Below are positions 1-64,000 of a DNA stretch of 64,000 nucleotides, piece after piece (the first letter of the stretch is position 1; each line of letters opens with the position of its first letter). This stretch comes from Sneathiella sp. HT1-7 (GTDB taxonomy: Bacteria > Pseudomonadota > Alphaproteobacteria > Sneathiellales > Sneathiellaceae). The translations under genes were made by a program, and so were the position numbers. The stretch is taken from the NCBI RefSeq assembly GCF_020731145.1, contig NZ_JAJFZN010000001.1, positions 744,001 through 808,000 on the forward strand. Direction: 5' to 3'. The notes beneath the pieces were generated by a model that saw only the letters and a list, made by a program, of their open reading frames with translations, had not been told where the DNA came from and did not search any database.

Positions 1-1178
1 ACAATTTCGGGCAATTTCCGGTATTTCTCCGCCATCAGCCAGGCTTTTTGCCGGCGATATCCAAAATGCATCTCATCCGCGCCCATGCCGGAGAGTAACA
101 CCTTAATCCCCATATCTTTCGCTGATTTACAGATCAGCTTGGTATTGAGTGCGGCGGGGTCGCCTATCGGTTCATCCAGGCTGTAAATGACTTTCGGCAG
201 CAATGACATTAGATCGGGGTTGACGACAATCGACTCGTGATCGAACCCTTCTTTCTCGGCGAGCATTTCCGCATATTTCTGGTCATCGGCCATTTGCTCG
301 ACACGTTTGTCCGCTTCCGACATGCCAATTGTGAAGGTTTTGAGTTTCCCGAGTTTGCGCCGCGCGATTGTACTGACCAATGACGAATCGAGCCCGCCAC
401 TCAAGAAGCTTCCGACTTCAACATCGGACACCAGATGCCGGTCGATGGAACTTTCGAAGCTTTTTGTTAGTTCCTCCACCGCGTCCCGCTCATCAATCGG
501 ACCCGCGTGATAGTCAGGCAGCTCCCAATAAGTGCTTTCCTTGATATTCCCGTCTGTATCGACAACCAGATATTGCCCCGGCTGCACCTTGTGAACACCT
601 TCGAAAATACAGAAGTGATCCGGCAACCAAAGGAGCTGCATACTAGAGGCAAGGGCCGCAAAGTTTACCTGAAACGACTCGTCAATGATTTTTGCAATGG
701 TTTTAAGTTCGGACGAGAAGCAGAAATTCTTACCCTTCTTAAAGAAAAACATTGGCTTGATACCAAAATGATCACGGGCGAGAAAAAGCTCCTTCTTCTC
801 GCGGTCATAAATCGCAAAAGCAAACATGCCGATGAAATCTTCAAGACATTTCGGTCCCTTCAGGCGGAACAGTTCCAACACCACCTCAGTATCTGACCCG
901 GTTTTGAATTCGACCCCATGTTCCGTCTCAAGTGTCTTTTTGATCTCTTTATAGTTATAGATCTCGCCATTATAGACCATGACATACTGATGTTTCTGCA
1001 TCGGCTGATCCGATCGCGCGTCGACATCAATGATCGACAAGCGCTGATGGGCGAGCGAGATATTCCCCTCCGACCAGACGTCCTGCGAATCCGGTCCGCG
1101 ATGCTGCTGGATCACAGACGCGGCGTTCGCATGTTCAACATGGTTCGGGAAATTCAAAAATCCGGCTAAACCGCACAT
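1..1178 (-). CDS. asnB: Asparagine synthetase (glutamine-hydrolysing), partial, C-terminus outside window
   Basis: About 392 residues are visible and the frame runs open off the left edge, so the C-terminal part is missing. The protein begins MCGLAGF, which places the glutaminase nucleophile Cys at position 2 as in class II amidotransferases. Further on, the ATP-pyrophosphatase loop SGGLDSS is readable near base 400. The family transfers ammonia from glutamine to aspartate or a related carboxylate. Copies in polysaccharide loci may instead amidate a sugar acid; that is inference. It is the last visible gene of the minus-strand exopolysaccharide run, 37 bases after the glycosyltransferase gene. 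The start is the ATG at 1178. Confidence 0.9.
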   Translation of the reverse strand, partial: MCGLAGFLNFPNHVEHANAASVIQQHRGPDSQDVWSEGNISLAHQRLSIIDVDARSDQPMQKHQYVMVYNGEIYNYKEIKKTLETEHGVEFKTGSDTEVVLELFRLKGPKCLEDFIGMFAFAIYDREKKELFLARDHFGIKPMFFFKKGKNFCFSSELKTIAKIIDESFQVNFAALASSMQLLWLPDHFCIFEGVHKVQPGQYLVVDTDGNIKESTYWELPDYHAGPIDERDAVEELTKSFESSIDRHLVSDVEVGSFLSGGLDSSLVSTIARRKLGKLKTFTIGMSEADKRVEQMADDQKYAEMLAEKEGFDHESIVVNPDLMSLLPKVIYSLDEPIGDPAALNTKLICKSAKDMGIKVLLSGMGADEMHFGYRRQKAWLMAEKYRKLPEI

Positions 1179-1215
1179 GGCTATAATCCTAAATTCAGCA
1201 TTTCGCTGAGTAAAT

Positions 1216-2124
1216 TTACGTGTTGGTCCAATATTTATTGGGGTCTATGTGATCAAGTCCACTGAAATAAAACCCCACCATAATCTTCGCGCGAAAAAAC
1301 CGACACCAGAACAATATCAAAATCGATTTCAGCTTGTCTGCAAAATATGGAAGCTTCCTGTCCTTCAGCGCCCGGATGCTGTGCGGAACGGCGGAAACAG
1401 CCGTCGCCACGCAAAGGGCCGGCCATTTAAGCGCGAAGCCCGGTTCTTTCTTCCACATGTTAAACGTCATCGCCGATTGTCGTTTCCATTTCGCCCGCAA
1501 CTCATCAAGCGTGGCACGGGCGGGATGTTTGGCAATACAATCCCCGCCGAAATGAAACTTCGCGCCAATGGCGTAGGCGCGTTGGCACCAGTCCGTATCC
1601 TCGGCAACATCGGCATGAAAAGTACCGACTTCCTCGAATAGCGCACGACTCGTCCACATATTGCCGGTCGCGGCATCGCCCTTCTTGGTATAGCCTTCCT
1701 GATCCATGGAGTAGGTAATCTCGAACGCCTCAACACTATTGGGCCGGTCATGCTCCGGATAGATGATGATTTCTCCGGCCATGACGCTGCGTTCGCCTTC
1801 GTCCCGCATATGGTTGAGGCCATTTTTCACAAAGTCCGGATCCAGCAGGCAATCACAATCAGTAAAGGCTAGGAATTTTCCCTTGGCAATCGCCGCGCCA
1901 GCATTTCGGGCGGGTCCAGCACCGCGAGCTGTTTCAACCACGAGGGAGACAGTCAGGTTATAGGCGTCCAGCCCTACGACCGCTTCTTTCGAGTTGTTAT
2001 CACACACAATAACCTCGAACCTGCTCTTGTCATAGGTCTGCGCTTCCAGCGTCGCCAGACATTCTGCCAGGCCAGCCGGATCATTATAATGCGGTATAAC
2101 GATGCTTAGCTCGAGTTCTTCCAT
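1216..2124 (-). CDS. Family 2 glycosyltransferase
   Basis: This 302-residue protein has the GT-A start of family 2 enzymes (LSIVIPHYND near residue 6), the ARGAGPARNAG segment, and a DCDCLLDP stretch near residue 95 that corresponds to the nucleotide-sugar/metal-binding DxD region. A later EDTDW motif fits the catalytic-base region. It should transfer a sugar from a nucleotide donor onto the lipid-linked repeat unit at the cytoplasmic membrane face. The donor and linkage cannot be read from sequence. The C-terminus has a hydrophobic stretch that may lie on the membrane. It is the only ordinary glycosyltransferase in the visible part of the locus, so others probably lie beyond the left edge. 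Confidence 0.87.
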   Translation of the reverse strand: MEELELSIVIPHYNDPAGLAECLATLEAQTYDKSRFEVIVCDNNSKEAVVGLDAYNLTVSLVVETARGAGPARNAGAAIAKGKFLAFTDCDCLLDPDFVKNGLNHMRDEGERSVMAGEIIIYPEHDRPNSVEAFEITYSMDQEGYTKKGDAATGNMWTSRALFEEVGTFHADVAEDTDWCQRAYAIGAKFHFGGDCIAKHPARATLDELRAKWKRQSAMTFNMWKKEPGFALKWPALCVATAVSAVPHSIRALKDRKLPYFADKLKSILILFWCRFFRAKIMVGFYFSGLDHIDPNKYWTNT

Positions 2125-2216
2125 TGCGATCTAAATCCCCTTCAAAGCAAACTTAAATCATCTCGAGTTAATTTTTATTAAAAAGCGCGCCAGTTATGGG
2201 TCTGATTTTCATTCAG

Positions 2217-3584
2217 TTATAACGGCTTAGGCATATCGGAAGATTGTTGCGCAGTTTGGATGGTCCCTTGCGGCATTTCAGGTGGCGCAGCCGCCGGCCG
2301 GCCGGTCCGCGCCGGAACCTCATTCCAGGCAACACCGGCACTAACCAGCATGCCTAGCAGAATATTTGTCAGGATCAATGGCTGTTCGAACAGGCCGACC
2401 GACATACTGGACACATCCAGCGCGATGAGGGCGGAAATCAGGAAGAAAATCAGTTTCCGGCGATACGGGTCCTTCGACGTCTTTCTGGTTTTCGCGCCAT
2501 AGCGCACCGCATTGACATGCGAGAACACATACATCAGGAAGGCCGGAATACCGCCATTGACCGCCACAATCACGAAATGATTGACCAAGTCGATATGACG
2601 CCGCCCGTCGAGCAGGCCACCCCAGTAATTAATGTCTATCCCGCTGGAACCAAAAATCCAATAGTCGCGCCACTGTTCCACCGCGACCTCCAGCAGGCGA
2701 GTACGGTACCACGCCGTTGTGGAGTTAAGCGCAAGATAGTCGATGAGATTGTAAAAATGCCGGTTCGACGCAAGCTCCAAAAATATGGCAAAAGCCAGCA
2801 TCACATAGAGTGTCGGCTTAATCAGGCTCGGGCGGAGAATATACAAATTGCAGAATATCAGCGTGACAATGGCAAGCCAAGGGCCGCTAGACATGGAGGC
2901 CAACCCACCAACCGCCGCAAAAAGGGCGGTAAAGGTGCTCATTTTTCGAACCCGCGGATTGGCGCGTATTGCCCAAGCGATCCCGGCGATTAGCATCATC
3001 GCCATGCCATAATAAATATGAACGGAGGTACTTACCTTCGCACGCATCATACCAAGACGGAATTCCGGCTCTTTCGCAATCCAGACCCAGGTCCGGTAAG
3101 AATCCAGACCAACGTAGGGTGATGTAGTCGTATAGGATTCCTGCCAGCCCATTACGCACATGAAGGCGGCGATCCCAAAGAGCGGCAGCGCAAGGCCGCC
3201 CGCATCCTGAATAGAGCGAATGCCGAGCCGGGCGACAAAATACATCAGGACGGTATCAAATCCGTAGCCAATCATCTCGATCGTTTTGTCAGATTCCGCC
3301 CCGGCCATCATTGTTGCAAGAACCGTCCATGCCCAGAGGAAAAAGACCAAATAATCGACCGAGCAGACATTTATTTTTGCGTTTCGGCCCTGAATAATGA
3401 ACCGGACCAGCAGCGCGAGGGCAATCAACCGAGGGGCAGACATATCCGCCGGACCAATTGGCACACGGAGATATTCCGGCCATATCATCATGGAAATGAT
3501 AAGAACGCCAATCGCCGCGCCCGGTCGCACCGAAAGTGCAAGCAGGCCCAGAGCGACTGCAACAAAGGCGGTTACACCGACCAT
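2217..3584 (-). CDS. O-antigen ligase / Wzy-like polysaccharide polymerase, multi-pass membrane protein
   Basis: The 455-residue protein is strongly hydrophobic with about ten to twelve predicted membrane segments and one larger loop near residues 285-330, the layout of the O-antigen ligase/polymerase (Wzy_C) family. The C-terminal 35 residues are polar and Pro/Gln rich. The likely job is polymerising or ligating lipid-linked repeat units on the periplasmic face. Sequence alone does not separate polymerase from ligase. The ATG at 3584 shares one base with the stop codon of the upstream FrhB-like gene, so the two are probably translationally coupled. Confidence 0.8.
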   Translation of the reverse strand: MVGVTAFVAVALGLLALSVRPGAAIGVLIISMMIWPEYLRVPIGPADMSAPRLIALALLVRFIIQGRNAKINVCSVDYLVFFLWAWTVLATMMAGAESDKTIEMIGYGFDTVLMYFVARLGIRSIQDAGGLALPLFGIAAFMCVMGWQESYTTTSPYVGLDSYRTWVWIAKEPEFRLGMMRAKVSTSVHIYYGMAMMLIAGIAWAIRANPRVRKMSTFTALFAAVGGLASMSSGPWLAIVTLIFCNLYILRPSLIKPTLYVMLAFAIFLELASNRHFYNLIDYLALNSTTAWYRTRLLEVAVEQWRDYWIFGSSGIDINYWGGLLDGRRHIDLVNHFVIVAVNGGIPAFLMYVFSHVNAVRYGAKTRKTSKDPYRRKLIFFLISALIALDVSSMSVGLFEQPLILTNILLGMLVSAGVAWNEVPARTGRPAAAPPEMPQGTIQTAQQSSDMPKPL

Positions 3585-4867
3585 TATCCCTTATCCTTTG
3601 CTGGAGGAGTCCAGCTTTCCACATCAATCCGCTTGTTCAGGCGTTTTCTGAATATCCTGAGGACTGTCCCAGTAATCGATTGTCTCTTTTCGTTCAGGCT
3701 TAAATCACTCCACCAGAAGCGTGCCATCTTGAACCCAATATATTTGGGAACCGCGGCGCCGAAAAGACGTAACATAAGCAATCTTGCCCAAACACTTCCT
3801 CTTGACCCAAGCAAATTCGGCTGAGATCGCGGAAAAAGCGACAGATCGTGGTTTTCGAGCGTGATATAACCCGCCGCTGCCGCATCTAGAATATATTGCC
3901 GTCCTTTTTCAGTTCGCGCAACGATCAGGGATTTACCGGGCTCCCCCTCCTCGATCGGTCGGTACCATGGGTCGCCCACGGCAATATCCGCAAACTCACC
4001 CGTATGATCGGGACAGATGTAACATCGCCATTGCCGGTATTTCTGCAAGAACCCCCAGGATTCTGCGTATGTCATCTCGACAGTTTTTTCAGCGCCTGCG
4101 TCATCTTCATAAACGACTTTCCACATGCCAGGCCAGCCATTGCCGCGAAAACGCAGGCTTTTGACCTTTGTCGGATCTGGGATGCCTTCTCTCTTCAACA
4201 GTTCCAACGTTCCTTTGGTCGATGGCGTTCCGGCGCAGAAAAAAGCGATTGTTATGCCGATTTTTTTATCAAGCTCAAGGTCCAGTTTGCGGGCTTTCTG
4301 AACAGCAGCAACATCACAAGGTTTGCCGATGAATACAGATGGCGCCTCTTCCTTTACTACAAGGTCCAGTCCGTCGCATGGACTCGCCGGGGCATAGCGT
4401 GATCCGGTAGAGGCCGCTAACTCAGTTCGACTGTGGCTCAAGGTTGTCTCGTTCAGGTAAGGGACATCCGACCTTGCCTTCGTATGCAGCGCGCCAGAAA
4501 ATCCTTTTTGCTCAATCCCGAAAACGGCGAGGGTCGTTGCCGCCCCACCACTGGAGCCGCCTTTTCGAATCCCGTCATCCGCAGAAAAACCTTCCCAAAC
4601 ATCAAGGACCGGACCCCATCCATCCAAGAGTTCCTTCTCAATGCCCGACGCATTCTTATTGAAGTCATGTGTCAGATTGGCTCCGGGGCAGGATTGAAGC
4701 GCCTTTCCCGTTTCAGGCGCCGCATCTTCGCGCACGAAAGGCCGACGTCCAAGTTCCAGCGCATCGCCCATCTGGAACCTTTCCGGCTCCACAAAGGCGC
4801 AAACGCCGCAACCCGTGCAGAGTTGACGGCTGGTAACGTCAGTAATGTTACAGATACTCTTACTCAC
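3584..4867 (-). CDS. FrhB-like Fe-S protein (coenzyme F420 hydrogenase/dehydrogenase beta-subunit family)
   Basis: The 427-residue protein has an N-terminal CTGCGVC cluster motif (Cys 17, 20, 23) followed by a CPG cysteine, then the family elements GKPCD, FFCAGTPS and CYICPDHTGEFADIAVGDPW. These match the FrhB N- and C-terminal domains, which bind an Fe-S cluster and a flavin. In methanogens the family reduces F420. In polysaccharide loci its members often sit beside pyruvyl transferases and their substrate is not settled. The start is GTG at 4867, three bases after the acetyltransferase stop, and the end overlaps the next gene by one base. A redox step on a sugar or lipid intermediate is a guess. 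Confidence 0.85.
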   Translation of the reverse strand: MSKSICNITDVTSRQLCTGCGVCAFVEPERFQMGDALELGRRPFVREDAAPETGKALQSCPGANLTHDFNKNASGIEKELLDGWGPVLDVWEGFSADDGIRKGGSSGGAATTLAVFGIEQKGFSGALHTKARSDVPYLNETTLSHSRTELAASTGSRYAPASPCDGLDLVVKEEAPSVFIGKPCDVAAVQKARKLDLELDKKIGITIAFFCAGTPSTKGTLELLKREGIPDPTKVKSLRFRGNGWPGMWKVVYEDDAGAEKTVEMTYAESWGFLQKYRQWRCYICPDHTGEFADIAVGDPWYRPIEEGEPGKSLIVARTEKGRQYILDAAAAGYITLENHDLSLFPRSQPNLLGSRGSVWARLLMLRLFGAAVPKYIGFKMARFWWSDLSLNEKRQSITGTVLRIFRKRLNKRIDVESWTPPAKDKG

Positions 4868-4870
4868 TAC

Positions 4871-5656
4871 TCAAACCCCTGCGTTTCCGCTTTCCGCCTT
4901 TTGCAACACCACTTCCGGTGCCGCATTCTTATCCACGCCATCCATATTCTGGATAAACTGAGATATCCCCTGCTCCGTCACAGGATCGAAGAGGAGATCA
5001 TTGGCCTTCATAAGGTCGGGAAGGCTGAGGTTCCACCATTCAGATTTTTTTACCAGCTCGGCCACCTCGGGCGTAAAACGGCGGCGGAACTCCTTCGCCG
5101 GATTACCGGCAACAATTGAAAAATCATCAACGTCTTTCGTTACCACTGAATTGGCACCGATAATCGCCCCATCGCCGATCCGCTTACAGCCCGGCAGAAT
5201 AGTCGTGCGACTACCAATCCAAACGTCATTCCCAATGGTGAGAGGGTTGTCCTGATCGAGCGGGATCGTGTCCTGATCCACAATATTGAGATGGCGATTA
5301 TAAAAGAACGGATGCTGTGTAAGGGTTTCTGCCGGATGATTGCGCCGGAAAACCATCAACTCACTCCCGAAAGAGCAATAAGCACCGATCACCGAACCGG
5401 AAGGGAAAACACCCGGATCAAGACACGGACCATAGCTGTAACGCCCAACCTTAACACCGTAATACTGTTTCATGATTTTTCGGCGCGTCTGGGAATAGAA
5501 TAAATTACCTTCAAAGCGGTCACAGAGGAAGAAACAAATCCGACGTAAAACGCGAGACTTATAGGCACGCAGGATCAGATTTGACCACGGGCTGAGGGAC
5601 TGGTCGTGTTGAAGTTCCGCCCATCTGATCTTTTCGGCTGAAAATCTGTCCTTCAT
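4871..5656 (-). CDS. Hexapeptide-repeat acyltransferase (maltose/galactoside O-acetyltransferase-like)
   Basis: The 261-residue protein has a left-handed beta-helix region with hexapeptide repeats (IGNDVWIGSRTTILPG, IGDGAIIGANSVVTKDV) and the closing IVAGNPAKEFRRRF element typical of CatB/LacA-type acetyltransferases. It should transfer an acetyl or other acyl group from acyl-CoA to a sugar hydroxyl. I chose the ATG at 5656. A TTG three codons upstream would add three residues but is a weaker start. The C-terminal 50 residues lie outside the helix and have no assignment. It lies in the decoration part of the locus, between the flippase and the FrhB-like gene. Confidence 0.86.
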   Translation of the reverse strand: MKDRFSAEKIRWAELQHDQSLSPWSNLILRAYKSRVLRRICFFLCDRFEGNLFYSQTRRKIMKQYYGVKVGRYSYGPCLDPGVFPSGSVIGAYCSFGSELMVFRRNHPAETLTQHPFFYNRHLNIVDQDTIPLDQDNPLTIGNDVWIGSRTTILPGCKRIGDGAIIGANSVVTKDVDDFSIVAGNPAKEFRRRFTPEVAELVKKSEWWNLSLPDLMKANDLLFDPVTEQGISQFIQNMDGVDKNAAPEVVLQKAESGNAGV

Positions 5657-5692
5657 GTATCCCAATCCATCTTGATAAACAGTCTCATCTTC

Positions 5693-7132
5693 CTAAACCT
5701 GTGCTTCGGTCTGTGTGTGACCGGATTGCTTGAGCCATCTCACAAGATCCAGTGCAGAAAGCATAAACAGGCCCATCGCGACCAGTGTCAGCAAAATCGA
5801 TCCTCCAATTTCGAAAATCGGGTCCAGACCCGTTGCAAAATTGGCCGATAGAAAAATGGCCAAGACGACAAGTGAAATTGAAACTACGATAGATTTGTAA
5901 AGCAAAGATAAATCAATGCCAAATTTTCGCGTGAGCAAGAACAGGAAGAATATAACTGCCAAGGTTTCCCCGATAATACCGCCGATGACAATACCAAGAA
6001 CCCCCCAACCCTGCCATACCGCAACGAGAGCGAAAATCAGCGCAAAACTCCGCACGATATTCGCATAGAGGGGAAGTTTCGTTTTCCCGCAGGAAATGGC
6101 AATAATGGTCGGACCCGCTTTTGCCATACGAATACCCTGCATCAGGGCAAGCCAGGCAATGATCTCGACGCCGCCGACATAGTCGTTTCCGAACAATAGA
6201 AGTAAAAATGCCGGGCCTGCAAGCGCCAGCCCAACGCTGATGACGATACCAATCAACAGACAGGCCTGCGTGGTGGCGACAGCGCCCAGTCGCAGCTTTT
6301 CTGGATCATCCTGCACCTTGGAGAGCATCGGCATGAAAAACGACTGTGCCGCATTGGCGAAAACCATCGAGGGAAATAAGGTGAGAGTGAAGGCCGCGCT
6401 GAACCAGCCGAGATCTTCCATGCTGTAGGCAATACCAACGATACCACGGTCCGCCTGAAAAATACCGAACAACAGGAGCCCATTCAGCATTAACGGCCAG
6501 CCGAATGAAAAAATCCTGTTAAGATACTTCCGGTTGAGCTTGGCGGAATATCGCCGCTTTGCAACAAGGAAGGAAAGAACCACAGTGAAGACTGCCTGCA
6601 CCGTGATGATCCACAACATCACCCGGTAGTCCTTGAAATACAGGGCGAGCGGAGCGGCCAGCGCAACCGCAATAATCTGCGGCACACTCTCTACAAGAAC
6701 CGACGGACCAAAACTCATTTGACGCTGGAAGCGCGAGGCGTCCATATGCACAAAACCTGTAATTAACGGCAATACGGCCAACCATTGAAACGCCCAGATA
6801 AGCTCAGGCAGGTCAAAAAGATGAGCAATCGGGCTTGCTACCGCATACATGATTATGGCCAGCACAACCCCGCGCAGAATATTAAACGCCTGCACCGTTC
6901 CCTGGAGTTTTGGCTCGTTCCCGTCAGCCGCCTGAACAATCAGCCGGTCAACACCTAGGCCCGTGGACATTTGCACCAGTGCCATGGTAATGCCAAAGGT
7001 CGCTGCGATACCGAAATCTTCCACACTAATCAGCCGCGCGATGATGATATTGCGCGCGAAAGTGCTCAAAGCGCCGACGGCTCCTCCGAATGAGAGAAAC
7101 AGTCCGCTTCTTAGATGGCCCTTAAGTATCAC
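5693..7132 (-). CDS. Wzx-type polysaccharide flippase (MOP superfamily)
   Basis: The 479-residue protein has about twelve to fourteen hydrophobic segments spaced as in the polysaccharide-export branch of the MOP flippases. It should flip undecaprenyl-linked repeat units from the cytoplasmic to the periplasmic side. The N-terminal pattern (LFLSFGGAVGALSTFARNIIIARL) is characteristic of the family. The start is GTG at 7132, with a GAAAGG-like ribosome site upstream. It lies 18 bases after the pyruvyl transferase, so the repeat unit is probably pyruvylated before flipping. Confidence 0.87.
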   Translation of the reverse strand: MILKGHLRSGLFLSFGGAVGALSTFARNIIIARLISVEDFGIAATFGITMALVQMSTGLGVDRLIVQAADGNEPKLQGTVQAFNILRGVVLAIIMYAVASPIAHLFDLPELIWAFQWLAVLPLITGFVHMDASRFQRQMSFGPSVLVESVPQIIAVALAAPLALYFKDYRVMLWIITVQAVFTVVLSFLVAKRRYSAKLNRKYLNRIFSFGWPLMLNGLLLFGIFQADRGIVGIAYSMEDLGWFSAAFTLTLFPSMVFANAAQSFFMPMLSKVQDDPEKLRLGAVATTQACLLIGIVISVGLALAGPAFLLLLFGNDYVGGVEIIAWLALMQGIRMAKAGPTIIAISCGKTKLPLYANIVRSFALIFALVAVWQGWGVLGIVIGGIIGETLAVIFFLFLLTRKFGIDLSLLYKSIVVSISLVVLAIFLSANFATGLDPIFEIGGSILLTLVAMGLFMLSALDLVRWLKQSGHTQTEAQV

Positions 7133-7150
7133 TTCCCGCGGCCTTTCAAG

Positions 7151-8473
7151 TTAATTGTTCTTGCTAGCGACAATATCCAGAATGTAATTGGAAATGATCG
7201 ACATCTGTTCATCAACACGCCGCTTTACTTCGGGAAGTGAATTTTCCAGAGATGCGTGGAGGTCGCCACGCCGCAAAAGCGAGCCTTTCAAGCTCTCTAT
7301 CACATCCTGGGTATTCAACGTTCGAGGATCAAAAACCTCATCGCCCTGACCGCATGTTTCAAATACGCCTTTAGTCTTGTCACTATAAGCAATGGAGGTG
7401 GTAGGAACACCCCGTGAAAGCGCCGCGATTGTCGAATGCATTCGGGTTCCGCAGAACCAGTCCATATTCGAGATCAGCCATTTCACCTGATTCTGATCGA
7501 GCGTATCAGGCGAGACAAATACCCTGTCTTTAAATTTGTCCCCAACCCTCATCGCCACTTTTTCGCAGGCTGCATAGTCGGATTCAATATATTGGCGGTC
7601 ACTCATGACATGAGGGATAAGAACAAGGTTCGCATCAGTTTCCGCAAGCAGCCAATCGCAAAACTCATGAATAATCTCGTTATAATTCGCCTTAAATCCA
7701 TATTGGGACACGGCTGCATTGGGGTCGTTATATATAAGGCCGCTTACATTCAAACCGACAAGCGGTTTTCCTGGCCGTTTTTCCTGAATCACCTGACGAA
7801 GGGGTGGATCAATCATTTCCTCGGCGCTTCGGATCCCTAATGCGAAAGCGAAATCCACGCCGCTTCTATGACGCGCAGGATCAAACTGTTCGCCTAGCAT
7901 ATTTTTAAGTATCTCATAGCTGTTCGGATCGCGCGCCCAAGCCATATCCGCACCCTTGACCGCTTTAATGGCAATCCGGTTGAACTTCGGATCATAGTAA
8001 GGGCCGTAGGTTTGCGGCAATAGTATAAGCGGAACGTGCCTTTTCAGGGAAATCAGCTTTGGGCGAACAACGCTCATAAAACGCTTCTCGCCATAGATGT
8101 CACTAAAACTGTCGCCACCGGAGATATCAAGGACCACGTCAAAATTGTCGATATCCCGAACGACGGAATTCATCATCCCGCCCAATACGCCCAAATGCGA
8201 GAGCGCAGAAATTGCGACAATATTTTCCGGCAGGTAGTAGCGATGCCCGGCGCGAATACCGATATGCTCTACCTCAAACTTATGACCATCGGAAAAATGA
8301 TGGATCTCGGAACGCTTGCCGAGTTTATTATCAAAGACGGCAAAGTGGGCATTGGGCACCCGTTCCGTTATTCCTTCGACGGTCGACGCGAAAAGAGCGG
8401 AGACACCCATATTCGACGTATCCGGCGCCGCCCCGAATAACCCGATTTTTATTCCAGATTTACTATCGGACAT
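7151..8473 (-). CDS. Polysaccharide pyruvyl transferase family protein
   Basis: The 440-residue protein shows the family layout. It starts with a GLFGAAPDTSNMGVSAL segment, has the LDISGGDSFSDIYG motif near residue 115, and near the C-terminus the RMHSTIAALSRGVPTTSIAYSDK signature. Members move a ketal pyruvate from phosphoenolpyruvate onto a sugar, giving the polymer negative charge; some members have other roles. It is flanked by the exosortase-EpsI gene and the flippase in an unbroken minus-strand run. Which sugar is modified cannot be read. Confidence 0.87.
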   Translation of the reverse strand: MSDSKSGIKIGLFGAAPDTSNMGVSALFASTVEGITERVPNAHFAVFDNKLGKRSEIHHFSDGHKFEVEHIGIRAGHRYYLPENIVAISALSHLGVLGGMMNSVVRDIDNFDVVLDISGGDSFSDIYGEKRFMSVVRPKLISLKRHVPLILLPQTYGPYYDPKFNRIAIKAVKGADMAWARDPNSYEILKNMLGEQFDPARHRSGVDFAFALGIRSAEEMIDPPLRQVIQEKRPGKPLVGLNVSGLIYNDPNAAVSQYGFKANYNEIIHEFCDWLLAETDANLVLIPHVMSDRQYIESDYAACEKVAMRVGDKFKDRVFVSPDTLDQNQVKWLISNMDWFCGTRMHSTIAALSRGVPTTSIAYSDKTKGVFETCGQGDEVFDPRTLNTQDVIESLKGSLLRRGDLHASLENSLPEVKRRVDEQMSIISNYILDIVASKNN

Positions 8474-8509
8474 TACTTTATACTTACCAATTTTTGTTCA
8501 CATAACCAT

Positions 8510-10051
8510 CTAGTCCGGTACATATACCGGAAGAACCTTAAACAACTCTTTTGAAAAGGCCGTTAATTCTGCATCCGCCTGTGCCTCCGTCATATTTGCC
8601 TTTATCGGCATCAATAACCGGATGAGCGAACCGTCCGTCCGGGCAGAGGAAAGCCCGCCCAACAACAGATTGAACTTCGCCTTATATTCATTCGCGATAT
8701 ACTTACCACGCTGCTTGAACCAGTAATATACCAGCAGCCTGTCCTCGCCATGAGTAACAAGCACCCGGTTGACCGGCACCTCATTCGCGCCATTTTTCAG
8801 CGTGATTTCCGACAGATTCTCTATTTTCCAACCGCCGGAGGGAATGCAAACGCGCGGCGAATGCGGTGTGCTTCCGGCAGATTGCCGATCATAGTACCCT
8901 ATAAACAGGGTTATCGGCAGCACTTCGCCCCCACGGTAATGACCGAGGAAATAATCGCTCATATTGAGGATGGTCTGCTCCACCTTGGGGAGCACGTCTT
9001 CCTCGGCGATCATATCATTGATCCTGAGCGGAAAGCTGTTAAACATTTTTCGGTCCGGGATTTCCGGCTCTATTCCCCGGATCATGACGATTGCAGGAGC
9101 AAAAGCAGCACAGAGCAGCAACGCACCGACAATCGGCCCGACGCGCACTGATTTTTCCGTTTGTTCCGCCGCAGGAACAGATGCCTTCAGGACACCGCCG
9201 CCAAGCGTTGCTTTTTCGTGCTTGTTGAGCGTCAGATAGCAGATTACCATCATAACGGCGAAGGAGAACAGGAAGAAAACCCAGCCTTCAAAGAGATGGA
9301 AAAACCCGTCCGAGACTGCCGTATCTGTCCATTCCGCAAAGGCCCCGGTCAGGAATATCCGGATGCTGTTCATAACAATGGAAACAATGCCCGCAATGAC
9401 TACAAACAGGGCCCGCTTCCAAAGCGGTATGTCGAACAGCATTGCCAGAAGGACACCCAGCCCAATCATCGGATAAAGATATCGCAAGCCTGCACACGCC
9501 TCTACAACCGCCAGTTTGATGGTACCCATATCAATGATATTTCCATCCTGATAGACGGAGATACCGGCAAGTCGCAAAAGAGCAACGCTCATATCCGTAG
9601 AAAGAAGCTGCAATCCATATGTCAGGTTGGCATTCAGAAAGGCGGGCGGTGGCACCACAAAGGGTAGCAGGATAAGTGACGGCAGCACATAACGGCCATA
9701 GGTTACGCCGCCAAACACAACGAAAAGCCCGAGAATCGTCAGAAACAGGCTGAGATGGCGGACATTCTCAATCCCCGCCTTAACCGCCAGAGCATATACC
9801 GCCATCGAGATCAGGCAGAAAACAAGCCCAATCCAGTTCCCGCGCGTGTCATGTGAAGAGAGAAGGTCTCGCCGCGCCCAAAGAAGATAAAGCGCAACTG
9901 CCAACATCAGGGGGCCGTGACTGAATTCTTCAACATTCATCCAGTCATCCCACAGCAGCAGGCCGTCGGGTATATAGATCAGGAAAACCAAGCACAGAAG
10001 AACTGGCAACAACAGTCGTGTTCGGTCAATCCGTTGTAGGGCCAGTTCCAT
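8510..10051 (-). CDS. Exosortase fused to an EpsI domain (XrtD-like)
   Basis: Residues 1-275 form a multi-pass membrane domain with the exosortase catalytic residues: Cys186 in EACAGLR, Arg231 in MNSIRI and His252 in FFHLFEGW. Residues of about 310-513 after the last membrane segment match the periplasmic EpsI domain (HSPRVCIPSGGWKIE). The 513-residue fused form is the arrangement I associate with XrtD-type enzymes. Exosortases cut and transfer proteins that carry a short C-terminal sorting tail (PEP-CTERM, VPLPA-CTERM and similar). No protein with such a tail was recognised in this window. The ATG at 10051 has AGAGGA just upstream. Exosortase is secure; the subtype is less so. Confidence 0.88.
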   Translation of the reverse strand: MELALQRIDRTRLLLPVLLCLVFLIYIPDGLLLWDDWMNVEEFSHGPLMLAVALYLLWARRDLLSSHDTRGNWIGLVFCLISMAVYALAVKAGIENVRHLSLFLTILGLFVVFGGVTYGRYVLPSLILLPFVVPPPAFLNANLTYGLQLLSTDMSVALLRLAGISVYQDGNIIDMGTIKLAVVEACAGLRYLYPMIGLGVLLAMLFDIPLWKRALFVVIAGIVSIVMNSIRIFLTGAFAEWTDTAVSDGFFHLFEGWVFFLFSFAVMMVICYLTLNKHEKATLGGGVLKASVPAAEQTEKSVRVGPIVGALLLCAAFAPAIVMIRGIEPEIPDRKMFNSFPLRINDMIAEEDVLPKVEQTILNMSDYFLGHYRGGEVLPITLFIGYYDRQSAGSTPHSPRVCIPSGGWKIENLSEITLKNGANEVPVNRVLVTHGEDRLLVYYWFKQRGKYIANEYKAKFNLLLGGLSSARTDGSLIRLLMPIKANMTEAQADAELTAFSKELFKVLPVYVPD

Positions 10052-10138
10052 TCATCCTCTCGCTATTCTTCCTTTACTCAATTATCGCGATAGAAATACG
10101 ACAGGCTACATTGCCGCTGCCGTGGCCATAACTGAGCT

Positions 10139-10954
10139 CTAGTAATAGTAAGTTTTAGCGATTTCCTCTGATTTATTCAGAACGACGCCCAAGAGGTTAC
10201 TCGATTGAAGCTGACGACGGCAATCCTTGACTTCGCTGGGCTTAGTTTCCCCGCTGGCCACTACCATTAACACGCAATCAACCTGCGGAATAAAGGCAAT
10301 GGCATCGTCCGTCGCGTTAAGCGGCGGCAAATCAAAAATACAGATACGCTTCTCATAGCGATCCCGAAGGTCCGCCACCATGGATTTTACCTTGCGTGAT
10401 GTCAGAATTTCAGTTGAATTCTTAACCGGCCGGCGGTTTGGCAGAACCACAAACCGGGGAATGCCCGGGTTCACCAAGGCATCATTAAACTCGATCTTGC
10501 CATCGAGATAATCGGCAAAGCTATTCTCTTTTGGCAACCCCAGATAGGCAGCCACTTGCGGCCGGCGCAAATCAAAATCGACAAGAAGTGCAGTATAGTC
10601 CGTTTGCTTGGCAATACTGAGAGCCAGATTGATCGAGACAACCGTTTTACCGCATGCCTGCGTTGGCGACGTTATGGCGAGCGTCCGCCAGTTATTCGCC
10701 TCCATCTTCGCCAGAACCTGCGTCCTCAAAATATCAAAGCTGATTGAGTTGGGATCTTCGCTGTCCAAGGTAATGATTCTGTTTTCTTCCAGATGTGCCA
10801 TATTGAGATCGACAACACGTGTCTGGTTGTAAACGATCGGGCCTTCGACAATCTCCGCGTTGCGTGTCGCCCTCTTCGTGGCGCCTGTACGCTCCGAAAG
10901 ACCGCCCACCTGCTTTTCTTTGGCCTTGGCAATGGCTTCCTTAATACGTTCCAC
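10139..10954 (-). CDS. CpsD/CapB-like tyrosine autokinase of the polysaccharide export system
   Basis: The 271-residue protein is a BY-kinase-type P-loop ATPase. It has a Walker A-like stretch SPTQACGKT (residues 96-104), a Walker A' segment LLVDFDLRRP (124-132), a Walker B-like FDLPP, and a C-terminal run of three tyrosines (269-271) as autophosphorylation sites. The usual PGEGKS/T sequence is altered to TQACGKT, though Lys103 and Thr104 remain. It should cycle between phosphorylated and free forms with the neighbouring Wzc-like protein to control polymer length. The start is GTG at 10954 with GGGG seven bases upstream, 12 bases after the wzc-like stop. Confidence 0.88.
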   Translation of the reverse strand: MERIKEAIAKAKEKQVGGLSERTGATKRATRNAEIVEGPIVYNQTRVVDLNMAHLEENRIITLDSEDPNSISFDILRTQVLAKMEANNWRTLAITSPTQACGKTVVSINLALSIAKQTDYTALLVDFDLRRPQVAAYLGLPKENSFADYLDGKIEFNDALVNPGIPRFVVLPNRRPVKNSTEILTSRKVKSMVADLRDRYEKRICIFDLPPLNATDDAIAFIPQVDCVLMVVASGETKPSEVKDCRRQLQSSNLLGVVLNKSEEIAKTYYY

Positions 10955-10966
10955 GTCAGTCCCCTC

Positions 10967-12607
10967 TTAAAATGCGACCAATAGTCTATCGATAGCCACC
11001 CAGGCCGAGTAAAATAGATCGTCCAACGGCTGGTAAAAATAATGTACCGCCGCGAGTAACAGGGCAACCAGAGCAACCGGGATAAGAAGATACATAAAAA
11101 TCTTCATCCGGTTCTGCACATTCTCTTTACGTGTGTGAATATACGGTATGGATACGATAGGCGGATGCTTAAGCACCGCTTCCAGCTCAGATGCGCTGTG
11201 GATTCTCCGGTCGATCAATTCGATCAGGAAGACGCAAGCGACTCCGACAACAAGCGCGAGAAACCCACCAATACCCAAAATCTTCTTTCTGTCCGGGGAA
11301 ACCGGCTCTGTCGGTACGACTGGCGGTTCGAGCAGAACAAAACGTTCCGCCTTCTTTTCTTCTTCAAGATTCTGTGAGAGTTGCGCTTGTGCCTGCTTCG
11401 ATTCGAGAGAGTTCAACTTATCCAGCAAATCTGTATAAGTCCGATCCAGAACGGTCAAGCCGCGTTCAACCTGCGGAATTTCGAGGATGACCCCTTCAAG
11501 CTCCTTCATCTTTGTAGTGGCTGCCGAGATTTGACGACGCGTTTCCGCAATTTTATCATCTGTCGCCGCGATGCGAATCTGAAGTTTTTCAACGACAGGA
11601 TTATACACACTGCTCGCTACTGATTGGTCCTGGGCCGTCGCTGCACGCGCAGCGGCTGCTTCCTGCTCAACTTGCTGTTCCAGGGCCGCGATACGCTTTT
11701 TCAGTGCCATAATATCTGGATGTGAATCCGTCAGCCGTGTGGAAGCATCCAACAGGCTGTCTTTCAAGGTAGAGAGGTTTTGCGCTAGCTCAGACTGTTC
11801 GCCGCCACTAGCAGTAAGGCCCGACCGGGCAGAAGTAAGTTCAATTTCCAGATAGCGTTTGTCTTCTTGAAGTGCGCGCAAATCACGGCGCAGATCGCGA
11901 ATTTGATCTTCCGATCTATCCAGCATGCTCTGACGCAGGCCGAGGTGCTCTGGCAGAGCGTCCTTATATTTCTGTTTATAGGCGACAATTTCACTTTCAA
12001 CCTGGGTCAATTGACGGCGAACTTTATCAGCCTCATCGGTGAGAAAAGCCGTTGCTTCAGTTGCCCGCTCGGTCCGCGTGCGCACATTTTCACTCAGGAA
12101 CAATGTGACCAGTTCATTGGCTACATCGGTCGCAATCTGCGGATTTTCATGGCTAAACCCGACATAGAAAGCGATCGTCGTCTCCCTCCGCCTGTTTCCG
12201 GAAAAAGATGAGGTGATCACATCAATCGCAATGTTATCCTGCATCTTGAAGACAAGCTCGGATACCGTCAGAAATTTTCTGTCATCTCCATAGACGTTGA
12301 ATTTGTCGATAATTTTCAGCAGATTCTCCCGGGTCATCACCCGTTGTTCAATCATCCGGATACGTTGGTCTGGATCGGTACTAACGGTCGATTCAATAAG
12401 ATCGGGTGAGATTTGCTGCGTTTCGACAAGAATAGTGCCGTAGGAGCTATAATGCGGCGGCAAAATCAGGATCACCGCGACGGCGCCGGCCAAAACCAGA
12501 ACGAACGGAATCAGAAAGAACAGAAACCGCCTCTTGGCAGCAGAAACGATCCGCTCAAAATTGATCGGCGAAGCTTCTTCTTCGGGGAGTGTAAAATCTT
12601 GGCTCAT
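10967..12607 (-). CDS. Wzc/Wzz-type polysaccharide chain-length determinant protein
   Basis: The 546-residue protein has an N-terminal membrane segment (about 30-52), a Wzz domain, a long periplasmic part with coiled-coil-like stretches (about 165-410), a Pro-rich PVVPTEPVSPDRKK element and a second membrane segment (about 440-462). A further hydrophobic segment lies near the C-terminus. It lacks the cytoplasmic kinase domain of one-piece Wzc; the next gene supplies the kinase, as in exosortase-associated loci. The role is control of polymer length and export together with an outer-membrane channel not seen here. A candidate promoter lies about 80 bases upstream. Confidence 0.9.
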   Translation of the reverse strand: MSQDFTLPEEEASPINFERIVSAAKRRFLFFLIPFVLVLAGAVAVILILPPHYSSYGTILVETQQISPDLIESTVSTDPDQRIRMIEQRVMTRENLLKIIDKFNVYGDDRKFLTVSELVFKMQDNIAIDVITSSFSGNRRRETTIAFYVGFSHENPQIATDVANELVTLFLSENVRTRTERATEATAFLTDEADKVRRQLTQVESEIVAYKQKYKDALPEHLGLRQSMLDRSEDQIRDLRRDLRALQEDKRYLEIELTSARSGLTASGGEQSELAQNLSTLKDSLLDASTRLTDSHPDIMALKKRIAALEQQVEQEAAAARAATAQDQSVASSVYNPVVEKLQIRIAATDDKIAETRRQISAATTKMKELEGVILEIPQVERGLTVLDRTYTDLLDKLNSLESKQAQAQLSQNLEEEKKAERFVLLEPPVVPTEPVSPDRKKILGIGGFLALVVGVACVFLIELIDRRIHSASELEAVLKHPPIVSIPYIHTRKENVQNRMKIFMYLLIPVALVALLLAAVHYFYQPLDDLFYSAWVAIDRLLVAF

Positions 12608-12921
12608 TCTATTGCTCGGAATTTTTTCAATTCAATCGTTCAAATTAATTTCTGGTCGACGTCTTGTAAGTCGCCCTTATGGTTAAAATTTTACAACCAT
12701 TCGAGCCGATCAACAAATGCCACATGCCTTTTTAGGCTCAAAGAGTTAAGGAATGGTTGGTAACTGATATAAATTGGCAACATTGCGCTAAATCTTAACG
12801 TTTTTCGCAGCAAAAAATATGCCCGGACAAAACTCCCGCCTGAGAAACTATACGGGAAACAACCAACAGTTCATGCCCTCTTTCTCAGCGTCAAAGGGGC
12901 AAATGTCAAGGATTGATACGG
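12608..12921. other. 314-base gap between the chain-length gene and the initiating transferase gene
   Basis: No convincing reading frame lies here. The gap is AT-rich near the chain-length gene and holds one good promoter-like pair on the minus strand (12688-12716). The part near 12860-12920 can fold into an imperfect GCCC/GGGC hairpin, but there is no T-run, so I do not call a terminator. The gap suggests the chain-length-to-asnB run is at least partly transcribed separately from the sugar transferase gene. Confidence 0.5.
12688..12716 (-). promoter_or_regulatory. Candidate sigma-70-type promoter for the chain-length/exosortase operon
   Basis: Read on the minus strand, TTGTTG (12711-12716) is followed after exactly 17 bases by TAAAAT (12688-12693). 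This lies about 80 bases before the ATG of the chain-length gene. It is a sequence match only. Confidence 0.45.
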
Positions 12922-14436
12922 TCAATAGGCGTTTTTATTAACGAAACCGACAAAGACCGTCATGACCAATATTTGAAGATCAAAGAACAACGACCAGTTC
13001 TCGACATAATATGTATCGTAATTCACCCTGGCTTCCATTTTCTCCAGCGTATCCGTCTCCCCGCGATATCCCTTTACCTGCGCCCAGCCGGTAATCCCCG
13101 GCTTCACCTTATGGCGGGCGAAATAGCCTTCGATCAGTTCAGAATATTCCTCGTTGTGATCTACGGCATGGGGGCGCGGACCAACAAGCGACATCGTTCC
13201 GTTGACGACATTGAAAAGCTGCGGCAACTCATCCAAGCTGGTCCGGCGGATAAATTTTCCAACCCGGGTTATGCGCGGATCATCTTTTGAGGCCTGGACA
13301 GTCTTTTTGCCTACCGCGCCATCATGATACATGGAGCGGAATTTATAGATCTCGAATACCTTGTTGTTATAGCCATAGCGTTTTTGCTTAAACAACACCG
13401 GCCCCTTGCTCTCCAGCTTGATCGCGATAACAACTGCCAGCAAGAGTGGGGAAAACAGAAGGAGTGCCAATGAACCCAGAATACGATCTTCCAGTGCCTT
13501 CACGACAATCTTGAATCCGGAAAGCGGCGAATCCACCACTTCAATCATTGGCAAGCCGCCAAAATGGTTAGGGGATGGCCGATGCGGAAAACGAAAGCCG
13601 ACAAGATCAGACACCAAATGGACATGAGCCGGAAGTTCACGCAGCCGACGGACAATTTCCATCTGACGCTCATCCGCGTTCCACGGTAGTGCGACAATGA
13701 TATCGTCAACACGGTTTTCGCGGACGAATTTTATCAGTGCCTCAATATTCCCGAGGAGGGAATGTCCGGCAACCGTAGGGCCGACGCGGCCAATGCGATC
13801 GTCGAAGATACCGACAACCTTATTAACCGTTGGCTTTTCATTTTCGAGCTGGCGCAATAGCTGTTCTGTCTGCTTTCCGCCGCCAAGAACAACGACTTTA
13901 CGTGTGCAAACTCCCCGATTGGCCAGATAATTGATGATAATAAAAGCGATCAGCCGATACGACAGAATGACAACGAAGGAAGTTAAGGCGAAACTATACA
14001 TCCAGATCCGCGAATATTCCTCAGATACCTTGAGTGAGAAAGCCACCGCCAGCAGCAGCATGAAGGTTGTGAGGCAAACAATGGCAAGGTTCGGCAGGTT
14101 GGTAAGCGGCGCAAGCAGTGTCGAAAAGGAGTAGATCCGCGCATAATGTCCAAGGAAGAAAAAGATGATTATCGCCAGGATAACCGCATACAGATAGTAT
14201 TCATGGGCAAACAAACTGCCGCCAATCACGAAATAATGGCTGAGAAATCCGGCCAAAAATAGCCACAAAAGATCAAGTACGGAGAAAATCGGGGACAAGA
14301 CGCCCGAAGATAGAGGGTATCCGCCACTATATGCAGAGTCATGCTCGGTAGCAATTTTTTTGCTGTTCAGACCGTTATCCGGAATCTTATTCAACGAAAT
14401 TTCTCCGACAACAGGCGCCCGTAAATCCTGCTTCAA
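12922..14436 (-). CDS. Undecaprenyl-phosphate sugar phosphotransferase (WcaJ/ExoY-type initiating enzyme)
   Basis: The 504-residue protein has four membrane segments in residues 45-170, a nucleotide-binding-fold domain with VVVLGGGKQTEQLL (about 185-300), and a C-terminal bacterial sugar transferase domain. The last carries KRYGYNNKVFEIYKFRSM, the RRTSLDELPQLFNV motif and SLVGPRPHA. It loads the first sugar phosphate, often glucose, onto undecaprenyl phosphate and so starts repeat-unit synthesis at the inner membrane. No ATG precedes the first membrane segment, and the annotated start is TTG at 14436 without a clear ribosome site, so the exact N-terminus is uncertain. It is the promoter-proximal gene of the locus. 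Confidence 0.9.
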   Translation of the reverse strand: MKQDLRAPVVGEISLNKIPDNGLNSKKIATEHDSAYSGGYPLSSGVLSPIFSVLDLLWLFLAGFLSHYFVIGGSLFAHEYYLYAVILAIIIFFFLGHYARIYSFSTLLAPLTNLPNLAIVCLTTFMLLLAVAFSLKVSEEYSRIWMYSFALTSFVVILSYRLIAFIIINYLANRGVCTRKVVVLGGGKQTEQLLRQLENEKPTVNKVVGIFDDRIGRVGPTVAGHSLLGNIEALIKFVRENRVDDIIVALPWNADERQMEIVRRLRELPAHVHLVSDLVGFRFPHRPSPNHFGGLPMIEVVDSPLSGFKIVVKALEDRILGSLALLLFSPLLLAVVIAIKLESKGPVLFKQKRYGYNNKVFEIYKFRSMYHDGAVGKKTVQASKDDPRITRVGKFIRRTSLDELPQLFNVVNGTMSLVGPRPHAVDHNEEYSELIEGYFARHKVKPGITGWAQVKGYRGETDTLEKMEARVNYDTYYVENWSLFFDLQILVMTVFVGFVNKNAY

Positions 14437-14573
14437 AACCGATGGTAAAAGTTGGTTGGTAAAGCTAGTCTCGACTGCGCCCGCTGAAAATATTACAAAT
14501 CATACATCGCTTGGTAGTAATTTACATGGCTTATCGTTAATTTTTCATAAATCAAAGGTCCGCAATATTACCG

Positions 14574-14960
14574 ATGACCACAACGAATATTCATAATCAA
14601 AACAGTTATCGAATTGCCTTGTTCCTTTGGGGAGCGGGCCTGCTGACCCTGGTAATTCTCTCCCTTTTGCCGCCCGGCAATGAACCATCCTTTTCAAATC
14701 TCGTAAATGACAAGATACGGCACTTCACTGCTTATGCGCTCCTCGCACTGGCTGCTTGCTATGCGGGACGCGGCTGGCGACAACGACTGATACTCAGTAC
14801 TTGCACCTTTATCGTAAGCGTTCTTGTTGAGTTTCTGCAACCCCTTACAGGCCGTGACTTCGAACTTTTGGACATTGTTGCAAATTTATCCGGTGTCCTT
14901 GCCGGTATTGCCTTTGTGGCATTGATTTTTCGCTATCGCCGCCGCTGCGTAAACCTCTAA
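14574..14960 (+). CDS. VanZ-like small membrane protein
   Basis: The 128-residue protein has four hydrophobic segments and the VanZ-type signatures NDKIRHFTAYALLALAA, FLQPLTGRDFELLDIVANLSG and a basic C-terminus. VanZ-like proteins are common next to exosortase and exopolysaccharide loci, but their biochemical role is not established outside teicoplanin resistance. It is divergent from the sugar transferase gene across 137 bases and converges with a lipoprotein gene, overlapping it by four bases. Confidence 0.8.
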   Translation: MTTTNIHNQNSYRIALFLWGAGLLTLVILSLLPPGNEPSFSNLVNDKIRHFTAYALLALAACYAGRGWRQRLILSTCTFIVSVLVEFLQPLTGRDFELLDIVANLSGVLAGIAFVALIFRYRRRCVNL

Positions 14961-15502
14961 CTTTGCCTCAGGCTGCGGTCCCATAGCATGAAATGTACTC
15001 CATATTGATCTTCGCGCAGTTCAAGATGTGCCGCGTCGAGATTCCAGCGCCATGTACCAGTTGTCTTCACCTTGCGGCCCGGGCCGTATTTTTCATTAAG
15101 TGCTTTTGGAATACCAAGCTGCTGATAAGTCGCACCAGGGAGGGAAGCATCGATTTTCCACACACGGTGTCCGGCTTCCGGCGGTGTATAGCTAACACGG
15201 TAACGAATACGGTCTCCATTGCTGCCATGAGACGCAACGCACACCAGCACGAGAACCGGTCCTGTCGGACCGTCATAGCGGCTTTCTGCTGCGCATTCCG
15301 CGTGTTCAATGCCGCCCTTAATATCCTTATCGCCAAGTTGGAAGCCGGTATCCTGAAGCAGCGCCTCATGAAGCGACGGAATGGGCGGCGGCGGTATGAC
15401 ACAGCTGGTAATCAACAACATCGCCGCCATAACAACGGCAAAACCCCGTATCCCGCGCGCGCAGATGCGGCGCTCCGCATCCTTCATATCCCCCTCAAGC
15501 AT
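14957..15502 (-). CDS. Predicted lipoprotein of unknown function
   Basis: The protein is about 181 residues. A basic N-terminus and a hydrophobic stretch (FAVVMAAMLL) lead to the lipobox ITSC, so the mature protein should begin with a lipidated cysteine followed by a Pro-rich linker (VIPPPPIP). The rest has no family I recognise; Trp- and Tyr-rich stretches near the C-terminus suggest a folded beta domain. I chose the ATG at 15502 because AAGGA lies just before it. A GTG at 15514, overlapping the dusC stop as GTGA, is the alternative. It follows dusC on the same strand and is probably cotranscribed with it. Confidence 0.72.
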   Translation of the reverse strand: MLEGDMKDAERRICARGIRGFAVVMAAMLLITSCVIPPPPIPSLHEALLQDTGFQLGDKDIKGGIEHAECAAESRYDGPTGPVLVLVCVASHGSNGDRIRYRVSYTPPEAGHRVWKIDASLPGATYQQLGIPKALNEKYGPGRKVKTTGTWRWNLDAAHLELREDQYGVHFMLWDRSLRQS

Positions 15503-15510
15503 TTTTTCCT

Positions 15511-16485
15511 TCACGCAGCGTCCAGCGCGCGTTCCTTCGTTGCAATGACTTCCGCCAGAATATCCTGCGGATCCTCAAGCCGGCGAATGCGCGTAAACAG
15601 CACCCCGGCCTCCCCATAGCTGCGCGCCAGCAGCTTTATCCATTGTTTTAGCCGTCCCGCCTGCCGCGGTGGATTGGCCATCCCCTCGATAAGATCGTGA
15701 TATTCAGCAAGTATGCCCAGGATTTGTGACCAGTTAAAGGCATTCCCCATAACAGAAGAACTGCGCGAAGCCGCAATCTCACGTCCAAGGCTCGGGCGGG
15801 CAATCACACCGCGACCGATCATCACATCAGCGCAGCCGCTTGCCTCCCGGCAGAGAGCATAGTCCTCCGGCGTCCAAACTTCCCCATTGGCGACAACAGG
15901 AATATCAAGCCGCTCTGCAATCGGGCGCAGATATTCCCAATGAGCGGGCGGGCGGTATCCTTCCATCTTCGTGCGCGCATGAATAGTTAGCTTGCAAGCA
16001 CCGGCCTCCGCGATGGCAACAGCATTCTCCATAGCGAGGGTTTTTTCAGAAAAGCCAAGGCGCATCTTGGCGCTGACCGGTATGTTTTCCGGCACTGCGC
16101 GGCGCACGGCAGAGACAATCTCATGAAGCCGTTCCGGCCATTGCAGAAGCGTCGCCCCGGCATCATGGCGGTTCACGGTTTTGGCGGGACAGCCAAAATT
16201 GATATCAACTCCCGGTGCGCCAAGCTCGGCTGCAAAGGCCGCGTTCTCCGCCATGACATGAGCTTCCCCGCCCATTATCTGTACATGAACCGGAACCCCC
16301 GCCACGGTTTTACCGCCCTGCTTCAACTCTGGGCAGAGCGTATAAAAGACGGAAGCGGGATAAAGATGCTGGCTCACGCGCACAAATTCCGACACGCACA
16401 GATCGAACCCGCCGATCCGCGTTAGTATATCGCGCATATAGACATCAACGACCCCTTCCATCGGGGCCAGCGTTACCGTAGCCAA
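15511..16485 (-). CDS. dusC: tRNA-dihydrouridine synthase, DusC-like
   Basis: The 324-residue protein has the Dus FMN-barrel start (TLAPMEGVVDVYMR), the INFGCPAKTVNRHDAGA motif with the catalytic cysteine, and SAKMRLG, LTIHARTK and NGEVW elements that bind FMN and tRNA. The VNRHDAGATLL wording is closest to the DusC (U16) branch. It reduces specific uridines in tRNA with NADPH. The start is TTG at 16485: the first in-frame ATG lies inside the conserved APMEG motif and would truncate the fold, and AGAGGA sits 10 or so bases upstream of the TTG. Confidence 0.9.
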   Translation of the reverse strand: MATVTLAPMEGVVDVYMRDILTRIGGFDLCVSEFVRVSQHLYPASVFYTLCPELKQGGKTVAGVPVHVQIMGGEAHVMAENAAFAAELGAPGVDINFGCPAKTVNRHDAGATLLQWPERLHEIVSAVRRAVPENIPVSAKMRLGFSEKTLAMENAVAIAEAGACKLTIHARTKMEGYRPPAHWEYLRPIAERLDIPVVANGEVWTPEDYALCREASGCADVMIGRGVIARPSLGREIAASRSSSVMGNAFNWSQILGILAEYHDLIEGMANPPRQAGRLKQWIKLLARSYGEAGVLFTRIRRLEDPQDILAEVIATKERALDAA

Positions 16486-16599
16486 AGTCCGTTATCCTCT
16501 ATTTTCCTCGTCATATTTTAATGGTAAAATAACAACGAAGACAAAGATATAAATTAAGGAACTGTCATAGGGGCCGTTCATCGCAAAAGGAAGAGTTAT

Positions 16600-18093
16600 A
16601 TGAGTGAATTACTGATGGGCGCGGGTTCGTCGCATGGGAACATAACAGAGCTTCAGGAATTCACCGACGAAAATGCAGCTTTTGAGCGGATCACCGCGCT
16701 ATATGAAGAAAACATCACTAAGGTGAAAACCCGCTTCAGCGCGTTTGAGGCCGGGGATAAATCCAGTCCCGCAGACCCCGCCTATTATCCCTATCTCGGC
16801 CTGAGTGTTGAATCCTCCGATATCAATCGCAGCGGCAAACGCTCATATGGCAAGATTGACGCGGCGGGTACCTTTGGCACAACGATAACACAGCCAGAGC
16901 TTTTCGAAAGTTATTACAAGGAGCAGATCCGGCTCATCCTGAAAAATCATCAGCGACCGGTCTACGTCGGCCTCAGTGACCGGCCTATGCCGCTTCCTTT
17001 TGTGATCGAGGCGGCGTCGTCTAATGTCTCGGCCAATGACATGCCTGCGCTGCAGTCGATTTTCACTATGCCTGACCTCGCCAATATTAATGACAGTATC
17101 GCCAACGGAACCTATGTCCCCTTGGACGGGCAGCCCCGCCCCCTCGCACTATTCACAGCAGAGCGAGTGGATTATTCGCTTGCGCGGCTTGCCCATTATA
17201 CCGGTACGATACCGGAGCATTTTCAACGATTTGTGCTGTTCACCAACTACCAGCGTTATGTCGATGAGTTCGTCGAATATGGCAAGAAACAGATCCTTGA
17301 AGGGGAGGAATACCGTGCCTTTGTGGAGCCGGGTAATGTCGTGACGCCAAACCCAAATCTGACGGATGCCTCCCCGACAGGCACCGCGCCAAACCATCTG
17401 CCGCAGATGCCCGCCTATCATCTGCTGGGGGAGAAGCATATGGGGATCACGCTGGTCAATATCGGTGTCGGGCCGTCCAATGCAAAAACGATTACCGATC
17501 ATATTGCAGTGCTTCGACCACATTGCTGGCTAATGGTAGGGCATTGCGGTGGCCTGCGCCATACGCAGCGGCTTGGCGATTTCGTGCTCGCCCATGCCTA
17601 TGTGCGCGAAGATCACGTGCTGGATGAGGATATACACCCCTCCGTTCCGCTGCCCGCCATCGCCGAGATTCAGGTCGCGCTAACCGAAGCGGTCGCACGC
17701 GCCGCTGATGTTACTACCGGTGCCGCGGATATCAAAGAGCATTTCAGGACTGGGACCGTCTACACCACCGACGACCGGGATTGGGAGCTGCGGCACAAGG
17801 AACTTGCCATCCGCTTCAATCAGACACGTGCCATCGCGGTAGACATGGAAAGCGCAACAATCGCCGCCAACGGTTTCCGCTTCCGTGTGCCCTACGGGAC
17901 GCTCCTCTGCGTGTCGGACAAGCCGATCCATGGAGAGATCAAGCTGCCAGGCATGGCCAACAAATTCTACGAAGGGCGCACATCGAAGCATCTGCATATC
18001 GGCATCGATACCCTGCAACAGCTTCGACGGCAGGGCGTGGAAAGTCTCCATTCACGCAAACTGCGCAGCTTTGATGAACCCGCTTTCCGTTAG
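16600..18093 (+). CDS. amn: AMP nucleosidase
   Basis: The 497-residue length fits the Amn family (about 480-500). The N-terminal half is the Amn-specific domain. The C-terminal half is a nucleoside phosphorylase-type fold with HLLGEKHMGITLVNIGVGPSNAKT, GHCGGLRHTQRLGDF and the DMESATIAANGFR substrate-binding segment. It hydrolyses AMP to adenine and ribose 5-phosphate and helps set the adenylate pool. It is divergent from dusC across 114 bases and ends four bases before the convergent hydrolase gene. Confidence 0.93.
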   Translation: MSELLMGAGSSHGNITELQEFTDENAAFERITALYEENITKVKTRFSAFEAGDKSSPADPAYYPYLGLSVESSDINRSGKRSYGKIDAAGTFGTTITQPELFESYYKEQIRLILKNHQRPVYVGLSDRPMPLPFVIEAASSNVSANDMPALQSIFTMPDLANINDSIANGTYVPLDGQPRPLALFTAERVDYSLARLAHYTGTIPEHFQRFVLFTNYQRYVDEFVEYGKKQILEGEEYRAFVEPGNVVTPNPNLTDASPTGTAPNHLPQMPAYHLLGEKHMGITLVNIGVGPSNAKTITDHIAVLRPHCWLMVGHCGGLRHTQRLGDFVLAHAYVREDHVLDEDIHPSVPLPAIAEIQVALTEAVARAADVTTGAADIKEHFRTGTVYTTDDRDWELRHKELAIRFNQTRAIAVDMESATIAANGFRFRVPYGTLLCVSDKPIHGEIKLPGMANKFYEGRTSKHLHIGIDTLQQLRRQGVESLHSRKLRSFDEPAFR

Positions 18094-18096
18094 GGA

Positions 18097-18984
18097 CTAA
18101 CGGTTAGCGGTCAGGTGCGGGATGAGAAGCCCGGCCAAATGTTTACAGAGCGCGGGCGACAGGTCATGCCCCATGCCATCGACCAGCTCCAGCTTCGCAC
18201 CCGGGATCAACCGCGCCGTATCTTCCCCGGCAGCGTAAGGGATGAGCGGATCGTCTTTTCCATGAATAACCAAGGTTGGCGCCGTGACGCCAGGGAGTTC
18301 CGACACCCGCGGGTTAGAGGCCAAGACCGCCGCATATTGCCGCAAATACCCGGCAGGAGCATAGCTGCGTGTGACACAGGCGCGGATATGCCTCTTTAAC
18401 TCTTCTCGATCCCAACGATAACCCGGACTGCCAATCACATCATTGACCTCAAGCCCGAACGCCACCACATCCTCCACACTCTGGCTTGCCGGGGCAGACA
18501 TCAGAACGGAGGTCGCCGCCGGTGTGGACGGTGGCAGGTGGCGGTTTCCGCTCGATGACATGATGGAGGTGAGAGAGCGAAGTCTTTCAGGGTAAAAAAT
18601 TGCCATCAACTGCGCGATCATACCCCCCATCGACATGCCAACAATATGTGCATTGTCAATCCCGAGGCCGTCCATCATTCCGGCAAGATCGGCCGCCATA
18701 TCGCTCAGATGATAAGGAACCGTGGGCGCGTTCCCTGCCTGGAGCTGCTGCATGATACCCGCCATATCGGGCAGGCCCTTTTCATCAAGTTTCTGGGAGA
18801 GGCCGATATCCCGGTTATCAAAACGGATGACCTGGAAGTTTTCTGCAGCAATCGCCTTGCAAAAGGCGTTCGGCCAGTCAATCAGCTGAAACCCAAGCCC
18901 GGCAATCAAAATTACCGTCGGATCGGATGGCACCCCAAAGGTTTCATATTCTAGAGAGAGATTATTACTGATCAGCTTGGCCAT
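18097..18984 (-). CDS. Alpha/beta hydrolase
   Basis: The 295-residue protein has the alpha/beta-hydrolase fold with an oxyanion segment near LIAGLGFQLIDWP, a GMSMGG nucleophile elbow (serine in GxSxG), an acid in the GKDDPLIP segment and the histidine in DGMGHDLSP. The substrate cannot be predicted; the family includes esterases, haloperoxidase-like proteins and C-C bond hydrolases. It lies downstream of trxA but is separated from it by a strong bidirectional terminator, so it probably has its own promoter. Confidence 0.87.
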   Translation of the reverse strand: MAKLISNNLSLEYETFGVPSDPTVILIAGLGFQLIDWPNAFCKAIAAENFQVIRFDNRDIGLSQKLDEKGLPDMAGIMQQLQAGNAPTVPYHLSDMAADLAGMMDGLGIDNAHIVGMSMGGMIAQLMAIFYPERLRSLTSIMSSSGNRHLPPSTPAATSVLMSAPASQSVEDVVAFGLEVNDVIGSPGYRWDREELKRHIRACVTRSYAPAGYLRQYAAVLASNPRVSELPGVTAPTLVIHGKDDPLIPYAAGEDTARLIPGAKLELVDGMGHDLSPALCKHLAGLLIPHLTANR

Positions 18985-19006
18985 CCGGCTTTCCTTCTAT
19001 TTCAAG

Positions 19007-19037
19007 AAAAAAGCGGGCCCGAAAGCCCGCCTTTTTT
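19007..19037 (-). terminator. Bidirectional intrinsic terminator after trxA
   Basis: A GCGGGC/GCCCGC stem (19013-19018 with 19025-19030) has a six-base loop and is flanked by an A-run on one side and a T-run on the other. It works as a terminator for trxA on the minus strand and could also stop plus-strand reads. Confidence 0.85.
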
Positions 19038-19054
19038 AGTTCTGATTTTTCCAA

Positions 19055-19375
19055 TCAGCCTGCTGACTTGATCCAGTCTTCAATGGCGCTTTTTGGAGAG
19101 GCGCCGACTTTCGTCGCGGCGATCTGGCCGTCCTTGAACAGCATCAGAGTCGGAATACCGCGCACACCATATTTTGTCGGTGTATTCGGGTTTTCATCGA
19201 TATTGACTTTGGCAATCTTCAAATCGCCGCCCATTTCCTGGGAGATTTCGTCAAGGGCCGGGGCAATCTGTTTACAAGGACCGCACCATTCGGCCCAGAA
19301 ATCGACCAACACCAGGCCGGAACTATCTAGGACATCTTCTTTAAAAGAAGCGTCGGTGACTTTCGTAGTGGTCAT
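19055..19375 (-). CDS. trxA: Thioredoxin 1
   Basis: The 106-residue protein has the classic [13 protein letters not shown] active site and the cis-proline segment [11 protein letters not shown]. It is a cytoplasmic disulfide reductase for ribonucleotide reductase and other targets, kept reduced by thioredoxin reductase. The length is standard. It follows addA by 105 bases on the same strand, a common alphaproteobacterial order, but has a promoter-like sequence of its own. Confidence 0.97.
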
Positions 19376-19440
19376 AGTATCCTCATTTCAGGCAAAAAAT
19401 TAAAAGCTCTCCGGCACCCCGGCGGAAACTTCTTGTCTCT

Positions 19441-19470
19441 ATAATTACGTATCGCCTATTGCAACGTCAA
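19441..19470 (-). promoter_or_regulatory. Candidate trxA promoter
   Basis: On the minus strand TTGACG (19465-19470) is followed after 18 bases by AATTAT (19441-19446), about 65 bases before the trxA start. The -35 match is good and the -10 match moderate. Confidence 0.4.
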
Positions 19471-19480
19471 GTAACCTTGA

Positions 19481-22400
19481 TCACAAAAGCGCATCCGGCA
19501 GTTCCATGAGGTGCGGTCCCTCCGTCCAGAGAAGCGCACATTTCACCGCTTTTCCGGGATACATCCCGCTAAGTGCGCGGCGATAGAGGGACATCTGCCT
19601 TATATATAAGGCAGGAACCGCGCTGATTTCCTGAGGTGACGGGCGATTTGTCTTGTAATCGATGACAAGAATTTCCTCATCGCCGATCAACAGCCGGTCA
19701 ATCTGCCCAGAGAGAACCCGCCCCTCGATCACGCCGCTGATGGGGACTTCCGCCTGACTACCCGGTCCAAATATTGCGGAAAAATCAGGATCATTGATCA
19801 CAGCGAGGGTTTCTTGCAGGATTTCCGCCTGACGATCCTCATCCAATCCGTGGATCGGGCGTGAAAGCCAGGCTTTCGCCGCCCGCTCCCGCGCGGCCAG
19901 ATCAATTGACGGCAAAGTTTCCAGTAGCCTATGCACAAGAAGACCCCGATGGAACCGCCGACCGTCATCCAGCCCGAGCGGGGAAGACGCCATCGTCTCA
20001 TCCTCATCGCGCGACGGTACGAGCGGTCGGGGTGGGCTTGGTTCGTCTGGCGCAGGTCGCGAAATCCATTCTGGGAGTGGCGCCAGTGGAATCGGTACCA
20101 CCTCAGTCGTTTCCGCTCTTTCCGTTACTGTCCCGCTCGACCAGCGGCGCGCCACCTCGCCCCAAGGCAGTTTTACTTCTTCAACCCCTTCGCCGAAAGC
20201 CGGATCGATCAACTCATACCAGCAATCGGCGGGTCTTTTTTTCTTACCTTCCCAACCGCAGATATAGAGACGATCCTCGGCCCGGGTGAGCGCAACATAG
20301 AGGAGCCGCTTTTTCTCTTCGAGCTGCCGCTCTTTCGAAAGTTCCCGCATGCGCGCGGTCAACGCATCGTCATTGTCCGTCTTCACCGGCCAAAGCGGAA
20401 AAGGCGCCTCCTCCTCCGTCCAGAAGATTGCGGGCTGTGCGCGTGTGCCTTGGCAAGTATCGGGTAGAAAGACAATCGGTGCCTGCAATCCCTTTGATCC
20501 ATGCACAGTCAGCACACGCACCTCATTGCGGCCCTGCTCCATATCGCGTTTAACCTCTGACGCGCCCGCGTCGATCCAATGCAGAAAGCTCTGTAGGGAA
20601 CTCGCCTCCGTCCGTTGGAAATTAAGCGCGAGGGAGAGAAACTCCTCAATCGGGTCTGCTGCCTCCTGACCGAGACGGCCAAGCAGTTTCTTTCGTCCGC
20701 CAAGGCGGCCGAGAATATCGGCGAAGAATTCATAAACGGGCACAAAATCCGCGCGTGCCAGCAACTCACTGAGGAATGTCCGTGCCTGATCAAACAAGGG
20801 CAAGCCCGTTTTGTTATCGCGAAGAGCGCGCCACAGACTGCCTTTGCGGCCATAGGCAAGCTCGAAAAGCTGGTTGTCATCACAACCCACGAAGGGGCTT
20901 TTCAGGATCACAGCGAGATTGAGGTCATCTTCGGGAAGCAGCACAAAACGCGCGAGCGCCAGCAGGTCCATCACCGCAAGCTGTTCTGTCAGCACCATCC
21001 GGTCAGTACCCGCAACAGGAATTTCCGCCGTTTTAAGCGCCCGCACCACATGTCCAAAGAAGACATTCCGGCTCTGAACGAGGATCATTATATCCTTAGG
21101 CGCGATTGCGCGTCCGGTCGCGCTCAATATTTCTCCGGTGTCGAGCCAGGCTTTAATCTGCAAAGCAATATTCTTGGCAAGTTCCGCCGCAGGATTCTGG
21201 TCGAGGTTCTGCGCCATCGGCATTTCCCAGGGATCGGCCGCATCGATTTCCGGTGGCTTTACTGTTGGCCAGATTTCCACAAGCCCCGCCGCGCCTGCAC
21301 GGCGAACCAGATGCTTGACCATATCGCCCGACGCGGTCAGTCCTTTGCGTGCTTCTTCCGCCTCAAATACCCGATCCACTAGATCGAGAACACTCTCCGT
21401 TGAGCGGAAGGAAAGATCGAGCGGGACATTCCGCCAGTCTTTCTTCGCCGCGCGAGCACGTTCTTCGAACTGGCGGCGCATCACATCAAATGTAGCGGGG
21501 TCCGCCCCCTGAAACGAATAAATCGACTGTTTTTCATCGCCCACAACGAAGAGCGTTCGTTCGGTGGGGACCGCGCCATCGCCGGAGAAAAACTCCTCCG
21601 CCAGCGCGGCGATGACCTGCCATTGCGCCGCACTCGTATCCTGCGCCTCATCGACGAGGATATGCTCTATGCCGCCGTCCAGCTTATACATAACCCAGGG
21701 CGCGACGCCGTCACCGGTCAGTAAATCGCGGGTTTTTAAAATGAGGTCATCATAATCGAGCCGCCCACGATGGGTTTTTTCCGCTTCATATCGGTCAATC
21801 AGCGCGAGGCCCAGCCGGATCAGGGCAGATGTTGAGGTCAGAACCCGCGCCTTCCGGACCGTCTCCAGCACCTTTTGAAGCCGCTCTGCCTCTTCGAGCA
21901 TGACATCAAGGATTTCGGGCATGGCGTCAACGACAGCTTTGGTCGCAAGCTTAGAAAAGATTTTCCCATCATTCGTAAAAAATGCAGAGACGTATTCGTC
22001 AAAAAGCGCAGTACGTCGATCAGGCTGGAGGAGCCATGGCGCCATCTTTTCTGCTTTCTTAACATCTGAAACAGTGCCCATCAGCAGGCGGTCCACCGCG
22101 CGTCGAAGCGCAGGACCGTCAAAGGTTGTCTCCCGGCAAGCGCGGGCGATGATATGCTCTTCCGTCAACTCCGGATCGATACCGATCCTGCCCGCCAGCG
22201 CCCTGATCACCCCGTTGGGCCCGCCATACTCCGCGCGCAGGCGCAGTAGTTGACTGCGCTTACCCCCGAGATCTTTTAGAAGCTTGGAAAACCCCTCTTC
22301 ATTGACCTTTTCACTCAACAGCCGCAAAGCCGCACCGAGAGCGGCATTTTCTGGTTGCTGGCATTCGAGCAATGTCTCATCGCGGGCAATCTGCATGATT

Positions 22401-22870
22401 TCCCCGGCGCTTCGCTCATCCATCACTTCGAAATTGGGTGACAACCGCGCCTCCAGCGGAAACCGACCAAGGACGGATTCGCAGAAAGAATGGATGGTCT
22501 GTATTTTCAAACCGCCCGGCGCATCCAACACGCTTGCAAACAGTCGCCGTGCCCAGATTGCCTCGCCGTCTGTTGCAGGCCGGCCCATTAGATCATAGAG
22601 GCTTTCGGCAAGGCGGGCATCGTCCATCACCGACCAACTGCCGAGCGTGGCATTCAGCCGGTTTGCCATTTCCGCCGCCGCTGCCTTGGTGAAGGTAATA
22701 CAGAGTATTTTTTCGGGGGGCGTACCCGCCAGCATCAGCCGCAAGCTCCGCTCCACCAACACCCGTGTCTTGCCCGACCCGGCGGATGCAGAAACCCAAA
22801 CCGACTTATCCGGATCGGCCGCCTGTTTCTGCCGCGCTATGCCATTGTCAACAAGGTCAGTTAAGCTCAT
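19481..22870 (-). CDS. addA: Double-strand break repair helicase AddA
   Basis: The 1129-residue protein begins with a UvrD-type helicase: Walker A ASAGSGKT (residues 28-35), ITFTKAAAAEMANRL, Walker B HILVDEAQDTS and the VLTVHGSKGLQAP motif. It ends with a RecB-family nuclease domain containing GQIDRLL, VIDYKTNRP and YIRQMSLYRRAL. AddA with AddB resects broken ends to load RecA, replacing RecBCD in this lineage. The correct start is the ATG at 22870, which overlaps the addB stop as ATGA; an upstream start would add eight residues inside addB. Confidence 0.96.
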   Translation of the reverse strand: MSLTDLVDNGIARQKQAADPDKSVWVSASAGSGKTRVLVERSLRLMLAGTPPEKILCITFTKAAAAEMANRLNATLGSWSVMDDARLAESLYDLMGRPATDGEAIWARRLFASVLDAPGGLKIQTIHSFCESVLGRFPLEARLSPNFEVMDERSAGEIMQIARDETLLECQQPENAALGAALRLLSEKVNEEGFSKLLKDLGGKRSQLLRLRAEYGGPNGVIRALAGRIGIDPELTEEHIIARACRETTFDGPALRRAVDRLLMGTVSDVKKAEKMAPWLLQPDRRTALFDEYVSAFFTNDGKIFSKLATKAVVDAMPEILDVMLEEAERLQKVLETVRKARVLTSTSALIRLGLALIDRYEAEKTHRGRLDYDDLILKTRDLLTGDGVAPWVMYKLDGGIEHILVDEAQDTSAAQWQVIAALAEEFFSGDGAVPTERTLFVVGDEKQSIYSFQGADPATFDVMRRQFEERARAAKKDWRNVPLDLSFRSTESVLDLVDRVFEAEEARKGLTASGDMVKHLVRRAGAAGLVEIWPTVKPPEIDAADPWEMPMAQNLDQNPAAELAKNIALQIKAWLDTGEILSATGRAIAPKDIMILVQSRNVFFGHVVRALKTAEIPVAGTDRMVLTEQLAVMDLLALARFVLLPEDDLNLAVILKSPFVGCDDNQLFELAYGRKGSLWRALRDNKTGLPLFDQARTFLSELLARADFVPVYEFFADILGRLGGRKKLLGRLGQEAADPIEEFLSLALNFQRTEASSLQSFLHWIDAGASEVKRDMEQGRNEVRVLTVHGSKGLQAPIVFLPDTCQGTRAQPAIFWTEEEAPFPLWPVKTDNDDALTARMRELSKERQLEEKKRLLYVALTRAEDRLYICGWEGKKKRPADCWYELIDPAFGEGVEEVKLPWGEVARRWSSGTVTERAETTEVVPIPLAPLPEWISRPAPDEPSPPRPLVPSRDEDETMASSPLGLDDGRRFHRGLLVHRLLETLPSIDLAARERAAKAWLSRPIHGLDEDRQAEILQETLAVINDPDFSAIFGPGSQAEVPISGVIEGRVLSGQIDRLLIGDEEILVIDYKTNRPSPQEISAVPALYIRQMSLYRRALSGMYPGKAVKCALLWTEGPHLMELPDALL

Positions 22871-25851
22871 TCCGCATCCTCCCCGCTCGACCATTCCTTG
22901 ACCCGGGCGAGATGCTCATAGTCATTGAAGCGATAAGGCAGGTCCGGGCGCGGACAACTTAAATATGGCGTCGCCTGCCGGTCGAACTGCGCGATAAGGC
23001 GCAGCAGCCCTTCATAAGCCTCTTCCGCCAGCGTTTCCGGCGGTGGCGTTTTCTTGCCCCCCGCGGTACGGAATTCACCCGCCGGATCACCACCGCTTAA
23101 CCGGACATAGGCAAGCTCCTCGACCGGAGCGGGGGTAATCTTTGTGAAACCACCCCTGGCCAGCATCGCCGCCTCCAGCGCGAGCTGCGGCGCAACGCCG
23201 GTCTCCACTTCGGTGATCGAAGGCGGCGCACCCGTTTTATAGTCAAGAATGGAGAGCGTGCCCTCTGCCTCCAATATATCAATCCGGTCAGCGGTCCCGC
23301 TCAAAACGAATTTCGCATGGGGCGCGGGGATATCTATCTGCCCCTTAACCTCTGTTTCCAACGTTCGAAACTTCTTGCGTCGTGCCGTCTCGAAATCAAC
23401 AAACCAGTCGGCAACCCGCTCGAACCGTGGCCACCAGAACGCCCAGACGGCTGGATAGGACAGCACATCACCGAAAGCCGCCCGACCAAAATCCAGAAGC
23501 TTTTCACGGGCATCAGGGGGAAGCTGCACCGGGTAATAGTTGATAAACTCCTCCAGCGCGGCATGAATAAACGTGCCCTTATCGGCCGCTGACGGATCAG
23601 TTGAAATGTCATCGAGTGGAGAAAGCTTCAGGATCTGTTCAGCGAAGATGGAGTAAGGGTCCTTGATCCATTTCTCGATCCGTGTCACCGAGAGACGGCG
23701 CGGACGCGCATCAACCGGCGGTGTGGGACGGGGCGCGAGAACCGGTTGTACTTCCATAGGTTGGTCGAGCTGTTGTTGCCAATCAAAAACTGATCGTGCG
23801 CCGTCTGTATCCAGCGTCAGATCAAACTTCTTCAGAAAAGTTTCCAGCCGAAGCAGCCAGCGGGAGGGAACTGTCGGCGTGCCATCGATTTTCGCCGCGC
23901 GCGTCATTACCACTTCGGCGGCACCAAAGGCCTGCTGAAAGTCATGAGCAGAAAGTCCAATCTTCTGTTCCGGCAGGGGGAGGCCGAATTTTTCCCGCAT
24001 CGGCCGACTCATCCAGGGATCATTTCCGGCGTCAGGGGGCCAGCTTCCCTCATTCAGCCCGCCCAGAATTACCAGATCGGCGCGCCCAAGCCGCCCTTCT
24101 ATCGGACCCCAAATCTGCAGGCGCGGGTGCAGGCCATATTGCGGGCGGACCATGCGCCCGCGCATCAAGTTGTCGAGAAGCTCGGGCCAACTTGTCGGAT
24201 CAAACGCATCGATCACATCAGCGGCACGCATGAGTTCCGACAGAAAAGACGCCGCGGCATCCCCGAAATTACCGCGCCAGAGCGCTGAGCTTTCCGTCTC
24301 CGCCGGGGTTGAGAGATTTTCCGCGAATTTAATAAAGAACTTCAGGAACTCTGCAAAATCAACTTCGCCATATCTGATCATTTCCTCAAGCGGAGCAGCA
24401 AGATTTGTCAGATCCTGAAACCAGTGTTTGACACTTTCCTCTGCCTCGCTCATGGAAAGCGCTCTTGCGATACCCTCAAAACCGGAGGCCGGACGCGGTC
24501 CGCGCAACGTAGCCAGTTCCAATGCGCGGACATGGCGGCGAAATATTTCCGGCGCGATGCCCCCGGACGCGAGCGGATGCTTGAGCGCAGCGAGCAACGC
24601 GACCGGTTCCGCCTCGCTTTCGATCAGTCGGGCAAGCAGGCGCAGAAAGACGCCGGGCGGCGATTGATCGAGGCTGATACCCGCGCTGTCGTCCACATCA
24701 ATGTTCCAGCGGCGCAATTCCGCCCCCACCCGTCGGGAAAGATCGCGATCCGGGGTGATTAAGACGGCCGTTTTGCCATCCGTTTCCAGCGCTTCGCGCA
24801 TCAGAAGGGCAATGGATTGTGCCTCTCCTTGAGCGTCCAGACAGTCGAGCTGCCGGATACCATCAAGAGCGGTCTCTTCGGGAGTCGCTGCCTGCTGCCA
24901 TTGATCACTGGTCGCGGCGGGTCGCAGCGCTTCTGCGAGCAATGCCGAGCGCGCCGAGGGGGAGGAGAGGAATTCCGCATCGATGAGATCTTCAACCTCC
25001 TCCCGCGAGATACCAAACTTATCCAAAAGCAGGGAGAGGCCGTGCTGCGGATGGGTCGGATCACGGCGCAAAACCTGCCAACTTTCCGCATCCAGATGGC
25101 GATCCAGCCCGGGCAGGATAACAGTTCCATTTGGCAGCTCGGCCACGGTTTTGAGCAAAAGCGCCGTCGCCGGTATGGAACCGGTGGAGCCCACTGCATA
25201 AACCGGCGCTGTAGGCGGGTTTTCCTGCCAATGTTCAACCTGCGCCCGGAGCAGCAAGTCCCGCCGCAGTGCCGGATCGATTGCGCCTTCCGCGGCAAGG
25301 ATCGCGGGCCAGTTCAGGCTGAGGATTTCAAGGAATTCAAGCGTGACCTGCCAATGGGTGGCATATTCAGCCGGGACCAGTTTCTTAAGATCCGCAAGAT
25401 CCAACCCTTCCGTTTGTACCTGATCAAGAAAACGGGCGAGCGCTGAGGCAAGGCCCGCCGCCTCCGCGATCCCGCCTGCATGATCGCCACGCGCTTGGAT
25501 CAGACGACTCAAGAGCAGCTGACGCCGTAAAGGGTCAATCGCAGGAGGCAGGGACAGCAGCTTTTCACCTGCCCCGCCGATGCCGATATCGCTTTCAAGC
25601 AGCAACTCATCTTCTTCCACGTCACCGATGGGGCGCATGCGCGGAAGCATTAGGGGTTTGCCCGCCGTCTCCCGCAGGAACGCGCTTTGCAATGCGCGCG
25701 CCGCGCGCCGCGTGGTCGTCAGAATAGTAATTTCACTAAGGGATTGACCATTGGCGCCGTGACGCCGCAATAATTCTCTCGCCAGAACATCTACAAAGGA
25801 ATATTCCGGCGGAATATTGAGAACCTGCGGAGATTTCCTAATCTCCGTCAT
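22867..25851 (-). CDS. addB: Double-strand break repair protein AddB
   Basis: The 994-residue protein is the partner of AddA. It has a helicase-like N-terminal part with a degenerate nucleotide site (ITILTTTRRAARALQSAFLRE), as usual for alphaproteobacterial AddB, and a C-terminal PD-(D/E)XK nuclease domain with SGTADRIDIL and ILDYKTGAPPS followed by QLALEAAML. It overlaps murU by four bases at its start (ATGA) and addA by four bases at its end, so all three are translationally coupled. Confidence 0.94.
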   Translation of the reverse strand: MTEIRKSPQVLNIPPEYSFVDVLARELLRRHGANGQSLSEITILTTTRRAARALQSAFLRETAGKPLMLPRMRPIGDVEEDELLLESDIGIGGAGEKLLSLPPAIDPLRRQLLLSRLIQARGDHAGGIAEAAGLASALARFLDQVQTEGLDLADLKKLVPAEYATHWQVTLEFLEILSLNWPAILAAEGAIDPALRRDLLLRAQVEHWQENPPTAPVYAVGSTGSIPATALLLKTVAELPNGTVILPGLDRHLDAESWQVLRRDPTHPQHGLSLLLDKFGISREEVEDLIDAEFLSSPSARSALLAEALRPAATSDQWQQAATPEETALDGIRQLDCLDAQGEAQSIALLMREALETDGKTAVLITPDRDLSRRVGAELRRWNIDVDDSAGISLDQSPPGVFLRLLARLIESEAEPVALLAALKHPLASGGIAPEIFRRHVRALELATLRGPRPASGFEGIARALSMSEAEESVKHWFQDLTNLAAPLEEMIRYGEVDFAEFLKFFIKFAENLSTPAETESSALWRGNFGDAAASFLSELMRAADVIDAFDPTSWPELLDNLMRGRMVRPQYGLHPRLQIWGPIEGRLGRADLVILGGLNEGSWPPDAGNDPWMSRPMREKFGLPLPEQKIGLSAHDFQQAFGAAEVVMTRAAKIDGTPTVPSRWLLRLETFLKKFDLTLDTDGARSVFDWQQQLDQPMEVQPVLAPRPTPPVDARPRRLSVTRIEKWIKDPYSIFAEQILKLSPLDDISTDPSAADKGTFIHAALEEFINYYPVQLPPDAREKLLDFGRAAFGDVLSYPAVWAFWWPRFERVADWFVDFETARRKKFRTLETEVKGQIDIPAPHAKFVLSGTADRIDILEAEGTLSILDYKTGAPPSITEVETGVAPQLALEAAMLARGGFTKITPAPVEELAYVRLSGGDPAGEFRTAGGKKTPPPETLAEEAYEGLLRLIAQFDRQATPYLSCPRPDLPYRFNDYEHLARVKEWSSGEDAE

Positions 25852-26579
25852 CGTAGCGCTTCGATCTTTTCACCCGCCTCGATAACAGCATCGGGCGTAC
25901 CCACATGCAACCAGTGGCCTTCATGCAGGAGACCATAAAGCCGTCCGTTCGCAAGTGCCTTGTCATAAAGTAGGTTAAGGGAAAAGGCCCCGTCGGGCGT
26001 ATCGTCGAAAAGCACCGGGTTCAAAATCTGAACTCCTGTAAAGAGATAGGGCGCGCCTTCCCCTTGCGTGCGGCGGGTCAGCCGACCATCCGAACCCAGA
26101 TGAAAATCGCCTTTTCCCGCATATCCGACGGCCGTTTCCACCGGATGCAACAACAATAATGCATCCATTTTTTCACTGTCCCACAAATCATGCATTTTAA
26201 GCAGCGAGCTCGCGCCCGAATCTAGAACAATAACATCGGAATTTAGAACGAAGAACGGGCTGGCCCCCAGAAGCGGCAATGCTTTTTTGACCCCGCCGCC
26301 CGTCTCAAGCAGCACGGCCGTTTCATCGGAGACAGCGATTTCCAAATCGGTAACCGCGCCAACATATTCGGATATCTGTCCGGCCAGATGATGCTTGTTC
26401 ACCACAACGGAGCGAATGCCGGCGCAGCGCAAAAGGTCAAAGCAATAATCGATCAGTGCCTGCCCTGCGACCTTTACCAGCGGTTTCGGCGTAACATCTG
26501 TAATCGGGCGAAGGCGGGTGCCGAGCCCGGCCGACAGAATCATCACGCGCATATCCGGAAGATTGGGTAAATCCGTCAC
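25848..26579 (-). CDS. murU: N-acetylmuramate alpha-1-phosphate uridylyltransferase (MurU-like)
   Basis: The 243-residue nucleotidyltransferase begins with the sugar-nucleotide signature ILSAGLGTRLRPITDVTPKPL and has an LNSDVIV metal-binding Asp. Next to an AmgK-type kinase the best reading is MurU, which turns MurNAc 1-phosphate and UTP into UDP-MurNAc in peptidoglycan recycling, bypassing fosfomycin-sensitive de novo synthesis. Function is inferred from family plus pairing. The start is GTG at 26579, overlapping the kinase stop as GTGA, with GAGGGGAAA just upstream. Confidence 0.86.
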   Translation of the reverse strand: MTDLPNLPDMRVMILSAGLGTRLRPITDVTPKPLVKVAGQALIDYCFDLLRCAGIRSVVVNKHHLAGQISEYVGAVTDLEIAVSDETAVLLETGGGVKKALPLLGASPFFVLNSDVIVLDSGASSLLKMHDLWDSEKMDALLLLHPVETAVGYAGKGDFHLGSDGRLTRRTQGEGAPYLFTGVQILNPVLFDDTPDGAFSLNLLYDKALANGRLYGLLHEGHWLHVGTPDAVIEAGEKIEALR

Positions 26580-27538
26580 GATTTCCCCTCGCCGATAGTC
26601 AATTGGAGCCAGTTGCGAAGCGCCGCGAGGCCCGGATGCGCTAAATTCCCAGCAAGGTGCTGCTGCATCCGGGGGATCATATCAAGATATCGCGTTTTCC
26701 CCTCCACCTTCGCAAGGCGGCAGAAAATGCCCATAATCCGAAGCGCCCGATGCGCGCCCAAAATGGCGTAGGATTCAAGAAATGCCGCCTCCTCCACGCC
26801 GGTTTCATCGAGATAGTGATAAATCATCTCCGCGGCCAATGTCTCATCCACATCCCGCCGGGCATCCTGCAAAAGGGAGACAAGGTCATAGGCCGCAGGT
26901 CCTTTCAGCGCATCCTGAAAATCAAGAAGCCCCAGAGCTTTGAGCCCCTTCCGGTCTTTTAAATACAACAGGTTTTCTGAGTGAAAATCCCGGAGTAACA
27001 TCACATTCGGCCCCATGCGCATTCTGGGGAGCATATTTTCCCAAATTTCTCGGTAAAATTCGCGCGGTTCATCGGAGAGCGGTCCGTCAAGTTTTTCAGG
27101 CACATAAAAATCAAGAAACATCTCATTCTGCGCCCGCAGGTAATCATCGGAAAACACCGGTAGAAACTCGGGCGGAGGAGTTTTCGCGAGATCAACCAGA
27201 AAATCGACGGCAAGACAGTAAAGCGGCTTCTCCGCCTCACCCGCTTCAAAAAGCCGTGCGAACAGATCATCCCCCAGATCCTCCAGAAGCAAAAATCCCT
27301 CAGCGGTATCCTCCGCCTGAATTTCAGGCGCGCTGTATCCGCGCCCGATCAGCGTTTTAGAAATTTCGGTGAAGCGGGTAACGTCCTCGGGCGGCGGTGC
27401 ATCCATCAAGATCAGAGACTTTTCGCCCACCTCAATCCGTTCATAACGGCGGGAAGACGCATCCCCGGCAAGCGGATGACGCGGCGCGTCCTCAACGCCA
27501 TTGCGTTTCAAAAAGGCGTAAAGCGCCGTCTCACGCAT
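26576..27538 (-). CDS. amgK: Anomeric MurNAc/GlcNAc kinase, AmgK-like phosphotransferase
   Basis: The 320-residue protein has the aminoglycoside-phosphotransferase fold: an N-terminal lobe with AGDASSRRYERI, the catalytic RDFHSENLLYL and the metal-binding LLDFQDALKGPAAYDL. AmgK phosphorylates MurNAc or GlcNAc at C1, feeding MurU. I chose the ATG at 27538, which overlaps the tsaE end by eight bases; an upstream start at 27598 would add 20 residues wholly inside tsaE. Antibiotic phosphorylation is unlikely in this context. Confidence 0.86.
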   Translation of the reverse strand: MRETALYAFLKRNGVEDAPRHPLAGDASSRRYERIEVGEKSLILMDAPPPEDVTRFTEISKTLIGRGYSAPEIQAEDTAEGFLLLEDLGDDLFARLFEAGEAEKPLYCLAVDFLVDLAKTPPPEFLPVFSDDYLRAQNEMFLDFYVPEKLDGPLSDEPREFYREIWENMLPRMRMGPNVMLLRDFHSENLLYLKDRKGLKALGLLDFQDALKGPAAYDLVSLLQDARRDVDETLAAEMIYHYLDETGVEEAAFLESYAILGAHRALRIMGIFCRLAKVEGKTRYLDMIPRMQQHLAGNLAHPGLAALRNWLQLTIGEGKS

Positions 27539-28022
27539 TATGCGCCTCCGCCAGTTTTGTGAGGCGACGGCGCCAGTCATCCCCGCCATAAAAGCCAAAA
27601 ATCCGCGCTTCTTCGTCGGCTCCTTCCTCAGCTTTTATCTCGATCAGCAGATGATCTTCAGGCAGATACTTGCCGAGCCGGTCTGGCCATTCGATTAGGG
27701 AAACGCCTGTATCAAATGCCTCGTCAATATCCAGCTCAAATGCCTCTTCCGGGCTTTCAAGGCGATAAAGGTCATAGTGATAGAGACAGAAATCATCGAA
27801 ATCATAGGTCAGTAGAAGATTATATGTCGGACTCGGTACGTCGATGTCTTCCTCCGCAAGATGCCGCACCAACGCCCGGGCAAAAGCTGTCTTTCCTGAA
27901 CCCAGCGTACCGCCAAGGGCAATAATATCGCCGGGCTTCAACAGACTGGCGATCTCGCCCGCGAGGGTTGCCGTTCCGGCGAGAGAATTAACGCGCCTAT
28001 CGAAAAGGAATGATTGTGTCAT
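27531..28022 (-). CDS. tsaE: tRNA threonylcarbamoyladenosine biosynthesis ATPase TsaE
   Basis: The 163-residue protein has Walker A GGTLGSGKTAFAR, the SPTYNLLLTYD switch segment and the HYDLYRLESPEEAFELDIDE stretch typical of TsaE/YjeE. It drives t6A formation on tRNAs together with TsaB and TsaD. It is the first of five overlapping genes (tsaE-amgK-murU-addB-addA) and follows the sensor kinase by only eight bases, so the kinase may be in the same transcript. Confidence 0.95.
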   Translation of the reverse strand: MTQSFLFDRRVNSLAGTATLAGEIASLLKPGDIIALGGTLGSGKTAFARALVRHLAEEDIDVPSPTYNLLLTYDFDDFCLYHYDLYRLESPEEAFELDIDEAFDTGVSLIEWPDRLGKYLPEDHLLIEIKAEEGADEEARIFGFYGGDDWRRRLTKLAEAHNA

Positions 28023-28030
28023 GGCGCCCG

Positions 28031-30133
28031 TCAGGAATTTTCGACCATCTGCGTCGGCACGGCGGCCACAGTCGCAGGGAGGTAGCAGGAAACAGTCGTG
28101 CCGATATTTTCCTTGGAAGTGAGCGCAACATACCCGCCATGCAGCTCGACAAAACTTTTCACCAAAGAGAGGCCGAGACCGGCGCCCGCATTCTGCTTCG
28201 TGGTATCGCCCTTCGAGAACCGCTCAAAAATATGCTCAATCTGATCCTCGGCGATCCCTTTTCCATTGTCACGAACTGTCATGACATACCCGTCATTCGT
28301 TCTATGTGCGCCAAGGACAATCTCGCCCATTGATGGGGTGAACTTGATGGCATTGCTGAACAGGTTAAAAATCACTTGTTTGATGCGCCGTTCATCCACA
28401 TCGACAAAACCGAGATCCTCTTCGATCTCAGTCTTGATCACCAAGTGCCGTTTCTTTGCGCGATCCTGTACCATGGGAACAACTGTCCGAAGCATTGCCG
28501 CAAAATCAACAGGCGCCTTTTCAAGTTCCATCTTGCCCGCCTGAATGTTCGCCATGTCGAGAATGTCGTTAACGAGCAACAACAAATGGTCGGAACTTTC
28601 AAGAATACCCTGTCCGTATTCCACCTGCTTCTCATTGAGCGGACCAAAGAATTCCTTCACCAGTATTTCGGCAAATCCGATGATGGTATTGAGCGGGGTG
28701 CGCAATTCATGGCTAACGCTTGCCACGAACTCAGATTTCATCCTGTCCGCCGCTTCCAATGCCTCATTACGCTCCTGCAGCGCCCGCTGCGCGCGGAGTT
28801 CATGTGTCACATCAACATAGGTGAAAAGGACATTTCCATCCGGCAGAGGCACGCGGTTAAAGTCTATGATGGTGCCATTCGCCCGCTCAATGCGTCCGCT
28901 GGCGGCATCACGGCGAGTCACATTGGCAATATATTTTTCCCTCAGATCGTCCGGCCATTTCTGATCTGATCTTTCCATATGGTAGTCAATGATCTGTGAG
29001 ATATGGCAATCTTCCTGCAAATCCTCGTCTTCAACATCCCAAATTGCGCAGTAAGCGGCGTTATAGAGTTTCAAACGCGCATCTGATCCAAATACAGCCA
29101 CCCCTTCATAAAGATTGTCAAGCGTCGCGCGCTGAACCGCGATCTGGGTATTGCGCGCCCGCTCTAACACGACCTTGTCGGTCACATCCTCAAACAGGAA
29201 CAAAAGTCCCCCGAACGGATGTGGCGTGATAATGTTGCGCAATACTGTTTCGTCAGGAAGCTGGACCAGTTCCTCACGCATCTCGATCACATTGGTAAAG
29301 AGCGCCCGGCGCTTATCCTTGTAGGATGCGAAATCCGCTTGTTCAGGCAACCGGCGCAATTCCCGCTGTTTATCCAGTACCTCGCTGATGGTTGGCTTGC
29401 CATAGAGAAAATCATCGCTTATGCGCCAAAGCTTGGCATAGGTCTGGTTGAAAAATTCGAGCCGTTGATCCGGGCCGTAAATGGCGATGGCGCTAGCCAC
29501 GTTTTCCAAAACGTCGGCATGGCCCTCGATATGACGTTTAAGTTCCTCGGAAAGTTCTGTCTCTCCGGTGGTATCCATTGCAAAACCCGCCAATTGGTTA
29601 TCATATTCCAGCGGCGTTTCGACAATCTTGAAACTGAGCCGATCTCCCTCGACTATATAACGGCGGGTCTCGCTCTGTGTCATGCCGGTGACCCGCGCCT
29701 TTGTCGCCAGCTTGCGAGCCTGATCCGGATCGCGGCTTGAAGCCAGTTCCGGCACGGCCGTTTCCTCGCCATCGTCAATGCCGGCAATGTCCGAATATTT
29801 CCGGTTGCGCCAAATGATCTTGGAGTTCTGGTCGCGACGCCAGATCGGGATAGGTGCCGCATTCAACAGTTCAATAAAGTCATCGCGTTCCTGCCGCGCC
29901 GTCGCGAGAGAGGATTTCAGCGATATAATCTCCGACTGCGCCCGCTCCTGCTCCAATGTCAGGGAATCGATTGTCTCTTCATAGCCTTGTTGCTTTTCAC
30001 TTTCCTGATCGATTTGACCAAGAAGGGCCAGGGCCTTTTTGCGCATGACAAAAAACGCCATCAGCAAGCCGATAACGGCGAGCGTCAACAACCAGACAAG
30101 CGTCAACTGTGTTGAGGTAAAATCTTCTATCAT
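28031..30133 (-). CDS. Membrane-anchored PAS-domain sensor histidine kinase
   Basis: The 700-residue protein has one N-terminal membrane segment (about residues 10-30), a coiled-coil stretch (38-85), and three PAS-like regions (about 85-165, 205-300 and 330-430). A HisKA domain follows with phospho-acceptor His475 in SVSHELRTPL, then a HATPase domain with N and G boxes (NLFSNAIKFTPS, VRDNGKGI, GAGLGLSLVKSF). The signal is unknown. Its gene neighbourhood resembles that of DivL-type cell-cycle kinases in some alphaproteobacteria. DivL of Caulobacter has Tyr instead of His, whereas this protein keeps the His and should be an active kinase. Confidence 0.88.
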   Translation of the reverse strand: MIEDFTSTQLTLVWLLTLAVIGLLMAFFVMRKKALALLGQIDQESEKQQGYEETIDSLTLEQERAQSEIISLKSSLATARQERDDFIELLNAAPIPIWRRDQNSKIIWRNRKYSDIAGIDDGEETAVPELASSRDPDQARKLATKARVTGMTQSETRRYIVEGDRLSFKIVETPLEYDNQLAGFAMDTTGETELSEELKRHIEGHADVLENVASAIAIYGPDQRLEFFNQTYAKLWRISDDFLYGKPTISEVLDKQRELRRLPEQADFASYKDKRRALFTNVIEMREELVQLPDETVLRNIITPHPFGGLLFLFEDVTDKVVLERARNTQIAVQRATLDNLYEGVAVFGSDARLKLYNAAYCAIWDVEDEDLQEDCHISQIIDYHMERSDQKWPDDLREKYIANVTRRDAASGRIERANGTIIDFNRVPLPDGNVLFTYVDVTHELRAQRALQERNEALEAADRMKSEFVASVSHELRTPLNTIIGFAEILVKEFFGPLNEKQVEYGQGILESSDHLLLLVNDILDMANIQAGKMELEKAPVDFAAMLRTVVPMVQDRAKKRHLVIKTEIEEDLGFVDVDERRIKQVIFNLFSNAIKFTPSMGEIVLGAHRTNDGYVMTVRDNGKGIAEDQIEHIFERFSKGDTTKQNAGAGLGLSLVKSFVELHGGYVALTSKENIGTTVSCYLPATVAAVPTQMVENS

Positions 30134-30232
30134 CCTTGCCGGTTCAAAGCTTTTGCCTATTTATCTCACCATGATGGTGTCGTTTCTCATGGTGCCACCC
30201 CCTACGCTCGGCGACATCTTCCAGAGAATAGA

Positions 30233-30270
30233 AAAAAAATGGCCGGAGGGATAGTCCCGCCAGCCATTTC
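30233..30270 (-). terminator. Intrinsic terminator downstream of ahcY
   Basis: On the minus strand AAATGGC (30264-30270) pairs with GCCATTT (30238-30244), with additional GGGA/TCCC pairing inside, followed by a run of eight T (30233-30240). It lies about 35 bases after the ahcY stop codon. Confidence 0.85.
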
Positions 30271-30305
30271 TCTTTAATCAGGCAATATGTCATCTGCCAA
30301 GGTAA

Positions 30306-31601
30306 TTAATACCGATAGTGATCGGGCTTGTACGGACCGGCCTGCGGCACAGCGATATAGTCCGCCTGCTCTTTGCTTAGTTCAGTCAGTTTTACCCCGA
30401 GCTTATCGAGATGCAGTCTTGCAACTTTTTCATCCAGATGCTTGGGCAGTACATAAACTTCATTCTTATATGTATCGTGGCGTTCCCACAATTCGATCTG
30501 CGCCAACACCTGATTGGTGAAGGATGCGCTCATCACAAAGCTGGGATGACCGGTGGCGCAACCGAGATTGACCAGGCGGCCTTCGGCCAACACGATCAGA
30601 CGCTTGCCATCCGGGAATTCAACCTCATCGACCTGCGGCTTCACATTGTGCCAAGCGTAGTTACGCAACGCACCTATCTGAATTTCACTGTCAAAATGGC
30701 CGATGTTACAGACAATCGCGCGGTCCTTCATGTCCCGCATGTGATCGAGGGTAATAACATCGATATTGCCGGTGGTGGTGACAAAAATATCGCCAAATTT
30801 TGCCGCTTCATCAAGGGTAACGACTTCATAGCCTTCCATTGCCGCCTGCAGCGCGCAGATCGGATCGATTTCCGTAACCAGAACGCGGGCGCCCTGACTG
30901 CGAAGAGAGGCAGAAGAGCCCTTGCCAACGTCGCCATATCCACAGACGACGGCAACCTTGCCCGCCACCATAACGTCGGTTGCCCGCTTGATACCATCAA
31001 CGAGGCTTTCGCGGCAGCCATAAAGATTGTCGAATTTCGATTTCGTCACCGAGTCATTGACGTTAATCGCCGGAACTTTCAACGTTCCGACTTTCGCCAT
31101 TTCATAAAGACGGTGAACGCCGGTTGTGGTTTCCTCTGACAGACCCAGAACGTCTTTCATCAGTTCCGGATAATCATCATGCATGACCTGCGTAAGATCG
31201 CCGCCATCATCAAGGATGAGGTTCGGATGCCAGCCGTCGGGTCCTTCGATCGTCTGGACAATGCACCAGAGCGCCTCTTCCTCGGTTTCGCCCTTCCAGG
31301 CAAAGACAGGAATTCCCGCCGCCGCCATTGCGGCAGCTGCCTGATCCTGTGTCGAGAAGATATTACAGGAAGACCAGCGAACTTCCGCGCCCAGCGCCGT
31401 CAGTGTTTCAATCAGGACAGCTGTCTGGATTGTCATATGCAGGCAACCGGCAATACGCGCGCCTTTGAGTGGCTTCTTGTCACCAAATTCTTCGCGCAGC
31501 GCCATCAGGCCCGGCATTTCCGTTTCCGCAATGTTTATTTCCTTGCGGCCCCAGTCGGCCAGCGACAAATCCGCGACCTTGAAATCTTCAAATTTCGTCA
31601 T
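30306..31601 (-). CDS. ahcY: S-adenosyl-L-homocysteine hydrolase
   Basis: The 431-residue protein has the NAD-binding motif [23 protein letters not shown], the [12 protein letters not shown] segment and the C-terminal [19 protein letters not shown]...PYKPDHYRY signature. It splits SAH into adenosine and homocysteine, using tightly bound NAD, and keeps methylation going. The conserved start is the ATG at 31601; a longer frame exists but starts 28 codons upstream in the leader. The leader has a marked inverted repeat. Confidence 0.97.
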
Positions 31602-31649
31602 GTCCTGCTCTTTCGCATAAAATTCTACAATATGGCATACCCGCAGATG

Positions 31650-31692
31650 GACGGGAGCCGACCTCGATTGCCGTCTGTATAGCAATCCCGTC
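31650..31692 (-). promoter_or_regulatory. Nested hairpin in the ahcY leader
   Basis: Seven bases GACGGGA pair with TCCCGTC (outer arms 31650-31656 and 31686-31692), and inside them ATTGC pairs with GCAAT (31667-31671 and 31682-31686). There is no T-run, so it is not a simple terminator. It ends about 50 bases before the ahcY ATG. It does not show the motif I know for the SAH riboswitch. Confidence 0.45.
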
Positions 31693-31726
31693 GCACCAAA
31701 TCAACACATATAAAGAAATATTTATA

Positions 31727-31738
31727 TCGTTATAACGA
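31727..31738. promoter_or_regulatory. 12-base perfect palindrome upstream of ahcY
   Basis: TCGTTATAACGA is its own reverse complement and lies in the AT-rich segment between ptsH and ahcY where the ahcY promoter should be. An overlapping short hairpin (CGACAA/TTGTCG, 31736-31750) follows the ptsH stop and may weakly terminate it. An operator role is a guess. Confidence 0.35.
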
Positions 31739-31755
31739 CAATTCTTGTCGGTTTT

Positions 31756-32019
31756 TCACTCCTCGCCGAACTTGTCTGTAACGAGTTCCGTCAGAGCCTC
31801 CATCGCAGCGTCGGCTTCAGGGCCAGTGACTTCTACAGAAATTGTTGTGCCATTTGAAGCCGCCAGCATCATCAGACCCATGATCGAGCTGCCGGAGACT
31901 TCGTTCTCTCCTTTTACGACATTGATATCGGCATCAAATTTTTCCGCGCATTTCACGAATTTCGCCGCTGCGCGCGCATGCAAACCGCGGGCATTACCGA
32001 TCATCAGGTCGCGCTTCAT
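31756..32019 (-). CDS. ptsH: HPr-like phosphocarrier protein
   Basis: The 87-residue protein has the HPr phosphorylation site at His14 (NARGLHARAAAKFV) and the regulatory serine at Ser45 (GSSIMGLMMLAAS), the residue HprK modifies. It carries phosphate from EI to EIIA proteins. No sugar permease is in sight, so it most likely serves a regulatory PTS. It lies 42 bases after the EIIA gene, in the same order as in other alphaproteobacteria. Confidence 0.95.
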   Translation of the reverse strand: MKRDLMIGNARGLHARAAAKFVKCAEKFDADINVVKGENEVSGSSIMGLMMLAASNGTTISVEVTGPEADAAMEALTELVTDKFGEE

Positions 32020-32061
32020 CCTCGCGCGTCTTTCGTAACAGCATCCAGGAATTCAATCATA

Positions 32062-32466
32062 TCAGGATTTGTCGGCCAGCAAGTGAGAGGCAACATTGAT
32101 ATATTTCCGACCAGATTCCTGTGCGGCGGCGACCGCATTGGCCATATTGTCTTCCCCACGCACACTCGCCAGCTTGATCAGCATCGGCAGGTTGATGCCG
32201 GCAATAACCTCGACATTCGCCTTTTCCATGACTGAAATGGCAAGATTGGACGGCGTCCCACCGAACATATCCGTCAGGATAATCACCCCGGCACCGCTTT
32301 CTACTTCGGCCACGGCGGCAAGAATATCCTGACGCCGTTGTTCCATATCATCATCCGGCCCAATCGATATGGCGCGCACTTGGGTTTGTGGACCCACGAC
32401 ATGTTCCGTCGCATTGACGAATTCCTCCGCCAAGCGTCCGTGGGTCACCAATACCATTCCGATCAT
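32062..32466 (-). CDS. PTS EIIA component, mannose family (regulatory)
   Basis: The 134-residue protein has the EIIA-Man phosphorylation site at His9 (GMVLVTHGRLAEEF) and the DMFGGTPSN loop. Without EIIB, EIIC or EIID partners nearby, it probably accepts phosphate from HPr as a regulatory switch. It sits between rapZ and ptsH, together with hprK and chvGI. Confidence 0.93.
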   Translation of the reverse strand: MIGMVLVTHGRLAEEFVNATEHVVGPQTQVRAISIGPDDDMEQRRQDILAAVAEVESGAGVIILTDMFGGTPSNLAISVMEKANVEVIAGINLPMLIKLASVRGEDNMANAVAAAQESGRKYINVASHLLADKS

Positions 32467-32503
32467 ATTGCTCTCATCCCTTTTTGAAATGGCACGTCTT
32501 GTC

Positions 32504-33406
32504 CTATCTGCTTGTTATCCCGGCACTCGCCAGATCGCGATGCACCAAATTAGCAAAATAACCGGAATTTACCATCAGGTCATGAATTTTTTCCGCCACA
32601 CAAACAGAGCGGTGACGCCCGCCTGTGCAGCCGAATGCGATGGTGAGGTAAGATTTCCCCTCCTCGATATAGCGCGGCATTAACAGAAGAAGGAGCTTTG
32701 CCACCTGATCCATAAAATCTGCATAGGCCGGGTCGTCCGCGATGAAGTCCGCAACTTCCTGATCCTGGCCCGTCATCGGCCGCATATGGTTATCATAAAA
32801 AGGGTTCTGCAGGAAGCGAACGTCGAACATCAGGTCCGCTTCACGCGGGATACCATTGACGTAGGAAAAGGACATCACTGTTATCGACAGGCGCGAGGCG
32901 CGCTGCAAACTGAAATGACCTGTCAGGATGCGTTTAAGTTCAGGCTGAGACAGGCTTGTGCTATCGATCCTGAGATCCGCCGCGCTTTTAAGCCCGCCCA
33001 GCCGGTCTTTTTCCTGCCGAATCCCGTCGCCCACAGGCCGGTCCTTGGCCAGTGGATGGCGGCGACGAGTCTCGGTGAAGCGCCGTTGCAGCACCGCCTC
33101 GTCACAATCCATGAATAAAAGCCGGACTGGGTCATGTCCCTTTGCCCGCAGAGCAGCGATCACTTCCAGCACTAGATCCGTTGAGAATCCGCGGGTCCGA
33201 AAATCGATACCGATTGCGAGATTGGCGCCCACCCCGTCGCCTGCCTCATCCACCATCGCCGTCAGAAGGGAGAGCGGAATATTGTCCGCAACTTCCCACC
33301 CCATATCCTCAAACTGACGTAGCGCCGTGCTCTTGCCCGCGCCGGACAGGCCGGAGACGATAACTACCTGATTTCGAGGTCGATCCTCCGGATCCATCTT
33401 ATTCAT
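32504..33406 (-). CDS. rapZ: RapZ-like nucleotide-binding protein
   Basis: About 300 residues, with Walker A GLSGAGKST near the N-terminus, the Walker B-like LLFMDCDEAVLQRRF..RRRHPL stretch, and the C-terminal RapZ features VMSFSYVNGIPREADLMFDVRFLQNP and AFGCTGGRHRSV. In E. coli RapZ guides RNase E to GlmZ; in alphaproteobacteria the target is less clear. I chose the ATG at 33406, eight bases into the overlap with the hprK end. A further ATG three codons down is possible and a longer start lies inside hprK. Confidence 0.93.
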   Translation of the reverse strand: MNKMDPEDRPRNQVVIVSGLSGAGKSTALRQFEDMGWEVADNIPLSLLTAMVDEAGDGVGANLAIGIDFRTRGFSTDLVLEVIAALRAKGHDPVRLLFMDCDEAVLQRRFTETRRRHPLAKDRPVGDGIRQEKDRLGGLKSAADLRIDSTSLSQPELKRILTGHFSLQRASRLSITVMSFSYVNGIPREADLMFDVRFLQNPFYDNHMRPMTGQDQEVADFIADDPAYADFMDQVAKLLLLLMPRYIEEGKSYLTIAFGCTGGRHRSVCVAEKIHDLMVNSGYFANLVHRDLASAGITSR

Positions 33407-33830
33407 ACCCTGTGAGCAATGGATTTTGACGGAGCGCGAGACGAACAATCGCAGGCGCCGACGCCATAAATGGGTCCAGCGCCCGTCGCGGAATCTCTAT
33501 TCCGTCAAAAACGGTGACGTCAGCTGCTGGTGCCCGTTCAATCTGATTATAGGGCATCAGATCAAAGACAAGCGCAAGCGGAATATCGCAGACCACAGGC
33601 AGGGGCAACAACCCCAACCCCCGCACTTCTATCTTGCCTCCAATTTCCGGAGGTGCTTTCAAATAAATCGCGCCATTTCGAATATGAATCTCAGTATAGT
33701 CATCGGATATAAGAGTGCCCCCGCCATCAACAAGGCGAAGAGCAAGATCGGATTTACCGGACCCGGACTTACCCCGCAACAGGACGCCCTTCCCCTCAAT
33801 CTCAACAGAACTGGCGTGACAGCTGATCAT
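33399..33830 (-). CDS. hprK: Short HPr kinase/phosphorylase (kinase domain only)
   Basis: The 143-residue protein has the P-loop GKSGSGKSD (residues 20-28), the LISDDYTEI motif and the VRGLGLLPLP segment of HprK, but lacks the N-terminal domain of the roughly 310-residue Firmicute enzyme. This short form is usual in alphaproteobacteria. It phosphorylates HPr on serine (Ser45 here). It is 25 bases after chvG, linking two-component and PTS regulation in one run. Confidence 0.93.
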   Translation of the reverse strand: MISCHASSVEIEGKGVLLRGKSGSGKSDLALRLVDGGGTLISDDYTEIHIRNGAIYLKAPPEIGGKIEVRGLGLLPLPVVCDIPLALVFDLMPYNQIERAPAADVTVFDGIEIPRRALDPFMASAPAIVRLALRQNPLLTGYE

Positions 33831-33855
33831 GGCTTCGACCCTATGCCAGATTTTC

Positions 33856-35526
33856 CTATTTTGGCAACTTTATTAGGAACATAGCGCCCAGTATATTGCC
33901 GGCCTCATCCGTACGGTTCTGCGCGGTGATCGTCCCGCCATGGGCGTCGACAACCAATCTGGAAATACTCAGGCCAAGGCCGGAATGACGGCCAAACCCT
34001 TCCGCTTTCGGCCGCTCCGTATAAAAGCGGCTGAAAATTGCGTCGAGCTTGTTCTCCGGTATGCCCGGGCCTTCATCTTCGACGCTGAGGATAACAAATT
34101 TCTCGTCCTCCTTCAGGCGGACCAATACCTGGCCATCTTCCGGTGAGAAAGAAACCGCATTATCAATCAGGTTCCGAAGCACTTGACCCAGCCGGCCCGG
34201 CAAGCCCGTAACCTTGACGGCATCCTTTGTGCGCTTGAAGTCAAAGGATATGGCTGTAAACATTTGCGTCGTACGATAGCCATCAAGAACCCCTTCGACC
34301 AGTTTGATCAGGTCGACGGGCTCACCTTCCGCGCGAGAAAGTTCCGCATCCAGCCGACTGGCGGCTGAAATGTCAGTGATCAAGCGATCGAGCCTTTTTA
34401 CATCACTGGCGATAACGGCGCGAAGTTTTTCGCGGATTTTCTCGTCTTTCACCCGCTCGAACGCTTGCACCGCCGTGCCCAGGGAGGTGAGCGGATTTTT
34501 CAGCTCATGAGATACATCGGCGGCGAAGGCCTCAATCGCGTCGAGCCGGTCATACAGCGCCGTAGTCATCGACCGCAAGGAAACGGAGAGATCGCCGATC
34601 TCGTCTTTTCTTTCCGAGAAGTCGGGGATGACCATACGTCGGCCAATCCCGCGGCGCACCTTGTCCGCCGCTTCCGCCAGCATATGTATCGGCGCCGCAA
34701 TCGTGCGCGCAAGGAAGAGAGAGAGGAGCAGCGTGATCACCAATGTCACGGCAAAGACAATCAACGTCGTGACCTGCGCCGAGCGAACAGATTCATCGAT
34801 ACTGTTGCCGCTTTCCGTGAGCAACAACCCGCCCAGAATATGCTTGAACCCCTGCACCGGAACGGACACGGAGAGGACAAGCTCCCCATTATATGTCTGG
34901 CGGGTCATGCGCCCGTTGTCGCCATTGATGGCGGTGCCTATTTCCTGAAAATCCGCCCCGCTCGGGATCGGGTTGGTTGGGAAGAGCGGATAGTCGTATT
35001 TCGCGGGGAACAGCTTTTCCCAGCCATCATAGAGTTCCTCAAAAAAAAGGCGGACAGGGCTTTTTACTTCTGGCGGAGGCAATTCCTCAGACACAATATT
35101 GCGTCCGGCGGAGATCAGGCGGCGACTGTCGGCAATCAACACCCCTTCCCGGTCAAACAGTAGTCCCGGTGTATTAGTCACAATAGAAAGACGCCGGAGA
35201 ACGCGCTTTATCGGGAGAGAATCAAGCGTCAGATACTGGACCTGCCCGTCAAGAGAGACTTCCTGCAGCGCCGCCTCGCCGAGGGCGCCGGCGATCATCC
35301 GGCCATTCGTGGTCAGCGCCTGGAACCGTGCCTCGATCAGGCCATCACGGAACTGGTCAAGATACAGAACACCGCCTGCGAGAAAAACAACGGAGAAAAG
35401 ATTGATCGCCATGATCCGGCGACCAAGGGAGGAAAAGGGGCCGCGCCTTACCTTTTTCTCCCGTTTCTCCGGTTTTTTCTCGTCAAGAACTGAGTCTCCG
35501 CCATGGAGCTTGGGATCCACATTCAT
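33856..35526 (-). CDS. chvG: Sensor histidine kinase ChvG
   Basis: The 556-residue protein has a basic cytoplasmic N-terminus, a membrane segment (about 38-58), a periplasmic sensor domain of about 200 residues, a second membrane segment (about 255-275) and HAMP. The HisKA domain has His340 (ADVSHELKNPLTSLG), followed by HATPase (NLIDNAVSFSPEDG, GPGIPENKLDAIFSRFY). ChvG/ExoS-type kinases respond to acid or envelope change and govern exopolysaccharide and central metabolism, which fits the pckA and polysaccharide genes in the window. It follows chvI by 21 bases. Confidence 0.92.
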   Translation of the reverse strand: MNVDPKLHGGDSVLDEKKPEKREKKVRRGPFSSLGRRIMAINLFSVVFLAGGVLYLDQFRDGLIEARFQALTTNGRMIAGALGEAALQEVSLDGQVQYLTLDSLPIKRVLRRLSIVTNTPGLLFDREGVLIADSRRLISAGRNIVSEELPPPEVKSPVRLFFEELYDGWEKLFPAKYDYPLFPTNPIPSGADFQEIGTAINGDNGRMTRQTYNGELVLSVSVPVQGFKHILGGLLLTESGNSIDESVRSAQVTTLIVFAVTLVITLLLSLFLARTIAAPIHMLAEAADKVRRGIGRRMVIPDFSERKDEIGDLSVSLRSMTTALYDRLDAIEAFAADVSHELKNPLTSLGTAVQAFERVKDEKIREKLRAVIASDVKRLDRLITDISAASRLDAELSRAEGEPVDLIKLVEGVLDGYRTTQMFTAISFDFKRTKDAVKVTGLPGRLGQVLRNLIDNAVSFSPEDGQVLVRLKEDEKFVILSVEDEGPGIPENKLDAIFSRFYTERPKAEGFGRHSGLGLSISRLVVDAHGGTITAQNRTDEAGNILGAMFLIKLPK

Positions 35527-35547
35527 TCCGTCTGAACCGTTCCGGTA

Positions 35548-36246
35548 CTATTTTTCCTTGAACCGATATCCGACGCCATAGAGGGTTTCAATGGCGGAAA
35601 AGTCGGGGTCCGTTGCCTTGATCTTCTTGCGCAGCCTCTTGATATGGCTGTCGATTGTGCGATCATCCACATATATATTGTCATCATAGGCCGCATCCAT
35701 AAGCTGATCGCGGCTTTTTACATGACCCGGGCGCAGTGCCAGCGCATGCAGAAGCATAAATTCAGTCACGGTGAGGGTCACTTCCCGGCCATCCCAGAAA
35801 CAAGCATGGCGGATGCTGTCGAGTTTCAGCTTGCCCCGCATCATGATATCTTCTTCGCCTTCGCTCTCATTTTCCTTCACGGAGCCATGGCGCCTGAGGA
35901 CGGTGCGGATACGCTCCACCAGCAGACGTTGCGAAAAGGGTTTGCGGACATAATCATCGGCGCCCATCTTGAGGCCGAGGAATTCGTCTATCTCGTCATC
36001 CTTGGAGGTCAGGAATATCACCGGCAGGCTGCTGGTGCGGCGCAACCGGTTCAAAAGTTCCATACCGTCCATACGCGGCATCTTGATATCCAGGACCGCA
36101 AGATCGGGCGGGCTGTCGGCAAAGCCTTTCAGTGCCTCCTCCCCGTCTGAATATTTATCCACCTCAAATCCTTCACTTTCCAGCAGGATCGAAACGGTGG
36201 TCAGGATATTTTGATCGTCATCGACCAAGGCTACTTTCGTGGCCAT
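35548..36246 (-). CDS. chvI: Response regulator ChvI
   Basis: The 232-residue OmpR-family regulator has a receiver with phospho-acceptor Asp53 ([13 protein letters not shown]) after the acidic DDD triad, and a winged-helix DNA-binding domain ending [11 protein letters not shown]. The start is the ATG at 36246, with GGAG six bases upstream; an upstream ATG at 36264 lacks a comparable ribosome site. It partners ChvG and is divergent from the hugZ-like gene. Confidence 0.94.
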
Positions 36247-36421
36247 GTCAGTCTCCAGATTCATGTCATCACCTTATTGTATGATCTGTCGCATCTAATT
36301 GCCATCTACATTTAGTCAAAATAAGGCAACAGAATGTCCAATCTGAATTTACCGCCCGAAAGATCACCAAAAGCGCCGAAATTTGAGTTTTTAAGAAGGA
36401 TTCTCAATTTTTCTTTTACTT

Positions 36422-36442
36422 TTTTGCGAATTTTTCGCAAAA
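36422..36442. promoter_or_regulatory. Nine-base inverted repeat just before the hugZ-like start
   Basis: TTTTGCGAA (36422-36430) and TTCGCAAAA (36434-36442) are perfect inverted copies separated by TTT and end seven bases before the ATG. No ordinary Shine-Dalgarno sequence is present, and the repeat fills the place where it should be. It may be an operator or an RNA hairpin that controls translation. Confidence 0.5.
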
Positions 36443-36449
36443 CAAGCTC

Positions 36450-37172
36450 ATGTCAGATTCATCCCCTACCAATACGCGCACAAAGACAGTTCGTCGTCTC
36501 CTTCGCCGGGCGTCTACCGCTTCCCTCGCGACCTCAATGGCGTCTGATGATCAACCTTATGCCTCTCTGGTCCTCATGGCGACCGATCCGGCGGGACAAC
36601 CACTTCTCCTGCTTTCTAATCTTGCGGTACATAGTAAAAATATTGCCAAGAACCCGCACATATCTCTGCTGATTACGGAAGAGGCGGGTAATCGTGATCC
36701 ACTTACCTTGTCCCGCGCCTCGATGGAGGGTGTTCTTGACATCATTGAGGACGACGGACTGAAGGCCCGCTATCTCCGCCGCTTCCCCTCTGCACACGAT
36801 TTCGCTGACTTTCCGGATTTCAAGCTTTACCGAATGAAAGTCTCCCGCGCCCATCTGGTCGCCGGGTTCGGCGATATTCACTGGCTCGACGGCGAGAAAT
36901 TCCTGATCGATCCGGGCTTTCTCGCGTCTGACGATGCCGAAGCAGATATCATCGACCATATGAACACGGATCATTCAGACGCTGTGCAGGAGCTGGTGGC
37001 CGCCACAAAAGGCACTGCCGCCGAAGGCTGGGAAATATCCGGCATCGATGTGGAGGGAATGGATCTACGTCAGGGCTGGCAATATGAACGGATTCTTTTC
37101 CCGTCGCCCGTCGTGAGCGCAGAGGACGCCCGCAGGGGAATTATCAAGCTTTTACAAAACGCAAGAAATTAA
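36450..37172 (+). CDS. HugZ-like pyridoxamine phosphate oxidase-fold protein
   Basis: The 240-residue protein has an N-terminal flavin-reductase-like split barrel (about 10-150; RASTASLATSM, LLSNLAVHSKNIAKNP) and a C-terminal DUF2470 domain with DHMNTDHSDAV. That architecture is shared with HugZ heme-degrading proteins and related heme-utilisation proteins. It may cut heme or bind flavin; neither can be shown here. It is divergent from chvI and followed by pckA. Confidence 0.82.
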   Translation: MSDSSPTNTRTKTVRRLLRRASTASLATSMASDDQPYASLVLMATDPAGQPLLLLSNLAVHSKNIAKNPHISLLITEEAGNRDPLTLSRASMEGVLDIIEDDGLKARYLRRFPSAHDFADFPDFKLYRMKVSRAHLVAGFGDIHWLDGEKFLIDPGFLASDDAEADIIDHMNTDHSDAVQELVAATKGTAAEGWEISGIDVEGMDLRQGWQYERILFPSPVVSAEDARRGIIKLLQNARN

Positions 37173-37360
37173 CAGAAAATTCAGCGATTCTGTTTTAAGT
37201 GGAATAAATTCAAGGGAAAAAAGAAACAGGCGCAAAAATTGATGACCATTAAGTTGCTTTTTTGGTGATACTTGTATTGCGCGCCTTATACATGCGCCCT
37301 ATTCTGAAATGAAATGCCCGGAACAGGGCAACTCTGAAAAGACAGCACTGGAGAAAGATT

Positions 37361-38968
37361 GTGGAGCAAATTGGACCCCGTAAGAGTAGTTATGGGCTGG
37401 AAAAGAACGGCCTTGGCAACCTGGGCAAGGCATATTGGAATTTATCAACGCCGGCTTTGTACCGCGAATCCCTCCTGCGCGGAGAAGCCTCGCTTGCTGC
37501 TGGTGGCCCGATTGTCGCCCTGACCGGCCAGCATACAGGTCGTTCTGCCAATGACAAATTCATCGTGAAAGAGCCCGGTAGCGAAAAAAACATCTGGTGG
37601 GGCGCCGTCAACAAGCCGATTGAGGCCGACAAATTCTCCGCTCTGCACGGAAAAATGTGCGATTATCTTTCCGGCAAAGAAGTGTTCGTGCAGGATTGTT
37701 ATGCCGGTGCTGACGTCAATAATCGACTGCGGGTCCGGATTATTACCGAATGTGCCTGGCACAATCTGTTTGCCCGCAACATGTTTATCCAGCCTGCGCC
37801 GAATGAACTTGATAATTTCGAACCTGACTTCACCATATTGCAGGTCCCTTCTTTCGAAGCTGACCCTGCTGTTGACGGTACGCGCTCCGAAGTATTCGTT
37901 CTCCCCAATTTTGCCGAGAAACTGGTGATTATCGGCGGTACGTCTTATGCCGGTGAAATCAAGAAGTCGGTATTCTCCATTCTCAACTATCTCCTGCCGG
38001 AAAAAAATATCCTGCCGATGCATTGCTCCGTCAATGTCAGCGAGGAAGGTAACCCCAGCGTTTTCTTCGGGCTGTCCGGCACCGGCAAGACCACTCTTTC
38101 CGCTGACGCCAGTAAAATGCTGATCGGTGATGACGAGCATGGTTGGTCGGATGATGGCGTTTTCAACTTCGAAGGCGGTTGCTACGCCAAGGTGATCAAC
38201 CTCTCCAAGGAGGCTGAGCCAGAAATTTACGAGACTACTCGCCGCTTCGGCACAGTTCTCGAAAATGTGGTGATGGACCCGGACACAGGGGAACTTGACC
38301 TCGATGATAACAGCCTGACCGAAAACACCCGGGCCTCCTACCCGATCGAGTTTATCCCGAATGCGTCCGAAACGGGCGTTGCGGGCTTTCCGACCAACGT
38401 AGTGATGTTGACTGCAGATGCCTTTGGTGTTCTGCCTCCTATTTCCAAAATGACCCCGGAACAGGCGATGTATCATTTCCTCTCCGGTTACACCGCGAAG
38501 CTTGCTGGTACAGAAAAAGGCCTCGGCAACGAACCGCAGGCGACCTTCTCCACCTGCTTCGGTGCGCCTTTCATGCCGCGCCACCCGGCCGTATATGCAA
38601 AGCTGCTCGGTGAGAAAATCGCCAAGCACGGCGTCAACTGCTGGCTGGTCAACACCGGCTGGACCGGCGGTGAGTACGGCACCGGCCACCGCATGCCGAT
38701 TGGCCATACGCGCGCACTCGTCAATGCCGCACTTGATGGCACATTGGCAAATGTCGAAACTGTAAAAGATCCGTTCTTCGGTCTCGCCATGCCAACCTCC
38801 TGCGCCGGCGTTCCATCGGACATTCTGAACCCGCGCAATACCTGGGCGGACAAGGATGCGTATGACGCGAAGGCGAAAGATCTGGTGACCCGGTTTATCA
38901 ATAATTTTGAACAGTTCACAGACTATGTTGAGGATGATGTGCTGCAATCCGCACCAAAAATTGCGTAA
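37361..38968 (+). CDS. pckA: Phosphoenolpyruvate carboxykinase (ATP)
   Basis: The 535-residue protein has the ATP-type PEPCK motifs [13 protein letters not shown] (residues 237-249), the [23 protein letters not shown] metal- and substrate-binding segment, and [15 protein letters not shown]. It makes PEP from oxaloacetate for gluconeogenesis. The start is GTG at 37361 with GGAGAAA eight bases ahead. A strong terminator follows. Its place next to chvI, with PTS regulators beyond, fits ChvI control reported in relatives. Confidence 0.97.
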
Positions 38969-38995
38969 AGATCCGCCTTAACTGGAATAAATATC

Positions 38996-39030
38996 ACCGG
39001 CCGGGATCAGAGTGTTCCGGCCGGTTTTTT
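38996..39030 (+). terminator. Strong intrinsic terminator after pckA
   Basis: ACCGGCCGG (38996-39004) pairs with CCGGCCGGT (39017-39025) around a 12-base loop, followed by TTTTTT. Confidence 0.93.
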
Positions 39031-39243
39031 GTTGCCGTCACCAAACTGGCAAATGTTGCATTGACCTTCGTCCCCGGATATTATCCCAACCCCGAGCTTT
39101 TGATCCTGACGAGACTATCTTCGTAAGACCAAAGTATACAAAACAATACGACCAGAATTCTTTCTGCTGGCCAAATGACTCGCTATCGACCACAAAACAG
39201 GCTGACCCCGGACCTGTTCCAACAATAAAAAGGATTATCGAAC

Positions 39244-40176
39244 ATGTGGGCGATATCGCTTTCCGTGCTGCCGATCTTCTTGTTGTTGGTGCTGGGAAAT
39301 TTATTGAGACGGAACGGCTTTCCGGGCGGTGATTTCTGGCACAATGCAGACCGGGTCGTCTATTGGGTCCTGTTCCCGGCCCTGCTTTTCTATAACACCA
39401 CAACCGCGCCCTTCAGCAACGACCTCGTCGGCAGCTATTCCCTTGCCCTTCTGGGCGGACTTGCGGTAACGGGACTGTTGTCCCTTCTGATTGTCCGGAT
39501 ACTTAAGATTGACCCTCGCATCGGCGGGTCCGTCTTTCAGGGTGCGGCGCGGCATAACACGTTTATCGCCTTCGCAGTTGCCGACTATCTCTACGGAGCG
39601 GAGGGGCTTCTTCTTGCTGCTGTCGCCACGGCTGTCCTTGTGCCTGTCACCAATTTATTTTGCGTTTCTGTTCTCGTCGGCTATCAGGGGCGGTCGAACA
39701 CCCAATCGCTCAAGCGGCGGCTGATCGGGGAAATTGCCCGAAACCCCTTGATTATGGCCATTGCCGTCGGTGCCTTCCTTAATTTTTCCGGGATCGGGCC
39801 CCTGCCCGTCATTAACAATTTCGCCGGGCTGCTCTCCAAGGCTGCCCTGCCCTTCGCACTTCTTTGCGTCGGTGCTGGTCTTAAAATTAAGTCCATCCAT
39901 ACCGGCGCGCCCTATGTCCTGATCGCAACAGTGTTGAAACTGGTTCTTTTCCCTCTTGTGATCGCGGGGGCGGCTATCGCCACAGGGTTGGAGGGTGTTG
40001 CCGCCATGATCCTGATCATCTACGGAACCATCCCGACGGCGAGTTCCGGCTATGCGCTTGCCAAACTCCTGGGGGCGGACGCCGAGGTGATGGCGGGGAT
40101 TATCACCGTGCAGACCATGATTTCCATGATCACCCTGCCGCTCTCCCTTACCCTCGCCGCCGCCTATTTCATGTGA
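39244..40176 (+). CDS. AEC-family transporter (auxin efflux carrier-like)
   Basis: The 310-residue protein has about ten hydrophobic segments in two five-helix halves and the AEC-type elements GNLLRRNGFPG near the start and PTASSGYALAKLLGAD near the end. Bacterial members move malate, malonate or other organic acids; the substrate is unknown here. AAAGGA lies about 11 bases before the ATG. It converges with the moeB-like gene, overlapping it by 13 bases. Confidence 0.87.
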   Translation: MWAISLSVLPIFLLLVLGNLLRRNGFPGGDFWHNADRVVYWVLFPALLFYNTTTAPFSNDLVGSYSLALLGGLAVTGLLSLLIVRILKIDPRIGGSVFQGAARHNTFIAFAVADYLYGAEGLLLAAVATAVLVPVTNLFCVSVLVGYQGRSNTQSLKRRLIGEIARNPLIMAIAVGAFLNFSGIGPLPVINNFAGLLSKAALPFALLCVGAGLKIKSIHTGAPYVLIATVLKLVLFPLVIAGAAIATGLEGVAAMILIIYGTIPTASSGYALAKLLGADAEVMAGIITVQTMISMITLPLSLTLAAAYFM

Positions 40177-40964
40177 CGATGGCGGGATAAGTCTGTGATT
40201 GTCGGAGTTTCACCGCAAAGAGGGCAAGCAGGATCGCGAGGAACTTTAATTTTGCGAAATTCGGCCGCAAGTGCATCGTAGAGAAGCAACCGGCCCGAGA
40301 GTCCCTCCCCGATATCGAGCAGTTCCTTTACCACTTCGACCGCCTGGAGCGTGCCGACCACACCGGCAAGCGCGCCCAGGACCCCTGCCTCGCCGCAGGT
40401 CTGCGCCACATCGGGCGGTGGCGGCGCAGGAAACAAGCAACGATAGCAAGGATTCGACCCTTCTTCATAGGGTTTGAAGGTGGTGATTTGCCCATCAAAC
40501 TGCAAAATTGCTCCCGAAACGAGGGGTTTTTGTGCTAAATAGCAAGCATCATTAAGTAGAAAACGAATCTCAAAATTATCAGTGCCGTCGGCCACAAGAT
40601 CATAGCCCGTGATAATCTCCTCGATATTGTCCACGGTCAGACGCTCATGATATTGGATTACGTCAATATCCGGGTTGATCTTCGCGACCGCCTCAGCCGC
40701 ACTTTTCACCTTCGCCGAGCCAATATCGGCGGTACCATGGGCGATTTGCCGCTGCAAATTGGAAAGATCCACCGCATCATCATCGATAATACCGAGGGTG
40801 CCGACCCCGGCTGCGGCAAGATAGAGAGCCAAGGGAGAGCCCAGCCCCCCTGCCCCGACAAGCAGGACTTTTGAGCGCAGCAGTTTCTGTTGGCCCGCGC
40901 CACCAATTTCCCGCAGGATGATATGGCGAGCATAACGGTCAAGCTGGTCGTCGCTGAGCGCCAT
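40164..40964 (-). CDS. moeB: MoeB/ThiF-type adenylyltransferase
   Basis: The 266-residue E1-like enzyme has the ATP site GAGGLGSPLALYLAAAGVG, the DLSNLQRQI segment, two zinc pairs (CYRC and CPLC) and the catalytic-region cysteine in AQTCGEAGVLG. It activates the C-terminus of a ubiquitin-like sulfur carrier (MoaD or ThiS type) for molybdopterin, thiamine or another sulfur pathway. Coupling with cysK suggests a sulfur-transfer role. I chose the ATG at 40964, four bases after the cysK stop; the longer frame starts inside cysK. Confidence 0.9.
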   Translation of the reverse strand: MALSDDQLDRYARHIILREIGGAGQQKLLRSKVLLVGAGGLGSPLALYLAAAGVGTLGIIDDDAVDLSNLQRQIAHGTADIGSAKVKSAAEAVAKINPDIDVIQYHERLTVDNIEEIITGYDLVADGTDNFEIRFLLNDACYLAQKPLVSGAILQFDGQITTFKPYEEGSNPCYRCLFPAPPPPDVAQTCGEAGVLGALAGVVGTLQAVEVVKELLDIGEGLSGRLLLYDALAAEFRKIKVPRDPACPLCGETPTITDLSRHRHMK

Positions 40965-40968
40965 GACG

Positions 40969-41922
40969 TCAGAGACCGTCAAACAGAGCGGTTGTGAGAT
41001 ATCTCTCGGCAAAGGACGGAATGATAACGACGATTGTTTTACCGTCCATGTCGGGCCGATCCGCTATCTCCAGCGCCGCTGCCACTGCCGCACCGGAGGA
41101 AATACCGACAGGAATCCCCTCAAGCCGGGCCACTTCACGAGCCGTCTCGAACGCTGTTTCATTGCCGATGGTCAGCACTTCGTCAATCAGGCTCTCATCA
41201 AGGTTTTTTGGTGAAAAGCCCGCGCCGATGCCCTGAATCTTGTGCGGACCCGGTTGGCCACCGGAAAGAACGGGGCTGTCTTCGGGCTCCACCGCGACAA
41301 TACGGATATCAGGGTTTTTCGCTTTCAAAACAGTGCCCACGCCGGTCAGGGTGCCGCCAGTGCCGACACCCATTACCACCACATCGACCTTGCCGCCTGT
41401 ATCCGCGAGTATTTCCTTCGCCGTAGTTGCCTTGTGAACCACAGGATTGGCCGGGTTTTCGAACTGCTGCGGGATGACCGCATCCCCGATTTCCGCCTTC
41501 ATTTCCTCCGCACGGGCGATGGCGCCATTCATCCCCTTTGCCGCGTCGGTCAGCTCAAGATTGGCACCGAGAAGTTTCAGCATCTTGCGCCGCTCCATCG
41601 ACATGCTTTCCGGCATCACCAGTGTCAGATGATATCCCTTCGCCGCGCAAACGAAGGCAAGGCCGATGCCGGTATTTCCCGATGTCGGCTCGATAATCGC
41701 CGTATTTTCACGGATCAGGCCTGCCTCTTCCATAGATTCAATCATCGCAGCAGCAATGCGATCTTTGACGGACGCCAATGGATTAAAAAATTCAAGCTTG
41801 AGCAGGATATCGACCTTGTTGCGGCAATCTTTTGCAATCCGTCGGGCCCGAACGAGCGGGGTCGATCCGATCGTATCAACTATAGACTCATAGACCTTAC
41901 CGCGCGGTGCATCATTTTTCAT
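40969..41922 (-). CDS. cysK: Cysteine synthase A (O-acetylserine sulfhydrylase)
   Basis: The 317-residue PLP enzyme has the lysine in [11 protein letters not shown], the [13 protein letters not shown] substrate loop, the phosphate cradle [12 protein letters not shown] and [14 protein letters not shown]. It makes cysteine from O-acetylserine and sulfide. It lies 23 bases after an Rrf2-family regulator gene, which probably senses the sulfur state. Confidence 0.96.
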
Positions 41923-41945
41923 TCTTCAACCTATTATTTTTTATC

Positions 41946-42395
41946 CTATATTTCGAAATACGATCCGGCGGTCGGTGCCTCAACCTCGCCCTTCTCCACG
42001 GCCCTCTGACAGAGATCTTCAAGCGTGACGCTGTCCAGCTCCGACAGCAGGCAGGCCTGCGCCTCATTCCAAAGCGGCCCGACCACATTTTGCCCGATTT
42101 CGGAAGTGAAAATCTGCGCATCCTCTTCCGCTTCGGCCGCACTGATTACCCGGATAACATCACCCGCCGTGATCCGCCGCCGCTCTCGCGCAAGACGATA
42201 GCCGCCACGCGGGCCCCGCACCCCTTTCAGGATGCCGCCATGGACAAGCTGTTGCATGACCTGCTCCAGATAACGAAGCGGAATGCCCTGTCGCTTGGTG
42301 ATTTCCTTCGATTGCACCGGATCGGGACGCGCATTAAACGCGATGTCGACCACCGCTTCCAGCGCATAGAGCATTTTCTTTGGCAGATGTAACAT
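41946..42395 (-). CDS. Rrf2-family regulator without Fe-S ligands (CymR-like)
   Basis: The 149-residue protein has the Rrf2 winged helix (KMLYALEAVVDIAF, IPLRYLEQVMQQLVHGGILKGVRGPRGGYRLAR). IscR and RirA carry three clustered cysteines near residues 90-105; here only Cys115 and Cys129 occur, so an Fe-S cluster of that type is unlikely. With cysK directly downstream, a CymR-like role in cysteine regulation is the better reading. It starts three bases after the dut stop. Confidence 0.87.
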   Translation of the reverse strand: MLHLPKKMLYALEAVVDIAFNARPDPVQSKEITKRQGIPLRYLEQVMQQLVHGGILKGVRGPRGGYRLARERRRITAGDVIRVISAAEAEEDAQIFTSEIGQNVVGPLWNEAQACLLSELDSVTLEDLCQRAVEKGEVEAPTAGSYFEI

Positions 42396-42398
42396 CGC

Positions 42399-42869
42399 TT
42401 AACCCACCTCCTCGACTTCGGCAACGCCTGTGGAGCCGAACCCGCCTTCGCCGCGTGCCGTCTCATCAAGTGTTTCAACCTCTCGCCAGCCGGCCTGTAT
42501 CACCGGTACGATCACCATCTGTGCAATCCGGTCGCCGCGCTCAATAACAAAGGTTTCCTTGCCCGCATTCATCAGGATAATGCCAACTTCCCCGCGATAG
42601 TCCGCGTCAATGGTGCCGGGGCTATTGGGTAGGGTGATCCCTTTCTTCAGCGCTAGACCGGAGCGAGGGCGGACTTGTGCCTCATACCCGCGCGGCAGGG
42701 CCATTTTAAAGCCCGTCGGTACCAAAGCGCGTCCGCCAGGAGGAATTTCCATTGCCGTTTCCACTGCCGCGCGAACATCCATGCCCGCGCTATCCTCAGT
42801 TTCATAGGACGGTAGCGGCAGGCTTTCGCCATGGGGCAGGCGAGTGATAGAAATAGTTACGTCGGTCAT
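42399..42869 (-). CDS. dut: dUTP diphosphatase
   Basis: The 156-residue trimeric dUTPase has all five motifs, among them [44 protein letters not shown] and the C-terminal GEGGFGSTG. It hydrolyses dUTP to dUMP, keeping uracil out of DNA. It overlaps coaBC by four bases (ATGA), a common pair. Confidence 0.97.
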
Positions 42870-44074
42870 GCATCAACCTCTTGAAAAAATTTGGCAATTC
42901 TGGCCGCCAATGTGCGTGCCACGGATTCCTTGCTTTGCTTTGGCCAGTCCTCGACCGAACTGCTCGTCAACAAGAACACCTGGTTTTCATCGCCGCCGAA
43001 GGTACCGGTATCGGTCCCAACGTCATTGGCAATAATCCAGTCGCAGCCCTTTTTGGCGAGCTTCGCCTTGCCATTTTCGATAATTGTTTCCGTCTCTGCG
43101 GCGAAACCAACCACCAGCGCGGGCCGACCGGATTGACGCGCGCTGACAGTCGCCAGAATATCCGGGTTTTCGGCCAGCGACAGACTGGGCAGCACGCCAG
43201 TGCGTTTCTTGATTTTCTGGTTCGCCTCCGTCTCGACGCGCCAGTCAGCGACAGCGGCGGCAAAAATGGCGCCATCGACGGGAAGGGCACTCTCACAGGC
43301 GGTGAGCATGTCTTTCGCGGATTCGACAGATTTACGCGTCACCCCGCGTGGGGCGTCCAACCGGGTCGGGCCGGAGACAAGGGTCACTTCCGCCCCCAAA
43401 TCGGCAAGCGCACCGGCAATGGCGTAACCCTGCTTGCCGGAAGAACGGTTCGCGATATAACGCACCGGATCGATCGGCTCGTGAGTTGGGCCCGCCGTCA
43501 CAAGCATTTTTCGCCCCCGGAGGGGCTTTTCGGCGCTATTTTGAAAAAAATCGGTGACCGCGCCGCATATTGCCTCAGGTTCCGCCATTCGGCCCGGACC
43601 ATATTCACCGCAGGCCATATCGCCTTCATCCGGACCAATGGTTATGATGCCGTCATTTTTTAGGGTGGCAAGATTACGTTTCGTCGCCGGATGGTCCCAC
43701 ATGCGGACATTCATCGCAGGTGCAATCAACACCGGCTTATCCGTTGCGAGCAGGGCAGTTGTCGCTAGGTCGGTCGCTTGACCTGTCGCCATTTTTGCCA
43801 TCAAATCTGCCGTTGCCGGGGCAACAACCAGCAGGTCAGCACTGCGCGAAAGCTGGATATGGCCCATCTCAGCTTCATCGGTGAGGGAGAAGAGCTCATC
43901 ATAGACTTTCTCGCCCGTAAGGGAGGCAACGGAGAGAGGGGTTACAAACTCTTTTGCCGCCTTGGTCAGGATCGCACGGGTGCGAATGCCCTGCTTCGAG
44001 AGCAGCCGAATAAGCTCCAGCGATTTATAGGCGGCGATACCGCCGCCAATGATTAGCAGAACTGATTTATTCAT
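42866..44074 (-). CDS. coaBC: Bifunctional phosphopantothenoylcysteine decarboxylase/synthetase
   Basis: The 402-residue protein has the flavin-binding CoaC half ([24 protein letters not shown]) and the CoaB half beginning [25 protein letters not shown] and containing GFAAETE. It carries out two steps of coenzyme A synthesis. The start is the ATG at 44074; an upstream start would add seven residues without a ribosome site. Confidence 0.96.
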
Positions 44075-44203
44075 CAAAATTGCGCCCGAATCCACCCATG
44101 TTCAATATTTTACTGATCTTTTATGTAAAATATAAATATTCCCCCGGCGTCTCGCAAGTCATTTCTTGCGGGTGCCAGGAATTAGACGGGAATTGCCGGT
44201 AGA

Positions 44204-45814
44204 TCAGATCGCAAACGTCAGGAGATAGACTGCAAGGGCACCAAGAAATACACCGCCCACGAGATAACCAGCGCGATAACGGCGCTCAGTTACCGCATTA
44301 TCGGCTTCGGTTTCCTGCTGCAACGCCCTTTCGCGCGCCTCCATCTCAATGAGCAAATCATCGGCCTTGGTAACGATTGCCGGAATTTTACGAAGGAGCG
44401 CGATGCCGTCCTTCACCACATTGGCGGCCTGCGCCTCTACGCCCATATTTTCCCGCATCCAATGCTCAACAGTAGGGGAGGCGGATTCCCAGAAATTAAT
44501 TTCTGTATTCAGGCTCTGGGCCACACCCTCGGCAGTGACCATTGTCTTCTGCAGCAATAGAAGCTGCGGCTGGGTTTCCATCTCGAAGGTTTCTGTGATC
44601 TGGAAAAGCTGCACCAGCAGCCGCGCAATGGAGATTTCATTGACCGGCCGGCCGAGAATGGGCTCCCCGATAGACCGGCAGGCCTGGGCGAAATTGGCCA
44701 GCGACTTGTGCTTTGGCACATAGCCCGCCTCGAAATGGATTTCCGCCGCCCGCAGATAGTTGCGTGTCAGGAAGGCATGCAGCATTTCCGCCATAAACAG
44801 CCGGGTCTCACGGCTCATCCTGCCCATAATGCCGAAATCAACAGCGACCAACCGCCCGTCATCTGTCACGAACAGGTTACCATGATGCATATCTGCATGG
44901 AAAAAACCATCGCGAAGCACCTGATGCAGGAAAACACGAATGACATTATCTGCAAGCGCATTAAGGTCATGCCCGGCAGCGATCAGTTCGTCTTTTTTTG
45001 AAATACTGATCCCGACAATACGGCTCTGGGTCATCACCCGCTGGGCGGTACGCTGCCAGTCAATCTCGGGCACATCGAATTCAGGGTCTTCGGCGAAATT
45101 CTCCGCCATTTCGGAGGCCGCCGCCGCTTCCAGCCGTAAATCCATCTCCAGTTCGACGGAATCGGCCATAATGTCAACGATCTTGGTCAATCGTAGGCGG
45201 CGCATATTCGGCTGATACCGCTCCACCAACTCAGCCAACCCATAAAAAAGACGTAAATCCCGCTCGAACGCATCCTCGATATTGGGGCGCAGGATCTTAA
45301 CTGCCACATCACGAAGAACCTCTTCGGTCGCCGTGGAGTCTTCTTCCGTCGGGGCAGGGACCGTCTCGCGCACCTTTGCGAAATGCACCTGCGCGATGGA
45401 AGCGGCGGCGACAGGCTCAGGGTTAAACTCCGCGAATAATTCGTCAAGCGGCGTCTGAAGTTCGTATTCTATGGTTTCACGCGCTTTCTCGAATGAGAAG
45501 GGCGGCAAACGATCCCGCAGATTAGCGAGATCCATAACCATGTCTTCGCCGATAAGGTCCGCCCGCACGGACAGAGCCTGACCCAGCTTGATAAAGCTTG
45601 GACCGAGCTCCTGCAACGCACCCGCGAGGCGCTCCCCATCCCGCAGACCCTTGTTGCGCTTTGCACCGACGGCAAACAGCGGCATGATCTTGCGGAGCAA
45701 CACAAGATAAATCGGCAGACGTTCAAAATTATCGAGGAAAAAGAGGGCGTCATGGCGCGCCAGCGTCCGGGCAACGAAGAGTAACCGCAGGGAATTATTG
45801 ATAATCCGGATCAC
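44204..45814 (-). CDS. ubiB: UbiB-like protein (ABC1/ADCK kinase-like family)
   Basis: The 536-residue protein has the family KxGQ motif (FIKLGQALSVRADLIG), the AAASIAQVH loop, the DGFFHADMHHGNLFV catalytic-like loop and VDFGIMG, with two C-terminal hydrophobic segments anchoring it in the membrane. It supports ubiquinone synthesis. It starts with GTG at 45814 (GGAG nine bases upstream), 12 bases after ubiE. Confidence 0.95.
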   Translation of the reverse strand: MIRIINNSLRLLFVARTLARHDALFFLDNFERLPIYLVLLRKIMPLFAVGAKRNKGLRDGERLAGALQELGPSFIKLGQALSVRADLIGEDMVMDLANLRDRLPPFSFEKARETIEYELQTPLDELFAEFNPEPVAAASIAQVHFAKVRETVPAPTEEDSTATEEVLRDVAVKILRPNIEDAFERDLRLFYGLAELVERYQPNMRRLRLTKIVDIMADSVELEMDLRLEAAAASEMAENFAEDPEFDVPEIDWQRTAQRVMTQSRIVGISISKKDELIAAGHDLNALADNVIRVFLHQVLRDGFFHADMHHGNLFVTDDGRLVAVDFGIMGRMSRETRLFMAEMLHAFLTRNYLRAAEIHFEAGYVPKHKSLANFAQACRSIGEPILGRPVNEISIARLLVQLFQITETFEMETQPQLLLLQKTMVTAEGVAQSLNTEINFWESASPTVEHWMRENMGVEAQAANVVKDGIALLRKIPAIVTKADDLLIEMEARERALQQETEADNAVTERRYRAGYLVGGVFLGALAVYLLTFAI

Positions 45815-45826
45815 TGAATGTCGCTC

Positions 45827-46588
45827 CTAAAGCCGCCAGCCAGAGTGCAATGCCGCGATACCACCGGAAAGGCGGCGATATTTGACCTGACCGAAGCCCG
45901 CTTCCCTCAGCATATCGGCGAAACGATCAGCATCCGGAAACTGTCGGATACTTTCTACCAGATATTGGTATGACGGTTTGTCCTTCGCCACAATGCCGCC
46001 GATCTCTGGCAACAACTTGAAAGAATAGAAATCGTAAAATTCCTTCAGGACCGGTGCCTCCACCTTGCTGAACTCCAGACAGAGAAACCGCCCGCCCGGT
46101 TTCAGCACGCGATACGCCTCCCGGAGTGCTTTCGGGATATCCGTTACATTGCGAATACCGAAGGCAATCGTATAGGCATCGACCGATTTATCAGGAAGGG
46201 GGAGGGACTGCGCATCACCATTCGTCCAGTCGAGCCCCTTGAGACGCCCCTGATCGATGGCACGGTCCTGCCCAACGCTCAGCATCGCGTGATTGATGTC
46301 CAGCACCGTGACCCGACCATCACCCTCCACCGCGTCAAGAAAGCGAAAGGCGATATCGCCAGTGCCGCCCGCCACGTCCAGAAGATGCTGCCCTTTCCGC
46401 GGCATCAGCCAGTCAATCATCGCCGATTTCCATAAGCGATGAACCCCGCCGCTCATCAGGTCATTCATCAGGTCGTAATTCCCGGCAACGCTGTCAAAAA
46501 CGCCGCGCACAAGCCCGGCCTTGTCGTCCGCCGGGACCTCACGAAACCCGAAATGGGTGCTGTCCGATGAATTGTCCGAAACTGCCAT
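45827..46588 (-). CDS. ubiE: Ubiquinone/menaquinone C-methyltransferase UbiE
   Basis: About 253 residues, with the SAM-binding motif [36 protein letters not shown] and the [15 protein letters not shown] segment. It C-methylates the quinone ring. I chose the ATG at 46588, with GGAAAG upstream, because the following FGFREV segment is the family N-terminus; the longer frame adds 21 unlikely residues. It is divergent from mutM across 90 bases. Confidence 0.95.
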
Positions 46589-46678
46589 CGCACTTTCCGT
46601 TTGCTGGATGAGTTGATCGCCTTGTTTGGTCGAAATAAGAGCATAGCGCAAGGCATAAAATAAGGCTACTGTCCCGCC

Positions 46679-47515
46679 ATGCCCGAATTACCCGAAGTCG
46701 AAACCGTCTGCCGCGGCCTGGAGCAGGCCCTGATTGGCGATCAGTTCACCTCCGTCACGCTGCGGCGTGCAAACCTGCGCTTCCCCTTTGCCGACGGCTT
46801 TGCAAAGACGCTTACGGGCCGGAAGATCGAAGCGATCCGTCGCCGCGCCAAATATATCCTGATGACACTGGAGGGCGGGGAGGTGATGATCGGACACCTT
46901 GGCATGTCGGGCAGCTTTCGTATTGAGCTAGAACCTGACCCTGCCAGCCCCTTCGACAAGCATGATCATGTGATTTTCGAAACCGAGCGAGGGCTTCGCG
47001 TGCGCTATCACGATCCGCGCCGGTTCGGCTTTATGCTGCTAACAAAAACGGACATGCTGGACACACATCCGCAACTCGCCGGCATCGGGCCGGAACCGCT
47101 TGGCAATGAATTCAGCGGTCCGGTGCTGGCCGAACGGCTTAAGGGACGCAAGACACCGATAAAGATTGCGCTGCTTGACCAAAGGGTCGTGGCCGGGGTC
47201 GGCAATATATATGCCTGCGAAGCGCTCCACCGGAGCGGGATATCGCCCACGCGCCAAGCCATGAACGTCAAAGGCCAGCGCGCGGACAAACTTGCCGCCG
47301 CCATTCGCGCCGTGCTGGAGGAAGCGATTCAATCCGGCGGATCGACTTTACGCAATTACAGCCATACGGACGGGGAGCTTGGCTATTTCCAGCATCGATT
47401 CCTCGCCTATGACAAGGAAGGCACTCCCTGCCCGACCGAGGAATGCATTGGCACCATCAACAGAATCACGCAATCCGGCCGCTCCACATTCTATTGCCCG
47501 AAATGTCAGCGCTAG
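46679..47515 (+). CDS. mutM: Formamidopyrimidine-DNA glycosylase
   Basis: The 278-residue protein starts [10 protein letters not shown] with the catalytic proline, has the central beta-turn region, GGSTLRNY, and the C-terminal zinc finger (CPTEEC and CPKC). It removes 8-oxoguanine and formamidopyrimidines and nicks the abasic site. The mutM-ubiE pair in this orientation is widespread in alphaproteobacteria. Confidence 0.97.
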
Positions 47516-47585
47516 GCTGGACAAAGAATTTTCCATGAAGATAATGGGCGCCAATTACGCAACGCAACAAAAACAGGAAATTCCC

Positions 47586-48362
47586 ATGGCCTACAATAAT
47601 ATTGTCACCGATACAAAAGGCGCCGTCGGCATCATCCGCCTTGACCGGCCGAAAGCGCTCAACGCCCTTTGCGCCGAGCTGTTCGAAGAACTGGCCGACG
47701 CCCTTGATAAGTTCGAGGCCGATGAGAATATCGGCGCCGTCGTCCTCACCGGTTCGGATAAGGCGTTCGCCGCAGGTGCGGATATTCTCGAAATGCAGCC
47801 CAAAACTTATATGGATGTCTATAAGAGCGACTTCCTGAGCCAGAATTCCGAGCGCCTGTCCACCTTCCGCAAACCCGTGATCGCAGCGGTGGCAGGCTAC
47901 GCTCTTGGCGGCGGATGTGAACTGGCGATGATGTGCGATTTTATCCTCGCCGCCGACAATGCGCAATTCGGCCAACCCGAAATCAAGCTCGGAACCATTC
48001 CCGGTCTTGGCGGCACCCAGCGTTTGACCCGTGCCGTCGGCAAGGCGAAGGCCATGGAAATGTGTCTGACCGGCCGGATGATGGGCGCGGAAGAAGCAGA
48101 AAGCTCTGGGCTGGTCAGCCGCATTGTTCCGCTCAACGATCTGATGGATGAGGCGATCAAGGTCGCCGGTGAAATCGCTGATCTCTCGCAGCCCATCGTC
48201 ATGATGTGCAAGGAAAGCGTCAACAAGGCCTATGAGACGACACTGCGCGAAGGAATCATGTTCGAACGGCGGCTCTTCCATTCAACATTTTCAACAGAAG
48301 ACCAGAAAGAGGGAATGTCTGCCTTCGCCGAAAAACGCACCCCTGAGTTCAAGAACCGCTAA
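47586..48362 (+). CDS. Enoyl-CoA hydratase
   Basis: The 258-residue crotonase-fold protein has the CoA-binding AFAAGADILEM, the oxyanion-hole GYALGGGCELAMMCDF and GQPEIKLGTIPGLGGTQRL with a catalytic glutamate. It should hydrate short to medium trans-2-enoyl-CoA in fatty acid oxidation or PHA precursor supply. I chose the ATG at 47586 with AGGAAA upstream; a longer frame overlapping mutM is not supported. Confidence 0.93.
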   Translation: MAYNNIVTDTKGAVGIIRLDRPKALNALCAELFEELADALDKFEADENIGAVVLTGSDKAFAAGADILEMQPKTYMDVYKSDFLSQNSERLSTFRKPVIAAVAGYALGGGCELAMMCDFILAADNAQFGQPEIKLGTIPGLGGTQRLTRAVGKAKAMEMCLTGRMMGAEEAESSGLVSRIVPLNDLMDEAIKVAGEIADLSQPIVMMCKESVNKAYETTLREGIMFERRLFHSTFSTEDQKEGMSAFAEKRTPEFKNR

Positions 48363-48451
48363 ATCAAGGTGCTTTTCTCCCGGATTTCACGGCGACAACC
48401 TCAATATGAGCGGAATTTTACGAATTCCCGCCCATTATCCCCATTCTTCTG

Positions 48452-48480
48452 TTGACGCCGTATTTCCCGCTGGTTATAAC
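48452..48480 (+). promoter_or_regulatory. Near-consensus sigma-70-type promoter for rpsT
   Basis: TTGACG (48452-48457) is followed after exactly 17 bases by TATAAC (48475-48480), ending 38 bases before the rpsT ATG. This is the best promoter match in the window. Confidence 0.75.
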
Positions 48481-48518
48481 CCGGCTTCCGAATTTCGAAG
48501 CTAAAAGACAGGATTGTC

Positions 48519-48785
48519 ATGGCGCATCATAAATCTGCATTGAAACGCATCCGACAGACAGACGTCCGGACCGAACGTAACCGGGCCCGCCGCAGCCGCA
48601 TCCGCACCTATGTGAAAAAGGTCGAGCTGGCTGTTACGGAAGGGGATCAGGCGAAAGCCAACGAGGCGCTGCGCGCCGCCCAGTCTGAACTTACTCGCGG
48701 TGTCGTTAAGGGTGTGTATAAAAAGAACACAGCCTCCCGCAAGATTTCACGTCTGAACGCGAAAGTAAAAGCGCTCTCCGCTTAA
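48519..48785 (+). CDS. rpsT: Small ribosomal subunit protein S20
   Basis: The 88-residue basic protein has the S20 start ([13 protein letters not shown]) and the [19 protein letters not shown] segment. It binds 16S rRNA early in assembly. It is monocistronic, with a strong promoter before it and a strong terminator behind. Confidence 0.98.
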
Positions 48786-48806
48786 GACGAGAATCATCCA
48801 AGAATC

Positions 48807-48841
48807 AAGCCGCGGTCCGGAAATGGATCGCGGCTTTTTTT
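48807..48841 (+). terminator. Intrinsic terminator after rpsT
   Basis: A 12-base stem (48807-48818 with 48825-48836, one G-T pair) with loop GGAAAT is followed by a T-run. Confidence 0.93.
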
Positions 48842-49012
48842 ATGCGTCATTGCGCTTTATAGGCGTGCCACTGATTACGATTTCGCGCGGGTTTTTACCA
48901 GTTAACCTCGCTGCTGTGGAACCGTTAACAACATCTTGTAGGTCAAGAATTTGTTCAGTCAATTTGCAAAATAAATATCGAATTTCATGCCAGCCATCCC
49001 TTGCGTAGGGGG

Positions 49013-49021
49013 TGTGGATAA
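49013..49021 (-). promoter_or_regulatory. Perfect DnaA box
   Basis: TGTGGATAA here is the reverse complement of the consensus TTATCCACA. A -10-like TATAAG lies at 49040-49045, so bound DnaA could cover a promoter driving rhodanese-dnaA, as in autoregulated dnaA genes. Confidence 0.65.
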
Positions 49022-49168
49022 GTTTAGTCTTGCCGATCTTATAAGAGCACTCCCAATCCTTAAATCACATAGATTGTCGAAGTGAGAAAGGGGCTAAATG
49101 CCACTTGGGAAGTGCTGTATCTAGTTGCGTGTTAGTTGTAAAGTTCTGCGTTGCGTACCAGTTTGAAA

Positions 49169-49190
49169 GCGGCTCCTTAGGGGGAACCGC
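49169..49190 (+). promoter_or_regulatory. Leader hairpin upstream of the rhodanese gene
   Basis: GCGGCTCC (49169-49176) pairs with GGAACCGC (49183-49190) with one mismatch around loop TTAGGG. There is no T-run after it, so it is a structured leader rather than a terminator. Confidence 0.35.
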
Positions 49191-49208
49191 CGGGAAGTCT
49201 TTTTAGCT

Positions 49209-49222
49209 GATGTCCGGACATC
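49209..49222. promoter_or_regulatory. 14-base perfect palindrome upstream of the rhodanese-dnaA pair
   Basis: GATGTCCGGACATC reads the same on both strands and lies 42 bases before the rhodanese ATG. It could be an operator or fold as a short hairpin in the transcript. Confidence 0.45.
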
Positions 49223-49264
49223 TTCGGGCAGTCTTCAGCACAATGGAACGAAGGAAATTTGTGG

Positions 49265-49711
49265 ATGACTAATGGGGGAACACCCGGCACCAACGCAACT
49301 TATGCCGGTGACAAGACAGTTCAGGAAACGTGGGAAATACTGGCAAGCGACCCGAATGCGGTCCTGATAGATGTCAGAACAACGGCAGAATGGGCCTATG
49401 TAGGGTTACCTGATCTTTCATCCGTTGGCAAAACGGTTCAGCCTGTCTCCTGGGTTATGTTTCCCGATATGGCGAAGAACATGAACTTCATTGACGAGAT
49501 TTCTGCGATTCAGCCGAACAAGGACGCCCCCATGATTTTTCTCTGCCGTTCGGGCGTTCGCTCTATCGCGGCCGCTGAAGCCGCGACACATGCCGGGTAT
49601 ACTCAGGCGTATAACGTCTTGGAGGGATTCGAAGGGGGACCGGACCAAAGCGGCCATCGGGGGACTGTTGGCGGCTGGAAGGTTGCCGGACTCGACTGGA
49701 AACAGAGCTGA
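49265..49711 (+). CDS. Rhodanese-like domain protein
   Basis: The 148-residue protein is a single rhodanese domain with VLIDVRTTAEWAYVG near the start and the active-site loop FLCRSGVRSIAAAEAA with a catalytic cysteine. It should transfer or bind sulfane sulfur. The C-terminal EGFEGG..HRGTVGGWK segment is typical of small rhodanese proteins. I chose the ATG at 49265, with AAGGAA eight bases ahead; a TTG two codons upstream is possible. Its stop overlaps the dnaA start as TGATG, so dnaA translation is probably coupled to it. Confidence 0.88.
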   Translation: MTNGGTPGTNATYAGDKTVQETWEILASDPNAVLIDVRTTAEWAYVGLPDLSSVGKTVQPVSWVMFPDMAKNMNFIDEISAIQPNKDAPMIFLCRSGVRSIAAAEAATHAGYTQAYNVLEGFEGGPDQSGHRGTVGGWKVAGLDWKQS

Positions 49712-51123
49712 TGACAGCGCAGACGGAATTTGAGGCTTCTGGAATGACAAGAAATACGCAGTGGGAACAGATTAGAGGAAAGCTTCGCAGCGAATATGGC
49801 GAAGCGACCTTTAACTCATGGCTGAAGAATATCGAATTGGAAAAAATTGACGGCAGCAAGGCGTCGATGACGCTGCCAACGCGCTTTTTACGCGACTGGG
49901 TCCTTAACAACTATGCCAACCGGATCCGCCAACTATGGAACACGGAAGATAATTCAATCACCACCGTCGATATCCGGGTCAAACCGCTAGACAAGAAAAA
50001 CACCTCCTCCCACAAGCCAACCTTTGGTCTTGCCGATATGAGCGAGCCGTTCAAAGGGAAAAAGCCGCTTTATGCGGAGACGACCAGCCCGGACCCATCC
50101 CTGATGGCGCCTTTGGATCCGCGCTTCACTTTTGAGAATTTCGTTGTCGGCAAATCAAACGAGTTGGCCCACGCCGCCGCCCGCCGTGTGGCGGAGGCAA
50201 AAGATTCTGTGCCGTTCAATCCGCTCTATCTCTATGGCGGGGTCGGACTTGGTAAAACCCATTTAATGCACGCCATCGGTCACGGCATTGCCGCGAACAG
50301 CCCGGAGAAGAAAGTTCTCTATCTTTCTGCGGAAAAATTCATGTATCGCTTTATCCGGGCGCTGCGTTTCAAGGACACGATGAACTTCAAGGATCAATTC
50401 CGCTCCGTTGATGTGCTGATGATTGACGATGTGCAGTTCATCTCCGGGAAAGACAGCACGCAGGAAGAGTTTTTCCATACTTTCAACGCGCTGGTCGATC
50501 AGAACCATCAAATTATCATTTCCGGCGACCGATCACCCACTGACCTTGAGGAAATGGAGGAACGGATGCGTTCCCGACTCGGCTGGGGACTGGTGGCTGA
50601 TATTCATCCAACTGATTATGAGCTCCGCCTTGGCATTCTGCAATCGAAGGTCGAGCAGGGGAAAATTGATATCGATCCGCGTATCCTGGAATTCCTCGCC
50701 CACCGCATCACATCGAATGTGCGGGAGCTGGAAGGCGCGCTCAATCGCGTGCTCGCCTATTCCGACCTTGTTGGGCGCGCTGTGACACTGGAAAGCACAC
50801 AGGAAGTGCTACGTGATCTCCTGCGCGCCAACGATCGGCGGATCACGATCGAGGAAATCCAGAAGAAAGTGGCGGAACATTTCAACATCCGCATGTCGGA
50901 TATGCATTCCGCCCGCCGCGCCCGCGCCGTCGCCCGACCGCGTCAGGTGGCGATGTATCTTGCCAAGCATCTGACCTCTCGTTCCTTACCGGAAATCGGC
51001 CGGAAATTCGGCGGCCGTGATCATACGACCGTAATGCATGCTCTGAAGAAAATCGACGAGTTGCGACAGGAGGATATCGCCCTGTCGGAAGATATCGATC
51101 TGTTAATGCGAATGCTTGAATAA
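49711..51123 (+). CDS. dnaA: Chromosomal replication initiator DnaA
   Basis: The 470-residue protein has the N-terminal DnaB-interaction domain, a variable linker, the AAA+ domain with Walker A GGVGLGKTH (residues 176-184) and Walker B MIDDVQFI, and the C-terminal DNA-binding domain with GRDHTTVMHALKKI. It unwinds the origin. It begins inside the stop codon of the rhodanese gene. An ATG 11 codons in could also serve as start. Confidence 0.97.
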   Translation: MTAQTEFEASGMTRNTQWEQIRGKLRSEYGEATFNSWLKNIELEKIDGSKASMTLPTRFLRDWVLNNYANRIRQLWNTEDNSITTVDIRVKPLDKKNTSSHKPTFGLADMSEPFKGKKPLYAETTSPDPSLMAPLDPRFTFENFVVGKSNELAHAAARRVAEAKDSVPFNPLYLYGGVGLGKTHLMHAIGHGIAANSPEKKVLYLSAEKFMYRFIRALRFKDTMNFKDQFRSVDVLMIDDVQFISGKDSTQEEFFHTFNALVDQNHQIIISGDRSPTDLEEMEERMRSRLGWGLVADIHPTDYELRLGILQSKVEQGKIDIDPRILEFLAHRITSNVRELEGALNRVLAYSDLVGRAVTLESTQEVLRDLLRANDRRITIEEIQKKVAEHFNIRMSDMHSARRARAVARPRQVAMYLAKHLTSRSLPEIGRKFGGRDHTTVMHALKKIDELRQEDIALSEDIDLLMRMLE

Positions 51124-51139
51124 AAGCGGGTGAGAGCAC

Positions 51140-51766
51140 TTATCTCGCTTTAATGCGATAGGCGCAGCGCCGTGCCCCCGAGAGAATATGATCTGTTCTC
51201 TCGACTGTTGCGTCTCCACCAAAGGCTTTTTGGAAAATCTCAAGCTCCGAGCGGCAAAGCCCTTGGCAGAGGGCTGCCGCCGCGCAGATCGGGCAGTGAT
51301 TTTCTATAAGTATGTATTCCCCATCATCTATCCCTTGCCAGTCCGCCATATAGCCTTCTCCATTTCGAAGCGCCGCAAGGGCGGCAACCTTTCCTTCAAG
51401 GCTCGCCTCTTTATCCAGTTTTTGGCAATATTTTGTGAGCGTTTCCGCTTCCCGATGCTGGATCAGCTTTTCAAGGCCCGCCGTACCGAAGAGTGTCTCC
51501 GTCGATTTCAACAGCTCCACCGACAGATCGGAATGACGGTCGGGAAAACGGGCATGACCTTTTTCTGTCAGATGCCAATAGCGGCGGGGACGACCGCGCC
51601 CTTTGGCCCTATCGTCGAAGGAGATTAAACCCTCTCGCGCCGCCTTGGCGAGATTCTGCTGCGCGCCCGGCTTCGTTATGTCAAGAATTACGCCGATATC
51701 GCCGGCGGTCAGATCCCCGCGGCTCTTCAAAAGATATAAAATTTGATCTTGAGGTGTTTTTTTCAT
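51140..51766 (-). CDS. SufR-like winged-helix regulator with C-terminal cysteines
   Basis: The 208-residue protein has an N-terminal winged helix (ILYLLKSRGDLTAGDIGVILDITKPG, GRGRPRRYWHLTEKG) and a C-terminal cysteine set: Cys158, 161, 167, 171 and 201 within ENHCPICAAAALCQGLC and GARRCAYR. That set resembles the SufR/COG2345 family, where cysteines hold an Fe-S cluster. It is divergent from an MFS exporter over 66 bases and probably controls it in response to redox or metal state; the ligand is inferred. It converges with dnaA. Confidence 0.83.
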   Translation of the reverse strand: MKKTPQDQILYLLKSRGDLTAGDIGVILDITKPGAQQNLAKAAREGLISFDDRAKGRGRPRRYWHLTEKGHARFPDRHSDLSVELLKSTETLFGTAGLEKLIQHREAETLTKYCQKLDKEASLEGKVAALAALRNGEGYMADWQGIDDGEYILIENHCPICAAAALCQGLCRSELEIFQKAFGGDATVERTDHILSGARRCAYRIKAR

Positions 51767-51780
51767 TGCCAGAATAATAT

Positions 51781-51798
51781 ATAAAGTTTTTACTTAAT
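51781..51798. promoter_or_regulatory. Candidate operator between the SufR-like regulator and the MFS gene
   Basis: ATAAAGT-TTTT-ACTTAAT is a seven-base inverted repeat with one mismatch and a four-base spacer, in the 66-base AT-rich divergent gap. It could bind the adjacent regulator and control both genes. Confidence 0.4.
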
Positions 51799-51832
51799 AA
51801 AATAGAAAAATGAACAACGTGAGCTGCTCGAC

Positions 51833-53257
51833 ATGACCCAGGCGGAAAATACAGACACAGTTCGCTGGCGAGAAGTCCTGAACCGTCAATATGGCCTTGC
51901 ACTGGCCCTCGTAAGCCTTGGCATTTGGCTTCATGCTGCCGACAGCCTGTTGGTCGCCACCATGGTGCCACAGATCGTCGCCGAGATTGGCGGGGCGGAG
52001 TTGATCTCCTGGACGGTTGCACTGTATGGCATCGGTTCCATCGTTGCCGGGGCAGCCAGTGGCCTGATGGCCCTGCAATACGGTTTGCGCGGGCCGATGA
52101 CGCTGGCGGCGCTTCTTTTCGCGCTTGGTTGCGCCATAAGTGCACTCGCGCCTCAAATGTGGGTGGTCTTGGTCGGTCGTTTGTTTCAAGGCTTGGGCGG
52201 TGGCGGGCTTATGGCCATGGCCTTTGTTGCTGTCAGCATATTGTTTCCCCGCCGATTGACGGCCCGCGCCCTCGGCGCGATCAGCACATTATGGGGCGTC
52301 TCCGCCTTTATCGGGCCGCTTGTAGGCGGGCTCTTTGTCGAATATGGCACCTGGCAGGGCGGTTTCTGGTTTTTTGCCGTGCAGGCCCTTCTCATGGCGG
52401 TGTGGATACAATTTACGCTGCGCAAGAACAAAAAGCCCGCAACAGAGGAAACCATTATCCGCTTTCCCCTTTGGCGGCTTTTCTGGCTGTCTCTCGGTGT
52501 GTTCCTGATTGCCTATGGCGGGATCGAGGTTTCCGTGCTTCAGACCAGCCTCTTCGTCGCCCTCGGTGTCATTGCGCTAATGATCTTCCTTTTTCTCGAT
52601 GGCAAGAAAGCGTCCAATCGCTTGATGCCTTACAAGCCGCTTAATCTATTTACGCCGCTTGGGGCCGCACTGATCCTCGTCCTGTCCTTCTCCACGACGA
52701 CGATTGCCATAACCGTCTATGGCCCCTATCTAATCACCGAGCTTCATCATGAGCCTCCCATCGTCGGCGGTTATGTCATGGCCTGTATGTCCATTGGCTG
52801 GTCGGTTGTCGCCTTCCTGGCGTCGGGGTTTGCAGAGAAATACGATACCCGGCTGATCGTCATCGGTATGCTGATCATTACCGCCAGCCTTCCGGGCTAT
52901 GCCTATAGCCTGCCCTATGGCCCGGTCTGGCTGATTGCTGTCTTCGCGGCAATGCAGGGCGGAGGGTTCGGGATGGCATGGACGTTTATCCTCCGCCGTG
53001 CCATCCGCGTCGCGCCGACGGACGAACATGAACGGGTTGCCAGCGCCATTCCGACGCTTCAGAGACTGGGTTTCGCCCTCGGGGCGGCCTATGCCGGTAT
53101 TCTTGCCAACGCCGCAGGCCTGACGGAACAGGCGGACAGTTCCGTCATGATTGTGGTTGCCTGGTTGCTCCCGCTGGCCAGCCTCCCCGCGGCAGCAATT
53201 GGCCTTGTGGCAACCTATCAGTTCACCCGGCGGCGGCGGAACCATGCAACCTCCTGA
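51833..53257 (+). CDS. MFS transporter, DHA2/EmrB-like
   Basis: The 474-residue protein has about fourteen hydrophobic segments, a drug-exporter motif C-like stretch (GVSAFIGPLVGGLFVEYGTW) and the GRLFQGLGGGGLMAMAFVAVSI segment. The length and helix number fit the DHA2 proton-driven export family; the substrate is unknown. It starts 66 bases from the divergent SufR-like regulator. Confidence 0.87.
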   Translation: MTQAENTDTVRWREVLNRQYGLALALVSLGIWLHAADSLLVATMVPQIVAEIGGAELISWTVALYGIGSIVAGAASGLMALQYGLRGPMTLAALLFALGCAISALAPQMWVVLVGRLFQGLGGGGLMAMAFVAVSILFPRRLTARALGAISTLWGVSAFIGPLVGGLFVEYGTWQGGFWFFAVQALLMAVWIQFTLRKNKKPATEETIIRFPLWRLFWLSLGVFLIAYGGIEVSVLQTSLFVALGVIALMIFLFLDGKKASNRLMPYKPLNLFTPLGAALILVLSFSTTTIAITVYGPYLITELHHEPPIVGGYVMACMSIGWSVVAFLASGFAEKYDTRLIVIGMLIITASLPGYAYSLPYGPVWLIAVFAAMQGGGFGMAWTFILRRAIRVAPTDEHERVASAIPTLQRLGFALGAAYAGILANAAGLTEQADSSVMIVVAWLLPLASLPAAAIGLVATYQFTRRRRNHATS

Positions 53258-53278
53258 TATTACAGGTAATTTCGAACT

Positions 53279-53309
53279 GCTTTTCGCTCCGGCGGATGGG
53301 GCGAAAAGC
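53279..53309. repeat. Nine-base inverted repeat between the MFS gene and dnaN
   Basis: GCTTTTCGC (53279-53287) pairs with GCGAAAAGC (53301-53309) around a 13-base loop, about 20 bases after the MFS stop. No T-run follows, so termination would need Rho or another signal. Confidence 0.45.
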
Positions 53310-53361
53310 CTAGGTTTCCAGGGCTCTCTCTGCTATAGTGGCGGCTGTTCTCCCATATCGG

Positions 53362-53389
53362 CTTGAAATTCGATTCAAGGTTATGAATC
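53362..53389. promoter_or_regulatory. Two overlapping 6-6-6 inverted repeats upstream of dnaN
   Basis: CTTGAA-N6-TTCAAG (53362-53379) overlaps GATTCA-N6-TGAATC (53372-53389), and a similar AATTCTTAAG follows. They lie about 120-150 bases before the dnaN ATG in a 251-base gap. They may be binding sites for a regulator; no -35/-10 pair is clear. Confidence 0.35.
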
Positions 53390-53508
53390 AAATTCTTAAG
53401 GTCGAACGGAATTGCTGGTCCCGGGGAGAATTATATTGATGTAACCGGCCTTTATCGGGCATAATGACAGCCCTTTTTGAGTAACCTATTTGAAGCCTGA
53501 TTGAGCCA

Positions 53509-54627
53509 ATGAAACTGACAATAGAACGTACCGCTTTGCTGACGTCCTTGAGCCATGTGCAAAGCGTCGTCGAGCGCCGCAACACAATCCCGATCCTCGC
53601 TAATATACTGATAGATGCGCGGGACGGATTTCTTGGCCTGACGGCAACCGATCTTGATATTGCAATCAATGAAAAAGTCGCTGCCAATATCGGAACAGAT
53701 GGGGCAACAACCGTACCAGCCCACCTTCTCTATGACATCATCCGCAAGCTGCCCGAAGGCAGTCAGGTAGAGCTTGACCACAACGCGGCGGAAGAACGGA
53801 TCTATGTGCGCTGTGGCCAGTCGAAATTCGCGCTGGCCTGCCTGCCGCAGGATGACTTCCCGGTCATGGAAACCAATCAGCTTCCGCATAATTTTGTGCT
53901 GGCCGCGAATATCCTGAAACGGCTGATCGACAAGACGCGCTTCGCGATCTCAACAGAAGAGACCCGCTATTACCTGAACGGTATCTATCTGCATGCAGCG
54001 GAGACGGATGGCGTGCCTATGCTGCGCGCGGTGGCGACAGACGGTCATCGGCTCGCCCGCGTCGAAACCCCGATCCCTTCCGATGCGGAAAGTATGCCGG
54101 GTGTGATTGTTCCGCGCAAAGCCGTGAGCGAGGTTCTCCGCCTGATTGACGAGCGGGACGAACCGGTCTCGATTTCCCTTTCGGATACGAAAATCTGCTT
54201 TTCCTTCGGTGATACGATCCTGACGTCAAAACTGATCGACGGGACTTTCCCGGACTATGAGCGGGTAATCCCGGAAGGCAACGACAAAGTGCTTGAGCTG
54301 GATGGCAAGTCCTTCGCGCAGGCCGTTGATCGCGTCTCCACGGTCGCGACCGAGAAAACCCGCGCTATCAAGCTCTCTTTGAGTAATGATTTGATCACCC
54401 TCTCCGCAACCGGCGCAGATGCGGGCAGTGCGACAGAAGAAGTCGCGGCTTCCTACGGGTCGGATGAAATGGAAATCGGCTTCAACTCGAAATATCTGCT
54501 GGATATCACCGGCCAGATTGACGGCGAGAATGCCCGCTTCCTGTTTGCCGACGCGGGATCGCCGACAATCGTTCGGGACAGCGCCGACGAAGGGGCGCTC
54601 TATGTCCTGATGCCGATGCGGGTATAA
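53509..54627 (+). CDS. dnaN: DNA polymerase III beta clamp
   Basis: The 372-residue protein has the three clamp domains and family stretches: MKLTIERTALLTSLSHVQSV, RRNTIPILANILID, and the C-terminal YVLMPMRV partner-binding end. It forms the sliding clamp. It lies 69 bases before the chosen recF start and the ribosome site is weak (GAG). Confidence 0.97.
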   Translation: MKLTIERTALLTSLSHVQSVVERRNTIPILANILIDARDGFLGLTATDLDIAINEKVAANIGTDGATTVPAHLLYDIIRKLPEGSQVELDHNAAEERIYVRCGQSKFALACLPQDDFPVMETNQLPHNFVLAANILKRLIDKTRFAISTEETRYYLNGIYLHAAETDGVPMLRAVATDGHRLARVETPIPSDAESMPGVIVPRKAVSEVLRLIDERDEPVSISLSDTKICFSFGDTILTSKLIDGTFPDYERVIPEGNDKVLELDGKSFAQAVDRVSTVATEKTRAIKLSLSNDLITLSATGADAGSATEEVAASYGSDEMEIGFNSKYLLDITGQIDGENARFLFADAGSPTIVRDSADEGALYVLMPMRV

Positions 54628-54696
54628 CTTGGCCATCGTTACAGTGCCGTGGCTCACCAGGTTTGGACAATGGGTGTCGCCATAGAGGAGCCATTT

Positions 54697-58306
<3,610 letters not shown>

Positions 58307-58411
58307 TGACGACAAATACGGTTTAAAATCGCAATTTTGCCTTATATGTGAGTGATAAAGCACCCTTTGGTCAGCATTTTGAATAATGCAAAGTAACGAT
58401 TGAGTTCGATT

Positions 58412-60526
58412 ATGAAGAAGGCATCCAAAGGATCAGGTAGACGAAAGCCGGCCGCAGGGCCGGGCTCAAAAGCTTATCCGCAGCGCCCGAAGCCCGCGCG
58501 AAACAAGAAAAGCGCAAAAGCGACATCGAAGCGGAGTCCAAAAAAGTCGGCGGCACGCCGCCCGCGTAAAGGTGCGCAGAAATCCAGCGGCCTCTGGGGC
58601 CCGATTGTTAATTGGGGCGGGGCGGCTGTTCTCTGGGGCCTTTTGATTGGCGGGATTTTTATCGGCTATTTTGCCTATACCCTGCCCGACATTTCTGGCA
58701 TCGGCGAGATCGAGAAACGTCCCTCCATGGTGCTGCAAACCCGCGATGGTATCCGTTATTCGACCTATGGCGATCTTTATGGCGATATGCTCCCCATCGG
58801 AGCAATCCCGGAAAACATAAAGCAAGCCGTCCTTGCGACCGAGGACAGCCATTTCTACAATCATTTCGGCCTGAACCCGATCAGCCTTATCCGCGCGGCC
58901 TGGCGCAATTATGAAGCTGGGCGTGTTGTCCAAGGCGGCAGCACGATAACGCAGCAGCTCGCAAAAAACCTGTTTCTGACACCGGAGCGGACAATAGGGC
59001 GGAAAATCCGCGAAACCTTGCTCGCCTTCTGGCTTGAGGCAGAATATACGAAAGATGAAATTCTCGCGCTCTATCTTAACCGCATGTATTTCGGGTCCGG
59101 TACCTATGGCATCGATGCGGCCTCCCGAAAGTATTTCTCCCACCCGGCAACGGAACTGACCACGGCTGAGGCGGCAATGCTCGCGGGTCTTTTAAAGGCG
59201 CCAAGCTATTACGCCCCGACCCGCAACCTTGAACGGGCGCAGGATCGGGCCAGCATTGTTCTCGCCCGCATGGTGGATGAAGACTATCTCACCCCTGCAG
59301 AGGCGAAAAAACTTCGTGCCAAACCGGCGGTTCTTGTCAATGCCAGCCAGGATTTTCGCAATGTACGATATTTTGCGGACTGGGTGGTCAGCGAGGTGCA
59401 GGCCTATATCGGCAGGACGGACAAAGACCTGATAATCACCACGACGCTGGACCTTGGCATGCAGGGCAATGCGGAACGCGCGATCGAGACTCGGCTAAAA
59501 GCCGAAGGCGTGAAAATGGCCGTAAATCAGGGTGCTTTCGTTGCCATGACGCCGGATGGAGCCGTGAGTGCCATGGTCGGCGGACGGTCTTACGCCAAGT
59601 CTGTCTACAACCGGGCGACGGTTGCGCGGCGGCAGCCTGGATCGGTCTTCAAAACGATTGTTTATGCGGCTGCCTTTGAAAATGGCTTGTCACCTGACGA
59701 TATTTTCAATGATGGGCCGATAAATATCGACGGCTGGACCCCGAAAAACTATACCAAGCGCTATAACGGCGATATGAGCCTGCGGGAAGCCTACGCCCGG
59801 TCCATCAATACGGTCGCGGTGCGGGTGACGGAACGGGTTGGCCGCGACAAGGTTGCCGGAATGGCGAAAAACCTTGGCCTCACCGGCAATTTCCCGCTGC
59901 ATCCCTCCATTTCGCTCGGCACGTATGAAGTCTCCCTCCTTGAGATGACAGCCGCAAACGCGGTTATTGCGAACGGTGGGCGGGCAGTGCTGCCCTATGG
60001 TGTGCTTGAAATTCGCGAGAAAGACGGCCCCGTACTGTATCAACGGCAAACCTCCGGTCAGGGGCGGATCATCAGTGCAGGAACCATCAACAAAATGCGG
60101 GATGTCATGACCGCAACCATAAAATGGGGTACCGGCAAGGCCGCCAACCCGGGCTTTGCGGCGGCAGGCAAGACCGGCACGACACAGGACTACCGCGATG
60201 CCTGGTTTATCGGCTTTACGCCAGATCTGGTTGCCGGTGTCTGGTTTGGCAATGATGACGGATCGGCCACCAAGCGGGTGAACGGCAGCAACCTTCCCGC
60301 CGTAACCTGGAAAGATTTCATTACCCATTCGGAGACAAGTCAGGCAATTGCCTTCAGCAGGCAGGAGGAACAAAACTCCAGTTCGAGCATTTGGGATAAG
60401 ATCGTTCGGGCCTTTTCCAGCAAGAACGCCCCGGCGGCGGGTGGTGAGAGCCCCGCCAGCGACCCGAATACATCCGAAAAGAAGAATTCATTCGACTATA
60501 TGGATAAACAACGGCAGCAACCCTGA
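58412..60526 (+). CDS. Class A penicillin-binding protein (PBP1A family)
   Basis: The 704-residue protein has a 50-residue Lys/Arg-rich cytoplasmic tail, one membrane segment (about 62-84), a GT51 glycosyltransferase domain with Glu144 in ATEDSHFYNHFG and STITQQLAKN, and a transpeptidase domain with Ser411 and Lys414 (PGSVFK), Ser464-x-Asn466 and KTG at 587-589. It makes and crosslinks peptidoglycan in the periplasm. The C-terminus is a Ser/Pro-rich tail. I chose the ATG at 58412; a TTG at 58400 is possible. About 105 bases separate it from gyrB. Confidence 0.93.
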   Translation: MKKASKGSGRRKPAAGPGSKAYPQRPKPARNKKSAKATSKRSPKKSAARRPRKGAQKSSGLWGPIVNWGGAAVLWGLLIGGIFIGYFAYTLPDISGIGEIEKRPSMVLQTRDGIRYSTYGDLYGDMLPIGAIPENIKQAVLATEDSHFYNHFGLNPISLIRAAWRNYEAGRVVQGGSTITQQLAKNLFLTPERTIGRKIRETLLAFWLEAEYTKDEILALYLNRMYFGSGTYGIDAASRKYFSHPATELTTAEAAMLAGLLKAPSYYAPTRNLERAQDRASIVLARMVDEDYLTPAEAKKLRAKPAVLVNASQDFRNVRYFADWVVSEVQAYIGRTDKDLIITTTLDLGMQGNAERAIETRLKAEGVKMAVNQGAFVAMTPDGAVSAMVGGRSYAKSVYNRATVARRQPGSVFKTIVYAAAFENGLSPDDIFNDGPINIDGWTPKNYTKRYNGDMSLREAYARSINTVAVRVTERVGRDKVAGMAKNLGLTGNFPLHPSISLGTYEVSLLEMTAANAVIANGGRAVLPYGVLEIREKDGPVLYQRQTSGQGRIISAGTINKMRDVMTATIKWGTGKAANPGFAAAGKTGTTQDYRDAWFIGFTPDLVAGVWFGNDDGSATKRVNGSNLPAVTWKDFITHSETSQAIAFSRQEEQNSSSSIWDKIVRAFSSKNAPAAGGESPASDPNTSEKKNSFDYMDKQRQQP

Positions 60527-60535
60527 GGGATTGGA

Positions 60536-61747
60536 TTATTCCTCGTCAAATGTCTCTTGTCTTGTGCCATAAACCGTCAGACGGAAGACCAGAGCCGAAC
60601 TTACCCCCATCAGGCCGATGGAATAAACCATCGAAAACTGCGTCTGGTCATAGAAAAGCGCGATCATAAAGCCAAGGAAGGCCGCGAAACCAAGCATTAA
60701 AAAGCCCATCAAGGCCGAGGCGGAACCTGCTTTTTCGGGAAATGGCGCCATGGCGCCCGCCTGTGATTGGGGCAGGACGACCCCCATCCCGACCGTATAA
60801 ATAATCATCGGCAAGACGATGGCACTCACTGTGTTAAACCCCGCCCAAGCCGCCAGCACCATACTGCCGCCGCCAATGGCGCAAATCACTGTTCCCACTC
60901 CAACCGAGAAAGAAAGACCCTTCGCATGGGTCATCTTGGGGCCGAGCAGTGTCCCGCTCATAAATCCAAGTACGACGGCACCGAAAAAATAGCCAAAGTT
61001 CTCGGCACGCACACCAAGTACTTCAATGAGAACGAGGGGAGAGCCGGAAATAAAGGAGAAAAGCCCGCCAAAGCACAGTCCGCCCGTCAACGCATACCCC
61101 AAAAATTCGCGATGCCGGAGCAGTTCGAAATAGTTCCGGGCAATATGGCTGGGCCTTAGCGCGTTGGGGTTCTTCTCGGCAAGGGACTCATCGACAAGCA
61201 GCAAAGTCACCAGCCCGACAATCAAGGACACGAGGCCAAGCACGAAAAACACCGACTGCCAACCGTAAAAAGCGGCAATATATCCGCCCAAAACCGGCGC
61301 AATGGCGGGCGCAAGGCCCATAATCGTTCCCATTCGGGAAAGCTGCTGCGCCGCCTGTTCCCGCTTGAACAGATCGCGTACCATGGCGCGCGGTACGACA
61401 ATCGCCGCACATACGCCGAGCGCCTGAACAAAGCGCAATATCACCAACTGGTCGATTTGCACGGCAAATAAACAAGCGATGCTTGCCAAAACATAGATAA
61501 AAAGCCCGATGACAATGACCGGCTTGCGCCCGAACCGATCCGTCAATGGCCCGTAAATAAGCTGACACCCGCCAATACCGAAGGTAAAAATACTAAGCGT
61601 GAGCTGCACTTCCGCCGCGGTTGCGCTGAAAAATTCCGCCAGCTGCGGGAAGGTTGGCAGATACATGTCCGTCGACAACGGCCCAAGAGCTACCGCTGCC
61701 GCAAGATATAACGTAAAGGGAACAGAAGAAGGGGCAAGGCGTTTCAT
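60536..61747 (-). CDS. Bcr/CflA-family MFS multidrug transporter
   Basis: The 403-residue protein has twelve hydrophobic segments, LGPLSTDMYLPTFPQLAEFF at the start and IYGPLTDRFGRKPVI in loop 2-3, the hallmark of the Bcr/CflA group. It should export drugs or small metabolites using protons. The gene converges with the PBP gene with nine bases between. Confidence 0.93.
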   Translation of the reverse strand: MKRLAPSSVPFTLYLAAAVALGPLSTDMYLPTFPQLAEFFSATAAEVQLTLSIFTFGIGGCQLIYGPLTDRFGRKPVIVIGLFIYVLASIACLFAVQIDQLVILRFVQALGVCAAIVVPRAMVRDLFKREQAAQQLSRMGTIMGLAPAIAPVLGGYIAAFYGWQSVFFVLGLVSLIVGLVTLLLVDESLAEKNPNALRPSHIARNYFELLRHREFLGYALTGGLCFGGLFSFISGSPLVLIEVLGVRAENFGYFFGAVVLGFMSGTLLGPKMTHAKGLSFSVGVGTVICAIGGGSMVLAAWAGFNTVSAIVLPMIIYTVGMGVVLPQSQAGAMAPFPEKAGSASALMGFLMLGFAAFLGFMIALFYDQTQFSMVYSIGLMGVSSALVFRLTVYGTRQETFDEE

Positions 61748-61775
61748 GAAAGGCTTTCGAAAGAGAACGGAAATG

Positions 61776-62528
61776 TCATACTCCCTCTACTCTTTCAACG
61801 CCATACTTATGTAGATCCGCACCGTGCCTTTTCAGCCATTTTTTGGCTTGATCAACGCGCGGATGAATTTCGTCAACAAGCGCCCAAAAGGCGGCGGAAT
61901 GGTTCATATGCCGTAAATGCGCCACCTCATGGGCGACGATGTAGGTCATGACCTCCTCCGGCATCAGCAGTAAGCGCCAGGAAAAATTAAGGCGCCCGGT
62001 TGAGGAACAACTCCCCCAGCGTGACACCTGATCGCGGAGTGTAATGCCGCTATAACTCACGTCAATTTTCTCGGCATAGTCAGCGGCCCAGACGCTGATT
62101 TCAGTTTTTGCCATCTTGCGGGTCCAGTCCTTCATCCGGCGCGGTAGATGCTCTTCCCCGCCAGCAACATAGATATGCCCACCCTCTGCCCAGACAAATC
62201 CGCGTTGATCCGGAGCGTGAGTGATCCGATGCGGCCGACCCAGAAGAGGCAGCATGACGCCATCCCGAAATGGCACCGTTTCTGGTATCCTGTTGATATT
62301 GCTGGCAACCCAGTCAATTTCCTGACGCAGGAACGTCATGCCTGCCGCAAGCGAAGCGCGCTTCGGGAGAAGCAGGACAACGCCCCGCCGCGGATCGATC
62401 CGGAGCTTGATCCGTGCCGCACGGGGAGATCGTTTCACTTCGATGGAAATTTTCCGTCCGTCATAGACGAGATGCGGCGGGCAGCCCGCCACCAGTTGCA
62501 GATTGCGGCCGTTAGCCGACATCTTCAT
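61776..62528 (-). CDS. YgjP-type metal-dependent hydrolase (DUF45, WLM-like)
   Basis: The 250-residue protein has an [13 protein letters not shown] segment, a [22 protein letters not shown] motif and the zinc motif [20 protein letters not shown], as in YgjP/DUF45 metallopeptidase-like proteins. The substrate is unknown. It overlaps the YcgN-type gene by 17 bases; a second ATG two codons in would also fit. Confidence 0.88.
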
Positions 62529-62961
62529 CGGGCCAGTCGACGATATGATCTTCTAAATCACCCGCGCGCCGCTCTGAAATGGCGCGACCGCGCACCGATA
62601 TACCTGCCTGATGGACAGTATCAGGGTCATCGGAGACAAGCGGGTGCCACCAAGGCAGCGGTTTCCCCTCAGAAACCAACCGATATCCGCAGGTTTTCGG
62701 CATCCAGCGCAATTTCGGGATGATATCAGGAGTCAGGGTAATACAATCCGGTACAAGGCGGGAGCGTTCCGGATAACGGGTACATTTGCAACTTCCAAGG
62801 TCAAGCAACCGGCAAACAACGTCGGTATAGGCCAGCTCAAGCGTATCTTCGTCTTCCAGCTTCAGCAGGCAGCATTTACCGCAGCCGTCGCAGAGGGATT
62901 CCCACTGCGACGCCGTCATGTCTTCAAGCGCAACGGTCTCCCAGAATGGTTTTTCGCTCAC
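62512..62961 (-). CDS. YcgN/UPF0260-type cysteine-cluster protein
   Basis: The 149-residue protein has the family features: [47 protein letters not shown] and LPKTC-like [22 protein letters not shown]. The cysteine pattern suggests a metal or Fe-S site. The function is not known. It starts with GTG at 62961, six bases after the PHA depolymerase stop, with GAGG upstream. Confidence 0.9.
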
Positions 62962-62967
62962 GCCACC

Positions 62968-64000
62968 TCAGACCTTTTTCGCTGGTTTACGCTGTGTCCG
63001 CGTTGCCGGTTTGGCCGCAGCCCGGGATTTCCGGGCGACCGGGGCCTTTGCAGACTTTACCGTTGCCGACACGGACGCCGCCTTTGCGGGCGTGGCCTTT
63101 TGAGGCGTCGATGTGTCAGCTGTTACCTTTACCGAAGAGGCTTTGGCCGTGGGCGTTTTAGCGCGAGACGGTTTTGCCGCTGTTTTCTGGGCGGTTGGCT
63201 TCGCACCATTCAATGTTTTGGATGGTGCGGCCTTTTTCGCAACCGGTTTTTTCACTGGTGCTTTTTTCACGGCTGGTTTTGCAACTGCAGGCTTTTCCGC
63301 AACGTTGGAGGCCGCCTCTGCCGAACCAGCTGTGATCCGGGCGCGGTTGCGTGGCTCATTATTGAGGATAAAGTCACTTATTCGCGGTGCAATCTCACTT
63401 CGGAACTTGCTGCCATTGAACACACCGTAGTGACCGACACCTTTTTGTTCATAATGGGCTTTCATGCTGTCTGGCAGATTACTACAGATATCATGGGCGG
63501 CAACGGTCTGGCCGATACCGGAAATATCATCAAGTTCGCCTTCAACTGTCATCAGTGCCGTTTTCTTGATCAGACCCGTGCGAACTGGTCGTTCGCCACG
63601 ATACATCATCTCTCCCTTGGCCAGCGCCTGCTTCTGGAACACAGTCTCGATCGTTTGAAGGTAATATTCTGCCGTTAGATCCATCACCGCATTATATTCG
63701 GAATAAAAGGCGCGATGCTTGTCCGCACTGTCGCCATCGCCTTCGACCAGATGATCGAACTGTTTCATATGGGCTTCCATATGGCGACCGAAATTCATGC
63801 TGACAAAACCGCTGAGCTGCAGAAAACCGGGATAAACACGCCGGAATGCACCGGGATAGCCGAGCGGAACATGGTTGATCACCGTATGTTCAAACCATTC
63901 GATGGAGTGGTTCATCGCAAGCTTGCAAGGATCCGTCGGGTGACGGCGAGTGTCAATCGGACTACCCATCAAAGTCATGGATAGGGGTGCGTTCGGATTA
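62968..64000 (-). CDS. phaZ: Intracellular PHA depolymerase with a histone H1-like tail, partial at N-terminus
   Basis: The frame runs open past the right edge (reading NPNAPLS before the first ATG), so the N-terminal part with the lipase-box serine is missing. The visible part starts with LTLMGSPIDTRRHPT, and contains TVEGELDDISG (catalytic Asp region) and the catalytic His in KGVGHYGVFNGSKFR, all matching intracellular PHB depolymerases (PhaZ). The final 120 or so residues (62968 to about 63333) are almost only Ala, Lys, Pro, Thr, Ser and Val with repeated AKP/KKP/KKA units, like histone H1 or the PhaF phasin tail. Such a tail is not part of the standard depolymerase. Confidence 0.88.
   Translation of the reverse strand, partial: NPNAPLSMTLMGSPIDTRRHPTDPCKLAMNHSIEWFEHTVINHVPLGYPGAFRRVYPGFLQLSGFVSMNFGRHMEAHMKQFDHLVEGDGDSADKHRAFYSEYNAVMDLTAEYYLQTIETVFQKQALAKGEMMYRGERPVRTGLIKKTALMTVEGELDDISGIGQTVAAHDICSNLPDSMKAHYEQKGVGHYGVFNGSKFRSEIAPRISDFILNNEPRNRARITAGSAEAASNVAEKPAVAKPAVKKAPVKKPVAKKAAPSKTLNGAKPTAQKTAAKPSRAKTPTAKASSVKVTADTSTPQKATPAKAASVSATVKSAKAPVARKSRAAAKPATRTQRKPAKKV

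Follow-up and report, generated by a model that had tools for sequence, protein, structure and literature searches.

A probable XrtD/VPLPA-CTERM sorting system in Sneathiella sp. HT1-7, with candidate targets scattered over the genome and a TTAAC[CT]AT box upstream of genus tail genes

The 64-kb stretch of Sneathiella sp. HT1-7 DNA analysed here (the window) holds, inside an exopolysaccharide (EPS) locus, a gene for an exosortase fused to an EpsI domain. The preliminary description of this DNA saw no sorting tail in the 64 kb and placed the targets of the enzyme elsewhere. Which proteins could these targets be, and what may connect them with the enzyme? The reading that we hold with high confidence, from sequence comparisons, is that of an XrtD/VPLPA-CTERM sorting system, with the enzyme encoded in the EPS locus and its substrates scattered over the genome. 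Searching for the targets has provided, within a single genome, a few candidate substrates that can be tested, together with a shared box upstream; for a specialist, the box may be the aspect worth pursuing. The exosortase gene and its parts lie as follows in the window.

8510..10051, minus strand: XrtD, exosortase-EpsI fusion of 513 aa with an ATG start (TIGR04152)
9239..9994, minus strand: transmembrane exosortase domain, residues 20-271 (PF09721, Exosortase_EpsH, 211.4 bits)
8528..9121, minus strand: EpsI / DUF3485 domain, residues 311-508 (PF11984, 159.2 bits)
9494..9496, minus strand: codon of Cys186, in the CAG motif (CxG)
9359..9361, minus strand: codon of Arg231, in the NSIR motif (NxxR, residues 228-231)
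9296..9298, minus strand: codon of His252, in the HLFEG motif (HxxxG)

The open reading frame, the two domains and the Cys186/Arg231/His252 triad are all confirmed as first described, and each of the three residues is invariant in the ten aligned sequences, XrtD included. Against TIGR04152, the NCBIfam model of the VPLPA-CTERM-specific exosortase, XrtD scores 455.9 bits (cut-off 400) over model positions 3-486 of 486, and the alignment spans both the exosortase and the EpsI parts. The only other exosortase models whose cut-offs are reached are TIGR02602 (general) and TIGR04178 (signature). The EpsI region scores 117.7 bits against TIGR02914 (EpsI_fam, NCBIfam; cut-off 42.8). CxG, NxxR and HxxxG are given as the invariant motifs of the EpsH family in passages of Haft et al. 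2006 (PMC1569441). The same passages already contain EpsH proteins with a C-terminal EpsI region, thus the exosortase-EpsI fusion is already known, and they include a genome with targets partly on another replicon. The suggestion that the fusion and its distant targets are something unusual is therefore not upheld; by its own curated model the window gene, taken alone, is an ordinary XrtD.

A single exosortase match at E <= 1, that of XrtD, is found in the HT1-7 genome. The nearest named relatives are six loci labelled Sneathiella, 79-91% identical, and five further loci come from metagenome bins that are unclassified or carry other labels, two being fragments at 92-93%. No solved structure resembles XrtD in sequence at E <= 1, and an AlphaFold model (mean pLDDT 55.5, pTM 0.38) was too poor for a fold search. 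The stretch HSPRVCIPSGGW (residues 397-408, in the EpsI part) is fully conserved. His397 and Cys402 are invariant in all ten aligned sequences and could be a second functional site.

The surroundings of XrtD are those of an EPS locus, in agreement with the proposed link between a protein-sorting exosortase and a polysaccharide.

12922..14436, minus strand: undecaprenyl-phosphate glucose phosphotransferase, WcaJ type (TIGR03023, 512.1 bits, cut-off 410.75)
10967..12607, minus strand: chain-length determinant, first gene of the run chain-length gene, kinase, XrtD (TIGR03007, 270.5 bits, just below the cut-off of 278.85)
10139..10954, minus strand: polysaccharide tyrosine autokinase, XrtA-associated type (TIGR03018, 162.3 bits, below the cut-off of 230.65)
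7151..8473, minus strand: polysaccharide pyruvyl transferase (PF04230, 89.4 bits)
5693..7132, minus strand: flippase, Wzx/MOP type (PF13440, 168.1 bits)
2217..3584, minus strand: possible polymerase/ligase, weakly O-antigen ligase-like (PF04932, 23.8 bits, below the cut-off of 31.7)

The locus continues upstream of the window. There, an export protein (TIGR03027, 245.1 over 180) and an outer-membrane protein (TIGR03016, 179.9 over 90.85) pass their cut-offs, and an ATPase (TIGR03015, 284.7 under 324.5), a PrsT-like TPR protein (TIGR02917, 277.2 under 312.2) and an amidotransferase (TIGR03108, 397.9 under 816.9) do not. The parts of the locus thus resemble, by these models, the XrtA/PEP-CTERM module, with several falling below its cut-offs. 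All 16 loci compared, with L011 and L218 being one contig by length, have the order chain-length gene, kinase, XrtD. WcaJ precedes this run directly in most loci and with one gene between in L214 and L215, and the genes after XrtD differ from locus to locus. A tail gene adjoins WcaJ in two genomes, G011 (L214:8082-8711) and G018 (L192:255-893); that of G011 sits between WcaJ and the chain-length gene, a slot that in HT1-7 consists of 314 bases of intergenic DNA.

This setting bears on what the enzyme does with its substrates. XrtD might join them covalently to the exopolysaccharide or to a lipid-linked precursor, so that the targets decorate the polymer. The place of the gene in a polysaccharide locus and the kept gene order speak for this, as does a report, in passages of PMC9850573, that an Aquincola rpoN1 mutant has less soluble and more bound exopolysaccharide when a PEP-CTERM protein is over-expressed. 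The same facts fit a non-covalent binding, however, and for the archaeosortase ArtA, where a thioester step is proposed, it is instead a covalent lipid attachment of the substrate that is reported in sections of PMC7157517. Covalent attachment to the polymer is considered possible but rather unlikely.

To find the targets, the HT1-7 genome was searched with TIGR03370 (VPLPA-CTERM), with PF07589 (PEP-CTERM, Pfam) and with a tail profile of the genus, giving three, four and nine matches, respectively, at E <= 10. The genus profile was made from 15 genus tails, with T1 and T2 included and T3 and T4 absent, so the scores of T1 and T2 with it are circular. The four candidates lie outside the 64-kb window.

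C1:273958-274458: T1, 166 aa, signal-peptide-like start and VPLPA-type tail (TIGR03370)
C1:646351-646962: T2, 203 aa, signal-peptide-like start and VPLPA-type tail (TIGR03370, PF07589, NF050191)
C1:721377: T3, 118 aa, variant tail, 31 kb from XrtD (genus tail profile, E 0.024)
C4:753534: T4, doubtful (genus tail profile, E 3.8e-4)

The C-termini of T1 and T2 display a motif, a hydrophobic helix and basic residues, and their N-termini are signal-peptide-like by eye. The tail of T1 ends in IPLPAGFFLFLGGLGGIVLLGKLKK and that of T2 in VPLPAALPLYGAGLAVLGFFGWRKRRK, each followed by a few residues. No tail in the genome search passes the TIGR03370 cut-off of 25.35: T1 (C1:274345) falls just below it with 25.1 bits (E 1.2e-4), and T2 (C1:646384) reaches 17.9 bits. 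When scanned as single proteins, the two score 22.1 and 22.0 against the same model. T2 also matches PF07589, at 20.8 over 20.7 in the genome search but at 16.8 as a single protein, and its body matches NF050191 ("exosortase-dependent surface protein") with 35.5 bits over 29. For comparison, 7 of 14 control genomes match TIGR03370 and 13 match PF07589 at E <= 10, none over the cut-off. T3 ends in VPLSPALLLFGGALGAIFWLGRRRK plus ten residues and is without a match in any library scanned. T4 ends in LPGEAFILFMAALAGIAFLGRRRK plus seven residues, and its library matches are to unrelated models only, far below their cut-offs.

Several other matches were examined and set aside. The third TIGR03370 match (C4:93146, 13.8 bits) is not a tail, nor are the weak genus-profile matches at C6:411478, C1:1600, C5:425367, C1:758616 and C1:885523 C-terminal tails. 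At C1:758616 (E 2.55), the sole profile match inside the window, the helix is internal, and 107 residues follow its midpoint. The genome was also scanned at the DNA level for [VIM]P[LF]PA, which gave 61 matches versus 63 in the reversed control; taken alone, this pattern is therefore uninformative. Thirty of the 61 were inspected, and among them T1 and T2 are the only C-terminal tails that have a helix and basic end; the three pattern matches in the window are not tails. Thus, among matches to TIGR03370, PF07589 and the genus profile at E <= 10, the window contains no C-terminal sorting tail, and the earlier observation of a 64 kb free of tails holds as far as it was searched. T1 and T2 have a C-terminal motif followed by a helix and a basic end, the kind of tail for which the preliminary description had proposed a genome scan. 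Since fitting tails (T1, T2, the variant T3 and the doubtful T4) lie elsewhere in the genome, as had been foreseen for the targets, its reading is not refuted by a genome devoid of tails.

T1, T2, T3 and T4 each have relatives in the genus. In the 17 aligned relatives of T2, some of which are paralogues, the tail is better kept than the body, as judged by eye. Eight of the nine aligned T1 relatives have the tail. The exception, in G015 (L156, contig C37), stops before the tail, with the rest of the protein kept. The ten aligned T3 relatives display variant motifs. Among the nine aligned T4 relatives the VPLP core is found in two and is missing from seven, and one of the two with the core (L172, G020) is also matched by T3 as L140. 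From their sequences, T1 and T2 are fairly clear candidates for XrtD targets, T3 is a likely one, and T4 is doubtful. Near T3 and the EPS locus, the stretch L090:10540-19996 (C1:722539-731995) encodes a type I secretion ABC transporter (TIGR01842), an apparent HlyD-type partner recognized by eye, and a protein of 903 aa that has concanavalin A-like lectin domains.

The makeup of the candidates also bears on a second possibility for the fate of the substrates, whereby XrtD cuts off the tail and frees them as matrix proteins, without any acceptor. The pre-tail parts of T1-T3 are short, with a start that looks like a signal peptide by eye and with no other anchor in the library scans, as would suit released proteins. 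The Cys/Arg/His residues, on the other hand, were read in passages of Haft et al. 2006 (PMC1569441) as suggesting a sortase-like transfer. We regard release without an acceptor as possible but rather doubtful. In the XrtD/VPLPA-CTERM system favoured here, and going by the family, the substrates would be exported, then parked in the membrane by the tail helix, then cut at the VPLPA motif through Cys186, and then handed to an acceptor or to water; the EpsI domain may help in handling the acceptor or the substrate.

If tails and enzyme belong together, their distribution among genomes is of interest. One exosortase match each is found in 17 of 24 genomes of the genus (the XrtD gene of G007 being split over two contigs), and none in the other seven. 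All 17 exosortase-bearing genomes have T2 matches; 16 of these cover the body, and that of G010 is tail-only. Two genomes, G006 (84% complete) and G023 (92%), are without an exosortase and without any match to T1-T4 or TIGR03370. G013 has no tail at E <= 0.05 with TIGR03370, yet relatives of T1, T2 and T3 are present.

Tail matches without an exosortase are found in five genus genomes. G005, G009 and G016 are 56-66% complete, G015 is 94% and G018 is 99% complete. In G015, contig C41 stops inside the PrsT-like gene, ahead of the expected place of XrtD. For G018, the starts of contigs C1-C38 were examined (the first 9 kb or less of each), and contig C17 opens with the tail gene adjoining WcaJ; at the matching slot of G011, the tail gene is followed by the chain-length gene, the kinase and XrtD. 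Because contigs end in or at the locus in both G015 and G018, an assembly gap is the simpler reading, and these two were not retained as tail-bearing genomes that truly lack an exosortase. Their missing XrtD genes are likely to be assembly gaps. Outside the genus, in 71 genomes, five have both enzyme and tails, four the exosortase only and six tails only, and the pairing is loose at the thresholds used (TIGR04152 E <= 1e-10, tail E <= 0.05).

A further connection between the enzyme and its putative substrates may come from the DNA upstream of their genes. The word TTAAC[CT]AT first stood out as a kept box when the upstream regions of T1, T2 and T4 relatives were aligned. In the window it is found once.

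12679..12686, minus strand: TTAACCAT box, 79 bases before the chain-length gene, the sole TTAAC[CT]AT in the window

Ten copies are present in about 151 kb of HT1-7 DNA (the window plus five stretches, 1 kb being shared), and seven of them lie before T1, T2, T4 or the chain-length gene. For a count across the genus, 80 tail genes were collected with a tail pattern from 94 genus loci; they are a subset of the genus tails. The count excludes nine loci from other genera as well as L048, where no tail is present, and 22 loci gave no new tail gene (repeats or pattern misfits), including all T4 relatives. The box lies within 450 bases upstream of 53 of the 80 genes and downstream of two. In all, 87 copies are found in 34,542 upstream bases, three in 35,016 downstream bases and three in 47,061 coding bases. 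It is seen upstream of tail genes in L001, L002, L042, L047, most of L101-L114, L151-L155, L157, L158 and others. Where boxes are paired, the usual spacing is 13 bases (9 pairs) or 21 bases (11 pairs).

Could the box be an accident of AT-rich intergenic DNA, with no regulatory role? The intergenic DNA is indeed AT-rich, and the first count is not independent of the discovery, because the box was first seen in alignments of regions upstream of targets. However, 200 shuffles that preserve dinucleotides yield 3.91 box-bearing genes on average and 10 at most, against the 53 of 80 observed, and among all 8-mers, counted over a single representative of each family, those of the box come first, in 12 of 24. 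When families are formed by similarity of the protein body, 15 of 24 have the box in at least one member. As controls, 235 other ORFs were used (some control stretches overlap, L008 with L175 and L013 with L174), and only nine have the box upstream. Chain-length genes that open an XrtD run account for five of the nine (window, L004, L005, L008 and L013), and two share the T4 upstream region, being T4, which the tail pattern missed and which was thus counted among the controls, and its divergent neighbour; the remaining two lie in the G015 locus. An accidental origin of the box is accordingly judged very improbable.

The exact box lies at -77/-78 before the chain-length gene in L004, L005, L008 and L013, and within 400 bases before this gene in 6 of 17 loci (6 of 16 when the repeated contig is counted once). 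The box of L216 has another orientation and another distance. Taken together with the boxes before tail genes, this suggests from the sequences that the enzyme and its substrates may be switched on together. Should the box prove to be a real regulatory site, it may also help in recognizing substrates whose tails are unusual.

T3 differs in its upstream region. Its family has the TTAAC[CT]AT box in none of six, and instead a stretch of its own, CATATGAGGGATGC, is conserved roughly 100-130 bases before the start (relatives L125-L132; L090:9799). No exact copy of CATATGAGGGATGC is found in the window or in the other HT1-7 stretches scanned. A pair of words common to T1 and T3, ACGAAATAGGG and TCTAGGG, 41 bases apart, was dropped as a shared motif pair; elsewhere it recurs, with mismatches, only before the T1 relatives in G007 and G019, and as one loose match inside a window gene. 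A search of 10 tail loci against Rfam gave no matches, thus no known riboswitch is present in those 10 loci, and one simple sigma-54-like -24/-12 pattern has no match in the 500 bases before T1-T4.

The lack of the box before T3 relates to whether only T1 and T2 are substrates of XrtD, with T3 and T4 being plain single-helix membrane proteins that have similar C-termini. The T3 and T4 tails read VPLSPA, GLPGEA and similar, with no sorting model near its cut-off, and the box count and the separate kept stretch of the T3 family point the same way. Against this, T3-like VPLPPA tails are found on other, box-bearing proteins of the genus (e.g., L135, L139, L142, L144 and L148), T3 and XrtD share a contig, at a distance of 29-36 kb, in G001, G013, G017, G021 and G022, and T4 itself has the upstream box. 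A restriction of the substrates to T1 and T2 is thus conceivable, although we lean against it.

How does the system compare with those already known? The open-licence literature, outside of which most subscription papers lie, gave no paper on an exosortase with VPLPA-CTERM, on a Sneathiella exosortase, or on CtrA with an exosortase. With the XrtD/VPLPA-CTERM system as modelled by TIGR04152 and TIGR03370, HT1-7 shares the full-length enzyme match, EpsI part included, and the VPLPA-type tails. It differs in the small number of targets, two being fairly clear and up to four in total, versus up to 15 TIGR03370 matches (E <= 0.05) in members of the genus.

With the XrtA/PEP-CTERM system (EpsH, EpsI, PrsT and PrsK/PrsR in Haft et al. 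2006), the likeness extends to the EPS locus with its export and outer-membrane proteins, to the PrsT-like TPR protein and the ATPase, both below cut-off, and to target genes with upstream gaps, here of about 0.3-0.8 kb. The motif is PEP in that system and VPLPA here. As for the DNA before the targets, a sigma-54/PrsR motif is described for that system, and a shared TTAAC[CT]AT box is seen here. For one other genus, c-di-GMP riboswitches are listed for exosortase substrates. The box, if a true regulatory site, would be a further switch for exosortase substrates, besides the sigma-54/PrsR promoter and the c-di-GMP riboswitches.

A third comparison is with the CtrA regulon. The CtrA half-site TTAACCAT, as passages of PMC3692519 and PMC6180460 give it, is contained in the box, which lies before the 53 of 80 tail genes counted above. 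In the full CtrA site, TTAA-N7-TTAA, the TTAA words are 11 apart, versus the 13 or 21 of most paired boxes here, and a passage of PMC3692519 warns that CtrA-like sequences need not mean control by CtrA. Because of this spacing and this warning, CtrA is named only as a first candidate for the regulator that may act on the box. The Sneathiella VPLPA-CTERM proteins and, in close relatives, the exosortase run might then form one TTAAC[CT]AT regulon, perhaps under CtrA control, a tentative proposal to which we give somewhat less than an even chance. If it is true, the sorting of matrix proteins would be coupled to the cell cycle or to a motile/sessile switch, and not to a sigma-54/PrsR system.
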